Assembly (NCBI GenBank): GCA_017436785.1
Contig: JAFSCK010000107.1
Location: forward strand, 1-39,479
From: Oscillospiraceae bacterium
GTDB lineage: Bacteria > Bacillota > Clostridia > Oscillospirales > Oscillospiraceae
Direction: 5' to 3'
DNA length: 39,479 nt
How positions within the stretch are numbered: the first letter of the stretch is position 1; each line of letters starts with the position of its first letter. The notes under the pieces were generated by a model that saw only the letters and a program-made list of their open reading frames with translations, was not told the origin of the DNA and ran no database searches. Both the position numbers and the translations under genes were made by a program. This document shows, piece by piece, positions 1 through 39,479 of the stretch.

Positions 1-1
1 C

Positions 2-544
2 CGCAAGGCTGCTCAGGAGAAGATCTGGGCTGAGATCGAGAACGGCAAGAAGTACCACGGCACCGTCAAGTCCCTGACTTCCTACGGCGCATTCGTGGAT
101 ATCGGCGGCGTTGACGGCATGGTCCACGTTTCCGAGCTGTCTTGGAACCGCATCAAGACCCCCGCTGATGTTGTGAAGGTAGGCGATGAGATCGATGTTT
201 ACGTCATCTCCTTCGACGCTGACAAGCACAAGATCTCTCTGGGTTACAAGACCGCTGAGATGAACCCCTGGAACCAGTTCATGACCAACTACAACGTGGG
301 CGATGTCTGCGATGCTAAGGTCGTGAAGCTGATGACCTTCGGCGCCTTCGCAGAGATCCTGCCCGGCGTTGACGGCCTGATCCACATCTCCCAGATCGCT
401 GACCGCCGCATCGGCAAGCCCGAGGATGTTCTGTCCGAGGGTCAGGATGTCAAGGTCAAGATCACCGATGTTGACGCTGAGAACAAGCGCATCTCCCTGT
501 CCATCCGCGCTCTGCTGGAAGAGACTGCTGAGGACGCTGAGTAA
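2..544 (+). CDS. rpsA: S1-domain ribosomal protein (C-terminal part)
   Basis: The frame is open from the first bases of the window, so the 5' end is missing. The visible 180 residues hold two consecutive S1 (OB-fold) RNA-binding domains. The first begins with YHGTVKSLTSYGAFVDIGG and has the DGMVHVSELSW signature; the second has FGAFAEILPGVDGLIHISQI. Each ends in the typical KISLGYK/RISLSIR strand. Tandem S1 domains at the C-terminus fit 30S ribosomal protein S1, which binds mRNA on the 30S subunit. In many Clostridia S1 is fused behind IspH (HMBPP reductase); whether that holds here cannot be seen. The codon use is strongly biased, as in highly expressed genes. A terminator follows directly. 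Confidence 0.8.
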   Translation, partial: RKAAQEKIWAEIENGKKYHGTVKSLTSYGAFVDIGGVDGMVHVSELSWNRIKTPADVVKVGDEIDVYVISFDADKHKISLGYKTAEMNPWNQFMTNYNVGDVCDAKVVKLMTFGAFAEILPGVDGLIHISQIADRRIGKPEDVLSEGQDVKVKITDVDAENKRISLSIRALLEETAEDAE

Positions 545-555
545 TTGCTATTTCC

Positions 556-587
556 AAAACCGGGGCTGCGCGCAGTCCCGGTTTTTT
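556..587 (+). terminator. Intrinsic terminator of the S1 gene
   Basis: A nine-base arm AAAACCGGG pairs with CCCGGTTTT. Inside it CTGCG/CGCAG pair as well, and a run of six T follows. It lies 12 bases after the S1 stop codon. Confidence 0.9.
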
Positions 588-613
588 CATAAGTACGAAA
601 GGGGCGGCCTGAA

Positions 614-889
614 ATGCTCAATGGTGTCATTGAAATCGTAGCAGCAGTTTTGTTTGTTGTGGTATCTTTGTCCATGGGAATGGAAGTGGTTTGGCTGTGG
701 GTAGCCGGATTTTATCTGGTCTGCGGCGGGGCCAATCTGCTGATCTATACCCTGAAAAACCGACATAAGCTGAAAAAAGCAGAAAAAACTGCCAAACAGG
801 CAGAGCAGGTGGCCCAGACACCTGCGAAGACGGTGGAACCGGTACAGACGGCTGTGGATGCACCTTTTCAGGAGCTGACAGAGGTGTGA
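614..889 (+). CDS. Small membrane protein of unknown function
   Basis: This 91-residue protein has two hydrophobic segments (about residues 5-22 and 26-46). A basic, Lys/Ala-rich, probably coiled or disordered tail of about 45 residues follows and is predicted to lie in the cytoplasm. The start is set by a purine-rich ribosome binding site (GAAAGGGGCGG) upstream of ATG 614. The next gene starts 3 bases after the stop, so the two are very likely translated together. I do not recognise a family. Confidence 0.75.
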   Translation: MLNGVIEIVAAVLFVVVSLSMGMEVVWLWVAGFYLVCGGANLLIYTLKNRHKLKKAEKTAKQAEQVAQTPAKTVEPVQTAVDAPFQELTEV

Positions 890-892
890 GCA

Positions 893-1078
893 GTGAAGAA
901 ATGGCTGAATATGATAAATGCGGTGCTTTATGGGGCCACGGGCATTCTTTGGGTATTCAACAGCATGGAGAAGCAGTCTGGATTTTACCTCTTTCTGGGG
1001 ATGGTCTGGCTGGTTGGTGCCGTTATATGGATCCTGCGTTATCATATGGAAAGAAAAGATACGAAAAAGGAGAATTGA
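893..1078 (+). CDS. Small two-helix membrane protein
   Basis: The protein is 61 residues and has two predicted transmembrane segments (about residues 5-23 and 30-49), followed by a charged tail ending KDTKKEN. I chose the GTG start at 893 because it gives a normal MKKWLN membrane-protein N-terminus and has GAGGTG six bases upstream. A longer overlapping frame reads from 886 into the next gene, but that gene has its own ribosome binding site. The gene sits in a run of short same-strand genes that probably form an operon. The function is unknown. Confidence 0.7.
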   Translation: MKKWLNMINAVLYGATGILWVFNSMEKQSGFYLFLGMVWLVGAVIWILRYHMERKDTKKEN

Positions 1079-1080
1079 GT

Positions 1081-1362
1081 ATGGTCAAGCACATCGTTCT
1101 GTTTAAAGTTAAGGAAGGCGAAAATGTTGCCGAGGTTGTAAAAATCGCAGAAGCTGCTCTGCTGCCTCTGGTGGGCAAGATCGAGGGCCTAAAGTCTGCG
1201 GAGATCAAGCAGACCTTTGCTGGCATGGACATTGCCCTGTATTGCGAGCTGGAAAGCAAGGAGGCCATGGCCTTCTATGCCGACCATCCCCTGCATACTG
1301 AGGCGAAGTCCAAGTTCTTCCACCTGCTCAGCGACCGCATTGCCGCTGACTACGAGGTATAA
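1081..1362 (+). CDS. Dabb-family (stress-responsive alpha/beta barrel) protein, copy 1
   Basis: The 93-residue protein begins MVKHIVLFKVKEG, the hallmark first strand of the Dabb dimeric alpha/beta barrel family. Later features include the family-typical YADHPLH segment near the C-terminus. Dabb proteins form small dimeric barrels; their ligands are mostly unknown. The start is ATG 1081 with AAGGAG about 8 bases upstream. Copy 2 follows after a single base, and the two share the MVKHIV start, the LVG(K/Q)I(E/P)GL block, AGMD.ALY, HPLH.EA and the SADYEV/AADYEV end, so they are a tandem duplication. Confidence 0.88.
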   Translation: MVKHIVLFKVKEGENVAEVVKIAEAALLPLVGKIEGLKSAEIKQTFAGMDIALYCELESKEAMAFYADHPLHTEAKSKFFHLLSDRIAADYEV

Positions 1363-1363
1363 G

Positions 1364-1645
1364 ATGGTCAAGCATATCGTGGTCTATACCCTGAAGGAGG
1401 GCGTAGACAAGGACGAGGCTGTGAAGCTGATCGCCTCCAAGCTGGAGCCGCTGGTGGGACAGATCCCGGGCCTTCTCCACATGGAGGTCCGCCGCTGCTA
1501 TGCAGGGATGGACTATGCGCTGTATTCCGAGTTTGAGAAGGCAGAGGATGCTCCCGCTTACCGCAAGCATCCTCTCCATCAGGAGGCGAAGCGCCACTTC
1601 CACCATCTGCTGGATACCCGGTATTCTGCAGATTACGAAGTATAA
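1364..1645 (+). CDS. Dabb-family protein, copy 2 (tandem paralogue)
   Basis: This 93-residue protein has the same length as the upstream copy and aligns with it over its whole length (MVKHIVVYTLKEG at the start, YSADYEV at the end). The ribosome binding site (GAGG, 1354-1357) lies inside the last codons of copy 1, so translation is probably coupled. The two copies differ most in the central helix, which suggests an old duplication, possibly giving a heterodimeric barrel. A dispersed palindromic repeat follows the stop. Confidence 0.88.
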   Translation: MVKHIVVYTLKEGVDKDEAVKLIASKLEPLVGQIPGLLHMEVRRCYAGMDYALYSEFEKAEDAPAYRKHPLHQEAKRHFHHLLDTRYSADYEV

Positions 1646-1652
1646 TTTGTGA

Positions 1653-1744
1653 TGTCATTCCGAGCCAGTGCGCACACTGGCGTGGGAATCCCCATCTTAA
1701 GAAGGAGATTGCCACACCAGTCTACGGACTGGTTCGCAATGACA
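1653..1744. repeat. Dispersed palindromic repeat, family A
   Basis: This 92-bp intergenic element starts TGTCATTCCGA and ends TCGCAATGACA, so its termini are inverted repeats. It contains the sub-palindromes CCAGTGCGCACACTGG and CCAGTCTACGGACTGG. Related copies are at 8123, 11229, 29292, 34017 and 34150. It carries no coding sequence. Confidence 0.85.
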
Positions 1745-1770
1745 CATTTCATCTAAAGGAGTAAACCAAT

Positions 1771-2040
1771 ATGAAAGCAATCGTTACCGTGGTGGGTAAG
1801 GACCGGGTCGGCATCATTGCCAACGTCTGCACCGCACTGGCGGAATTTAATGTCAATGTTCTGGACATCAACCAGACTGTCATGCAGGGGTATTTTACCA
1901 TGATGATGGCGGTGGATGTGTCCATCTGCAATGTGCCTCTGGCAGAGCTGGTCACCAAAATGGACGAGATCGGCAAGGGCATGGGCCTTTCCATCCGCGT
2001 TCAGCGGGAGGACATTTTTCAGGCCATGCACCGGATCTGA
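1771..2040 (+). CDS. ACT-domain protein, UPF0237 family
   Basis: The 89-residue protein is a single ACT domain (MKAIVTVVGKDRVGIIA at the start), a fold that usually binds amino acids or other small ligands. ATG 1771 is preceded by TAAAGGAG. It sits 9 bases upstream of a UPF0210 gene, and this UPF0237-UPF0210 pairing is widely conserved in Firmicutes and archaea. The pairing suggests the ACT protein regulates or assembles with its partner. The exact role is not established. Confidence 0.92.
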   Translation: MKAIVTVVGKDRVGIIANVCTALAEFNVNVLDINQTVMQGYFTMMMAVDVSICNVPLAELVTKMDEIGKGMGLSIRVQREDIFQAMHRI

Positions 2041-2049
2041 GGTAGTGCC

Positions 2050-3408
2050 ATGCTGAATCGGAAAGACATTTTAAAAACCCAGCACATGATCGACGAGCAG
2101 CATCTGGACATCCGCACCATCACCATGGGCATCAGCCTCATGGATTGCTGCGACCCGGATCTGGAGGACTGCTGCGAAAAGATCTACAATAAGATCACCC
2201 GCTGCGCCAAGAATCTGGTGAAGGTGGGCGAGGATATCGAAAAGGAATTTGGTATTCCTATTGTCAACAAGCGCATTTCTGTCACCCCCATTTCCATCGT
2301 GGCAGGGTCCTGCCAGTGCGATAATTATGTGGAGATCGCCAAGACTTTGGACAAGGCTGCCAAGACCTGCGGCGTCAACTTCATTGGCGGCTTCTCTGCG
2401 CTGGTGCAGAAGGGCTGCACCCAAGGCGACTGGAAGCTGATGCGCTCCATCCCCGATGCTATGGCCTGTACCGAGCGGGTTTGTGCCAGCGTCAATGTTG
2501 GCTCTACCCGGGCGGGCATCAACATGGATGCTGTAGCGGAAATGGGCCGCATCATCAAGCGGACTGCCGAAGTGACCGCAGACGATGACGGTCTGGGCTG
2601 TGCCAAGGTCGTGGTATTTGCCAATGCGGTGGAGGATAACCCCTTCATGGCAGGCGCCTTCCATGGCGTGGGCGAGCCGGAGTGCGTTATCAATGTGGGC
2701 GTTTCCGGCCCCGGCGTGGTGTACCATGCTCTGAAAAAGGTGAAGGGGCAGCCCTTTGACATTGTGGCAGAGACAATCAAGAAGACTGCCTTCCAGATCA
2801 CCCGCATGGGACAGATCGTGGGCAAGGAAGCCTCTGCCCGGTTGGGTGTGCCTTTTGGCATCGTGGACCTGAGCTTGGCACCTACGCCTGCTGTAGGCGA
2901 CAGCGTGGCCCGGATCTTGGAGGAAATGGGACTGGAGGTCTGCGGCACCCACGGCACCACAGCGGCTCTGGCGATGCTGAACGATGCGGTCAAGAAGGGC
3001 GGCGTCATGGCCTCCAACCATGTGGGCGGCCTGTCCGGTGCCTTTATCCCCGTGTCTGAGGATGAGGGCATGATCGCTGCTGCAGAATGCGGCACCCTGT
3101 GCTTAGACAAGCTGGAAGCTATGACCTGCGTCTGTTCTGTGGGTCTGGACATGATCGCCGTTCCCGGTGATACCAGCGCGGCAACCATTTCTGCCATCAT
3201 TGCAGACGAAGCTGCCATCGGCATGGTCAATTCCAAGACCACGGCTGTGCGCATCATCCCTGCCCCCAACAAGGTGGTGGGCGATCGAGTGGAAATGGGC
3301 GGATTGCTGGGCAGTGCCCCGGTTATGCCGGTGCACGACAAGTCCAGCGAGCTGTTTATTGCAAGAGGCGGCCGGATCCCCGCACCCTTGCAGAGTTTGA
3401 AAAACTGA
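2050..3408 (+). CDS. UPF0210 (PFL-like, DUF711) protein
   Basis: The 452-residue protein has the usual family length and the GFSALVQKG and [13 protein letters not shown] blocks. Members resemble pyruvate formate-lyase-type alpha/beta barrels in annotation, but no reaction is proven. It has many cysteines (for example [13 protein letters not shown] near residue 33). The start ATG 2050 has GAGGTAG six bases upstream and lies 9 bases after the ACT gene, so the two form one operon, closed by the terminator at 3420. Confidence 0.92.
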
Positions 3409-3419
3409 TTTTTTTGGGG

Positions 3420-3447
3420 GGGCGGGCCACGATGGCTCGCCCTTTTT
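3420..3447 (+). terminator. Terminator of the ACT/UPF0210 operon
   Basis: The stem GGGCG-G-GCCA pairs with TGGC-T-CGCCC around a CGA loop and is followed by TTTTT. It begins 12 bases after the UPF0210 stop. Confidence 0.88.
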
Positions 3448-3464
3448 GCGATTTGTGTGGGAAT

Positions 3465-3647
3465 GTTACTTTCTTGTCTCCGAACAAGAAAGTAACCAAA
3501 GAAGTCGGCTTAAGGAGGCGCTGAGTTGCTTGCTCCCGCAAGCAAAGCCGCCCTCCTTAAGAATCTACCCGGCGCGCACTGGGCTGGCCCGATGGACCTT
3601 AATGGGCATACGGTGCAAGAAAAAAGTGTTCCGACTTTTTTCTTGCA
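3465..3647. repeat. Composite repeat of three hairpins, family D
   Basis: The gap 3448-3750 has no convincing gene. It holds three inverted repeats. GTTACTTTCTTG/CAAGAAAGTAAC (3465-3496) is a perfect 12-bp stem. CTTAAGGAGG/CCTCCTTAAG (3509-3561) encloses a smaller TTGCTTGC/GCAAGCAA stem. TGCAAGAAAAAAGT/ACTTTTTTCTTGCA (3614-3647) is a perfect 14-bp stem. Frames running through it are open only by chance. Confidence 0.75.
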
Positions 3648-3695
3648 GGGGTTCTGCTCAAAAAATGGCAGAGTGTTGCCTTTGGGCATAATAAG

Positions 3696-3731
3696 AAAAC
3701 TGCACCGAACAGATTTGCTCGGTGCAGTTTT
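3696..3731 (-). terminator. Bidirectional-looking terminator after the small membrane gene cluster
   Basis: AAAACTGCACCGA pairs with TCGGTGCAGTTTT. On the minus strand it lies about 20 bases after the stop of the 65-residue gene and ends in TTTTCTTATT. On the plus strand it ends in TTTTTT, so it may stop transcripts from both sides. Confidence 0.85.
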
Positions 3732-3750
3732 TTGCTTAGTGGGGGTTTTG

Positions 3751-3948
3751 TCATCGTTCTTTGAATTTGTCAAGGAAATAGATGGCCCATGCAATGGCAA
3801 GAATAATCCATGCAATGCTCATTTCAAAAACCGTTCTGAAGCTGTTCCAGCTGGATACATATTTGCGGAATAAAAACTCCACAATTGTCAGCAAAATGCA
3901 GGCAAGGGTAGCTTTCAACAGAAAGCGCAGTGTCAATTTTGTTTTCAT
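3751..3948 (-). CDS. Small membrane protein (two helices)
   Basis: This 65-residue protein has a basic start (MKTKLTLRFLLK) and two hydrophobic segments at about residues 8-26 and 43-58. The ribosome binding site TAAGGAGGGA lies about 7 bases before the ATG at 3948. It is the last of three consecutive short membrane-protein genes on this strand, separated by 12-14 bases, so they form one transcription unit. No family is recognised. Confidence 0.78.
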   Translation of the reverse strand: MKTKLTLRFLLKATLACILLTIVEFLFRKYVSSWNSFRTVFEMSIAWIILAIAWAIYFLDKFKER

Positions 3949-3960
3949 GGAAGTCCCTCC

Positions 3961-4158
3961 TTACATATTTCGGTTCTGAAAAAAGCGGATCCATGCGTAG
4001 ACGATGCACAGGGAAGCGGCAAGAAAGCACAGATTGGAAACAGTACCGCCCGGGTTCCCAGTGTCAAGATAATCTAGGAGATTGGCAAAATCGATGAAGA
4101 TCACACAAAGGGTGGAAATCACAAGGGCGTAAAAATCGGCTTTTTCGGGATGCTTCAT
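3961..4158 (-). CDS. Small membrane protein (two helices)
   Basis: The 65-residue protein starts MKHPEKADFYA. It has two predicted membrane helices (about 11-27 and 40-58) and a short basic end (FFQNRNM). I chose the inner ATG at 4158, because AAAGGCGG is correctly spaced before it; the frame stays open upstream to 4227, but there it overlaps the preceding gene. It is the same length as its neighbour at 3751 and has a similar two-helix layout, though the sequences are not clearly homologous by eye. Confidence 0.72.
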   Translation of the reverse strand: MKHPEKADFYALVISTLCVIFIDFANLLDYLDTGNPGGTVSNLCFLAASLCIVYAWIRFFQNRNM

Positions 4159-4172
4159 AAAACTGCCGCCTT

Positions 4173-4469
4173 TCAATAAATCCGGGCAAAGGGGGTAAAT
4201 TCGCCTTTGATATATCCGACCCGCCATGCAAGGGCGGAGAAAAGGAGCAGGTTGACGGCCAGCAGTACATAGGTCCAGAAGTGACTTCCTGTGTGCTTTT
4301 TCATGGAGGTGTAATACTGGGTGATGGCAAAGATGTTTGCTACCCGGCAGAGTAAACCGAACAGGTCAAAATTGAAGGAGATGGCCATGCTGGAAAGGGT
4401 GTAGGTAATGATGAGGAAATACAGGGATTCAAAGAAAATTTCAATGGCTTTGAACAGTTTTGCTTTCAT
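4173..4469 (-). CDS. Small membrane protein (three helices)
   Basis: The 98-residue protein is first in the three-gene minus-strand cluster. It has hydrophobic segments near residues 10-30, 33-50 and 64-85, and a loop YYTSMKKHTGSH between the last two. An excellent ribosome binding site (AAAAGGAGGTAG) precedes the ATG at 4469. The family is not recognised. The cluster may encode subunits of a small membrane complex, but this is only inferred from co-location. Confidence 0.75.
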   Translation of the reverse strand: MKAKLFKAIEIFFESLYFLIITYTLSSMAISFNFDLFGLLCRVANIFAITQYYTSMKKHTGSHFWTYVLLAVNLLLFSALAWRVGYIKGEFTPFARIY

Positions 4470-4514
4470 AAACTACCTCCTTTTGGCTTGTTGGGTCAGT
4501 TACCGTACTATCAG

Positions 4515-4617
4515 CCTGAGCAAGCAAAGCGCATCGAAGGATATACGCATTATCAGGATGCGTACAGATTTGTTCCTGCGAAGATCCTTCGACTTCGCAC
4601 TTCGTGCTTCGCTCAGG
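4515..4617. repeat. Dispersed imperfect palindrome, family E
   Basis: The 103-bp element is bounded by CCTGAGC and GCTCAGG. Inside, CGAAGGATAT and ATCCTTCG form a further stem, and the right part repeats ACTTCG/CTTCG units. It fills the gap between the small membrane cluster and the U32 gene. Confidence 0.65.
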
Positions 4618-4628
4618 ACGACAAGACG

Positions 4629-5846
4629 TTACTTTGCGGACAAATCTACACTCCGGCGGATCATGGAGAGGGCGGGGACCTGCTTGGGCAGCTGCATGGT
4701 GAATTTCATTTCGGGTTTCTTGGGTTCGTCCAGCGGATTGCCTTCTGCGTCGAAAATGCTTTGGGCAACGATAGGGAAGGGGCGCAGGTCAGGGCCGACC
4801 ACTTCCAGTTCATCGCCTGCCTTGAACTTGTTGTTCAGGCTGCAGGTGACAACGCCGCTTTCATCGCAGGAATCCACCTTGGCAACGATCTGCCATTCCC
4901 GGATGTAGCGGGAATTGGCGGTGTACTGGCCCGGCTCGCCGTAGTAGAAGCCGGTGGAATAGATACGGTGGGATACATGGTCCACCTCGTCCCGCCAGAC
5001 GGGGTCAATGGGGCGGCCTGCGGCGATATCGTCGATGCAGTGGCGGTAAGCGCCGGTGACGATGGCGGCATAGTAAGCGGACTTGGCACGGCCTTCGATC
5101 TTGATGCAGTCGATGCCCGCATCCATCAGGTCTTTTAAGTGGTCGATCATGCACATGTCCCGGGAGTTCAGGATGTATGTACCCTTTTCATCCTCGTAGA
5201 CGGGGAAATATTCACCGGGCCGCTTTTCCTCCATCAGAGCGTACTGGTAGCGGCAGGGCTGGGCGCAGGCACCCCGGTTGGAATCACGGCCGGTCATATA
5301 ATTGCTCAGAAGGCAGCGGCCGGAGTAGCTGACACACATGGCACCGTGACCGAAGGTTTCGATTTCCAGCTTGGGGTCTACCTTTTTGCGGATCTCCGCC
5401 ACTTCCTTCAGGCTGCATTCTCTAGCCAGAACCACCCGCTGGGCACCTAAATCAAACCATGCCTGTGCGCATTCGTAGTTGGCGATGGACTGTTGGGTGG
5501 AGATGTGGCGCTCACAATGGGGGGCATATTTGCCCGCCAGCGTGAAGGCACCCAAATCTGCCACGATCAGGGCATCTACCCCGGCATCGTCCAGCTGCTC
5601 CAAGTAAGCAGGGAGCTGGGCGATCTCATCATTTCGGGGCATGATGTTGACGGTGACATGGGCTTTTACGCCGTGGTCGTGGGCGAATTTCACCGCCTGA
5701 GGGAGTTCCTCAGGGGTGAAGTTGCCGGCAAAGGCCCGCATGCCAAAGTCGGTGCCAGCGAGATACACGGCATCGGCACCGTAAAGGACCGCCATTTTCA
5801 GACGCTCCATATCTCCGGCGGGGCTTAACAATTCTAATTTTCTCAT
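4629..5846 (-). CDS. Peptidase U32 family protein (tRNA hydroxylation type)
   Basis: The 405-residue protein has the U32 signature at residues 163-181 (E163, G166, C171, G176, C178, S181), followed by GACAQPCRY with C194 and C198. It begins with the family barrel start LELLSPAGDMERLK. Although named peptidases, U32 proteins of this type (TrhP/YegQ/YrrO) act in prephenate-dependent 5-hydroxyuridine formation at tRNA position 34; closely related RlhA modifies 23S rRNA. Its ATG overlaps the mltG stop by 4 bases (ATGA), so it is translationally coupled to mltG. In Firmicutes, mltG and U32 genes are often neighbours. Confidence 0.9.
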   Translation of the reverse strand: MRKLELLSPAGDMERLKMAVLYGADAVYLAGTDFGMRAFAGNFTPEELPQAVKFAHDHGVKAHVTVNIMPRNDEIAQLPAYLEQLDDAGVDALIVADLGAFTLAGKYAPHCERHISTQQSIANYECAQAWFDLGAQRVVLARECSLKEVAEIRKKVDPKLEIETFGHGAMCVSYSGRCLLSNYMTGRDSNRGACAQPCRYQYALMEEKRPGEYFPVYEDEKGTYILNSRDMCMIDHLKDLMDAGIDCIKIEGRAKSAYYAAIVTGAYRHCIDDIAAGRPIDPVWRDEVDHVSHRIYSTGFYYGEPGQYTANSRYIREWQIVAKVDSCDESGVVTCSLNNKFKAGDELEVVGPDLRPFPIVAQSIFDAEGNPLDEPKKPEMKFTMQLPKQVPALSMIRRSVDLSAK

Positions 5847-7540
5847 TCGGCCTCCGCGAACTGCCGCACATAGGCATTGTGCTCCTCATTGGTGGTGGAG
5901 AACTGGTGCATGCCGGTGGCAGGATTCAGAACATAGTAGTAATAGTTGTGGGATTCAGGGTTCAGGGCGGCCTTCAGGCTGGAAAGGCCGGGGTTGGAAA
6001 TGGGGCCGGGGGTCAGGCCAATGTTGGTGTAGGTGTTATAGGGATGGTCCATCTGCAGGTCCTCCCGGGTCAGGTCGGCCTTGCCGTCCAGCGCATAGAC
6101 GATGGAAGCATCGATGTTCAGATAGGCAGGATTGCTGCCCCAGTTGAACAGACGGTTATAGATGACACCGGCCACCTTGGGGCTTTCACTGGGGGCTGCG
6201 GATTCCTTCTCGATGAGGGAGGCCACAATGGTGATTTCCCGGACGGTGTAATCGCCGGTCAGATCGGCATTGAGGGCATCCAGCTGGGCGCGCATTTCCT
6301 CGTCGAACTTGATCTCAAAGTTGTTCAGCATACGCTGCAGGGCTTCCCGGGGAGTGGAATTTTTATAAAATTCGTAGGTATCCGGGAACAGGTAGCCTTC
6401 CAGACAGGTCTCCGTGCCCCGTTCCACGCCCTCCAGGAACCAGTAATCGTTCAGTTCGCCATCAGCGGCGTAGGCGGCAATATCCTGCGCGGTGCAGATG
6501 CGGTTTTCCTCCAGCAGAGCGAAGATCTGGCGGCAGGTGTAGCCTTCGGGAATGGTGAGGGTGATGACCTCGCGGCTGGAACGGGGGGACATGAAGTTTA
6601 CCAGCGCATGGTAGTCGTAGCGGGTATTCAGATCGTAGATACCGGGCTTAATGTCCTCCTCGGCATCGGAAATGTCAGCATAAAACTGGAACAGACTCTT
6701 GTAGCGGATCAAGCCATTTTTATGGAGCTTGTCCACGATGTCTTCCATGGTGTCGGCTTCATAAATGGTAACGGTAACCACCTTATCCTCCCGGCCAAAG
6801 GCCAGAACGTCGGCAGCGCAGACCCACAGCATCCGTCCGGCGGTGACACCGATCATGACGATAAGGGCAAGCCATACGAAGGTCACCAGAATGTTGGGAA
6901 TGCCCAGCAGGCCTTCGCCTTTTTTCCGCTTGGGACGGCCCTTGTTGACCTGACGGGGAGGGGGCGTGGGGGCTTCCGGCGTTGCAGGGGCTTGAAGCAG
7001 CTCGTCAAATTCCTTGTCATGGACCTGAAATTCCTGATCGGAAGGTCCCTGTAGGGCGGGCTCCTCTTCCTGCTGGATCCGGGTGACCTCCTCCAGAATG
7101 CGGGCATCAAGTTCCGGGGTTTCTTCCGCTATGAGTTGCTGCAGCAGGGTGTCTTCCAGAGAAATATCCGGCAAAGGCTCGATGGCAGGAAGAGATTCCT
7201 GAGCAGGCTCCTTGGAGGGTACTTCAGAGGGCTGGGGAAGGGGGGCAGTCTCTTCAAAAATGGCTTCTTCTGGGAGCTCTTGGGAAAGTACTTCTTCCGC
7301 AGGTGCTTCCGGGATCAGGGCTTCCATCTGGATGGGGGGTTCCTCGATGGAAACCGGCTCCATGAGGATCGGCTCTGCCGTTTCAGCCTTGGTTTCCTGC
7401 ACCTGTTCAAAGGAAAGCTCCTGAATCTCAGGGGTTTCCTCCTGAAAGGTCAGTTCCTCAATAACAGGGGACATATCCTCCGCGGCCGCGTTCGGCCGCA
7501 GGGAGTCCTCCTCTTGCTGAGGGAATTGTTTGTTGTCCAT
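5843..7540 (-). CDS. mltG: Endolytic murein transglycosylase MltG
   Basis: The 565-residue protein is a single-pass membrane enzyme that cuts nascent glycan strands and so sets their length. Residues 1-200 form a Glu/Pro-rich, very acidic cytoplasmic region. A basic stretch (RPKRKKGEG) and one transmembrane helix (about 213-240) follow, then an extracellular LysM-like segment (about 255-330) and the YceG catalytic domain. E444 in IVASLIEKES matches the catalytic Glu of E. coli MltG. YNRL, LNIDASIVYAL, HPYNTYTNIGLTPGPISNPG and FSTTNEEH are further family blocks. The long acidic N-terminus is larger than usual. The ribosome binding site AAGGAGG is about 7 bases before the ATG. Confidence 0.95.
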   Translation of the reverse strand: MDNKQFPQQEEDSLRPNAAAEDMSPVIEELTFQEETPEIQELSFEQVQETKAETAEPILMEPVSIEEPPIQMEALIPEAPAEEVLSQELPEEAIFEETAPLPQPSEVPSKEPAQESLPAIEPLPDISLEDTLLQQLIAEETPELDARILEEVTRIQQEEEPALQGPSDQEFQVHDKEFDELLQAPATPEAPTPPPRQVNKGRPKRKKGEGLLGIPNILVTFVWLALIVMIGVTAGRMLWVCAADVLAFGREDKVVTVTIYEADTMEDIVDKLHKNGLIRYKSLFQFYADISDAEEDIKPGIYDLNTRYDYHALVNFMSPRSSREVITLTIPEGYTCRQIFALLEENRICTAQDIAAYAADGELNDYWFLEGVERGTETCLEGYLFPDTYEFYKNSTPREALQRMLNNFEIKFDEEMRAQLDALNADLTGDYTVREITIVASLIEKESAAPSESPKVAGVIYNRLFNWGSNPAYLNIDASIVYALDGKADLTREDLQMDHPYNTYTNIGLTPGPISNPGLSSLKAALNPESHNYYYYVLNPATGMHQFSTTNEEHNAYVRQFAEAE

Positions 7541-7552
7541 AGTGGTTCCTCC

Positions 7553-8092
7553 TTAGCGGATGACGATCTGGGCAGCGATGCGGTCGGCTTCTTCCTTGCC
7601 CTTGATGGCCTCAATCAGCGCAAGACCAAAGGGAATGGCACAGCCGGCAGAGGTGCCGGTGATGAGATTACCGTCGGTGACGGCAGCGGCTTCCACCATA
7701 TGGGCGCTGCCCATATGGTCTTCACAGCCGGGATAGCAGGTGGCATTTTTTCCGCTGGTGATGCCGAGGTCTGCCAGCACGGTGGGACCGGCGCAAATGG
7801 CGGCGGTGAGCTTGCCATTCTCCCAAGCGAAGCGGACAGCATCCATAGCAGCGGCGCAGGCTCGGATGGATGCAACGCCTCCCAGCCCGCCGGGAAGGAT
7901 GATGCCCTCCAGCCGGGTCAGGTCCATTTCCGCGATCTCCAGATCGGCGGTGATGCCGATGCCGTGGCTTCCGTAAATGACTTTGCCGTTGAGGCCTACG
8001 GTGGCGACTTCTACGCCGGCGCGGCGCAGCAGGTCGAGGGGAGCGATAGCTTCCGTTTCTTCAAATCCGGTTCCCAGTAACATGTAATACAT
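7553..8092 (-). CDS. DJ-1/PfpI family protein
   Basis: The 179-residue protein has the DJ-1/ThiJ/PfpI Rossmann fold. It contains the nucleophile-elbow cysteine C100 in AAICAGP, the EETEA block near residue 12 (conserved Glu pairing with the Cys) and ILPGG near 65. Family members are deglycase/glyoxalase-like or chaperone proteins; which one applies here cannot be told. GGAGG lies 8 bases before the ATG at 8092. The gene is 12 bases upstream of mltG on the same strand and probably shares its transcript. Confidence 0.9.
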   Translation of the reverse strand: MYYMLLGTGFEETEAIAPLDLLRRAGVEVATVGLNGKVIYGSHGIGITADLEIAEMDLTRLEGIILPGGLGGVASIRACAAAMDAVRFAWENGKLTAAICAGPTVLADLGITSGKNATCYPGCEDHMGSAHMVEAAAVTDGNLITGTSAGCAIPFGLALIEAIKGKEEADRIAAQIVIR

Positions 8093-8122
8093 AATAAATC
8101 CTCCATTTTTTGGCTACACACA

Positions 8123-8235
8123 TGTCATTGCGAAGTGAGTCCTCAGACTGGTGTGGTGCCCTGCGCGAAGCGAGGAAAAATCTCCTTCAGTTTCGGGGAT
8201 TCCCACGCCAGTGTGTGCACTGGCTCGGAATGACA
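8123..8235. repeat. Dispersed palindromic repeat, family A
   Basis: This 113-bp copy starts TGTCATTGCGAAG and ends TCGGAATGACA. It carries CTCAGACTGGTGTGG, the GCGAAGCGAG motif shared with the copy at 29292, and CCAGTGTGTGCACTGG. It fills the gap between the DJ-1 and thymidylate kinase genes and stops 5 bases short of the kinase stop codon. Confidence 0.85.
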
Positions 8236-8239
8236 AAGG

Positions 8240-8905
8240 TTATGCTAAGCATTCAGATACGTGGCGGTAGATTTCTTCGTGGATATCCTCGATGGAGCGC
8301 ATGGCACCGTCCTTGACGCATTGGATGACGGTCCAGCCGTAAAATTCGGCGGCGGCCTTTCCGGTGCGGCGGCAGGTGGCAAGATAGGCCATGTCCTGCT
8401 CATGGATATCGGCGTGGGTATTGGTGTCGGCCTCCCGGCGGCGCATCATGGCTTCGGTGAAGTCAGTGGGCACGTCCAGATAGATCACCAGATCCGGCTT
8501 GGGAAGGCCAAGCTTGTCATATTCCAGATCGTAGAGCCATTTCAGAAAGTCCGGCTGTTTCTCCACTGGCTCCTTGGAGGCCTGATGGACAGCGTTGGAG
8601 GTGGTATAGCGGTCGGATACGATGAGACCGCCCTGTTCATACCAATCGCTCCAGACCTTCTTGTAGGAGGCGTAGCGGTCAACAGCATAGAAGGTGGAGG
8701 CGGCATAGGCGTTCACATCAGAGGGCCTGGTGCCAAATTCGCCTCCCAGATACATGCGGATCAGTGCAGAGCTGGGCTCGGCGTACTGGGGGAAGACCAG
8801 CTTTTGGAAGTGGTGATTTTCGGCTTCCAGCCGAGAGGTCAGCAGCTTGAACTGGGTAGACTTGCCGGAGCCGTCGGTACCCTCGATAACGATTAGTTTG
8901 CCCAT
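8240..8905 (-). CDS. tmk: Thymidylate kinase-like dTMP kinase
   Basis: The 221-residue protein has a P-loop GTDGSGKST (residues 9-17), the nucleoside-binding VSDRYTTSN motif, the DLVIYLDVP strand and a lid segment AMMRRREADTN. This fits thymidylate kinase, which phosphorylates dTMP to dTDP for DNA synthesis. The sequence is divergent compared with the compact Tmk usually found beside holB, so a broader deoxynucleoside-monophosphate kinase role is possible. The ribosome binding site TAAGGAG lies about 8 bases before the ATG. The gene is divergent to the helicase gene. Confidence 0.85.
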   Translation of the reverse strand: MGKLIVIEGTDGSGKSTQFKLLTSRLEAENHHFQKLVFPQYAEPSSALIRMYLGGEFGTRPSDVNAYAASTFYAVDRYASYKKVWSDWYEQGGLIVSDRYTTSNAVHQASKEPVEKQPDFLKWLYDLEYDKLGLPKPDLVIYLDVPTDFTEAMMRRREADTNTHADIHEQDMAYLATCRRTGKAAAEFYGWTVIQCVKDGAMRSIEDIHEEIYRHVSECLA

Positions 8906-9020
8906 ATTTAAATCTCCTTATAGTACGGACATATTATCATACGTTACAATATACCATAATTATCGGGGTTTGTCCACCTTTCGTGGATTTCGGATTTCTT
9001 AATTTTCTAAAAACAGAAAT

Positions 9021-9041
9021 TGTAGGGCAGCCTGCCCTACA
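9021..9041. repeat. Short palindrome, family B (minimal copy)
   Basis: TGTAGGGCAG-C-CTGCCCTACA is a near-perfect 21-bp palindrome. Its ends (TGTAGGGC/GCCCTACA) match those of the longer family B elements at 21412, 31958 and 34816. Confidence 0.7.
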
Positions 9042-9061
9042 AAGGAATATCCCAGAAATGG

Positions 9062-9090
9062 TTGCAAAATTGGGGAAAAGATGATACAAT
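9062..9090 (+). promoter_or_regulatory. Sigma-A promoter of the DEAD-box gene
   Basis: TTGCAA (-35) and TACAAT (-10) are separated by 17 bp and lie 35 bases before the chosen start codon of the helicase gene. Confidence 0.75.
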
Positions 9091-9124
9091 ATCGTGACGA
9101 ATTATGAAAAAAGGAAAGAACACT

Positions 9125-10306
9125 ATGGAAGCAACGTTTGAAAGCCTTGGCCTGTCGGATGCCATGCTGAAGGCTTTGGAGAAGAAGGGCTATGGCTATC
9201 CCACCACCATTCAGGCGGAGGCCATTCCTCATTTTATGGAGTGGAAGGATGTCATCGCCAAGGCCCCTACCGGTACCGGCAAGACCTTTGCCTTCGGCAT
9301 CCCCATGATCGAGCACATCGATCTGGAGGTGGAAGGGGTACAGGGATTGATCCTTGCACCGACCCGGGAGCTGGCCATCCAGATCGGTGACGAGCTGCGG
9401 GGTTTGCTGACCTACTATCAGGGCATCCGGGTGGCGGTGCTGTATGGCGGCGCCGGTATCGGCGGTCAGATCAAGCAGCTGGAAAAGAAGCCTCAGATCG
9501 TGGTGGCCACACCCGGACGGCTGATGGACCATTATAACCGGAAGACCATCCGTCTGGATAAAATTCAGACTGTGGTGCTGGATGAAGCAGACCGGATGCT
9601 GGATATGGGCTTTTTCAAGGATGTGACCCGGATCATCGAAAAGGTGAAAAACCGGAAGAATCTGGGTCTGTTTTCCGCTACCATTTCTCAGGAGGTCATG
9701 ACGGTCAGCTGGATGTACCAGCGGGACGAGGTGGAGATCACTGTGGAGCCCAAGCAGGAGGATCGGCCCGATATCGATCAGTTCAGCTTAAGCTGCACTC
9801 CGCTGGAAAAGGCGGAGACCACTCTGCGGCTGATCCGCACGCAGGGCTACGAGCGGATCATGATCTTCTGCAATACCAAGCACATGTGCCAGCGGCTGTC
9901 TGACGAATTTCAGAGGGCTGGTCTGGACTGCGACTGCATCCATGGCGACATCCGCCAGAAGCAGCGGGAGAAGACCATGCAGAGCTACCGGGACGGTAAG
10001 CTGGCGATCCTGATCGCCACCGATGTTGCCAGCCGGGGCATCGACGTGGACGATGTGGACTGCGTGATCAACTATGATGTGCCTGAGGAGAATGAATATT
10101 ATGTCCACCGCATTGGCCGTACGGGCCGTGCCAAGCGGAAGGGCGCGGCATGGAGTCTGGTGAGCAATTTCCCGGAGAAGGCAAAGCTGGATGAGATCTG
10201 CAAGTTCTGCAATTTTGCCATCAAGCCTATGGTGTTCGGAGAAGACGGGGCTCTGGCAGAGGACGTGGTGAAGGCAGCGCCTGCACCTAAGAGGCGGTTC
10301 CGATGA
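9125..10306 (+). CDS. DEAD-box ATP-dependent RNA helicase
   Basis: The 393-residue protein has all core helicase motifs: Q motif (Q30), Walker A APTGTGKT (47-54), PTRELA, TPGRLMD, DEAD (153-156), SAT (184-186), then GDIRQKQRE, ATDVASRGIDVD and HRIGRTGR. It uses ATP to unwind short RNA duplexes, for example in ribosome assembly or RNA decay. It stops soon after the second RecA domain (short tail ending APKRRFR), with no extra RNA-binding domain. I chose ATG 9125 because AAAGGAAAG is well spaced before it; ATG 9104 has no ribosome binding site. Its stop overlaps the next ATG by 4 bases. Confidence 0.93.
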   Translation: MEATFESLGLSDAMLKALEKKGYGYPTTIQAEAIPHFMEWKDVIAKAPTGTGKTFAFGIPMIEHIDLEVEGVQGLILAPTRELAIQIGDELRGLLTYYQGIRVAVLYGGAGIGGQIKQLEKKPQIVVATPGRLMDHYNRKTIRLDKIQTVVLDEADRMLDMGFFKDVTRIIEKVKNRKNLGLFSATISQEVMTVSWMYQRDEVEITVEPKQEDRPDIDQFSLSCTPLEKAETTLRLIRTQGYERIMIFCNTKHMCQRLSDEFQRAGLDCDCIHGDIRQKQREKTMQSYRDGKLAILIATDVASRGIDVDDVDCVINYDVPEENEYYVHRIGRTGRAKRKGAAWSLVSNFPEKAKLDEICKFCNFAIKPMVFGEDGALAEDVVKAAPAPKRRFR

Positions 10307-11190
10307 GGGCCATTGAGGCAGGATTTCTCCTTCTGACCAGTCATCTGGGAGACCCTGACCGCAGAGTGTTGTCCACAGCCCAGCTGCGGCAGCTGGCGGA
10401 CCGGGTCCGGAGTGGAGCGCATCACGGGGAAGACCGGGAGCTTTCAGAAAAGGACCTGCTGGCCTTGGGCTACAGCCGGGAAATGGCAAGCCGAATCGCA
10501 ACGCTGCTGGACGGGGAAGAGGCTCTGGAGCATTACCTTCGGCGGGGCCGTGCCATGGATTGTGTTCCGCTGACCCGGGTCAGCGGGGGATATCCGCTGC
10601 TGCTGCGGCAGCGGCTTGGGCTGGATAGTCCCGGATGCCTATGGGCCAAGGGGGATCTGGAAATTCTGAACACACCTGCGATCGCACTGGTGGGCAGCCG
10701 GGAGCTGCGGCAGGAAAACCGTGTCTTTGCAGAGGCTGTTGGCTACCACGCCGCCATGCAGGGGCTGACGCTGGTTTCCGGCAATGCCAGAGGGGCTGAC
10801 CGGACTGCGCAGGAGGCCTGCCTCCAAGCGGGAGGCCGGGTCATCAGTATCGTGGCAGATGAGCTGAGCAAACAGCCCATGAAACGAAATGTGCTGTATC
10901 TCAGCGAGGATGGCTTTGACGAGGGCTTTTCCGCCCAGCGGGCCCTGAGCCGCAACCGCTGCATCCATGCTCTGGGGCAGCTGGTATTCGTGGCCCAGTC
11001 AGACCTGCATAGGGGCGGTACTTGGGATGGTACGGTGAAAAACCTCCGCTTCGGCTGGAGCACGGTGGCATGCTTCCGGGACGGAAGTGAAGCATCCATA
11101 CAGCTGGAGCAGATGGGGGCTTATCTCATCGGCGAGGAAGAACTGAAGGATTTTTCCGTGCTGGCGGAAATGGAACAGAAATTATTTTGA
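10303..11190 (+). CDS. DprA/Smf-like DNA-processing protein (divergent)
   Basis: The 295-residue protein has a DprA-type Rossmann core. YPLLLRQRLG leads into it, then VGSREL (about residue 128), SGNARGADRTAQEACL (about 163, in place of the usual SGxAxGID..AH) and SRNRCIHALG. An N-terminal helical part (1-90) precedes it; there is no C-terminal winged helix. DprA loads RecA on single-stranded DNA during uptake, but this version lacks the classic motif residues, so a different nucleotide- or DNA-related role (as in other DprA/LOG-like families) is possible. It overlaps the helicase stop by ATGA and is surely co-transcribed. Confidence 0.8.
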   Translation: MRAIEAGFLLLTSHLGDPDRRVLSTAQLRQLADRVRSGAHHGEDRELSEKDLLALGYSREMASRIATLLDGEEALEHYLRRGRAMDCVPLTRVSGGYPLLLRQRLGLDSPGCLWAKGDLEILNTPAIALVGSRELRQENRVFAEAVGYHAAMQGLTLVSGNARGADRTAQEACLQAGGRVISIVADELSKQPMKRNVLYLSEDGFDEGFSAQRALSRNRCIHALGQLVFVAQSDLHRGGTWDGTVKNLRFGWSTVACFRDGSEASIQLEQMGAYLIGEEELKDFSVLAEMEQKLF

Positions 11191-11216
11191 CCCATGACGT
11201 TTTTCGTCATGGGTCA
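11188..11216 (+). terminator. Terminator-like hairpin after the DprA-like gene
   Basis: TGACCCATGACG pairs perfectly with CGTCATGGGTCA around TTTTT. The stop codon itself is in the stem. The following run is only moderately T-rich (TTTGTGTTTTT). Confidence 0.75.
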
Positions 11217-11228
11217 TTTGTGTTTTTA

Positions 11229-11324
11229 TGTCATTGCGAGGAGCGAAGAGACGTGGCAATCCCCGCAAGTTTCCAAATGGTATCGTTTGGTGATCGTGGG
11301 CGGACCTTTGGTGTGGCAATGACA
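11229..11324. repeat. Dispersed palindromic repeat, family A
   Basis: This 96-bp copy starts TGTCATTGCGAGG and ends GGCAATGACA. It has the GAGCGAAGAGACGTGGCAAT and CCCCGCAAGTTTCC motifs shared, in opposite orientation, with the copy at 29292-29452. Confidence 0.85.
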
Positions 11325-11350
11325 TGTCTTGGTTGATACAGCGCGTTAAA

Positions 11351-11863
11351 TTACAGCTTGCGGGCCCAATCAGCCAGCATGGCTTCGCTGTCCTTGCACT
11401 GGTGGCCCCGGATGGACAGGCCGGGGAGCAGGGAAGCGCCGGGGCAGGAGGCGGCGATGTCGGCTTCGGAATTGGCAAGGCCGCTGCCTTCATTGGTGCA
11501 CAGGGGGACGATCCGCTTGCCGGACCAATCATAGTGCTCCAAGAAGGTGAAGATGCTCATGGGAGCGGTGCCGCACCAGCAGGGATAGCAGACGAAAATG
11601 GTATCGTAGCCGCTGATGTCCGCTACATAGCCCTTGATTTCCGGGCGGGCCTTGGCCTTAAACTCTGCAAAGGCTTCGCCGCAGCAGGCCTTGTAGTTTT
11701 CGGCGTAGGGCTTGACAGTATCCACCTCAAACAGATCGGCGTTCAAGGCCTTGGCGATGTACTCGGCAGCGTATTCCGTGTTGCCCTTTTCCAGCACCTG
11801 AATGCCGCCGGGCATGTGGTTTTCGCCCTTGCGGGAGTAATAGACCACCAGTGTGTTTGCCAT
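11351..11863 (-). CDS. Flavodoxin family protein
   Basis: The 170-residue protein begins NTLVVYYSRKGEN, the place of the FMN-phosphate loop in flavodoxins. VCYPCWCGTAPMSIFTFLE and PLCTNEGSGLA follow, as in the flavodoxin-4 group of FMN proteins. These act as small electron carriers or FMN-dependent reductases in the cytoplasm. An AAAAGGAG ribosome binding site precedes the ATG at 11863. It is 28 bases downstream of the XRE regulator gene on the same strand, which suggests the regulator controls it. Confidence 0.88.
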   Translation of the reverse strand: MANTLVVYYSRKGENHMPGGIQVLEKGNTEYAAEYIAKALNADLFEVDTVKPYAENYKACCGEAFAEFKAKARPEIKGYVADISGYDTIFVCYPCWCGTAPMSIFTFLEHYDWSGKRIVPLCTNEGSGLANSEADIAASCPGASLLPGLSIRGHQCKDSEAMLADWARKL

Positions 11864-11891
11864 ATAAATCGACTCCTTTTATTTGTAAGTT

Positions 11892-12620
11892 TTATATTTT
11901 AAAATCGTAGGGCTCTGCGGTGCCGTCATACCGGCATTGCAGAAAAATGTCCGCGTAGGAAATACCATCCCGCCGATAGCGCAGCTCGAAGCAGGGAAGG
12001 CAGTCCTTTTTTGCTGCCTTTGGGATGCCGGCGGTGTGCAGGCTTTCCAAAATGGTCTGGATGGCTCGGGAAACTTGCCGGTCATCTCTGCCATTGGGCT
12101 CCGGGATGGTCAGGACAGCATAGCAGCAGCTTTCCTGACAGGTAAGCTCCGGGCCGCTGCAGCGGGGCTGAAAGCCGGTGGGAAGGACATAAGCAGCTGC
12201 GGCACCTTGCAAACCGAAGCGCTCCCTCTGCTCGGAGGAAACATAGGGAAAGCTCCAGCGAAGCAGCACCGGCGGGGTTTGGGAAGCTTCCAACAGCCCG
12301 CTACGCTTTGCCCAGTCCTGCAAGTGCAGCTGCACATCAGCGTGGGCGTTGGGGGAGATCGTCACATACCGGGCCATGGTGAAGGGGACGGTCTGGACAA
12401 ACCGCAAGGATACAGTCTGGCCGGACAGGTCCTGCCGCAGCAGGTCATCCAGCGTGCAGGAGAAAAAGTCCGCAAGGGTCATCAGCGTGACCAGCTCCGG
12501 AACCTGACCGGATTCCCATTTGGAGACGGTCTGTCGGGAGACACCAAGGGTCTGGGCAAGCTGCTCCTGTGTCAGTCCTTTTTTGCGGCGTAAAAACAGC
12601 AGATTTGATCCAAATTGCAT
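11892..12620 (-). CDS. XRE-family regulator with C-terminal effector-binding-like domain
   Basis: The 242-residue protein has an N-terminal Cro/C1-type helix-turn-helix (residues 6-60: LTQEQLAQTLGVSRQTVSKW, then LADFFSCTLDDLL). A linker and a 150-residue domain resembling GyrI/AraC-type effector-binding domains follow (RYVTISPNAHADV, PYVSSEQRERFGLQGAAAAY). It probably binds a small ligand and controls itself and the downstream flavodoxin. AAGGAGGGA lies about 6 bases before the ATG, and a good promoter is at 12644-12672. Confidence 0.85.
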   Translation of the reverse strand: MQFGSNLLFLRRKKGLTQEQLAQTLGVSRQTVSKWESGQVPELVTLMTLADFFSCTLDDLLRQDLSGQTVSLRFVQTVPFTMARYVTISPNAHADVQLHLQDWAKRSGLLEASQTPPVLLRWSFPYVSSEQRERFGLQGAAAAYVLPTGFQPRCSGPELTCQESCCYAVLTIPEPNGRDDRQVSRAIQTILESLHTAGIPKAAKKDCLPCFELRYRRDGISYADIFLQCRYDGTAEPYDFKI

Positions 12621-12643
12621 CCGATCCCTCCTTTTTTGCTTTT

Positions 12644-12672
12644 ATTATAACAAAGAATGGAGGCACTGTCTA
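12644..12672 (-). promoter_or_regulatory. Sigma-A promoter of the XRE-flavodoxin operon
   Basis: On the minus strand TAGACA (-35) and TATAAT (-10) are separated by exactly 17 bp, 23 bases before the XRE start codon. Confidence 0.8.
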
Positions 12673-12745
12673 TCAATTTCCCGGTGCTTTTTTACAGCAG
12701 CAGGGAATGCAGTGGTTGCGTGACAGCACTGGAAAGGGATAGTGA

Positions 12746-12774
12746 TTGACGAAACCCTAAAAAACTGGTACAAT
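12746..12774 (+). promoter_or_regulatory. Sigma-A promoter of the secreted transpeptidase-like gene
   Basis: TTGACG and TACAAT are separated by 17 bp and end 31 bases before the ATG at 12806. Confidence 0.82.
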
Positions 12775-12805
12775 ATCCGTAAGTTTCGACAAAAGGAGGC
12801 AGACA

Positions 12806-13945
12806 ATGAAAAAAATCCTCGCATTTTTGCTGGCGCTCTGCCTCTTGATCCCCTTGATCCCGGAAGCAAGGGCTTATGAGGAAGGACAGGCATTCCGTCC
12901 GGACCTTTCTGCCCGTATCCGGGATCCGAAAAAACGGGAATATGTAGAAATGATGATCGATCACTATATCCGTACGGATAAAATGGTCCAGCAGGCGCTG
13001 GCAGGGGGATTTTCTGCCATGTTCCTGTTTGATGGCTGCTCCGACAATATGAACGACCCGGAGCTGCAGGATCTGACCTATTACCGGGTGACGGGTGTCT
13101 GCGTGGTGGTGAAGCTGAATTGGAAGGGGGAGCCGGTGGTGACCTACTTCAACAAAAATTGCAGCACCATCCCCGACCGGCCGCTGGAATACGGTGCATG
13201 GTCCTTGCCGGAGGTGGGTAAGGTGGGACCGGCCACCATTTGCGACGGCACCTATCAGGTCTACTCTGTGATGCATAAGGGAAAATATGAGGCACTGCAT
13301 CTGCGGACGGATTACCATGACGGTCTGATCGATGCGGTGTACCTGACTCCGGCGGGCTATGTCAATTCCCGGGCCAGTGAGATCAATGTGCATACCCGTA
13401 CCAGCAACCATGTCAGCGGCACCAGCATGTGGTCCGCGGGCTGTCCGCTGGTTGGCGACGGAGATCATTGGGAGTTCTGGCGGCTGGTGGATTCCATGTA
13501 TTACTCGCTGTATAAGGAATTTGAGGTGGGGAATTTCCTTGGCACCGTGACGGTGGACCGGCAGGGAATGAAAGAGGAGCTTTATGAGCTGTATGAAAAC
13601 AGGGAAGCGGTGGAAAGCTTTTTGACCAATTCCCGCATCGCCCAGCCGGCTCAATATCTCAATGGCTGCACCGATGCCCAGCGCTATAAGCAGCCGGAGG
13701 AAAAGAAGCTTACCATTGCCACCCAGCTTATGAGCCTGCCTTGCAGCAATGCAACAGATGCACGGTCCCTGGTGCGGGCTACCTTGCCGGAGGGAGAAAT
13801 GCTGCGGATCACCGGAAGCATCCGCAACTCCGCAGGGAACCTGTGGTATCAGGTGGAAGTGAACGGAAGATCCGGTTTTGTATACAGCGGACATCTGGAA
13901 GAGGAAAGCTTCGCAGACTGGCTGTTCCGAAAGCTATTTACATAA
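12806..13945 (+). CDS. Secreted protein with L,D-transpeptidase-like motif and SH3b domain
   Basis: The 379-residue protein has a signal peptide (1-23, cleavage after ARA). Its middle region carries NVHTRTSNHVSGTSMWSAGC: H196/H202, then S210-x-G-C213. This resembles the YkuD L,D-transpeptidase H...SxGC active site, but it lacks the HGT start and the arginine normally after the Cys, so homology is suggestive, not proven. The C-terminus (about 303-365) reads like a bacterial SH3 domain (LWYQVEVNGRSGFVYSGHL), which binds cell wall. Its own promoter and terminator enclose it. An AAAGGAGG site precedes the ATG. It may act on peptidoglycan beside the endolysin cassette downstream. Confidence 0.72.
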   Translation: MKKILAFLLALCLLIPLIPEARAYEEGQAFRPDLSARIRDPKKREYVEMMIDHYIRTDKMVQQALAGGFSAMFLFDGCSDNMNDPELQDLTYYRVTGVCVVVKLNWKGEPVVTYFNKNCSTIPDRPLEYGAWSLPEVGKVGPATICDGTYQVYSVMHKGKYEALHLRTDYHDGLIDAVYLTPAGYVNSRASEINVHTRTSNHVSGTSMWSAGCPLVGDGDHWEFWRLVDSMYYSLYKEFEVGNFLGTVTVDRQGMKEELYELYENREAVESFLTNSRIAQPAQYLNGCTDAQRYKQPEEKKLTIATQLMSLPCSNATDARSLVRATLPEGEMLRITGSIRNSAGNLWYQVEVNGRSGFVYSGHLEEESFADWLFRKLFT

Positions 13946-13948
13946 GCG

Positions 13949-13985
13949 ATAACCTCACTCTGCTTCAGAGTGGGGTTATTTTTTT
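13949..13985 (+). terminator. Terminator of the secreted transpeptidase-like gene
   Basis: ATAACCTCACTCTG pairs with CAGAGTGGGGTTAT (one mismatch) around CTT and is followed by seven T. Confidence 0.92.
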
Positions 13986-14048
13986 ACAAAAGTAAGACGA
14001 GTTTGGGCAACTTTTCCACCATTTGCGGATAGGGGTGGAGGGATGCAA

Positions 14049-15602
14049 ATGATTATTACAACAAAAGTAAACATGGACCTGCAGCAGCCCGGGACGATCC
14101 CGGTGGTGGAAGCGGTACAGAATGACCGGTATTGCCGGAATCTGGAGCTGGTGCTGACTTCCGGCGGGGAAAGCTGGCCTATTCCCGAGGGCGCACGGGC
14201 AGTGATCGGCTACACAAAAGCCAATGGAAAGGGCGGAGAATACGATATCCTGCCGGATGGGACCCCCGGTTGGACCGCAGCGGAAAATGTGCTGACGGTG
14301 GCGCTGGCACCCAAGGTGCTGACGACTCCCGGCGCGGTACAGCTGTCGGTGACTCTGCTGGAGGGCAGTGAGCAGGTGACGGCCTTTCCGGTTCTGATCC
14401 ATGTGCAGGCAGATGCTATGGGACGGGTAGAGGATGAAGAGGAATATTTCTCCATTTCCGGATTCCTGCCTGCTCCGGTGCGAGGGGCTGTGGGACAGAT
14501 CTTCCGGATCTCTTCCGTCAACGAAAAGGGACAGGTCACAGGAATCACCGCCATTGACTCGGACATCCTGAACCAGAAGGATGCCTCCGATGAGGAATTG
14601 CTGGCGGCTACCTATACCTTGACTGCGGAGGACTATATCCACGGCCTCTGGAATGGCCCGCTGGATGCAGGCAGCGAGGTGCCCTATACCACAACGGATA
14701 TTGCGGACAAGTTCTGTACCCGGAAGATCAAAACTACCATTTTGCCCAAAATGTCCTACTGCTATTTTACCACACCTACGGAGTACATCTTCTGGAACAA
14801 CGGTGCCTTCGTGGGGAAAGCAGCTTGGGCGGAAATTTCTGATAAATGGCAGATTGGCTACGAATTTGACGAGGTTGCCATCAATTTCTCTTGGGGCTGG
14901 GACTATGTTGGTACGGAGGTGATCGTCCGGCTGACGGTGGCCGTGGCGGAATTTGAGAAGGTTCTGGTGCTGGGAGACAGTATTTCCGCGGATTATTACG
15001 GAAATTATCCCAAATGGGTGACGCAGCTCATTGAGGAGGGCTTCTTCCCTGCAAGTACCAATAACAACAGTATCCATGCCACCGGCTTTGTGGCAGAGTA
15101 CACGGCTGAGGGGGACGTGGACAACAATTTTCTTCACCGTATTGAGGCGGTGACGGAAAAGGAGGGGTACGATCTGGTGGTGGTCTTTGGCGGCATCAAT
15201 GACTACATCCAGAATATCCCCATGGGAGAAAGCGGCGGTGACAGGACCGCTTCCTTCGCGCCTGCGGTTGACTACTTCTTCTCCTATCTGATGGAGAATT
15301 TTCCCAACGCCCGGATCGTGGTGCTGTCTCCTCTGCGGACTTACAATGTTTATGCCAATACGGCTGGACACCTGCAGACAGAGTATGCCGACTATATCCG
15401 GCAGGTGGCAAAGCAGTACTGTCTTCCTGTGCTGAACCTGACGGAGGAAAGTGGTTTCTGCCCCTTCCACGAATCCTTTAAGAACCGGTGGACCCTGATC
15501 CCGGAGGGCTATGAGGAGGGCGATGGGGTCCATCCCAATGAAGCCTACCAGAAGGGGTTTCTGGCACCTATGATCCGTGGCTTCCTTCAGCAGTTTGCAT
15601 AA
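14049..15602 (+). CDS. Phage baseplate upper protein (BppU-like) fused to an SGNH/GDSL hydrolase
   Basis: The protein is 517 residues. Residues 1-120 match the BppU N-terminal domain of Siphoviridae baseplates. A linker (138-170: FLPAPVRGAVGQIFRI) is typical of such proteins. A beta-rich part (about 185-300) follows, and residues 303-517 form an SGNH hydrolase: GDSIS (D310, S311), GGIND (G382, N384) and DGVHPN (D492, H495). The enzyme part probably de-esterifies a cell-surface glycan or peptidoglycan, as in host-recognition fibres. I chose ATG 14049, seven bases after GGAGG; ATG 14043 is too close to it. It is the first gene of a four-gene phage-like cassette. Confidence 0.88.
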   Translation: MIITTKVNMDLQQPGTIPVVEAVQNDRYCRNLELVLTSGGESWPIPEGARAVIGYTKANGKGGEYDILPDGTPGWTAAENVLTVALAPKVLTTPGAVQLSVTLLEGSEQVTAFPVLIHVQADAMGRVEDEEEYFSISGFLPAPVRGAVGQIFRISSVNEKGQVTGITAIDSDILNQKDASDEELLAATYTLTAEDYIHGLWNGPLDAGSEVPYTTTDIADKFCTRKIKTTILPKMSYCYFTTPTEYIFWNNGAFVGKAAWAEISDKWQIGYEFDEVAINFSWGWDYVGTEVIVRLTVAVAEFEKVLVLGDSISADYYGNYPKWVTQLIEEGFFPASTNNNSIHATGFVAEYTAEGDVDNNFLHRIEAVTEKEGYDLVVVFGGINDYIQNIPMGESGGDRTASFAPAVDYFFSYLMENFPNARIVVLSPLRTYNVYANTAGHLQTEYADYIRQVAKQYCLPVLNLTEESGFCPFHESFKNRWTLIPEGYEEGDGVHPNEAYQKGFLAPMIRGFLQQFA

Positions 15603-15615
15603 GGAGGATGGAAGC

Positions 15616-16188
15616 ATGACCATTCGGCAGCGGCAGCATCTGCTGGCCTATTTGGGCTATTATACCGGGAGCGTGGATGGCCTGTGGGGTCCAAAGTCCC
15701 GGGATGCAGCGACACGATTCCAACGGGAGTATGGAGGGCTAACGCCCGATGGAACGGTGGACGGCGATACAGAGGCGGCGCTGAGGCAGGCGGTGGCCGA
15801 GGGAATGCCGGAACGGGAAGCAGACAGCTTCTGGGAGGAAATTCATTATTTTTCCCGGGAGGAATTTCGCTGCAAATGCGGCGGAAGGTTCTGCAGCGGC
15901 TACCCTGCAGAAATGAAGCAGGCGGTGGTACTGGTGGCGGACCGGGCAAGGGCACATTTTGGTGCCCCTGCCCATGTGGTCAGCGGTCTGCGATGCCGGC
16001 AGCATAACGCCAATTCCGGCGGGGTAGAAAATTCCCAGCATATGTCCGGGGAGGCTGTTGACCTGCGGATCGATGGGGTCAGCGCCGATACGCTGCTGGC
16101 ATTTGTGCGCTTCCAACCAGAGGTGCGCTATGCCTATAAGATCAACAGCACCAATGTACACTTTGACATCCCTCGGGAAGCGGGGTGA
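15616..16188 (+). CDS. Endolysin: peptidoglycan-binding domain plus M15 peptidase
   Basis: The 190-residue protein starts with a PG_binding_1 domain (residues 2-60: LLAYLGYYTGSVDGLWGPKS). A peptidase M15 (D-Ala-D-Ala carboxypeptidase-like) domain follows, with zinc ligands H142 and D149 in QHMSGEAVDL and H182 in VHFDI. A Cys-rich FRCKCGGRFC segment (85-93) is typical of phage M15 lysins. It cuts peptidoglycan cross-bridges or stem peptides. AAGGAGG (15601-15607) decides the ATG at 15616 rather than 15577. There is no signal peptide, so export would depend on the holin two genes downstream. Confidence 0.92.
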   Translation: MTIRQRQHLLAYLGYYTGSVDGLWGPKSRDAATRFQREYGGLTPDGTVDGDTEAALRQAVAEGMPEREADSFWEEIHYFSREEFRCKCGGRFCSGYPAEMKQAVVLVADRARAHFGAPAHVVSGLRCRQHNANSGGVENSQHMSGEAVDLRIDGVSADTLLAFVRFQPEVRYAYKINSTNVHFDIPREAG

Positions 16189-16192
16189 CAAG

Positions 16193-16495
16193 ATGGAAGC
16201 GTGGAAACTGCTGGCGAACTGTGCCGGAGATCTCTGCCAGATCGTGACCTGCGCGGTGCTGCTGATCCGGCCTTTGCGGGAATGGATCATGGGCACCCGG
16301 GCTCTACGGGAAGGGCAGCGATGCCTGCTTCGTTCGGAGATCGTCAGGATCTACTACCGCCATGGCAAGGATAAGCATCTGCAGGAATATGCCTACCGGA
16401 ATCTGGAGCACTGTTACCGGGCCTATAAGGCATTAGGTGGCAACTCCTTCGTAGACCATATTTACGAGGAAATGCAGGATTGGGAAATTATTTAG
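16193..16495 (+). CDS. Small phage protein next to the holin
   Basis: The 100-residue protein begins with a hydrophobic segment (about 5-30: LLANCAGDLCQIVTCAVLLI). A helical basic region and a C-terminal LGGNSFVDHIYEEM motif follow. Proteins with this layout and a closing LGGN...Y.EM motif are common beside holin genes in Gram-positive phages and are sometimes called holin-like; the function is unknown. GGGGTGA ends 4 bases before the ATG. It lies 4 bases after the endolysin stop. Confidence 0.78.
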   Translation: MEAWKLLANCAGDLCQIVTCAVLLIRPLREWIMGTRALREGQRCLLRSEIVRIYYRHGKDKHLQEYAYRNLEHCYRAYKALGGNSFVDHIYEEMQDWEII

Positions 16496-16508
16496 AGGAG
16501 GAACGGAT

Positions 16509-16757
16509 ATGAATATCAACTGGAAGCTTCGGTTTCAGAATAAGACTACATTGGTGGCCATCATTTTGCAGGCAGTGACCCTGCTATATGGCGTGCTAGC
16601 GCTCTTTGGTATCACACCCGGTGTGGGACAGGAGGAGATCACCAATGTGCTGTACATACTGGTGGAGCTGCTGTGTTTGCTGGGCATCGTGGTAGACCCC
16701 ACTACCAAAGGTGTGGGCGACAGTGAAAATGCACTGATGTATACCCAGCCCAAATAA
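16509..16757 (+). CDS. Holin, phi LC3 family
   Basis: The 82-residue protein shows the phi-LC3 holin pattern: INWKLRFQNKTTLVAII at the start, two membrane helices (about 15-35 and 46-62) and the conserved end VVDPTTKGVGDSENAL..YTQP. Such holins make membrane lesions that release the endolysin. GAGGAGG precedes the ATG. It lies 13 bases after the preceding gene and is followed at once by a strong terminator, so it ends the cassette. Confidence 0.92.
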   Translation: MNINWKLRFQNKTTLVAIILQAVTLLYGVLALFGITPGVGQEEITNVLYILVELLCLLGIVVDPTTKGVGDSENALMYTQPK

Positions 16758-16759
16758 GG

Positions 16760-16794
16760 AAAAGGCCAATCTGCATGACGCAGATTGGCCTTTT
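16760..16794 (+). terminator. Terminator of the phage-like cassette
   Basis: The perfect 15-bp stem AAAAGGCCAATCTGC/GCAGATTGGCCTTTT has an ATGAC loop and begins 3 bases after the holin stop. The A and T ends make it usable in both directions, so it may also end the minus-strand gene at 16804. Confidence 0.93.
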
Positions 16795-16803
16795 GTCATA
16801 TCT

Positions 16804-17217
16804 TCATATTACTTTGGTTGTTTCCGTTTTGCTGCGCAAATCCAGTGCAGCTCTTGCGTCGATGCTTTCTTTGCCCATAGGGTCGGAAGCCTGATAGGTG
16901 ATGGTCCGAATGTTCGTTGTATTTTCTTCGGTATGGGTGGTGACAATGACGCGGCATTCATATTGGTAGTCAAGTCCCAGCATGTTTCGCAGGTTCCAAT
17001 TCGTTAAGAACCATGTTTTGGGTTCTACCACAAATTCCATAGACTCGGTTCCGTTTTCGACTGCCTTTCCGGTATACTCCCTGCCATGCAGGCTTTCCAG
17101 TTCTGCCTTCAGGTCCAGAACTGCAGCGCTGCTGGAATAGGGGCCGATGCCAAGCCAATGGAGAGCGGCAGCAATCAGACATATGCTGAGAAGGAAAATG
17201 ATCCAATTTTTCTTCAT
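16804..17217 (-). CDS. Membrane-anchored extracytoplasmic protein
   Basis: The 137-residue protein has one N-terminal hydrophobic segment (5-22), a signal anchor or signal peptide. An extracellular domain rich in Thr, Glu and beta-strand-like stretches follows (YECRVIVTTHTEENTTNIRTITY). No known domain is recognised. AAGGAAGGAGCG lies before the ATG. The gene is 15 bases downstream of the membrane protein at 17233 on the same strand and probably forms an operon with it. Confidence 0.7.
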   Translation of the reverse strand: MKKNWIIFLLSICLIAAALHWLGIGPYSSSAAVLDLKAELESLHGREYTGKAVENGTESMEFVVEPKTWFLTNWNLRNMLGLDYQYECRVIVTTHTEENTTNIRTITYQASDPMGKESIDARAALDLRSKTETTKVI

Positions 17218-17232
17218 TAGGCGCTCCTTCCT

Positions 17233-18102
17233 TTATTTGTGGATTTGCGGAAGCTTGTCCATCTGCTCCAGAAAACGCAGGAGCTGCCGTGCGAGAAGCA
17301 CCATTTCCAGCGTCACGCTTAAAGGCTTGCAGTTGACGGTGCATTCATAATAACGGTGGATGCGCTTTAAATCGTGAATGAGAGGCGATGCCAGATATTT
17401 TTGGGCAAACAGCAGTTCAATGGTATATTCAAAATGCTTGCCTTTATTCTCGTGGATCTGATGCAGCACATTGGCGGGGAGCATGGAATTGCATTTGGCT
17501 TCGATCTGGTCATAGAGGGAGATGAACTCCGCGGTGTCTCCTGCAGGGCCGCGGGGATTGCTGAGGCGTTTTTTCAGCTTGGCGGCCTGCTTCTCTACAC
17601 AATTGGGGTCAATGACCAGAATGGAATAATAGAGGATCAGCGCCACGGAGAAGGCCATGGAGAAAAGAAACTCATTGCAAAACAAACGGTAAAAGAAGGA
17701 TTGGTTTGAATCAGAGGGGATAGGCAGGTACATCAGGAAAATGCTGATGAAAAGTGTCACCAGAACATTGAAGGTGATGAACCAGATGAGATATTTAAAC
17801 CGCCGCTTGATGCTGGAAACGATAAAGTCTAAGGTGGCATCTGAGGCGGTCAGTGCATCGATACGGGACAGAAAGAAGGTATAACCGGCCATGGTGATGC
17901 CGTAGAGGCCTGCAATGATCTGGGCGCAGGTGCTGACGATGGACAGCAGTACATCAGAACCGGGAAAAAGGCTGACCTTTGTGGAAAGAAAAATGGCAAA
18001 AAGGTGCCCGCAGATCGTCAGAATGCTGATGGTATGGAGAGACATGAGCTTCCATGCAAGGGTGCTTTTGGGTGCTTCTGTTTGAGAACGTTTGCGCAGC
18101 AT
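17233..18102 (-). CDS. Multi-spanning membrane protein of unknown function
   Basis: The 289-residue protein has four predicted transmembrane helices in two pairs (about 18-37, 48-72, 100-122 and 137-162). A cytoplasmic helical C-terminal half follows, ending in LLRFLEQMDKLPQIHK. I chose ATG 18102 because AGGAGG lies 8 bases before it; the frame is open further upstream but without a ribosome binding site and would cross the terminator at 18161. No family is recognised. It is the first gene of a two-gene unit. Confidence 0.72.
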   Translation of the reverse strand: MLRKRSQTEAPKSTLAWKLMSLHTISILTICGHLFAIFLSTKVSLFPGSDVLLSIVSTCAQIIAGLYGITMAGYTFFLSRIDALTASDATLDFIVSSIKRRFKYLIWFITFNVLVTLFISIFLMYLPIPSDSNQSFFYRLFCNEFLFSMAFSVALILYYSILVIDPNCVEKQAAKLKKRLSNPRGPAGDTAEFISLYDQIEAKCNSMLPANVLHQIHENKGKHFEYTIELLFAQKYLASPLIHDLKRIHRYYECTVNCKPLSVTLEMVLLARQLLRFLEQMDKLPQIHK

Positions 18103-18160
18103 AATACTTTCCTCCTGAGAGCTGGATACCAAAATTATACTAAAAAACAGGGGGGAAGTC

Positions 18161-18195
18161 AACAAAAGGCGGAACATCCCGGAGGATGTTCCGCC
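18161..18195 (-). terminator. Terminator of the 5'-nucleotidase gene
   Basis: On the minus strand GGCGGAACATCC pairs perfectly with GGATGTTCCGCC (loop TCCG) and is followed by TTTTGTT. It lies 27 bases after the stop of the gene at 18223. Confidence 0.92.
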
Positions 18196-18222
18196 AAACT
18201 GTATCAATGGGGAGAAATATGC

Positions 18223-20118
18223 TTAGCGAGCAGCTGCCTCGAAGACGATACGGCCGCTGCCGTTTACGGTGCTGTAATCCAGCTTCATGTTGGCGAACTT
18301 TACCAGCAGGGGAGAGTTGGTGGCGTCAACAACGCCGCCCTCGAAGCCCTGAATGTAGTTGGCCAGAACCATGTAGTCTTCCATGACGTAGTCCAGAACG
18401 TTCACAGCACCGTCGAACATGTTGAAGCCGTCGCCCAGATCGCGCAGGGTGTAGTTATAGCCTGCCAGATTGTAGGAAGCGGCCAGATCCAGAGGCTCAT
18501 AGGCACCGGTCTCCTTGTTGTAGACCTGAACATCGTGGACACGGTAGCCGCCGGTGGGGCCGCCGATCCAGACGCCCTTTTCATCCATCTGGACGGATGC
18601 GGGCCATTCGCTGTCGATCTTGTAGGTGATGCCGGAAACATGCAGGAAGCCGCCGACTTCCTCGGTACCGGCGCCGCGGGCACCCCATTCCAGAGCATCC
18701 AGCAGCTGCTGGCCGGTGATGGTCTGCAGGCAGGCAACGTTGCCGAAGGTATGGATGGACTTTGCGGTCAGGTAGCTGATATCGCCGGTGACAGCCTTGT
18801 TGCGGACACCGCCGCCGTTCATGATGGCAACATCAACATCCAGACCCATGTCGTCGAACAGGTAGTACAGAGCGTCAGCAGCGAAGTCGCCGGTGTTGGT
18901 CTCCATGGAGCGGACCATACGGTTGCCCTCGGCATCATAGTTGTCGAAGGTAAGTGCGGTGGTACCGATGTTCTGGCCCAGCTGGGTATCGATCTCCTCG
19001 ATCCAAGCATCCTGAATTGCCTTGACATCAGCATCGGAGCACCAGCCTGCGCCGGTATACAGGTCGGAAACGAACTCATAGCCGATCACTTCGGTGACTT
19101 CCTCGCCGTCCTCATCCAGAACGGCTTCGCCATTCTCGTCGACTACGGTGGCAAGGATCTCAGCATAGCTGATGAGATCGGTGGAGATCTCACCGGTCTC
19201 GCCGTCAATGAGCATCATGCCGATGGCATCAAAGTACTCGCCGGTCTGGGTCAGCAGAACGTTGTTGCCGTCCTTGTCGGCAACATCCTTGCCTACCACG
19301 GTGGAGTGGGAGTGGCCGTCGATGAAGGCATTCAGGCCGGAAACATTGGCGATGGTCTCTTCGCTGGTCCAAGGCTGGGAAGCGGGGTCGTCGCCCAGAT
19401 GGCCCAGAGCAATGACGATCTCAGCACCGGCTGCCTTGGCAGCGTCGATGCCAGCCTGCACATCCGCGTACAGGGCAGCGCCGTCCTCACCGCCGGAAAT
19501 ACCGTAGATGTAGTTGCCGGCATCGTCCTGGAAATAAGCGGGGGTGGACTTGGTGAAGGATTCGGGAGTGGTGATGCCCACAAAGCCGATGACACGGCCG
19601 CCCAGTTCAAACAGGTGGGCAGCTTCCAGAACGGTCTCGCCCCTGACGCCGTTTTCCTCGTGGTAGAAGTTTGTGGAAATGTAGGGATACTCAGCCCAGT
19701 CGATGACATTCATGGCACCGTCCATGCCGTAGTCAAACTCGTGGTTGCCCAGAGTGGCCACGTCGTAGCCGGCAGCATTCATCAGCTTGACAATGGTAGC
19801 ACCCTTGTCCATGGAACCGAAAGCGGTGCCCTGAACAGCGTCGCCGGCATCCACCAGCAGGACATTGCCGAACTCGGCTTCCAGCTCAGCCTTCAGGCCT
19901 GCGATGACATCGTAGCTCAGAGGGCCGTCAATGTAGGTGTGTACGTCATTGGTGTAGAGGATGACGATATCCTCGGTTGCTGCCTCCACGGTGGTGGGAG
20001 CGGCAGTGGTGGGGGCCTCGGTAGGTGCAGCGGTGGTCTCGGGAGCGGTATTGCCGCCGCAGCCAACCAGCGCGATGCACATAGCCAGTGCCAGGATCAT
20101 GGATAACAGTTTGCGCAT
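18223..20118 (-). CDS. Lipoprotein 5'-nucleotidase / metallophosphoesterase
   Basis: The 631-residue protein has a lipoprotein signal (LVGC, C20) and a Thr/Pro/Ala-rich linker (22-46). The metallophosphoesterase domain has ILYTNDVH, DAGDAVQG, LGNHEFDYG and IDGHSHS, the di-metal ligands. The C-terminal 5'-nucleotidase domain has TNTGDFAADAL, NGGGVRN and LDALEWG. It dephosphorylates nucleotides outside the cell, tethered to the membrane, for nucleoside or phosphate uptake. AAAGGAGGAAAC precedes the ATG, and it stands alone with its own terminator. Confidence 0.95.
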   Translation of the reverse strand: MRKLLSMILALAMCIALVGCGGNTAPETTAAPTEAPTTAAPTTVEAATEDIVILYTNDVHTYIDGPLSYDVIAGLKAELEAEFGNVLLVDAGDAVQGTAFGSMDKGATIVKLMNAAGYDVATLGNHEFDYGMDGAMNVIDWAEYPYISTNFYHEENGVRGETVLEAAHLFELGGRVIGFVGITTPESFTKSTPAYFQDDAGNYIYGISGGEDGAALYADVQAGIDAAKAAGAEIVIALGHLGDDPASQPWTSEETIANVSGLNAFIDGHSHSTVVGKDVADKDGNNVLLTQTGEYFDAIGMMLIDGETGEISTDLISYAEILATVVDENGEAVLDEDGEEVTEVIGYEFVSDLYTGAGWCSDADVKAIQDAWIEEIDTQLGQNIGTTALTFDNYDAEGNRMVRSMETNTGDFAADALYYLFDDMGLDVDVAIMNGGGVRNKAVTGDISYLTAKSIHTFGNVACLQTITGQQLLDALEWGARGAGTEEVGGFLHVSGITYKIDSEWPASVQMDEKGVWIGGPTGGYRVHDVQVYNKETGAYEPLDLAASYNLAGYNYTLRDLGDGFNMFDGAVNVLDYVMEDYMVLANYIQGFEGGVVDATNSPLLVKFANMKLDYSTVNGSGRIVFEAAAR

Positions 20119-20273
20119 ATTGTTTCCTCCTTTTTTTATGATGAAAATATTATAGCGGAATTGGGAGAAAAAGGGAAGATGTATCTTCTTGAATCTTTCA
20201 CAAATTTTATGTAAAATGCATGTAACAAATTCCTATATTATGGCACAGATACGATAGAAGGGGGGGAGATGCC

Positions 20274-20777
20274 ATGCGCAGACTGCTGGAAGAATTGTTC
20301 ACAGCATATTATCAGGATGTGTACCGGTATCTGTACAGTTTGAGCAGAGACGCCTCCCTGTCGGAGGAACTGGCTGCGGAGACATTCCTTGAGGTGGTGA
20401 AGTCTGTGGCACTATTTCGGGAAGAAGCGGATATACGGACATGGATATTCTCTATCGCCCGGCACAGGTGGTTCCGGCATCTGCGAAAGAAAAAGAACAC
20501 AGCATCTCTGGAAGAGCTGCCGAAGGAACTTCTGTCTCCGGGAAAAACATTGGAGGAGCAGTGCTGGGACCGAGTGCTGGCGGAGCGGATCATGCAGCTT
20601 CTGGATCAGGAGTCGGAACAGACAAAAACAATCGTGCAGATGCGGCTGGAAGGGTATTCGTTTCGGGAGATCGGCGTGAAACTGGGAATCTCGGAAAATT
20701 CGGCCCGGGTGGCTGATTTCCGGGCAAAGCAAAAAATACGGGACATTTTGAGAAAGGAGGGTTTTACAGATGTATGA
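20274..20777 (+). CDS. ECF sigma factor
   Basis: The 167-residue protein has sigma region 2 (LFTAYYQDVYRYLYSLSRD, ELAAETFLEV, RTWIFSIARHRWFRHLRK) and region 4 (VQMRLEGYSFREIGVKLGISENSARV), with no region 3: a group 4 (ECF) sigma factor. A G-rich ribosome binding site precedes the ATG. Its end overlaps the next gene, a zinc-type anti-sigma factor, by 8 bases. The pair is therefore a classic membrane-stress signalling unit with tight translational coupling. Confidence 0.93.
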   Translation: MRRLLEELFTAYYQDVYRYLYSLSRDASLSEELAAETFLEVVKSVALFREEADIRTWIFSIARHRWFRHLRKKKNTASLEELPKELLSPGKTLEEQCWDRVLAERIMQLLDQESEQTKTIVQMRLEGYSFREIGVKLGISENSARVADFRAKQKIRDILRKEGFTDV

Positions 20778-21396
20778 GATCAGCTGTGATATGTGCATGG
20801 ACCTGATCCCTTTGGTGAAGGACGGTGTGGCAAGCCAAGACAGCATGGCGGCGGTTGAGGGGCATATTGCCGGGTGTGACAGATGCCGAGCCTTGTTTGA
20901 TGACGCCCCTTTGCCGGAGGGAGATGAAATGGCTGGGATGAACAGAGCTATAAAGCGTGTAAAAACGGTTTCCACGATTTGCCTGTGGGTGCTTTTGCTG
21001 GCAGGCATCCTGCTGTGCGAATTGGTGATGCAAGGAAGCTCTTTGTTCTTCCTGATGGTGGCAGGATCGATCTGGTGGCTGGGATGGCATGCGTTGCGTA
21101 AAGATGCAGGCGTGATAAAAAGGCTTGTATCCATTGTGATGATGGTGCTTCTGGTGGCGTTTACCCTCTGGACCTTCAATGAAATTTACGGCAACCCCAT
21201 TACCAAGAACACCGCCAAGGAAGCCGTGCAGGAGTATCTGGAAGCAGTCTATCCGGGGAAGGATCTGTACATCGAATCCGTGTCCCACAATATGTCCGCC
21301 GGGTCCTACGAGGCGGATATCGCAGGAAAAGACGGCGGCTTCTACGTCAGCTGGCGGGATGGGAAGATTTTGTATGATACCTTTGGCGAATCGTAA
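20770..21396 (+). CDS. Zinc-finger anti-sigma factor, membrane-bound
   Basis: The 208-residue protein starts with an anti-sigma zinc domain (zf-HC2 type): C6, C9, then H32-IAG-C36-DR-C39. Three hydrophobic helices (about 68-88, 90-108 and 117-135) and a 70-residue extracytoplasmic end follow (EAVQEYLEAVYPGKDLYI...). It should hold the ECF sigma at the membrane until a signal is received. The outer domain looks like a small PepSY/DUF-type fold, but I cannot name it. AAAGGAGG lies within the sigma gene's end. Confidence 0.88.
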   Translation: MYEISCDMCMDLIPLVKDGVASQDSMAAVEGHIAGCDRCRALFDDAPLPEGDEMAGMNRAIKRVKTVSTICLWVLLLAGILLCELVMQGSSLFFLMVAGSIWWLGWHALRKDAGVIKRLVSIVMMVLLVAFTLWTFNEIYGNPITKNTAKEAVQEYLEAVYPGKDLYIESVSHNMSAGSYEADIAGKDGGFYVSWRDGKILYDTFGES

Positions 21397-21411
21397 TATT
21401 GCACGGTTCGC

Positions 21412-21441
21412 TGTAGGGCGGGGGCATGACCACGCCCTACA
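21412..21441. repeat. Dispersed palindrome, family B
   Basis: TGTAGGGCG and CGCCCTACA enclose a 12-base centre (30 bp in all). It lies in the gap between the anti-sigma gene and the pgi terminator. Confidence 0.75.
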
Positions 21442-21458
21442 ATAGAAAATGCAGAACA

Positions 21459-21493
21459 GAAAAATACGCCCCGGAACTTTCGTTCCGGGGCGT
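21459..21493 (-). terminator. Terminator of pgi
   Basis: On the minus strand ACGCCCCGGAAC pairs with GTTCCGGGGCGT (loop GAAA), followed by ATTTTTC. It begins 18 bases after the pgi stop. Confidence 0.92.
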
Positions 21494-21511
21494 TACTGCA
21501 TGGATTGTGAA

Positions 21512-23092
21512 TTAGATATTCAGCAGATCGGAGTAGACCTTCAGAGCACCGTCGGTGTCGTGAGCCAGAACCTTCTTGGCCAGAACCTTACCCAGCTGGA
21601 CACCCTCCTGATCGAAGGAGTTGATGTTCCATGCGAAGCCCTGATACATGACCTTGTTCTCAAAGTGGGCCAGCAGAGCGCCCACAGACTTGGGGGTCAG
21701 CTTCTCGCCGATGATGATGGAGGAGGGACGGCCGCCTTCAAACTTCTTGTTCAGGTCGGTATCATCCTTGCCGCAGGCGAAGGCCACGATCTGAGCAGCC
21801 ACGTTGGCGCACAGCTTCTGCTGGCTGGTGGAGCCCTGAATGACCACATCGGAGCCCATCTGGCTGTTCTTGAAGCCCACGAACTGCAGAGGCACAATGT
21901 TGGTGCCCTGATGCAGCAGCTGATAGAAGGAGTGCTGACCGTTGGTGCCGGGCTCGCCGAAGATGATGGGGCCGGTGGCGTAGTTTACGGGCTCGCCGAA
22001 GCGGTTGACGGACTTGCCGTTGGATTCCATGTCCAGCTGCTGCAGGTGAGCGGGGAAGCGGGACAGGGCCTGAGAGTAGGGCAGAACAGCGGTGTTGGGG
22101 TAACCCAGAACATTGCGCTCGTAAACGCCGATCAGAGCGTCCAGCATAGCGGGATTCTTCAGCAGGTCCTCGTTCTTAGCCAGCACGTCAGCCTCAGCGG
22201 CACCGTTCAGGAACTCAGCAAAGACCTCGGGACCGAAGGCAAGGCTCAGCACGCAGCCGCCAACGCCGGAGGAGGAGGAGAAACGGCCGCCAATGTAGTC
22301 GTCCATGAAGAAGGCAGCCAGATAGTCAGGAGAAGAAGCCAGAGGAGAGGTCTCAGAGGTGACACAGGCCATGTGGTTGGCAGGATTCAGACCGGCTTCT
22401 ACCAGCGCGTTCTTAACAAAGGACTCGTTGGTCAGCGTCTCCAGCGTGGTGCCGGACTTGGAAACCAGAACGAACAGGGTGTGGGCCAGATCCAGCGTGC
22501 ACAGAACGCCTGCTGCATCATCGGGGTCAACGTTGGAGATGAAAGCAGCCTTCATCTTCAGGTTGCCGGTGACTTTTGCCCAGTTCTCCAGAGCCAGATA
22601 AATGGCCCGGGGACCTAAGTCGGAGCCGCCAATGCCGATCTGGCAGACGGTGGTGAACTTCTCGCCGGCAGCATTGGTGATCTCACCGGCATGGACCTTG
22701 TTAGCGAAGGCAGCGATTTTGTTCTGCTCGCCTACATAGAACTCCCGCTTGTCAACGCCGTCAGCCTGAACAGCCTCACCCAGCTGACCGCGGCACATGT
22801 GGTGCAGGACGCGGCGCTTCTCACCGGTATTGACCACTTCACCGTTATACAGAGCGGCAAACTTCTCGGTCAGCTGCTGCTCAGCGGCAAACTTTGCCAG
22901 AACAGACAGAATGTTGTCATCAACGGGACGGGCACCGTAGTTGAAGTTCAGGCCTGCGCCCATGGGAACGGTGTAGTTCTTAACACGCTCCGCACCGTTT
23001 TCGCCGGACATGGCAGCAACCAGATTGACCTTCTCGGCAGACTGCAGTTCGGCATAGGCTGCCAGAGTGTCCATATTCTTCCAGGTAATCAT
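21512..23092 (-). CDS. pgi: Glucose-6-phosphate isomerase
   Basis: The 526-residue enzyme interconverts glucose-6-P and fructose-6-P in glycolysis and gluconeogenesis. Family features are IGIGGSDLGPRA, VSKSGTTLET, DYIGGRFSSSSGVG (PGI signature 1) and GTNGQHSFYQLLHQG. NINSFDQEGVQLGK is signature 2, with Gln where most family members have Glu. The codon bias is strong, as in an abundant enzyme. AGGAGGAG precedes the ATG and a promoter is at 23151-23179. It is monocistronic. Confidence 0.97.
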   Translation of the reverse strand: MITWKNMDTLAAYAELQSAEKVNLVAAMSGENGAERVKNYTVPMGAGLNFNYGARPVDDNILSVLAKFAAEQQLTEKFAALYNGEVVNTGEKRRVLHHMCRGQLGEAVQADGVDKREFYVGEQNKIAAFANKVHAGEITNAAGEKFTTVCQIGIGGSDLGPRAIYLALENWAKVTGNLKMKAAFISNVDPDDAAGVLCTLDLAHTLFVLVSKSGTTLETLTNESFVKNALVEAGLNPANHMACVTSETSPLASSPDYLAAFFMDDYIGGRFSSSSGVGGCVLSLAFGPEVFAEFLNGAAEADVLAKNEDLLKNPAMLDALIGVYERNVLGYPNTAVLPYSQALSRFPAHLQQLDMESNGKSVNRFGEPVNYATGPIIFGEPGTNGQHSFYQLLHQGTNIVPLQFVGFKNSQMGSDVVIQGSTSQQKLCANVAAQIVAFACGKDDTDLNKKFEGGRPSSIIIGEKLTPKSVGALLAHFENKVMYQGFAWNINSFDQEGVQLGKVLAKKVLAHDTDGALKVYSDLLNI

Positions 23093-23150
23093 GGGAATCT
23101 CCTCCTAAAATATATACATATCAATTTTGGGGGTATTTGCACTAATAAAA

Positions 23151-23179
23151 ATTATACTACCAATTTGTCAAAATTTCAA
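23151..23179 (-). promoter_or_regulatory. Sigma-A promoter of pgi
   Basis: On the minus strand TTGAAA and a perfect TATAAT are 17 bp apart, giving a leader of about 50 bases before the pgi ATG. A TTGACA nested in the spacer is not at a usable distance. Confidence 0.85.
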
Positions 23180-23209
23180 GCACATCCCAAAAAGAAATGC
23201 AATATTTTT

Positions 23210-23255
23210 CACAAAAAAGAAACGCGTAGGATTCCGAATGAGAATCCTACGCGTT
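23210..23255 (-). terminator. Terminator of the DUF368-pssA-SnoaL unit
   Basis: On the minus strand AACGCGTAGGATTC pairs with GAATCCTACGCGTT and is followed by TCTTTTTTG. It lies 19 bases after the stop of the SnoaL-like gene. Confidence 0.92.
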
Positions 23256-23274
23256 ATGGTAGAACTGGCGGTTG

Positions 23275-23700
23275 TCAGCGGTACCATTTGTTCGGCCACA
23301 TTACCCGAAGTGTAGTTTTTGTGATTTTCCACTGACCGTTTTCTTTACGGTAATGATCGTTATAGGTTCCCAACAGACGGAACATCTGTTCATAGTGGAC
23401 ATCGTAATCCAGAAGATACCAAACACCGGTGGCGTTGTTTTCGTCGATGAGCTCGATTAGGGGTGTGGAAACGGAATGGAACATTTCATGAGGCTTATGG
23501 CGGCTGAACAGCTCGTCCACATACTGGCTCAAGGCTTCCTTATTCATGGCGGGCTGGGTAAAGCTTGCCTCAGTCTCCATAATAAAATCTTCGGAAAAAA
23601 GCGCCATCAGTTTTTCTTTTTGAAGGGTATCCGTATAGTGGGAGTATTTCATGCGTAAGCTTTTGATTTCTTCGATCTCGACCCATTCTTGAACTGTCAT
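23275..23700 (-). CDS. SnoaL-like (NTF2 fold) protein
   Basis: The 141-residue protein has the SnoaL/NTF2-like pattern: EIKSLRMKYSHYTDTLQKEKLMALFSED at the start, HSVSTPLIELIDENNATGVWYL in the middle, then RKENGQWKITKTTLRVMW. This cone-shaped fold is used by isomerases, dehydratases and ligand-binding proteins; the substrate is not predictable. AAGGAG precedes the ATG. It lies 49 bases downstream of pssA on the same strand and is closed by a terminator. Confidence 0.85.
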   Translation of the reverse strand: MTVQEWVEIEEIKSLRMKYSHYTDTLQKEKLMALFSEDFIMETEASFTQPAMNKEALSQYVDELFSRHKPHEMFHSVSTPLIELIDENNATGVWYLLDYDVHYEQMFRLLGTYNDHYRKENGQWKITKTTLRVMWPNKWYR

Positions 23701-23749
23701 AACACATAGCTCCTTTGAAAGATATCAAAATTTTCCATGAATGGCTGCC

Positions 23750-24334
23750 TTATCCCTTGGCACAGGCTTTTTTCACACCCAGCTTCCGGATAGGGACATC
23801 CAGAATGAACAGAAAGGCGACAACAGCCAGCATGCAGGTCAGCACCACCGGATAGCTGTCGGCGGGAATGAGGCTGCGGAGCAGGTACACAGCAGGATAG
23901 ATCATGGAAATGGTGGTCACCGGCAGCCCCCGGTAGAATTGGTTGCAGCCCTCCTCTACCTGCTGCCGCTTTGTTTCCTGCACATTGAAAAAGGCAAGGC
24001 GGATCACGGCGCAGATGCAGTAGCAGCAGATGACAGCGATGCCGAGAATGCCGTCCACGCCCATGCAGTAGCTGAGATACCCGGGGAACACGCCGAAGCT
24101 GACCACATCCACCAGAGAATCCAACTGAATGCCGAAAGCCTTCTCGTCGGCAGTGCGGTTCTTTTTGGACCGGGCCACCCGTCCATCGAATAGATCAAAG
24201 ATGCCCGAGGCCATCAGACACAAAATGGCGGCGGAAAAATCACCGTTTCCTGCCCGGATCATACCCGAAACGGCAGAAACAAGACTTAAGTAAGTAAGGA
24301 TAACGGTATAGTCATAAAATCCGATAAAGTGCAT
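23750..24334 (-). CDS. pssA: CDP-diacylglycerol-serine O-phosphatidyltransferase
   Basis: The 194-residue membrane protein has the CDP-alcohol phosphatidyltransferase motif: D47-x2-D50-G51-x2-A54-R55, then G68, D72 and D76. The surrounding LDSLVDVVSFGVFPGYL is characteristic of the PssA branch. It makes phosphatidylserine, the precursor of phosphatidylethanolamine. About six membrane helices are predicted. No psd gene is visible in the window. Its start lies 3 bases after the DUF368 gene stop, so the two are one operon. Confidence 0.9.
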   Translation of the reverse strand: MHFIGFYDYTVILTYLSLVSAVSGMIRAGNGDFSAAILCLMASGIFDLFDGRVARSKKNRTADEKAFGIQLDSLVDVVSFGVFPGYLSYCMGVDGILGIAVICCYCICAVIRLAFFNVQETKRQQVEEGCNQFYRGLPVTTISMIYPAVYLLRSLIPADSYPVVLTCMLAVVAFLFILDVPIRKLGVKKACAKG

Positions 24335-24337
24335 GGG

Positions 24338-25171
24338 TCAACCTCTTTCTCTGAAAAATGACTGGATTTTTTGATTATGGTGCTGGAAATCCCCCAGATA
24401 AAAGGACAGGAGAAAGCCGAGAACCAGCACGAGTGCTGAAAGCATACTGTCCATATCCCAGCCGAGTACGCATTGCTCAGTAAGCATGTTTGGGATCATG
24501 GACAGGAAAATACCAAAAATTACGCTATAGGAGACCGTGTAAAACCGCCGAAACAGCACACTCATGACAAAGGAAATACCCACAGCCCCAGCAGCCAGAC
24601 CCAGCACCATGGGGGCGAGGATCTGCAGATTCAAATCTGCCAGTGCGCCGACATACATTTCGTAAAATCCCAACGTAGACAAGAATACCGCAGGGTCCAC
24701 ACCGGGAATGATGGCAGTGGCGGCAACGGCCACACCCAACGCGATGCATTGCAGCAGCGTAGGGTCCGTGACCTGCGGGAAGACATCGGTATTCAGCGTG
24801 AAAAAAGCGGTTCCAAAAACCGCTGCCAATACAATGATGGCATAGTGGTACGGGCGGAAGCCTTCTTTTTTTACCTCCTGCCACACCATAGGCAGTGTTC
24901 CGAGGATTAAGCCAAGAAAACAGAACCGGGTAGGTACTTCGTGGAAGGCCAGCAGATAGTCAATGAGCTTGCTGAACAGCAGCACCCCCAGAAACATGCC
25001 CCCTACCAGCGGCAGAAGGAACCTTAGATTCCTCTTAAAATTGGTCACAATGCCTGCCAGAGCATCCAGTGTTCTCTGATACAGACCGAAAATAATCAGC
25101 AGTACACTGCCGCTTAATCCCGGCGCTACACCGCCCAAGCCTACAATGATCCCTTTCCAAAACCGATCCAT
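24338..25171 (-). CDS. DUF368 membrane protein (PopT-like undecaprenyl phosphate translocase family)
   Basis: The 277-residue protein has about eight membrane helices. The two conserved DUF368 repeats are GLGGVAPGLSGSVLLIIFGLY (start) and ATAIIPGVDPAVFLSTLGFYE (middle). DUF368 proteins were recently shown to flip undecaprenyl phosphate back across the membrane (PopT) for envelope polymer synthesis. I infer that role by family only. Its operon partner pssA is another lipid enzyme, which fits an envelope-lipid unit. A putative extended -10 lies upstream (25199-25207). Confidence 0.9.
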   Translation of the reverse strand: MDRFWKGIIVGLGGVAPGLSGSVLLIIFGLYQRTLDALAGIVTNFKRNLRFLLPLVGGMFLGVLLFSKLIDYLLAFHEVPTRFCFLGLILGTLPMVWQEVKKEGFRPYHYAIIVLAAVFGTAFFTLNTDVFPQVTDPTLLQCIALGVAVAATAIIPGVDPAVFLSTLGFYEMYVGALADLNLQILAPMVLGLAAGAVGISFVMSVLFRRFYTVSYSVIFGIFLSMIPNMLTEQCVLGWDMDSMLSALVLVLGFLLSFYLGDFQHHNQKIQSFFRERG

Positions 25172-25198
25172 AAAAACCTTTCCTCCAATGATAAATCA

Positions 25199-25207
25199 AT
25201 TATAGCA
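25199..25207 (-). promoter_or_regulatory. Possible extended -10 of the DUF368 operon
   Basis: On the minus strand TGCTATAAT (extended -10 TGn-TATAAT) lies 28 bases before the DUF368 ATG. The -35 region is poor, as is usual for extended -10 promoters. Confidence 0.5.
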
Positions 25208-25242
25208 GTTTTCACCAAAAAGTCCATCGGTTTTCAGAAGAA

Positions 25243-25283
25243 AGGAAAAAAGAACAGCAGGCTTTCTTGCGAAAACCTGCTGT
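25243..25283 (-). terminator. Orphan minus-strand terminator
   Basis: On the minus strand ACAGCAGG-T-TTTC pairs with GAAA-G-CCTGCTGT and is followed by TCTTTTTTCC. No minus-strand gene is seen between it and the PadR gene. The sequence between 25284 and 25590 holds no convincing gene; a degenerate fragment near 25523 has a good ribosome binding site but stops after about 20 codons. Confidence 0.7.
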
Positions 25284-25480
25284 AGAAGCTGAAAGTATAA
25301 CGATCAACGCTTGGAGCGGTAATTCGGCACGCGAAGACTGTTTTCTTGCGTGAGAATCGTAGCATGGAGTGAGTATCGTTTTGTGAAAAAGGGGTCGAAT
25401 TCTGCGAAAAACGGAAATCGGCCAGTGCATAGTGTGTTACAGCGTGTATGCCGTAAAATAGCGTGATTTTTTGTGATCGG

Positions 25481-25501
25481 TTGGTTTTTTGTTGGTTTTT
25501 G
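25481..25501 (+). repeat. Left G/T-rich direct repeat flanking the PadR island
   Basis: The 21-base sequence matches that at 27330-27350 in 19 of 21 positions, in the same orientation. The two copies enclose the AT-rich PadR-DUF2812 module. Being only G and T, the match could be low-complexity chance. Confidence 0.45.
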
Positions 25502-25590
25502 AACCGGGAATTATTATTGGAGGTGAGCGTACTGAAAATTCAAGGGTACTTAGTCTATGATGATAATGGAAAAAGTTCATAGAAATCGTC

Positions 25591-25619
25591 TTGACAAAGT
25601 TTGGAGTTCTTTATATAAT
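25591..25619 (+). promoter_or_regulatory. Consensus sigma-A promoter of the padR operon
   Basis: Perfect TTGACA and TATAAT are separated by exactly 17 bp. The -10 overlaps the first operator dyad. Confidence 0.92.
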
Positions 25620-25647
25620 ATCAATAGATGATATCAATATATGATAT
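25618..25647 (+). promoter_or_regulatory. Double PadR operator
   Basis: Two 17-bp dyads, ATATCA-ATAGA-TGATAT (25618-25634) and ATATCA-ATATA-TGATAT (25631-25647), overlap by four bases. They cover the end of the -10 and the transcription start, ideal for autorepression by the PadR protein encoded 20 bases downstream. Confidence 0.8.
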
Positions 25648-25667
25648 AAAAGAAACGGGTGATAGAT

Positions 25668-25988
25668 ATGGCTCGCAAGAAGATGGAAACACTGACCGAC
25701 TCAATGTTTTATGTACTGATGGCATTGACGAAAGAACCTAAGTGTGGAATAGAAATTGCATCAACAATTGATGCCCTTACAGGGAATCGGGTGAATATTG
25801 GACCTGCGACTTTATATACAGTTCTGGCAAGGTTTGAACAAGAAGGATATATCACTGAAATTGCCGTATCCGGAAGAAAGCGTACCTATCAGATCACTGA
25901 GGTTGGTTTGAAAGCGTATTATGAAGAACTTGAAAGGCTGAAAGTTTGTTTACTGGATGCTGAAAAATATGAAAGGAGTTGTGAGTGA
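25668..25988 (+). CDS. PadR-family transcriptional regulator
   Basis: The 106-residue protein has the PadR winged helix (MFYVLMALTKEPKCGIEIASTID, GNRVNIGPATLYTVLARFEQEGYI, SGRKRTYQITEVG) and a short C-terminal dimerisation helix. I chose ATG 25668 (MARKK); GTG 25659 is an alternative. PadR proteins repress neighbouring genes and respond to stress or ligands. Its stop overlaps the next start (TGATG). PadR with a DUF2812 partner is a recurrent pair in Firmicutes. The sequence is more AT-rich than the flanks. Confidence 0.92.
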   Translation: MARKKMETLTDSMFYVLMALTKEPKCGIEIASTIDALTGNRVNIGPATLYTVLARFEQEGYITEIAVSGRKRTYQITEVGLKAYYEELERLKVCLLDAEKYERSCE

Positions 25989-27199
25989 TGGATGTGAAGA
26001 CATATACGTTTTATGCACCGTGCCCTGTACTGGACATTGAAGCCATGCAGACCTGGCTGGAGGATATGTCCATGGAAGGCTATCTGCTTAAAGGCTGCAG
26101 TGGTGCAAGACATCGATTCGAGTTCTACAAGATAGAACCCCTTCGCACACGCTATCGGTTGACTCCAGTTTCTAACAAATTGGAGGAATGGAACTTAAGG
26201 CCAGACGAAGAATTTGTATCTATCACTGAAGCCTATGGTTGGGAGCATGTGTGCAGCAATATCCGGTTCCATATTTTCAGAGCCTACGATGAGGAAGCCC
26301 GTGAAATTCACACAGATCCGGCTGTTCAGACACAGGCGATCCGTCAATTGGGTCTGCGCATCATTAAGACGGCGCTTGTTTGGCTGCTGTTGCCGTTAAT
26401 GTATATTCTGATCATTCTTACCTTTGGTGGAACCAATAACTTCTGGCAGAATTTGATTGTTGAGCGCAAGGGTATCCAAATCACGATGGCTTACTTTGTG
26501 ATATTTGCTGCGGTGAAAGCCATGGTCGAGTTGGTCCGGCTATCCAAGCTTTATAAGCAGCTGAAGCAGGGATATGCGCCTGTCAACCGGAAAGAGTGGA
26601 AGAAGAACGCGGCCTTACATCGTGCGGCATTCCGTGCTTATCCCATTGTATTGGTTGTTCTCGCACTGTTGCTGATTATGGGACGCATGGCTTATCGGGA
26701 TCACGCGGCATATAAGGATCTGCCGCCCCTTGGAACCGATTTGCCTTTCCTGTCCGTAGGCGATATGGCACAGAAAAGCGACATCCAGTCTGGGGAAAGA
26801 ATGGAAGACGTAAACTATATGCGCAATTGGTCACATGTCCTCAGCCCCGTAAATTACGATTGGGCAGAAATCGTTGAGGTGGTTGACAACAATGGTGCCG
26901 AAGGTTTGGTGAGTATCCATGTGTTTTATCATGAAGTCAAATATGCCTGGCTTGCTGAAAGTTTGACTAAGGAATATCTTGCAAAGGCACAACAGTTCGG
27001 AATAGAGATGTCAGGAAAACCGCAAACCAGCGCAGACCTGGAATATTTTTATTACAACGAATATGGAAAGCCAGCTGCAGTTCTTAAGTATGGTAATTCT
27101 GTGATAAGCGTTGAGTTCCCCCGTTCTGACTTTGATATTCCTACATTAAAGTTTGAGTATTGGATCGAAACACTAGACAACACACTATCTCCTAAATAG
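25988..27199 (+). CDS. DUF2812 membrane protein
   Basis: The 403-residue protein begins with the DUF2812 domain (about 1-110: two-strand and helix pattern, CPVLDIEAMQTWLEDMSMEGYLL, PDEEFVSITEAYGWEHV). Three predicted membrane helices follow (about 123-146, 158-180 and 212-231). A soluble, extracytoplasmic C-terminal domain follows (240-403). It is the partner of PadR and is probably its regulated target; DUF2812 proteins are thought to be membrane anti-sigma-like or sensor proteins, but no function is established. ATG 25988 has GGAG 9 bases upstream. Confidence 0.88.
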   Translation: MDVKTYTFYAPCPVLDIEAMQTWLEDMSMEGYLLKGCSGARHRFEFYKIEPLRTRYRLTPVSNKLEEWNLRPDEEFVSITEAYGWEHVCSNIRFHIFRAYDEEAREIHTDPAVQTQAIRQLGLRIIKTALVWLLLPLMYILIILTFGGTNNFWQNLIVERKGIQITMAYFVIFAAVKAMVELVRLSKLYKQLKQGYAPVNRKEWKKNAALHRAAFRAYPIVLVVLALLLIMGRMAYRDHAAYKDLPPLGTDLPFLSVGDMAQKSDIQSGERMEDVNYMRNWSHVLSPVNYDWAEIVEVVDNNGAEGLVSIHVFYHEVKYAWLAESLTKEYLAKAQQFGIEMSGKPQTSADLEYFYYNEYGKPAAVLKYGNSVISVEFPRSDFDIPTLKFEYWIETLDNTLSPK

Positions 27200-27215
27200 T
27201 GCTGTATAATAATCA

Positions 27216-27253
27216 GGGGCATGCTATCTATGCATAAATAGATGGCATGCCCT
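27216..27253. other. Hairpin after the DUF2812 gene
   Basis: GGGCATGC and GCATGCCC pair, with inner ATCTAT/ATAGAT, but no T-run follows. It may be a weak terminator or processing site 17 bases after the DUF2812 stop. Confidence 0.45.
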
Positions 27254-27329
27254 ATGGCTTTATAAATCGGAAATATTACAAATCTAATTCGCAAAAATGG
27301 AAAAATCCAAACAAAAAGATAAATATGTG

Positions 27330-27350
27330 TTGGTTTTGTGTTGGGTTTTG
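27330..27350 (+). repeat. Right G/T-rich direct repeat flanking the PadR island
   Basis: This is the partner of the repeat at 25481-25501 (19 of 21 identical, same orientation). It lies 130 bases after the DUF2812 stop and before the rpsI terminator. Confidence 0.45.
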
Positions 27351-27390
27351 GTTTTAGGCTGAAAAAATGATCAAATATATTCAATAGAAA

Positions 27391-27441
27391 ACTAAAGAAA
27401 ATGGCCTGCAAACGACCGTAAAACGAACATTTGCAGACCAT
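27391..27441 (-). terminator. Terminator of rplM-rpsI
   Basis: On the minus strand ATGGTCTGCAAA pairs with TTTGCAGGCCAT (one G-T pair) and TTTCTTT follows, 13 bases after the rpsI stop. Confidence 0.85.
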
Positions 27442-27454
27442 TCGAACTTGTGAA

Positions 27455-27859
27455 TTATCTCTTGGAGAACTGGGGAGCGCGACGTGCGGCCTTCAGACCG
27501 TACTTCTTTCTTTCCTTCATTCTGGGGTCACGAGTCATGAAGCCGGCAGCCTTCAGGGATGCGCGGTACTCAGGATTCAGGGTGACCAGAGCGCGGGAGA
27601 TACCGTGGCGGATAGCGCCGGCCTGACCGGAAACGCCGCCGCCGGCGACGGTGACAACGATGTCGACCTTGCCCAGCATGTCGGTGGTGACCAGAGGCTG
27701 ACGGACGATCAGCTTCAGGGTCTCCAGACCGAAGTAGTCGTCGATGTCACGGCCATTGATGATGATGGAGCCGGTGCCGTTCTCGTAAACGCGAACACGG
27801 GCCACGGAGGACTTACGACGGCCGGTGCCGTAAAAATACTTCTTCTTGCTCTCGTACAT
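27455..27859 (-). CDS. rpsI: 30S ribosomal protein S9
   Basis: The 134-residue protein has S9 features: [15 protein letters not shown] at the start, [19 protein letters not shown] in the middle and the end [24 protein letters not shown], whose C-terminal Arg reaches the P-site tRNA. It follows rplM with a 17-base gap, the standard bacterial rplM-rpsI operon. The codon bias is strong. Confidence 0.98.
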
Positions 27860-27876
27860 TCTAAGTTACCTCCAAA

Positions 27877-28308
27877 TTAGTCCAGGGTCCAAGCTTCGGG
27901 CTTCTGGGCAGCGTGGGGATGCTCAGCGCCCTTGTACAGGTGCAGGCGGGTCATAGCGTGCTTGCCCAGAGTGTTCTTGGGCAGCATGCCCTTGACAGCC
28001 AGCTCCATAGCATAATCGCTGCGAGCAGCCATCATGTCGCGGGCCTTGGTCTCCTTCAGGCCGCCGATCCAGCCGGAAACACGGTAGTACTTCTTCTGAT
28101 CCAGCTTCTTACCGGTCAGAACAGCCTTGTCGGTGTTGATGACGATGACGAAATCGCCGCAGTCAACGTTGGGAGTGAAGTCAGCCTTGTGCTTGCCGCG
28201 CAGCAGATTAGCAGCGATGACAGCGGTACGGCCCAGAGGCTTGCCGGCTGCATCGATAACATACCACTTGCGCTCCAGGGTCTCCTTCTTCAGCAGAGTA
28301 GTGGACAT
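27877..28308 (-). CDS. rplM: 50S ribosomal protein L13
   Basis: The 143-residue protein shows L13 features: WYVIDAAGKPLGRTAVIAA, FTPNVDCGDFVIVINTDK, MLPKNTLGKHAMTRLHLYKG. I chose ATG 28308 (MSTTLL), as GGAGG lies 8 bases upstream; the upstream ATG at 28323 would put the ribosome binding site inside the coding sequence. It is the first gene of the rplM-rpsI operon, with a promoter at 28387-28415 and an untranslated leader of about 70 bases. Confidence 0.97.
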   Translation of the reverse strand: MSTTLLKKETLERKWYVIDAAGKPLGRTAVIAANLLRGKHKADFTPNVDCGDFVIVINTDKAVLTGKKLDQKKYYRVSGWIGGLKETKARDMMAARSDYAMELAVKGMLPKNTLGKHAMTRLHLYKGAEHPHAAQKPEAWTLD

Positions 28309-28386
28309 TATGTTTTCCTCCAATTGGATTAAAATATTTTGACAAATTCAGGCGTATGAAGTACAATGTCTTCAAAACGCTAGATT

Positions 28387-28415
28387 TTTATACCATATTA
28401 AAAATCAAATGTCAA
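28387..28415 (-). promoter_or_regulatory. Sigma-A promoter of rplM-rpsI
   Basis: On the minus strand a perfect TTGACA and TATAAA are 17 bp apart. The start would be near 28380, leaving a leader of about 70 bases before rplM. Confidence 0.85.
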
Positions 28416-28534
28416 CAGGAATTTTGAGAAAATTTGTGAAATACAAGGTAAGCTCTGAAATACTCGCAAATGCTCTTAAATACTCCCGTTTTCTCACATC
28501 CTATTTTTGAAGAATTTCGGAGGAATTCCAACCT

Positions 28535-29281
28535 ATGCAAAAGCTTATGGGCCTCATCCGCCGCTGTGTGGATGACTACAATATGATACAGGAAGGTGAC
28601 CGCATCGCCGTGGGCGTTTCCGGCGGCAAGGATTCTCTGGTGCTGCTGATTTTGCTGGCAGGCTTGCGGGAATATTTCAACAAGCCCTTTGCATTGGAGG
28701 CTGTCACCATCGACATGGGCCTCGGCATGGACTACAGCGAAATCCAAAAGCTATGCGAGGAGATTCGCGTTCCCTATACCATCGTCAAAACGGAGATCGC
28801 TCCCATCATTTTTGATCACCGCAAGGAGAAGAATCCCTGCTCCATGTGCGCAAAAATGCGCCGGGGTGCGCTGAATCAGGCCATTCTGGAACGGGGCTTC
28901 AATAAGCTGGCCTTGGGCCACCATTATGACGACGCGGTGGAGACCTTTACCATGAACCTGCTGTTTGAGGGCCGCATCGGCTGTTTCCAGCCGGTGACCA
29001 ATCTGGACCGCACCGGTATCATCCAGATCCGTCCCATGCTCTATATCCATGAAAAGACGGTGGACAATTTCGCCATCCGGAAGGGCCTGCCCATTCTGGA
29101 GAACCGCTGCCCCGTGGATAAGACCACCAAGCGGGAGGAGGTCAAGCAGCTGATCTATAATCTCAGCCAGACCTATCCCGATCTGAAAGAGCGGATCTTC
29201 GGTGCCATGCAGCGCTACCCTCTGCCGGAGTGGGAACCGCAGGGACGGTATAAGCGGCCGAAGGATCAAGTGGAAGGTTGA
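28535..29281 (+). CDS. ttcA: tRNA 2-thiocytidine synthetase (TtcA family)
   Basis: The 248-residue protein has the PP-loop SGGKDS (29-34), the CxxC pair C102/C105 in NPCSMCAKM and a third cysteine C192 in NRCPVDK. This pattern of an [Fe-S] PP-loop tRNA thiolase is that of TtcA, which makes 2-thiocytidine at tRNA position 32. LGHHYDDAVETFTMNLLFEG is a family block. GGAGG lies 11 bases before the ATG, rather far. It is divergent from rplM. Confidence 0.9.
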   Translation: MQKLMGLIRRCVDDYNMIQEGDRIAVGVSGGKDSLVLLILLAGLREYFNKPFALEAVTIDMGLGMDYSEIQKLCEEIRVPYTIVKTEIAPIIFDHRKEKNPCSMCAKMRRGALNQAILERGFNKLALGHHYDDAVETFTMNLLFEGRIGCFQPVTNLDRTGIIQIRPMLYIHEKTVDNFAIRKGLPILENRCPVDKTTKREEVKQLIYNLSQTYPDLKERIFGAMQRYPLPEWEPQGRYKRPKDQVEG

Positions 29282-29291
29282 AAGTTTTTGC

Positions 29292-29452
29292 TGTCATTGC
29301 GAACCAGTGCGCACACTGGTGTGGTGCCCCGAGCGAAGCGAGAAGATGCCCTTGGGGTGCAATCTCCCCCAAAGGTCTGCACAGAATCATAAAACGATAT
29401 CTTTTGGAAACTTGCGGGGGATTGCCACGTCGCTTTGCTCCTCGCAATGACA
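29292..29452. repeat. Dispersed palindromic repeat, family A (long form)
   Basis: The 161-bp copy starts TGTCATTGCGAACC and ends CTCGCAATGACA. It contains CCAGTGCGCACACTGGTGTGG, CGAGCGAAGCGAG and the block TTTTGGAAACTTGCGGGG-ATTGCCACGTCGC. It is the longest copy and seems to combine the left end of one subtype with the right end of the subtype at 11229. Confidence 0.85.
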
Positions 29453-29473
29453 GAACAGAATATGCAACACTTC

Positions 29474-29508
29474 GCCCCCTTTCTGCGTTATCCAGACAGA
29501 AAGGGGGC
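29474..29508 (+). promoter_or_regulatory. Hairpin hiding the ribosome binding site of a short ORF
   Basis: GCCCCCTTTCTG pairs perfectly (12 bp) with CAGAAAGGGGGC. The right arm contains the ribosome binding site of the 25-codon ORF at 29517. No T-run follows, so it is not a terminator. Confidence 0.65.
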
Positions 29509-29516
29509 AATGCCTT

Positions 29517-29594
29517 ATGAAATTTGATTTGGAGTCACGCCGTACTGTATATTATGATTATCTGCTGTGGGAACGGAATCGGAAATTTTTTTGA
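29517..29594 (+). CDS. Short ORF (25 codons) upstream of the ECF sigma gene
   Basis: AAAGGGGG lies 8-9 bases before ATG 29517. The peptide begins MKFDLESRRTVYYDYL and ends in NRKFF at a T7 tract. A -1 slip on that tract would extend it to a stop at 29671, overlapping the sigma start. It may be a leader peptide, a frameshifted gene or a small remnant. The family is unknown. Confidence 0.4.
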   Translation: MKFDLESRRTVYYDYLLWERNRKFF

Positions 29595-29651
29595 AATGGA
29601 TGCAGCACCTGAACCGTTTCAAACGTTATCCAATCAGAAAGGGGGGAGAGC

Positions 29652-30113
29652 ATGTGGGAAGAACTGTATGAGAAGCACTATCCCGAGCTTCTGAAATATG
29701 CCGCCGCAGCCTGCAAAAGCCAGACCGAAGCAGAGGATCTGACACAGGAAGTGTTTTTGAAGGCATTGCAGAACGCAGTCATTTTTCAGGACCTTGGCCC
29801 CAGTCAGCGGCGTGCATGGCTGTACCGGGCACTGAAAAATGCCCTCTGCGACCGCTGGCGGCGGACAAAGCTGGAGGAGAGCTATCTGGAAAGGCAGGAA
29901 GTGGAAGCCTCCTATTTGGAGCCGGGGGTGCAGGCAGTGGAAAACGCATTGCTGCTGCAGTCCCTAAGCGGTGAGGACCGGGCGCTGTTCCATCTGCGCT
30001 ATGAGGAAGGCTACAATGCTGCGGAATTGTCCCAGATGCTGGGCATCCCCGCGGGAACCATCCGGGCAAGGCTCTCCCGGATGCGGACGGTATTAAAAAA
30101 TATGCTGGAATAA
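29652..30113 (+). CDS. ECF-type sigma factor
   Basis: The 153-residue protein has sigma region 2 (LYEKHYPELLKYAAAACKSQTEAEDLTQEVFLKAL, RRAWLYRALKNALCDRWRR) and region 4 (YEEGYNAAELSQMLGIPAGTIRARLSRMR). A ribosome binding site AAAGGGGGGAG precedes the ATG. Downstream, after 16 bases, comes a bactofilin-like gene, with no membrane anti-sigma factor. The coupled position suggests that protein controls or is controlled by this sigma. Confidence 0.92.
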   Translation: MWEELYEKHYPELLKYAAAACKSQTEAEDLTQEVFLKALQNAVIFQDLGPSQRRAWLYRALKNALCDRWRRTKLEESYLERQEVEASYLEPGVQAVENALLLQSLSGEDRALFHLRYEEGYNAAELSQMLGIPAGTIRARLSRMRTVLKNMLE

Positions 30114-30129
30114 ACAGGAGGAATCGAGT

Positions 30130-31353
30130 ATGGCAAAGAAAATGGTGGTCAACTGCGGCACCTGCGATGCCCGCAATGTGATGGAGGAGACCTTACAGGC
30201 TTATGAAGCAGTGGCAGTCAATGCCGGCACGGTGCTGGTAACTCCGGAAAGCAGGGTACTGCTGGACCGCTACGGAGTTGCATTGAACTGCGGCAGTGTG
30301 GTGGAGCTGCCCAAGGATGCAAAGCTCAGTACCGTCAATGGCAGCGCACAGATCAAGGCCACGGACAAGCTGGAGGAGAAAACCTATCTGATGCTCAACG
30401 GCTCTCTGGAGATCGGTCCCGGCAGCCGGGAGGTGCTGAAGCAATACGTGGGTATCACCGTCAACGGCAGCGTCCTGCACCCGGAAAGCCTCAGCGGAGC
30501 CTTGGGGCAGCTGAAGGTCAACGGCAGCATGGATGTTTACCCGGATGAGGCCATTGTGTTAAAGCGCAGCGCTGTCATCGACCGGGTCTTTGCTCTGCGG
30601 GCAAAGAACAAGCTGTACTGGTCCGCCCGGCGGATGATCTTCGTGGACTCTCAGCTGGATGTGCAGAAGCTGGCAGATAAAGGGGCCCGCTTCGCTTCCC
30701 GAGAGGTGATCCTTGCAGAATCTATGGCGGAGCGGCTCATCGACTGCATCGATGAGAAGGCGGAGCTCCTCATTGTGCCGGACGGTACGGCGGTGCTTCT
30801 GGACGATGTGGAGCTGGACGAGCTGACGGTGAAAAAGTATGGCACGAAGCTGTATATCATCGGAGATGTGAAGGTGACAAAGGAGGCGGGGGCCGTCCTT
30901 TCCCAGCTGGAATATCTGAACGTACGGGGAGATATTTCCGTGGCGGCGGATTGGAGGGATACACTGCTGGCCCGACTGACGGAGCACAGCGGAGAACTGA
31001 AGGTGATGAAGGGCACCCTGCTCACCGGCAAGCTTTCTGCCCGGATCACCAAGGCGCTGCTGGAACAGGCAGAGGAGGGCATCTGCGTAGATGGCTGTGT
31101 CAATGTGACACTGGATGCCGATGTTCCCTGTGCGCTGATTCTGGACCGTCTGGTAATTTCCGGCTGCGTCAACGTTTGCTGCACGCCGGAGCAGGAGGGG
31201 ACGGTATCCCTTGTGAGCGAGGGTGTGGCGCATATCAGCACCGGAAAGAAGGAGGAAGCAGGCAGAATCGGCGGCATGTTCCGGGACATTTTCGGCACGG
31301 CAAAGGACCTGCTGGATACCAAGGTGGTCAATACCGGCGAATATGTGCTGTAA
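30130..31353 (+). CDS. Beta-helix (bactofilin-like) protein paired with an ECF sigma factor
   Basis: This 407-residue protein has no signal peptide or membrane helix, so it should be cytoplasmic. Its N-terminal 140 residues repeat an N-x-G/N-G-S unit about every 20 residues: N8, N31, N53, N70, N90, N112 and N131 (VNGSAQI, LNGSLEI, VNGSVLH, VNGSMDV). Similar units return near the C-terminus (VRGDISV, VDGCVNV, ISGCVNV). Between them lies a mixed alpha/beta part. The repeats resemble the right-handed beta-helix of bactofilins. The N-terminal NCGTCDARNV has two cysteines. AGGAGG precedes the ATG. I cannot name its function; its place right after the sigma gene suggests a partner or sensor role. 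Confidence 0.7.
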   Translation: MAKKMVVNCGTCDARNVMEETLQAYEAVAVNAGTVLVTPESRVLLDRYGVALNCGSVVELPKDAKLSTVNGSAQIKATDKLEEKTYLMLNGSLEIGPGSREVLKQYVGITVNGSVLHPESLSGALGQLKVNGSMDVYPDEAIVLKRSAVIDRVFALRAKNKLYWSARRMIFVDSQLDVQKLADKGARFASREVILAESMAERLIDCIDEKAELLIVPDGTAVLLDDVELDELTVKKYGTKLYIIGDVKVTKEAGAVLSQLEYLNVRGDISVAADWRDTLLARLTEHSGELKVMKGTLLTGKLSARITKALLEQAEEGICVDGCVNVTLDADVPCALILDRLVISGCVNVCCTPEQEGTVSLVSEGVAHISTGKKEEAGRIGGMFRDIFGTAKDLLDTKVVNTGEYVL

Positions 31354-31370
31354 ATGGGCATTTAACCTGC

Positions 31371-31582
31371 TGGCGCGGGAGCGCCCGAAGCCTTCCCCTT
31401 GAGGGGAAGGTGGCACGGCGATAGCCGTGACGGATGAGGTGTAGCCCCGGAGGGGCGTTTCCTTGGTGCTATTTCGCCGAAAGCGTCCCTTCGTTAGACC
31501 TTTTTCCGCACACCTCATCAGTCACGAATCATAGATTCGTGACAGCTTCCCCTCAAGGGGAAGCCTTGGCGCTCCCGCGCCA
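31371..31582. repeat. MITE-like palindromic element, family C
   Basis: The 212-bp element has a perfect 15-bp terminal inverted repeat (TGGCGCGGGAGCGCC / GGCGCTCCCGCGCCA). Inner arms CCTTCCCCTTGAGGGGAAGG and CTTCCCCTCAAGGGGAAG follow, with GATGAGGTG/CACCTCATC further in. No ORF with a ribosome binding site is inside. Confidence 0.85.
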
Positions 31583-31609
31583 CAACAATATAAATTACGC
31601 TTTGTTTGT

Positions 31610-31658
31610 ATAACCGCCTCCTTTTCTGGGAAAACTTTCCCTAAAAGGAGGCGGTTAT
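31610..31658 (+). promoter_or_regulatory. Perfect hairpin covering the ribosome binding site of the 86-residue gene
   Basis: ATAACCGCCTCCTTTT pairs perfectly (16 bp) with AAAAGGAGGCGGTTAT; inside, GGGAAA/TTTCCC pair as well. The right arm is the only ribosome binding site of the gene starting at 31662. No T-run follows. Confidence 0.75.
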
Positions 31659-31661
31659 GTT

Positions 31662-31922
31662 ATGGTTAAAGGCATTTCCCGGCAGGTCATCGTGGTGCAG
31701 GGGGCGGAGCCGAAGCTCTTTGAGCAGGCCATTTTTATTCTGAAGGACAATGCGGTAGGGGAGGGCATTACCGACGAAGCACTTTTGAAGGAAGCGCAGG
31801 AGGCCATCCGGGGCTATGACCGCCCCCAGAGGAAGCGGCACCTGTATCTCTACGGTGCCGTCTGGGCTACCGGCGGTGCCCTCCTGACAGGCGCACTGTG
31901 GCTGCTGACGGCATTGTTTTGA
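31662..31922 (+). CDS. Small conserved membrane protein
   Basis: The 86-residue protein has a soluble N-terminal part (MVKGISRQVIVVQGAEPKLF, EQAIFILKDNAV, LLKEAQEAI) and one C-terminal membrane helix (about 62-85: YLYGAVWATGGALLTGALWL). I recall similar hypothetical proteins in other Clostridia, with the same MVKG(I/V)SRQV start, but no function. ATG 31662 is 10 bases after AGGAGG; ATG 31657 is in another frame. Its ribosome binding site is in the hairpin at 31610-31658. Confidence 0.75.
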   Translation: MVKGISRQVIVVQGAEPKLFEQAIFILKDNAVGEGITDEALLKEAQEAIRGYDRPQRKRHLYLYGAVWATGGALLTGALWLLTALF

Positions 31923-31923
31923 C

Positions 31924-31952
31924 TTGCGCATGATACAGAAATGTAGTATACT
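31924..31952 (+). promoter_or_regulatory. Promoter of dusB
   Basis: TTGCGC and TATACT are 17 bp apart. The -35 is weak. The leader, about 57 bases, contains the family B palindrome at 31958. Confidence 0.6.
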
Positions 31953-31957
31953 TTACG

Positions 31958-31985
31958 GTAGGGCGTGGTCATGACCCCGCCCTAC
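31958..31985. repeat. Dispersed palindrome, family B
   Basis: GTAGGGCG and CGCCCTAC enclose TGGTCATGACCC, itself mostly palindromic (GGTCATGACC). It lies in the dusB leader. Confidence 0.75.
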
Positions 31986-32015
31986 GACTGCCCTTCGTAG
32001 AAAGAGAGAAGCCCT

Positions 32016-32981
32016 ATGAAAATTGGACATATAGAAGTAGAAAATCCCCTGTTCCTTGCCCCTATGGCGGGTGTCACCGACTGGGCCTTCCGTACTATCT
32101 GCGCACAGCTGGGCGCGGGAGTCACGGTGACGGAGATGGTGTCCTCCCGGGCGCTGGTTTATAAGGATCAGAAAAGTGCCAAGCTGCTGCGGAAAAATGA
32201 AGGAAGTCTCAGCGGCGCGCAGATCTTTGGCAACGATCCGCAGATCATGGCGGAGGCTGCACGGCTGGCGCTGGAGATCTCCGGCTGTGACTTCATCGAT
32301 ATCAATATGGGCTGTCCCATGCCGAAGATCGCAAACTCCGGCGACGGCTGCGGCCTGATGCGCACCCCGGAACTGGCAGGCGAGATCGTGAAGGCTGTCA
32401 CCAAAGCGGTGGAAGTCCCCGTCACCGTCAAATGCCGCCTTGGCTGGGATAAGGGCAGCATCAATGTGCTGGATTTCACCAAACGGATGGAGGACTGCGG
32501 TGCAAGTCTTGTGGCGGTCCACGGACGGACCCGGAGCATGCTCTATACCGGCGTTGCCGACTGGGACATGATCCGAAAGGTCAAGGACCAGCTGTCCATC
32601 CCCGTCATTGCCAACGGCGACATCACCGATGGCGCGGCTGCAGTTCGCTGTATGAAGCGCACAGGGGCTGACGGACTGATGGTGGGCCGCAGTGTTTTTG
32701 GAGATCCCTGGATTTTTGAAGAGATCAACGCCGCCCTCCGGGGGGAGGAATATGCTGGATGGCCCATTCTGAAGGACCGTATCGCCGTGGCGGTGCAGCA
32801 GTTCCAACTGTCGGAACAGGACCATGGCGAGCACATCGCCTGTCTGGAAGCCCGGAAGCATTTTGCTTGGTATCTCCGGGGCGTGGCCCACAGCAGCTAC
32901 TATAAAAACCAGATCACCTCCCTGAACACCATGGAGGATATCTACCGGGTGGCAAAGGATGTTGTCCGGGACTTGAAATAA
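32016..32981 (+). CDS. dusB: tRNA-dihydrouridine synthase
   Basis: The 321-residue FMN enzyme reduces uridines in the tRNA D-loop. It has the DUS start FLAPMAGVTDWAFR, the catalytic C100 in DINMGCPMPKI, VHGRTRSMLYTGVADW and IANGDITDG (FMN phosphate region). The segment after the active site reads NSGDGCGLM, where most Dus proteins have small residues in place of the Asp and Cys. The dusB subtype is the most likely. GAGAGAAG precedes the ATG. The M23 peptidase gene follows with no room for a separate promoter. Confidence 0.94.
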   Translation: MKIGHIEVENPLFLAPMAGVTDWAFRTICAQLGAGVTVTEMVSSRALVYKDQKSAKLLRKNEGSLSGAQIFGNDPQIMAEAARLALEISGCDFIDINMGCPMPKIANSGDGCGLMRTPELAGEIVKAVTKAVEVPVTVKCRLGWDKGSINVLDFTKRMEDCGASLVAVHGRTRSMLYTGVADWDMIRKVKDQLSIPVIANGDITDGAAAVRCMKRTGADGLMVGRSVFGDPWIFEEINAALRGEEYAGWPILKDRIAVAVQQFQLSEQDHGEHIACLEARKHFAWYLRGVAHSSYYKNQITSLNTMEDIYRVAKDVVRDLK

Positions 32982-33000
32982 TTTCCAATGATAAACTACA

Positions 33001-33052
33001 AAACCGCTCCATACCCTAACCGAAAGAGGTGAAAGGTATGAAGCGGTTTTTT
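33001..33052 (+). promoter_or_regulatory. Terminator/attenuator hairpin that contains the M23 start codon
   Basis: AAACCGCT-C-CATACC (33001-33015) pairs with GGTATG-A-AGCGGTTT (33035-33049), one mismatch. TTTTTTCTTTT follows. It lies 19 bases after the dusB stop. The ribosome binding site (AGAGGTGAAA) is in the loop, the ATG (33038) is in the right arm, and the T-run encodes Phe-Phe of the signal peptide. Confidence 0.72.
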
Positions 33053-34015
33053 CTTTTGTCCATATTGCTGCTGCCTCTGCTGGCAGTGCCGGCGGAGGCG
33101 AAAACTCTGAAATGGGTGGATTTTAACGTGCCCTATGAATCCCTGAAATATGCCATGGAGCAGGATGTTGCCACCTTCGAGCAGGAAAAACACATTTCAT
33201 GGATCGATATATTGGCCCTGTCGGCCTGCCGTACCGGGGGAGGCTGTGGGTTGGATGCTGTGAAAAAAGCGTTTACAGACCTGAAGGGGGACAAATCACC
33301 TGAGGAATTGCTGGGCGACCTGTCCAAATATTATGACTACTACCATCAGGCCTATTCTGCGGTCCTTGGCGGCTTGCTGGGCAGCTATGCCATTGAAAAA
33401 GACGGACAGTGGGTGCCCCGCTATGGATTAAAGGCCTTCAGTCCCATTGCGGAAGGGTATCATTTCAGCCACTGCGACGATTTCGGCATGGCCCGAAGCT
33501 TCGGCTTCCAGCGAAAGCACTTAGGCCATGATATGATGGGTTCTCTGGGCACGCCAATCGTGGCGGTGGAGGGAGGTGTGGTGGAGGCCCTTGGCTGGAA
33601 CCGCTACGGCGGCTGGCGGGTGGGCATCCGTTCCTTTGACGGAAAGCGCTACTATTATTATGCCCATCTGCAAAAGGACACCCCTTTTGCCCCGGGACTG
33701 CAGGAGGGGGACATGGTGCAGGCTGGGGATCTCATCGGCTTCATGGGTCGCACCGGCTACAGCGATCAGGAAAATGTCAACAACATCGAAACCGTCCACC
33801 TGCATTTTGGCATTCAACTGATCTTTGACGAATGCCAGAAGGAATGCAACAGCGAGATCTGGATCGATTGCTATGATATCGTCCGACTGCTGAATACCCA
33901 TCGCAGCAGCCTGCAAAAAACAAAGGATGGCTGGCAAAGAGTCTATCCCTACAAGGATCTGGATGTAGAAACACTGGAAAGCATCATTGTAGAGCGGGGT
34001 CACGATCGAAAATAG
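33038..34015 (+). CDS. Secreted M23-family peptidase
   Basis: The 325-residue protein has a signal peptide (1-21, cut after AEA). A helical region of unknown role follows (about 22-140). The M23 (lysostaphin-type) domain has H161 and D165 in HLGHDMMGSLGTPIVAVEGG, H210 in YYYYAHL, and H254/H256 in VHLHFG. The zinc and catalytic set is complete. It should cut peptidoglycan peptides outside the cell. I chose ATG 33038, preceded by AGAGGTGA; GTG 33029 is inside that site. Its start is buried in the terminator-like hairpin at 33001. Confidence 0.93.
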   Translation: MKRFFLLSILLLPLLAVPAEAKTLKWVDFNVPYESLKYAMEQDVATFEQEKHISWIDILALSACRTGGGCGLDAVKKAFTDLKGDKSPEELLGDLSKYYDYYHQAYSAVLGGLLGSYAIEKDGQWVPRYGLKAFSPIAEGYHFSHCDDFGMARSFGFQRKHLGHDMMGSLGTPIVAVEGGVVEALGWNRYGGWRVGIRSFDGKRYYYYAHLQKDTPFAPGLQEGDMVQAGDLIGFMGRTGYSDQENVNNIETVHLHFGIQLIFDECQKECNSEIWIDCYDIVRLLNTHRSSLQKTKDGWQRVYPYKDLDVETLESIIVERGHDRK

Positions 34016-34016
34016 C

Positions 34017-34149
34017 TGTCATTGCGAACCAGTCCTCAGACTGGTGTGGCAATCTCCCAAATGGAAGAACAATCTGGCAATTATTACGGATAAATGTTCG
34101 GAAATCCAGGAGATTCCCACGCCAGTGTGCGCACTGGCTCGGAATGACA
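34017..34149. repeat. Dispersed palindromic repeat, family A
   Basis: The 133-bp copy starts TGTCATTGCGAACC and ends CGGAATGACA, with CCAGTCCTCAGACTGG and CCAGTGTGCGCACTGG. It is directly followed by another copy. Confidence 0.85.
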
Positions 34150-34279
34150 TGGTATATCGACACGCTGACCAGTCTGCAGACTGGTGTGGCAATCCCCTGC
34201 AAAGGTCCGCACAGAATCCAGTAATGGGTCAATCCTATTTGCAAGAGAGTGCCACGTCGCGTCGCTCCTCGCAATGACA
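34150..34279. repeat. Dispersed palindromic repeat, family A (second of a pair)
   Basis: The copy contains CCAGTCTGCAGACTGG-TGTGGCAATCCCC and ends GAGTGCCACGTCGCG...CTCGCAATGACA. Its left end lacks the TGTCATTGCGA motif, as if it had been joined to the first copy. Confidence 0.75.
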
Positions 34280-34294
34280 TGTGGTTTTGCGATT

Positions 34295-34483
34295 TTATAT
34301 GTCCTGCCGATCCGCCAGGGCCTGCTGACGTACCTGAGCCACATCCTTGGAGATGATGCCTGCATAAGCGGACAGGGCATCGGCCATCAATTCTTCAGCT
34401 GCGGAACCAGCCACATATTTGGCGGCCTTGTCATAAAATTCATAGATAAATTCCGGAACGGAAAGCTTTACAAGGATATCCAT
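34295..34483 (-). CDS. Small soluble protein of unknown function
   Basis: The 62-residue protein begins MDILVKLSVPEFIYEFYDKA and is mainly alpha-helical and acidic-neutral, without membrane segments. I chose ATG 34483, because AGGAGG is 7 bases before it; the upstream ATG at 34489 is only one base from AGGAGG. It is divergent to the small XRE gene at 34574, about 90 bases away, so the two could be functionally linked (for example as a small regulatory or antitoxin-like pair), but this is not shown. Confidence 0.65.
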   Translation of the reverse strand: MDILVKLSVPEFIYEFYDKAAKYVAGSAAEELMADALSAYAGIISKDVAQVRQQALADRQDI

Positions 34484-34573
34484 GGTCATTCCTCCTGATA
34501 CCTATAATATAGCCCGAATACGGGCAATTGTCAAGAGAAAGACAATGTAATAGGCTAAAGGCGGAAAGTAGGG

Positions 34574-34783
34574 ATGAATATGATCGTATATGACCGCCTG
34601 TGGGAAACCATGAAGCGAAAAGGCGTTTCCCAGTACAAGCTCATTAAGGAACATGGCATCAGCTCCGGCCAGTTGGACCGCATCCGCAAAGGGGAGAACA
34701 TCAACATGTATACCCTCGATACCCTCTGCCGCATTCTGGACTGCCGGGTGGAGGAGATCATTGAATATCGGAAAGAGGAATAA
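34574..34783 (+). CDS. Small XRE-family DNA-binding protein
   Basis: The 69-residue protein is only a helix-turn-helix domain (LWETMKRKGVSQYKLIKEHGISSGQLDRIRKGENINMYTLDTLCRILDCRVEEIIEY), the Cro/C1 type often annotated YozG-like. It probably represses itself or its divergent neighbour. ATG 34574 has GGCGGAA about 7 bases upstream. Confidence 0.85.
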   Translation: MNMIVYDRLWETMKRKGVSQYKLIKEHGISSGQLDRIRKGENINMYTLDTLCRILDCRVEEIIEYRKEE

Positions 34784-34815
34784 AGGGAAAAATATTCTTT
34801 AATTTATACAAAAAA

Positions 34816-34919
34816 GTAGGGCGGGAATACATTCCCGCCGGGCACCATCGAAAATTGAGCGTTCAAACCAGATGCTCAGAGGATGGCAACTGCCCGGCGG
34901 GGATATATCCCCGCCCTAC
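34816..34919. repeat. Dispersed palindrome, family B (long form)
   Basis: This 104-bp element is bounded by GTAGGGCG and CGCCCTAC. Each end holds its own palindrome: GGCGGGAATACATTCCCGCC on the left and GGCGGGGATATATCCCCGCC on the right. It lies 5 bases after the trmO stop and may also act as its terminator. Confidence 0.8.
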
Positions 34920-34924
34920 AAATT

Positions 34925-35605
34925 TTATTTTTGAACATCGACAACCGTCAGAATATCTCCCTCTACCTTGAAGCGGATATCGAAACCGGCGAAGGTCAGG
35001 CCGTAGATCCGGTCCGGCTTTCTCTGATAGGAGGGCCGTGGATCGTGGGACAATACTTTGGCGGCGGCTTCCCGCTTATCTTCCGGCAGGCGGTTTAGCA
35101 GCTCGGGAGGAAACTCTACCTGCAGTAAAAATTCACCTGCCTTGTCCGTAAAGCCGCCGGTGGCTTCGGGGTGACAGTCGCCGTAGGGAATGTAGGGCTT
35201 GATGTCGAAGATGGGCGTGCCGTCCATCAGGTCCGCGCCGCCTACATGGAGCACGGTGCCGTATTTTTCCGTATGCTCCACCCCCAGCAGCTTTACGCTG
35301 GATAAGCCCAGATTGTTGGGACGGAAGGGGGAGCGGGTGGCGAAAACACCCATTCGGGTGTTGCCTCCCAGCCGGGGCGGCCGCACCGTAGGGGACCATC
35401 CCTGACGGACCGCTTCGGAAAACTGCCAGATGATCCACAGGTGGGAAAAATCCTCGATTCCCCGCATGGCATCGGGATTCCGGAATCCCGGCTCAAAGAC
35501 AATGGTGGAACGCAGCTCCTCTACCAGACCGCTCTGGCGGGGAATGCCGAATTTGGTGGCAAAATCGCTGTGCATCCGGGCGATGACCTGAATGTTTACC
35601 TCCAT
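34925..35605 (-). CDS. trmO: tRNA (t6A37) methyltransferase TrmO/TsaA
   Basis: The 226-residue protein has the TrmO (UPF0066) blocks IPRQSGLVEELRSTIVFEP, GIEDFSHLWIIWQF and VRPPRLGGNTRMGVFATRSPFRPNNLGLSSVKLL. It methylates the threonylcarbamoyl group at tRNA position 37 using SAM. It starts 1 base after the znuB-like stop and so is the last gene of the zinc ABC operon, an unusual but plausible co-transcription. Confidence 0.94.
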   Translation of the reverse strand: MEVNIQVIARMHSDFATKFGIPRQSGLVEELRSTIVFEPGFRNPDAMRGIEDFSHLWIIWQFSEAVRQGWSPTVRPPRLGGNTRMGVFATRSPFRPNNLGLSSVKLLGVEHTEKYGTVLHVGGADLMDGTPIFDIKPYIPYGDCHPEATGGFTDKAGEFLLQVEFPPELLNRLPEDKREAAAKVLSHDPRPSYQRKPDRIYGLTFAGFDIRFKVEGDILTVVDVQK

Positions 35606-35606
35606 A

Positions 35607-36446
35607 TTATGCCCTCGCTTTCCGGAAACAGAAGGTAACGGCGAAGGTCGCCGCCAGAATCAAACTGATGGCAGCACCGGCGGAGCAACCTAAGTAATAG
35701 GAAATGGTCAGACCGCCGATTCCTGCCAACAGGGCGAACAGCACGGAAAATCCATGATACTGCCGTAAATTCCGGGAAATATTCCGGGCAGACGCGGCAG
35801 GCAGCACCAGCAGGGAATTGAGGATCAGCAGGCCCACACTGGAAATGGACAGCGTCACCACCACTGCGATGGCAACGATAAACAGGGTCTGGCTCAGTCC
35901 CACGGGAATGCCCCGGGAGGAGGCCAGCTGGGGATGGATGGCGGTCAGGGTCAGCCGGTTGGCGCAGACCACCCAGAATACCACCACCGCCAGCAGCACC
36001 AGCGCCAGCATGCCGATCTCTGCCGGGGTGACGGAAAGAATGTCACCGATGAGGTATTTATTGTACTTGGTGAAGCTGCCGCCGCCCATGGTGGCAACAA
36101 AAATACCCAATGCGACTGCTGTGCTGGAAAACACGCCGATGAGGGTATCCGCCGCCTGATTGGAACGACTTCTGACAAAACTGAACAGCAGGGCAAAAGC
36201 CACGCTGAAAATAACAGCAGCCAAAGTCGGGGCAGCAATGCCGCAGATGGCGCCGATGGCGATGCCGGTAAAGGCGGAATGGCCCAGCGCATCGGAGAAG
36301 AAGCTCATACGTCCCGTGACGATCATAGTAGACATAAGACCAAACAGCGGTGCCATCAGCAGCAGGGCCAGCAGGGCGTTTTTCATAAAATCCCAGTGAA
36401 GCATTTCAAAGGGAAGGGCATCGCAGATCGCATACCAGATACTCAT
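35607..36446 (-). CDS. znuB: Metal ABC transporter permease (ZnuB-type)
   Basis: The 279-residue protein has about eight membrane helices and ABC-3 family features: FFSDALGHSAFTGIAIG, RSNQAADTLIGVFSSTAVALGI, SISSVGLLILNSLLVLPAASAR. It forms the channel for zinc (or manganese) import. Its start overlaps the ATPase stop by 4 bases (ATGA). Confidence 0.92.
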   Translation of the reverse strand: MSIWYAICDALPFEMLHWDFMKNALLALLLMAPLFGLMSTMIVTGRMSFFSDALGHSAFTGIAIGAICGIAAPTLAAVIFSVAFALLFSFVRSRSNQAADTLIGVFSSTAVALGIFVATMGGGSFTKYNKYLIGDILSVTPAEIGMLALVLLAVVVFWVVCANRLTLTAIHPQLASSRGIPVGLSQTLFIVAIAVVVTLSISSVGLLILNSLLVLPAASARNISRNLRQYHGFSVLFALLAGIGGLTISYYLGCSAGAAISLILAATFAVTFCFRKARA

Positions 36447-37195
36447 GCTTTGCCTCCTTTCAGATGGAAGGCCTGATGAAATTCTTCAGAGGAGAGCACC
36501 GCTTCCGGACTTCCTTGGATCTTGATGCCACGGTCGATCAATACCACCTGATCGGCATACCGGGGCAGCATGGAGAAATCGTGGGTGGTCATGAGAATGG
36601 ACAGGTCATAGACTTCCCGGATCTCGTCCAGCATGTCCATCAGGGTTTCCATGCCCTCCACGTCCACACCGGACAGGGGCTCGTCCAGAATCAGAATGTT
36701 GGGCATAGGCTCCAGCGCCAGCGCCAGCAGAACCCGCTGCAGCTCGCCGCCGGAGAGGGTGCCAACCCGCTTATCAATGAGGTCCTCTCCGTGGACCCGT
36801 TCCAAGCACTCCAGCACCGTTTCCCGCATGCCTTTGCCCAGTCCCAGAAAGGCAGGGCGGCGGCTCATGCAGCAGGCAAACAGGTCGGAAACGCTGACAG
36901 GGTCGCTGGGGTCGAAGGCTGGACTTTGAGGAACATAGCCGATCCGGGGCTTCTTGCTCCGCTGACCCGGCTCGGAAAAGGCGATGATGCCCTCGTATTC
37001 CCGCTGGCCCAAAATGGCTTTTAAAAAGGTGGACTTTCCTGCGCCGTTGGGCCCGATGAGGGCTACCATTTCGCCGCAGTGAACATGGAGGTTTACATCC
37101 TTCAAAATGCTGTCCGCACCGATGCGGACGGAAAGGTTCTCCACCCGAAGGCAGCAGGAGTGGCCGCATCCGCCGCCGTGAATATCCAGTCTCAT
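36443..37195 (-). CDS. znuC: Metal ABC transporter ATP-binding protein (ZnuC-type)
   Basis: The 250-residue ATPase has Walker A GPNGAGKST, Q-loop YVPQS, signature LSGGELQR, Walker B NILILDEP and the switch TTHD. It powers the permease. An N-terminal extension (HGGGCGHSCC, residues 5-14) has two His and three Cys, which could bind a metal ion; this is absent from standard ZnuC. Start and stop overlap both neighbours by 4 bases. Confidence 0.92.
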   Translation of the reverse strand: MRLDIHGGGCGHSCCLRVENLSVRIGADSILKDVNLHVHCGEMVALIGPNGAGKSTFLKAILGQREYEGIIAFSEPGQRSKKPRIGYVPQSPAFDPSDPVSVSDLFACCMSRRPAFLGLGKGMRETVLECLERVHGEDLIDKRVGTLSGGELQRVLLALALEPMPNILILDEPLSGVDVEGMETLMDMLDEIREVYDLSILMTTHDFSMLPRYADQVVLIDRGIKIQGSPEAVLSSEEFHQAFHLKGGKA

Positions 37196-38076
37196 CCCAA
37201 TGCCTCCTTGATGGTATCGATATTGTGGTACATGGCATCAAAATAGCTGTCCCCAGCCATAGCCATGTCCAGCACAAAATTACCGCAGCCGGTTTCCCGG
37301 GCGATGATGCCGGCGGCGGAAACGCTGCCGCTTTTTTCCGTGAAAATGGCAGGCAGGTCGTGGTGCTCCACCTCTTCGATCAAATGGATCAATTCTTTTG
37401 CGGATGCCTCACTGCCGGATTCCTCCTCCACTGCTTCCAGAATGTGCAGATCGAAGCAGTCTGCGAAGTAAGAAAAACCGTCATGGAAGGTAATCAGCTC
37501 CCGGCAGGACAGCGCTTCAAGGGTGCTGCATCCGTAGTTTTCCAGTGCATCCAGCTCAGCAAGCAAGCCTTCCAGATTCTCAAAAAAAGCCTCCTTGTGT
37601 TCGGGATAGTGGCTGCCCAGTCCCTCCCAAATATTGGCGGCCATTTGGCGGGCGTTTGCAGGGGAGAGCCAGATATGGGGGTCCTGCTCGTGGTGATGTC
37701 CCTCGTGGTGAGCTTCCCCGTGATCATGGTCGTGGCCGTCTTCCGGGCATAGCAGCTCGATACCCCGGGAAGCATCGATGCTGTCCTTATTCAATAAAAT
37801 GTCGTCCAGAAATTCCTCCAGCCCAGCACCAGAGATCACAATGACCTCTGCTGCCTCCGCCGCCTTCACCTGCTTGACATTCAGAGAATAATCGTGCAGG
37901 CAGGAAACCTCCTCCGTCACCAGCCGGGTGACAGAAATGCCGGTGCCATCGCAAAGCCGGGACGTAAATTCATACACCGGCAAGGTGGTGGCGGCGATCT
38001 GGGCAGGAGCCTCCTGCGAAGCGCAGCCGCAAAGAAGCAGGGATAACAGGAGAAAAAGAGTAAGGGTTCGTTTCAT
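37192..38076 (-). CDS. znuA: Zinc-binding lipoprotein of the ABC transporter (ZnuA-type)
   Basis: The 294-residue protein has a lipoprotein signal (LLLCGC, C18). It has the cluster A-I metal-binding layout: TTLPVYEFTSRL, LHDYSLNVKQV, a His-rich loop (EDGHDHDHGEAHHEGHHHE) typical of zinc binders, DPHIWLSP, and ITFHDGF. The three probable metal-binding His are in LHDY, DPHIW and TFHDG. It captures zinc outside and hands it to the permease. I chose ATG 38076 (MKRT), with GGAAAG upstream; TTG 38094 is an alternative. It is the first gene of the four-gene operon. Confidence 0.92.
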   Translation of the reverse strand: MKRTLTLFLLLSLLLCGCASQEAPAQIAATTLPVYEFTSRLCDGTGISVTRLVTEEVSCLHDYSLNVKQVKAAEAAEVIVISGAGLEEFLDDILLNKDSIDASRGIELLCPEDGHDHDHGEAHHEGHHHEQDPHIWLSPANARQMAANIWEGLGSHYPEHKEAFFENLEGLLAELDALENYGCSTLEALSCRELITFHDGFSYFADCFDLHILEAVEEESGSEASAKELIHLIEEVEHHDLPAIFTEKSGSVSAAGIIARETGCGNFVLDMAMAGDSYFDAMYHNIDTIKEALG

Positions 38077-38188
38077 AAAGATTTCGCTTTCCAAAGTTAA
38101 GGTTCAGCTTATATCATAGCACATTTGTCAAGATAGCGGCTATGAAATCTGCGCCATGCCCAAGGCGGATAAATGGGTAAGCGCTTTC

Positions 38189-38902
38189 CTATAGCTGGGA
38201 GAAAATACTGCCCAGACCTTCGTGGAAGACCAGATCGGCTTGGTGATCGTAGGGAGTAGCGTCACGGTTGATGAGGACCAGACGGTTGCCACGGTAATAG
38301 TTGATAAGACCTGCTGCCGGGTATACCGTCAAGCTGGTGCCTGCCACGATCAGCAGGTCGGCGTTATAGATGGCCCGAACGGATTTTTCGATGGTATTCT
38401 GGTCAAGGCTTTCCTCATAGAGCACCACATCCGGCTTCACCGTGCCGCCGCAGTCACATTTGGGCACGCCGGGAGCATTCTTGACAAACTCAGCACTGTG
38501 GAATTTTCCGCATCGGGTGCAGTAATTGCGCAGAACGCTTCCGTGAAGCTCGTAGACCTTTTTGCTGCCTGCTTTCTGGTGAAGACCGTCGATGTTCTGG
38601 GTAACAACAGCAGAGAGCTTTCCCTGCTGCTCCCATTTTGCCAGCACCTGATGGGTGATGTTGGGTTCAAAGCCAAGGGGCAGCATTTTCTCCCGGTAGA
38701 ATCGGAAAAAGTATTCCGGCTTTCGCTCATAAAAGGTATGGCTGATGATGGTCTCCGGCGGGTAGTCAAATTTCTGGCTGTACAGGCCGTCGGTACTGCG
38801 AAAATCCGGGATTCCCGATTCTGTGCTGACACCTGCGCCGCCGAAAAAGACAATACGGCTGCTTTCTGCTACCCAGCGCTTTAAAATCTCGATTTTGTCC
38901 AT
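38189..38902 (-). CDS. cobB: NAD-dependent protein deacylase, sirtuin family
   Basis: The 237-residue protein has GAGVSTESGIPDFR (NAD site, residues 22-35), TQNIDGLHQKAG, catalytic H120 in ELHGSV and a zinc ribbon C128/C131/C149/C151. AGTSLTVYPAAGL and VLINRD are further blocks. It removes acetyl groups from lysines using NAD. It belongs to the Sir2-class bacterial sirtuins (CobB/SrtN type). AAGGAGGG precedes the ATG. It stands alone. Confidence 0.94.
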   Translation of the reverse strand: MDKIEILKRWVAESSRIVFFGGAGVSTESGIPDFRSTDGLYSQKFDYPPETIISHTFYERKPEYFFRFYREKMLPLGFEPNITHQVLAKWEQQGKLSAVVTQNIDGLHQKAGSKKVYELHGSVLRNYCTRCGKFHSAEFVKNAPGVPKCDCGGTVKPDVVLYEESLDQNTIEKSVRAIYNADLLIVAGTSLTVYPAAGLINYYRGNRLVLINRDATPYDHQADLVFHEGLGSIFSQL

Positions 38903-38971
38903 AGAACACCCTCCTTTAGGATATCATAGCGCAATTTTCCCTGTGACGCAATCAAAAAAACTCAAAAGGGT

Positions 38972-39000
38972 TTGACAAGAGGAAGAAAAAAAGCTATACT
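38972..39000 (+). promoter_or_regulatory. Promoter of the antitoxin RNA
   Basis: TTGACA and TATACT are separated by exactly 17 bp, with no ORF following on this strand. It drives the antisense RNA starting near 39007. Confidence 0.85.
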
Positions 39001-39006
39001 GTATAT

Positions 39007-39099
39007 AGAAAAAGGTGCTGCCGGTTTCACGGTCAGCCCTTAGGTTTCAACGAATGTGATCGCCGAACTTGTCAGGGTGCCGGCGGTCACTTCTTTTTT
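39007..39099 (+). ncRNA. Antisense antitoxin RNA
   Basis: Predicted from the promoter at 38972-39000 and an intrinsic terminator: GTGATCGCCG (39056-39065) pairs with CGGCGGTCAC (39081-39090), one G-U pair, followed by TTCTTTTTT (39091-39099). The RNA of about 90 nt has a second hairpin at 39017-39038. It is complementary to the 3' end and stop region of the toxin mRNA on the minus strand. Ends are inferred, not measured. Confidence 0.75.
39009..39039 (-). terminator. Terminator of the toxin mRNA
   Basis: On the minus strand GGCTGACCG-TGAAA-CCGGCAGC forms a hairpin and ACC-TTTTT follows. The same DNA forms the 5' hairpin of the antisense RNA on the other strand. Confidence 0.65.
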
Positions 39100-39170
39100 G
39101 CCTGCTGAAACAGGCTGATAATTCCAACGATCAGAATGCCGATTTGAATCAGGGCTTCATATGTAACCAT
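39087..39170 (-). CDS. Holin-like type I toxin peptide (27 residues)
   Basis: The peptide begins MVTYEALIQIGILIVGII and ends in FQQAKKK: a short polar start, one membrane helix (about 6-20) and a basic tail. This is the pattern of the putative holin-like toxin family (Hol-Tox) of type I toxin-antitoxin systems. An AAGGAGGGC ribosome binding site lies 8 bases before the ATG. It is too short for ordinary gene calling. Excess toxin would depolarise the membrane. The stop codon overlaps the terminator arm of the antisense RNA. Confidence 0.85.
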   Translation of the reverse strand: MVTYEALIQIGILIVGIISLFQQAKKK

Positions 39171-39178
39171 CAGATATC

Positions 39179-39222
39179 GCCCTCCTTTCCGAAAAAACGG
39201 AGGGCATCAGAAGCTGCCCTCC
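39179..39222 (-). promoter_or_regulatory. Two-way switch over the toxin ribosome binding site
   Basis: On the minus strand GGAGGGC (39222-39216) can pair with GCCCTCC (39205-39199), followed by GTTTTTT, giving a terminator. The same GCCCTCC can instead pair with the identical GGAGGGC (39185-39179) that is the toxin ribosome binding site. The two pairings exclude each other. Confidence 0.75.
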
Positions 39223-39228
39223 TGAGCG

Positions 39229-39258
39229 AAGGGCTGACCGCTGCGTTCCGGCAGCACC
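39229..39258 (-). repeat. Inverted copy of the antisense RNA 5' hairpin in the toxin leader
   Basis: On the minus strand it reads GGTGCTGCCGG-AACGCAG-CGGTCAGCCCTT; the plus strand at 39014-39041 reads GGTGCTGCCGG-TTTCA-CGGTCAGCCCTT. The toxin mRNA therefore carries a sequence near its 5' end that is complementary to its own 3' end (11 + 12 bp). Confidence 0.8.
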
Positions 39259-39272
39259 GGAGCAATGTGCTC

Positions 39273-39301
39273 CATAAAAATGGTAATCCTTTCTCTGTAA
39301 A
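39273..39301 (-). promoter_or_regulatory. Probable promoter of the toxin mRNA
   Basis: On the minus strand TTTACA and TTTATG are 17 bp apart, about 100 bases before the toxin ATG. The -10 is weak. Confidence 0.5.
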
Positions 39302-39345
39302 AAAGCTACCCAAAAAGAGTTAAAAACAGCCGGAATCGATTGAAG

Positions 39346-39479
39346 TGACCCCAAAAAGTTAGACAAATATTTCTAACTCAAATTGTTCAAGCAACCAAAA
39401 GGGCTTGTTGTCTGTGCAAAGCAGGCGGCAAGCCCTTTAACTTTGCCTTGCTGCGTCTGTTGTTATAGTAATCCAGGTA
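39346..39479 (-). mobile_element. End of an IS3-family insertion sequence
   Basis: The terminal sequence TGACCCCAAAAAGTTAGACA (39346-39365) is an IS3-type inverted-repeat end (TG...CA). It is followed inward by the end of a DDE transposase gene. The rest of the element lies outside the window. Confidence 0.85.
39387..39479 (-). CDS. IS3-family transposase, C-terminal end (cut by the window)
   Basis: The last 30 residues start YLDYYNNRRSKAKLKGLPPA and continue to a stop at 39387. YYN..R...K..L.G..P is the hallmark end of the IS3-family OrfB integrase core. The upstream part is beyond the window edge. Whether the copy is complete cannot be seen. Confidence 0.9.
   Translation of the reverse strand, partial: YLDYYNNRRSKAKLKGLPPALHRQQALLVA

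What the first reader, a model, noticed from the sequence alone, without database searches (positions are those of the whole stretch)
38972..39301. A complete type I toxin-antitoxin locus readable base by base
A 27-residue holin-like toxin (minus, 39087-39170) with a perfect ribosome binding site faces a convergent antisense RNA on the plus strand. That RNA has a 17-bp-spaced promoter (TTGACA/TATACT) and its own terminator (39056-39099), whose right arm overlaps the toxin stop codon. The arrangement is like TxpA/RatA or BsrG/SR4, but hidden from gene callers by its size.
Basis: partly seen in the sequence, partly recalled or inferred. Interest (0 to 1): 0.72.

Follow-up and report, generated by a model that had tools for sequence, protein, structure and literature searches.

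The report
Toxin-antitoxin locus with self-mimicking RNAs
A tiny gene for a probable membrane-active peptide, kept in check by a small opposing RNA, belongs to an RNA-control framework that recurs in many gut bacteria with several unlike peptides, and in which the toxin message appears to carry a copy of the start of its own antidote.

Summary
In detail: peptide (39087-39170, -), ribosome site, antisense promoter (38972-39000) and antisense terminator overlapping the stop codon are present, and they recur in five more loci of this genome and over 100 elsewhere, mostly Clostridia plus some Selenomonas types. The peptide is under purifying selection; the terminator covaries. [quoted passage not shown] transcription and toxicity are untested.

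(1) The toxin leader carries an inverted copy of the antisense RNA's 5' box; among 69 loci with an exact box the copies agree at three variable positions in 67, 66 and 65 (ancestry not corrected), so the toxin mRNA can clamp its leader onto its 3' tail, the stretch the antitoxin binds. (2) The framework serves unlike peptides: 29 of 113 match Hol_Tox, and a model trained on Hol_Tox-type loci finds the RNA in 35 of 35 contigs with other peptide types. (3) The usual Lys-Lys-Lys-stop ending is the complement of the antitoxin's U-tract. No Rfam model reached its threshold; my paper searches found no description. New variant of type I TA.

The parts
38972..39000 (+). antitoxin RNA promoter TTGACA-17-TATACT
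   Evidence: same spacing in homologues; used as a pattern
39007..39099 (+). predicted antisense (antitoxin) RNA, about 93 nt
   Evidence: no transcript data
39014..39039 (+). 5' box hairpin of the antitoxin RNA (GGTGCTGCC...CGGTCAGCCC); its complement followed by the complement of the A-run before it (39009-39013) is the likely toxin-mRNA terminator and 3' tail
   Evidence: A-rich stretch before the box in homologues; terminator role inferred by eye
39056..39099 (+). antitoxin terminator; right arm overlaps the toxin stop codon, U-tract is the complement of the Lys codons
   Evidence: covariation
39087..39170 (-). 27-aa hydrophobic Hol_Tox peptide ORF
   Evidence: pN/pS 0.234 in 8 homologues chosen by DNA similarity
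39179..39188 (-). Shine-Dalgarno stretch AAAGGAGGGC
39199..39222 (-). leader hairpin GGAGGGCAGCTTCTGATGCCCTCC; its 3' arm can instead pair with the Shine-Dalgarno stretch
39229..39258 (-). leader copy of the antitoxin 5' box (GGTGCTGCCGG...CGGTCAGCCCTT), inverted relative to 39014-39041
   Evidence: I2 and I4, arms of 12 and 11 nt, 100% complementary
39259..39273 (-). 5'-end stem-loop of the toxin mRNA (GGAGCACATTGCTCC)
39280..39308 (-). proposed toxin promoter TAGCTT-17-TACCAT (weak; two paralogues have TAAAAT as -10)
   Evidence: by eye and the alignment; the automatic scorer did not pick it (best 6 of 12 elsewhere)

Best explanation
A chromosomal type I toxin-antitoxin module. The minus strand makes a message of about 265 nt for a 27-aa single-helix membrane peptide; the plus strand makes an antisense RNA of about 93 nt complementary to the message's last Lys codons, stop codon and whole 3' tail. 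Inferred working: (a) the message folds so that its leader box pairs with its own 3' tail while a leader hairpin arm hides the Shine-Dalgarno stretch, leaving a long-lived, poorly translated mRNA; (b) the antitoxin RNA, whose 5' part has nearly the same sequence as that leader box, competes for the same tail, pairs on through the terminator and stop region, and makes a duplex for RNase III; (c) if antitoxin synthesis stops (loss of the locus, or stress), surviving message is opened or trimmed and the peptide damages the membrane. Shown here from sequence: the parts, their conservation, the covariation of the antitoxin terminator, the agreement of leader and antitoxin boxes, and selection on the peptide. 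Inferred: transcription, competition for the tail, RNase III, toxicity.
For: Peptide in Hol_Tox. Six antisense-RNA loci in this genome, the window's included; 33 of 136 genomes of the genus at E<=1e-5 and 22 of 299 genomes drawn from the phylum at E<=0.001, own genome counted in both. Of 144 such loci with at least 300 nt downstream, 119 have a hydrophobic 18-45-aa ORF with a ribosome site ending at the terminator on the other strand, against 7 of 2000 random windows of the same contigs; 9 of the 25 misses carry a peptide with alternating (beta-like) hydrophobicity that the filter missed. Antitoxin terminator: 7 of 10 pairs change on both sides; whole structure 60 double-change cells against 10.4 in shuffles and at most 30 in slid controls. 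Leader box exact in 66 of 127 leaders against 0.55 expected from shuffles. Box copies agree at three variable positions in 67, 66 and 65 of 69 loci that have an exact leader box. Cognate leader-tail duplex -48.1 against -40.6 kcal/mol non-cognate, better in 111 of 119. Window mRNA fold z -9.62 with the clamp formed and the Shine-Dalgarno stretch paired. pN/pS 0.234 over 28 pairs of 8 homologues found by DNA search, 0.11 over the 6 pairs of four copies of this genome.
Against: No transcript or toxicity data. The window's own toxin promoter is weak, so this copy may be poorly expressed. Shine-Dalgarno hiding is only moderate across loci: mean unpaired probability 0.27 against 0.39 with the upstream part shuffled, lower in 57 of 68; and removing the tail does not open it (0.26 without, 0.33 with the tail), so the folds do not show that the clamp itself blocks translation. 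The cognate leader-tail duplex is in the best tenth in only 63 of 119 cases, and the window's ranks behind 17 of 118 foreign tails. Box agreement and duplex preference are not corrected for shared ancestry. No exact leader box within 100 nt in 61 of 127 leaders. 16 of 144 pattern loci have no ORF by my filters. Seven double-changed pairs are against six when the helices are slid by three columns. Over whole length classes with unlike peptides pN/pS rises to 0.62-0.68.
Confidence: 0.8

Rival explanations
1. A plain RatA-like type I locus: the antitoxin acts only by 3' duplex and RNase III. The leader box is a by-product of an inverted duplication of a promoter region and has no regulatory role.
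For: Both RNAs have a promoter shortly before the box: 9-15 nt in the antitoxin by the search pattern; in 53 of 71 leaders with the exact box a promoter-like site of at least 8 of 12 lies upstream, 30 of these 53 at 6-9 nt (no shuffled control was run). Box agreement could come from gene conversion between inverted copies. Predicted Shine-Dalgarno accessibility does not depend on the tail.
Against: Boxes are kept in loci of unlike peptides while the DNA between them diverges; T/C and A/G exchanges occur in both copies together; a second shared motif, CTTCTT, is in 60 of 127 leaders against 4.6 expected.
Confidence: 0.25
2. The leader-tail clamp is a shield: it occupies the tail so that clamped (old) message escapes the antitoxin and stays as a reservoir, while nascent message is destroyed by the antitoxin.
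For: Leader and antitoxin have the same sense and must compete for one target. A 5'-3' helix that stabilises the toxin message is described for par of pAD1 (PMC7472228, passages).
Against: No kinetic data. The antitoxin terminator region stays free to pair even when the tail is clamped.
Confidence: 0.35
3. The peptide is not a toxin but a small membrane regulator (for example like the competence inhibitor ComI), silenced by an antisense RNA.
For: Weak NCBIfam ComI match (19.5 bits, cut-off 55).
Against: Hol_Tox match above cut-off; the same framework with unlike peptides, multi-copy and tandem occurrence, and presence on viral contigs fit a selfish or defensive module better.
Confidence: 0.1
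4. Decaying remnant: the window copy is a dead paralogue at a contig end beside an insertion element.
For: Weak toxin promoter; an integrase fragment and a likely IS end about 30 bp upstream of the promoter.
Against: ORF, ribosome site, antisense promoter, box pair and terminator are all intact; the four copies of this genome compared show pN 0.068 against pS 0.622.
Confidence: 0.15

Closest known systems
txpA/RatA (Bacillus subtilis skin element)
   Same: Convergent RNAs overlapping at their 3' ends (about 75 nt there, about 90 nt predicted here), small hydrophobic peptide (PMC4147584, passages).
   Different: Toxin 59 aa against 27 aa; no Rfam RatA match in this genome (weak control); a leader copy of the antitoxin's 5' box is not mentioned in the passages read.
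bsrG/SR4 (SPbeta prophage)
   Same: 3' overlap (about 120 nt) and ribosome site partly hidden in a stem; antitoxin acts at a distance (PMC4147584, passages).
   Different: Not compared by sequence: the SPbeta record asked for was not held.
par of pAD1 (Fst, RNA I/RNA II) and the Fst/Ldr family
   Same: Convergent RNAs, repeated boxes, leader stem-loop at the Shine-Dalgarno stretch, a helix that stabilises the 5' end of the toxin message, RNA architecture conserved over many loci (PMC7472228, passages).
   Different: In par the repeats are direct and make the antitoxin complementary to the toxin's start region; here they are inverted, so antitoxin and leader have the same sense and compete for the tail. 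The terminator is not shared. The window peptide matched Hol_Tox and no other Pfam family.
Clostridioides difficile type I modules (CD0956.2-RCd10 and others)
   Same: Convergent RNAs, long overlap, small hydrophobic peptides, many in prophages (PMC6563280, its chapters 3 and 4).
   Different: 34-59-aa toxins there; no sequence comparison was done here.
Pfam Hol_Tox PF16935 (Putative Holin-like Toxin)
   Same: The window peptide is a member by score.
   Different: Pfam covers only the peptide; most peptides found with this RNA framework are not matched (29 of 113 are, at E<=0.01).

Membership tests
Pfam Hol_Tox (PF16935) | profile score over the curated cut-off | tested here: met
   27.2 bits against 23.3, full length
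type I toxin-antitoxin | small hydrophobic peptide ORF with ribosome site, kept by selection | tested here: met
   pN/pS 0.234 in 8 homologues
type I toxin-antitoxin | conserved antisense RNA gene complementary to the toxin message | tested here: met
   (sequence only, no RNA data)
type I toxin-antitoxin | peptide is toxic and the RNA neutralises it | not testable with these tools
   needs expression experiments
TxpA/RatA | RatA RNA family match (Rfam RF01776) | tested here: inconclusive
   no match at E<=10 in the genome, but no control genome passed the cut-off and B. subtilis did not ring
TxpA/RatA | convergent RNAs overlapping at 3' ends | tested here: met
   predicted from coordinates; RNA ends not mapped
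BsrG/SR4 | sequence kinship of toxin and antitoxin | not tested
   record not held
par/Fst | direct repeats giving antitoxin complementarity to the toxin start region | tested here: not met
   boxes are inverted repeats (I2 and I4). Antitoxin 5' part against start region: hardly any cognate preference (73 of 119, p 0.03), though stronger than shuffled antitoxin (93 of 119)
par/Fst | shared bidirectional terminator | tested here: not met
   on the toxin strand the antitoxin terminator hairpin is not followed by a U-run (read)
par/Fst | toxin message with a 5'-end helix and a Shine-Dalgarno stem | tested here: met
   predicted folds only:
any curated Rfam family | match reaching the gathering score of one of 4227 models | tested here: not met
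   only sub-threshold hits at 38850-39479 and in 13 homologous contigs (one of these, Thr_leader 29.3 bits against 55, overlaps the locus of L228)

The most novel reading that the evidence does not exclude
An RNA-defined superfamily of type I toxin-antitoxin modules in Clostridia and Negativicutes in which the regulatory frame (two promoters, a shared 5' box in inverted copies, antitoxin terminator) is the conserved unit and the toxin reading frame is exchangeable, including one array whose neighbouring, near-identical frames hold two different peptides and one class whose peptide looks beta-stranded rather than helical. In it the toxin message carries a cis mimic of its own antitoxin, so antitoxin and leader compete for one 3' target: a built-in switch between destruction and storage of the message.
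Probability: 0.45. Interest if true: 0.78.

Novelty: new variant of a known kind. Interest (0 to 1): 0.6.

Why it matters
Type I toxins are mostly found and classified by peptide similarity, which fails at 20-30 residues. Here the RNA is the better handle: one covariance model finds the control RNA beside peptides of which most match no Pfam family, in lineages for which my paper searches listed no described type I system. If the leader really mimics the antitoxin, the old question of how a type I message avoids both premature translation and immediate destruction becomes testable with point changes that natural covariation already points to. The overlap of Lys-Lys-Lys-stop with the antitoxin's U-tract also offers a simple, testable reason for the charged tails of these peptides.

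Tried and rejected
Rfam searches of the locus and of 13 homologous contigs: nothing reached a gathering score. DNA search of the phage and plasmid collections: no match for the window locus, for L158 or for L067 (phages only). The terminator-like hairpin plus GTTTTTT in the leader (39222-39193) suggested attenuation; the stem recurs but the T-run does not (alignment: several G024 copies lack it), so I treat the T-run as incidental. Antitoxin pairing directly with the ribosome site: stronger than shuffled antitoxin (93 of 119) but with hardly any cognate preference (73 of 119, p 0.03), so left open. The clamp as direct cause of Shine-Dalgarno hiding: not supported by folds with and without the tail. 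RatA model: no match, weak control.

A first pN/pS of 0.157 used 9 sequences chosen partly by a peptide motif, which biases it downwards; it is replaced, where 8 homologues chosen by DNA similarity give 0.234.

Rows dropped: of 166 distinct pattern loci, 21 gave no definable terminator end with my script (11 of them Selenomonas-type or Lys-Ala-Cys-type loci), 145 were kept and 134 remained after a 90% identity cut. I aligned 91 of these 134; the other 43 were left out by hand without a fixed rule. Many rows end at ..ACTT because the script cut them before the U-run, so the last model positions are under-represented. 127 of 166 loci entered the leader analysis, 119 after redundancy removal, 69 with an exact leader box within 120 nt. 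One search used 144 of 155 distinct matches (11 too short).

Papers: PMC6563280 outline with abstract and two chapters; PMC7472228, PMC4147584, PMC9045289 and PMC10903887 passages only; all others only as search listings. 'Not found in print' rests on these searches of an open-access library.

Full report
What was checked. The window is the whole contig C80 of a 3.05-Mb draft genome. The locus lies at its right end, next to a sirtuin gene (38189-38902, -) and genes with ZnuA, ABC transporter and TrmO matches, and about 30 bp before what looks like an insertion-element end: a fragment with an integrase-core match, rve_2, at 39387-39479. The peptide passes the Hol_Tox cut-off.

The rest of the anatomy. 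One search shows two perfect inverted repeats with 223 and 187 nt between the arms: 39014-39024 with 39248-39258, and 39030-39041 with 39229-39240. On the toxin strand one copy sits in the leader, the other in the 3' tail. Because the antisense RNA starts at about 39007, its 5' end has the same sense as the leader copy: GGTGCTGCCGG...CGGTCAGCCCTT in both. The folded toxin message closes with this long 5'-3' helix (z -9.62; 0 of 200 shuffles fold as well), starts with a small stem-loop, and pairs the Shine-Dalgarno stretch with the 3' arm of a leader hairpin. The complement of the antisense 5' hairpin, followed by the complement of its A-run, looks like the toxin's own terminator. When the antisense model is run over the window, its second-best match, though weak (13.2 bits, E 0.16), is the toxin leader on the other strand (39174-39266).

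Relatives. A DNA search of 136 genomes of the genus gave relatives in this genome and six others at E up to 1.2e-4; most of its other matches are chance. An alignment of 17 rows shows antisense promoter, box and terminator kept while the peptide changes. Because the most conserved part was the antisense promoter plus box, I scanned with a pattern of only these. By a rough estimate of my own, not a tool result, less than one chance match is expected in the genome collection.

Is there a toxin each time? Of 155 distinct matches, 144 have at least 300 nt downstream; 119 of these (95 of 118 genome, 23 of 25 viral, and the window) have a short hydrophobic ORF with a ribosome site on the opposite strand ending at the terminator, against 7 of 2000 random windows from the same contigs. 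Nine of the 25 misses carry a peptide of another kind, MRITLHIGAYTVTIIVKRRNR... and one of similar style, with similar leader boxes. The other 16 have no ORF by my filters, the Faecalibacterium locus (L148) among them.

One RNA, unlike peptides. Of 113 distinct peptides, 29 match Hol_Tox at E<=0.01; the only other Pfam matches are three at E about 0.007-0.008. By single linkage 89 of 113 fall into one set and 24 into eight others, such as a Selenomonas type (22 aa ending mostly Ile-Lys-Ala) and a type with Leu-Gly-Tyr near the end. Such short hydrophobic peptides can link or fail to link by chance, so these sets are a guide, not families. To ask whether the RNA is the same, I trained a model on 35 loci of the Hol_Tox-like type and searched 35 contigs with other types (29 outside the main set or of the beta-like kind, 6 inside it): all 35 gave a match at E<=0.01 at the expected site, the weakest at 0.007. 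The 5' part of those matches is guaranteed by the pattern; the terminator part is not. Three further matches in that call lie on the reverse strand of a terminator and are symmetry effects. In one array (G010:C39) three frames with near-identical starts hold two different peptides; another contig has four frames in tandem, one without an ORF by my filters.

Covariation. On 91 aligned antisense RNAs the terminator has 7 of 10 pairs with changes on both sides, and the whole structure 60 double-change cells against 10.4 in shuffles and at most 30 in slid controls; by number of pairs the lead is small (7 against 6 when slid by three columns). The 5' hairpin has no double changes and was partly fixed by the search pattern. 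In the leaders, the exact box is found within 100 nt in 66 of 127 (shuffles 0.55) and CTTCTT in 60 of 127 (shuffles 4.6). At the three variable positions of the box, leader and antisense copies agree in 67, 66 and 65 of 69 loci with an exact leader box. Cognate leader-tail duplexes are 7.6 kcal/mol stronger on average than non-cognate ones and better in 111 of 119; they are in the best tenth in 63 of 119. None of these corrects for ancestry, but the same exchanges occur in both copies in loci of different peptides.

Dual use of bases. 86 of 127 peptides end in Lys-Lys-Lys, and in 59 of 127 the last 12 nt are AAAAAGAAGTAA, the complement of the antisense terminator's arm and U-tract. The charged tail and the terminator are therefore the same base pairs. 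Which of the two is the cause is open.

How it most likely works. See the best explanation. The folds support a hidden ribosome site (less accessible than with shuffled leaders in 57 of 68) but do not show that the clamp causes it, and direct antitoxin pairing with the ribosome site has only weak support. The simplest consistent account is RatA-like destruction through the 3' duplex, plus a leader that competes for the same 3' target.

This copy. The window's toxin promoter, TAGCTT-17-TACCAT, is my reading by eye and is weaker than in two paralogues (TAAAAT); an automatic scan found nothing better than 6 of 12 there. The peptide is nevertheless under purifying selection: pN 0.137, pS 0.583 over 28 pairs of 8 homologues chosen by DNA similarity, and pN 0.068, pS 0.622 over four copies of this genome. 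The genome holds six such loci; redundancy or cross-talk among them is likely but untested.

Known or new. Hol_Tox peptides and type I modules are known, and par of pAD1 already combines repeats, a stabilising 5' helix and a hidden ribosome site (PMC7472228, passages). What differs is that the repeats are inverted, so that the leader mimics the antitoxin, and that the RNA frame serves unlike peptides. No Rfam model reached its gathering score. My paper searches showed no description of it; they cover open-access papers only.

Noticed in passing
39341-39479: End of a likely IS3-type insertion element (integrase-core fragment, rve_2; the IS3 label and the end are read by eye) about 30 bp upstream of the toxin promoter, cut by the contig end.
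   Followed up: partly
39193-39222 (-): Terminator-like hairpin with a T-run inside the toxin leader of this copy; the stem recurs in relatives, the T-run does not. It could attenuate the toxin in this copy.
   Followed up: partly
L268 (G121:C136), L269 (G010:C39), L071 and L072 (G024): Tandem arrays of two to four frames about 350-450 bp apart, with different peptides in neighbouring frames of one array; they look like cassettes.
   Followed up: partly
L092, L097, L121, L171, L177, L179, L182, L194: Peptides with alternating hydrophobicity (MRITLHIGAYTVTIIVKRRNR... in all but L182) under the same RNA frame; the one tested has no Pfam or NCBIfam match. Possibly a different kind of toxin.
   Followed up: partly
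L223:777: A second copy of the antisense box follows directly after the first hairpin, before the toxin gene; whether it has its own promoter was not checked.
   Followed up: no
L199:4258: The start and the conserved end of the toxin frame lie in different frames; probably a decayed copy.
   Followed up: no
L271-L273 (G338): A genome of another family with 12 matches to the antisense model, with a variant box; of the four matches examined one has an ORF by my filters.
   Followed up: partly
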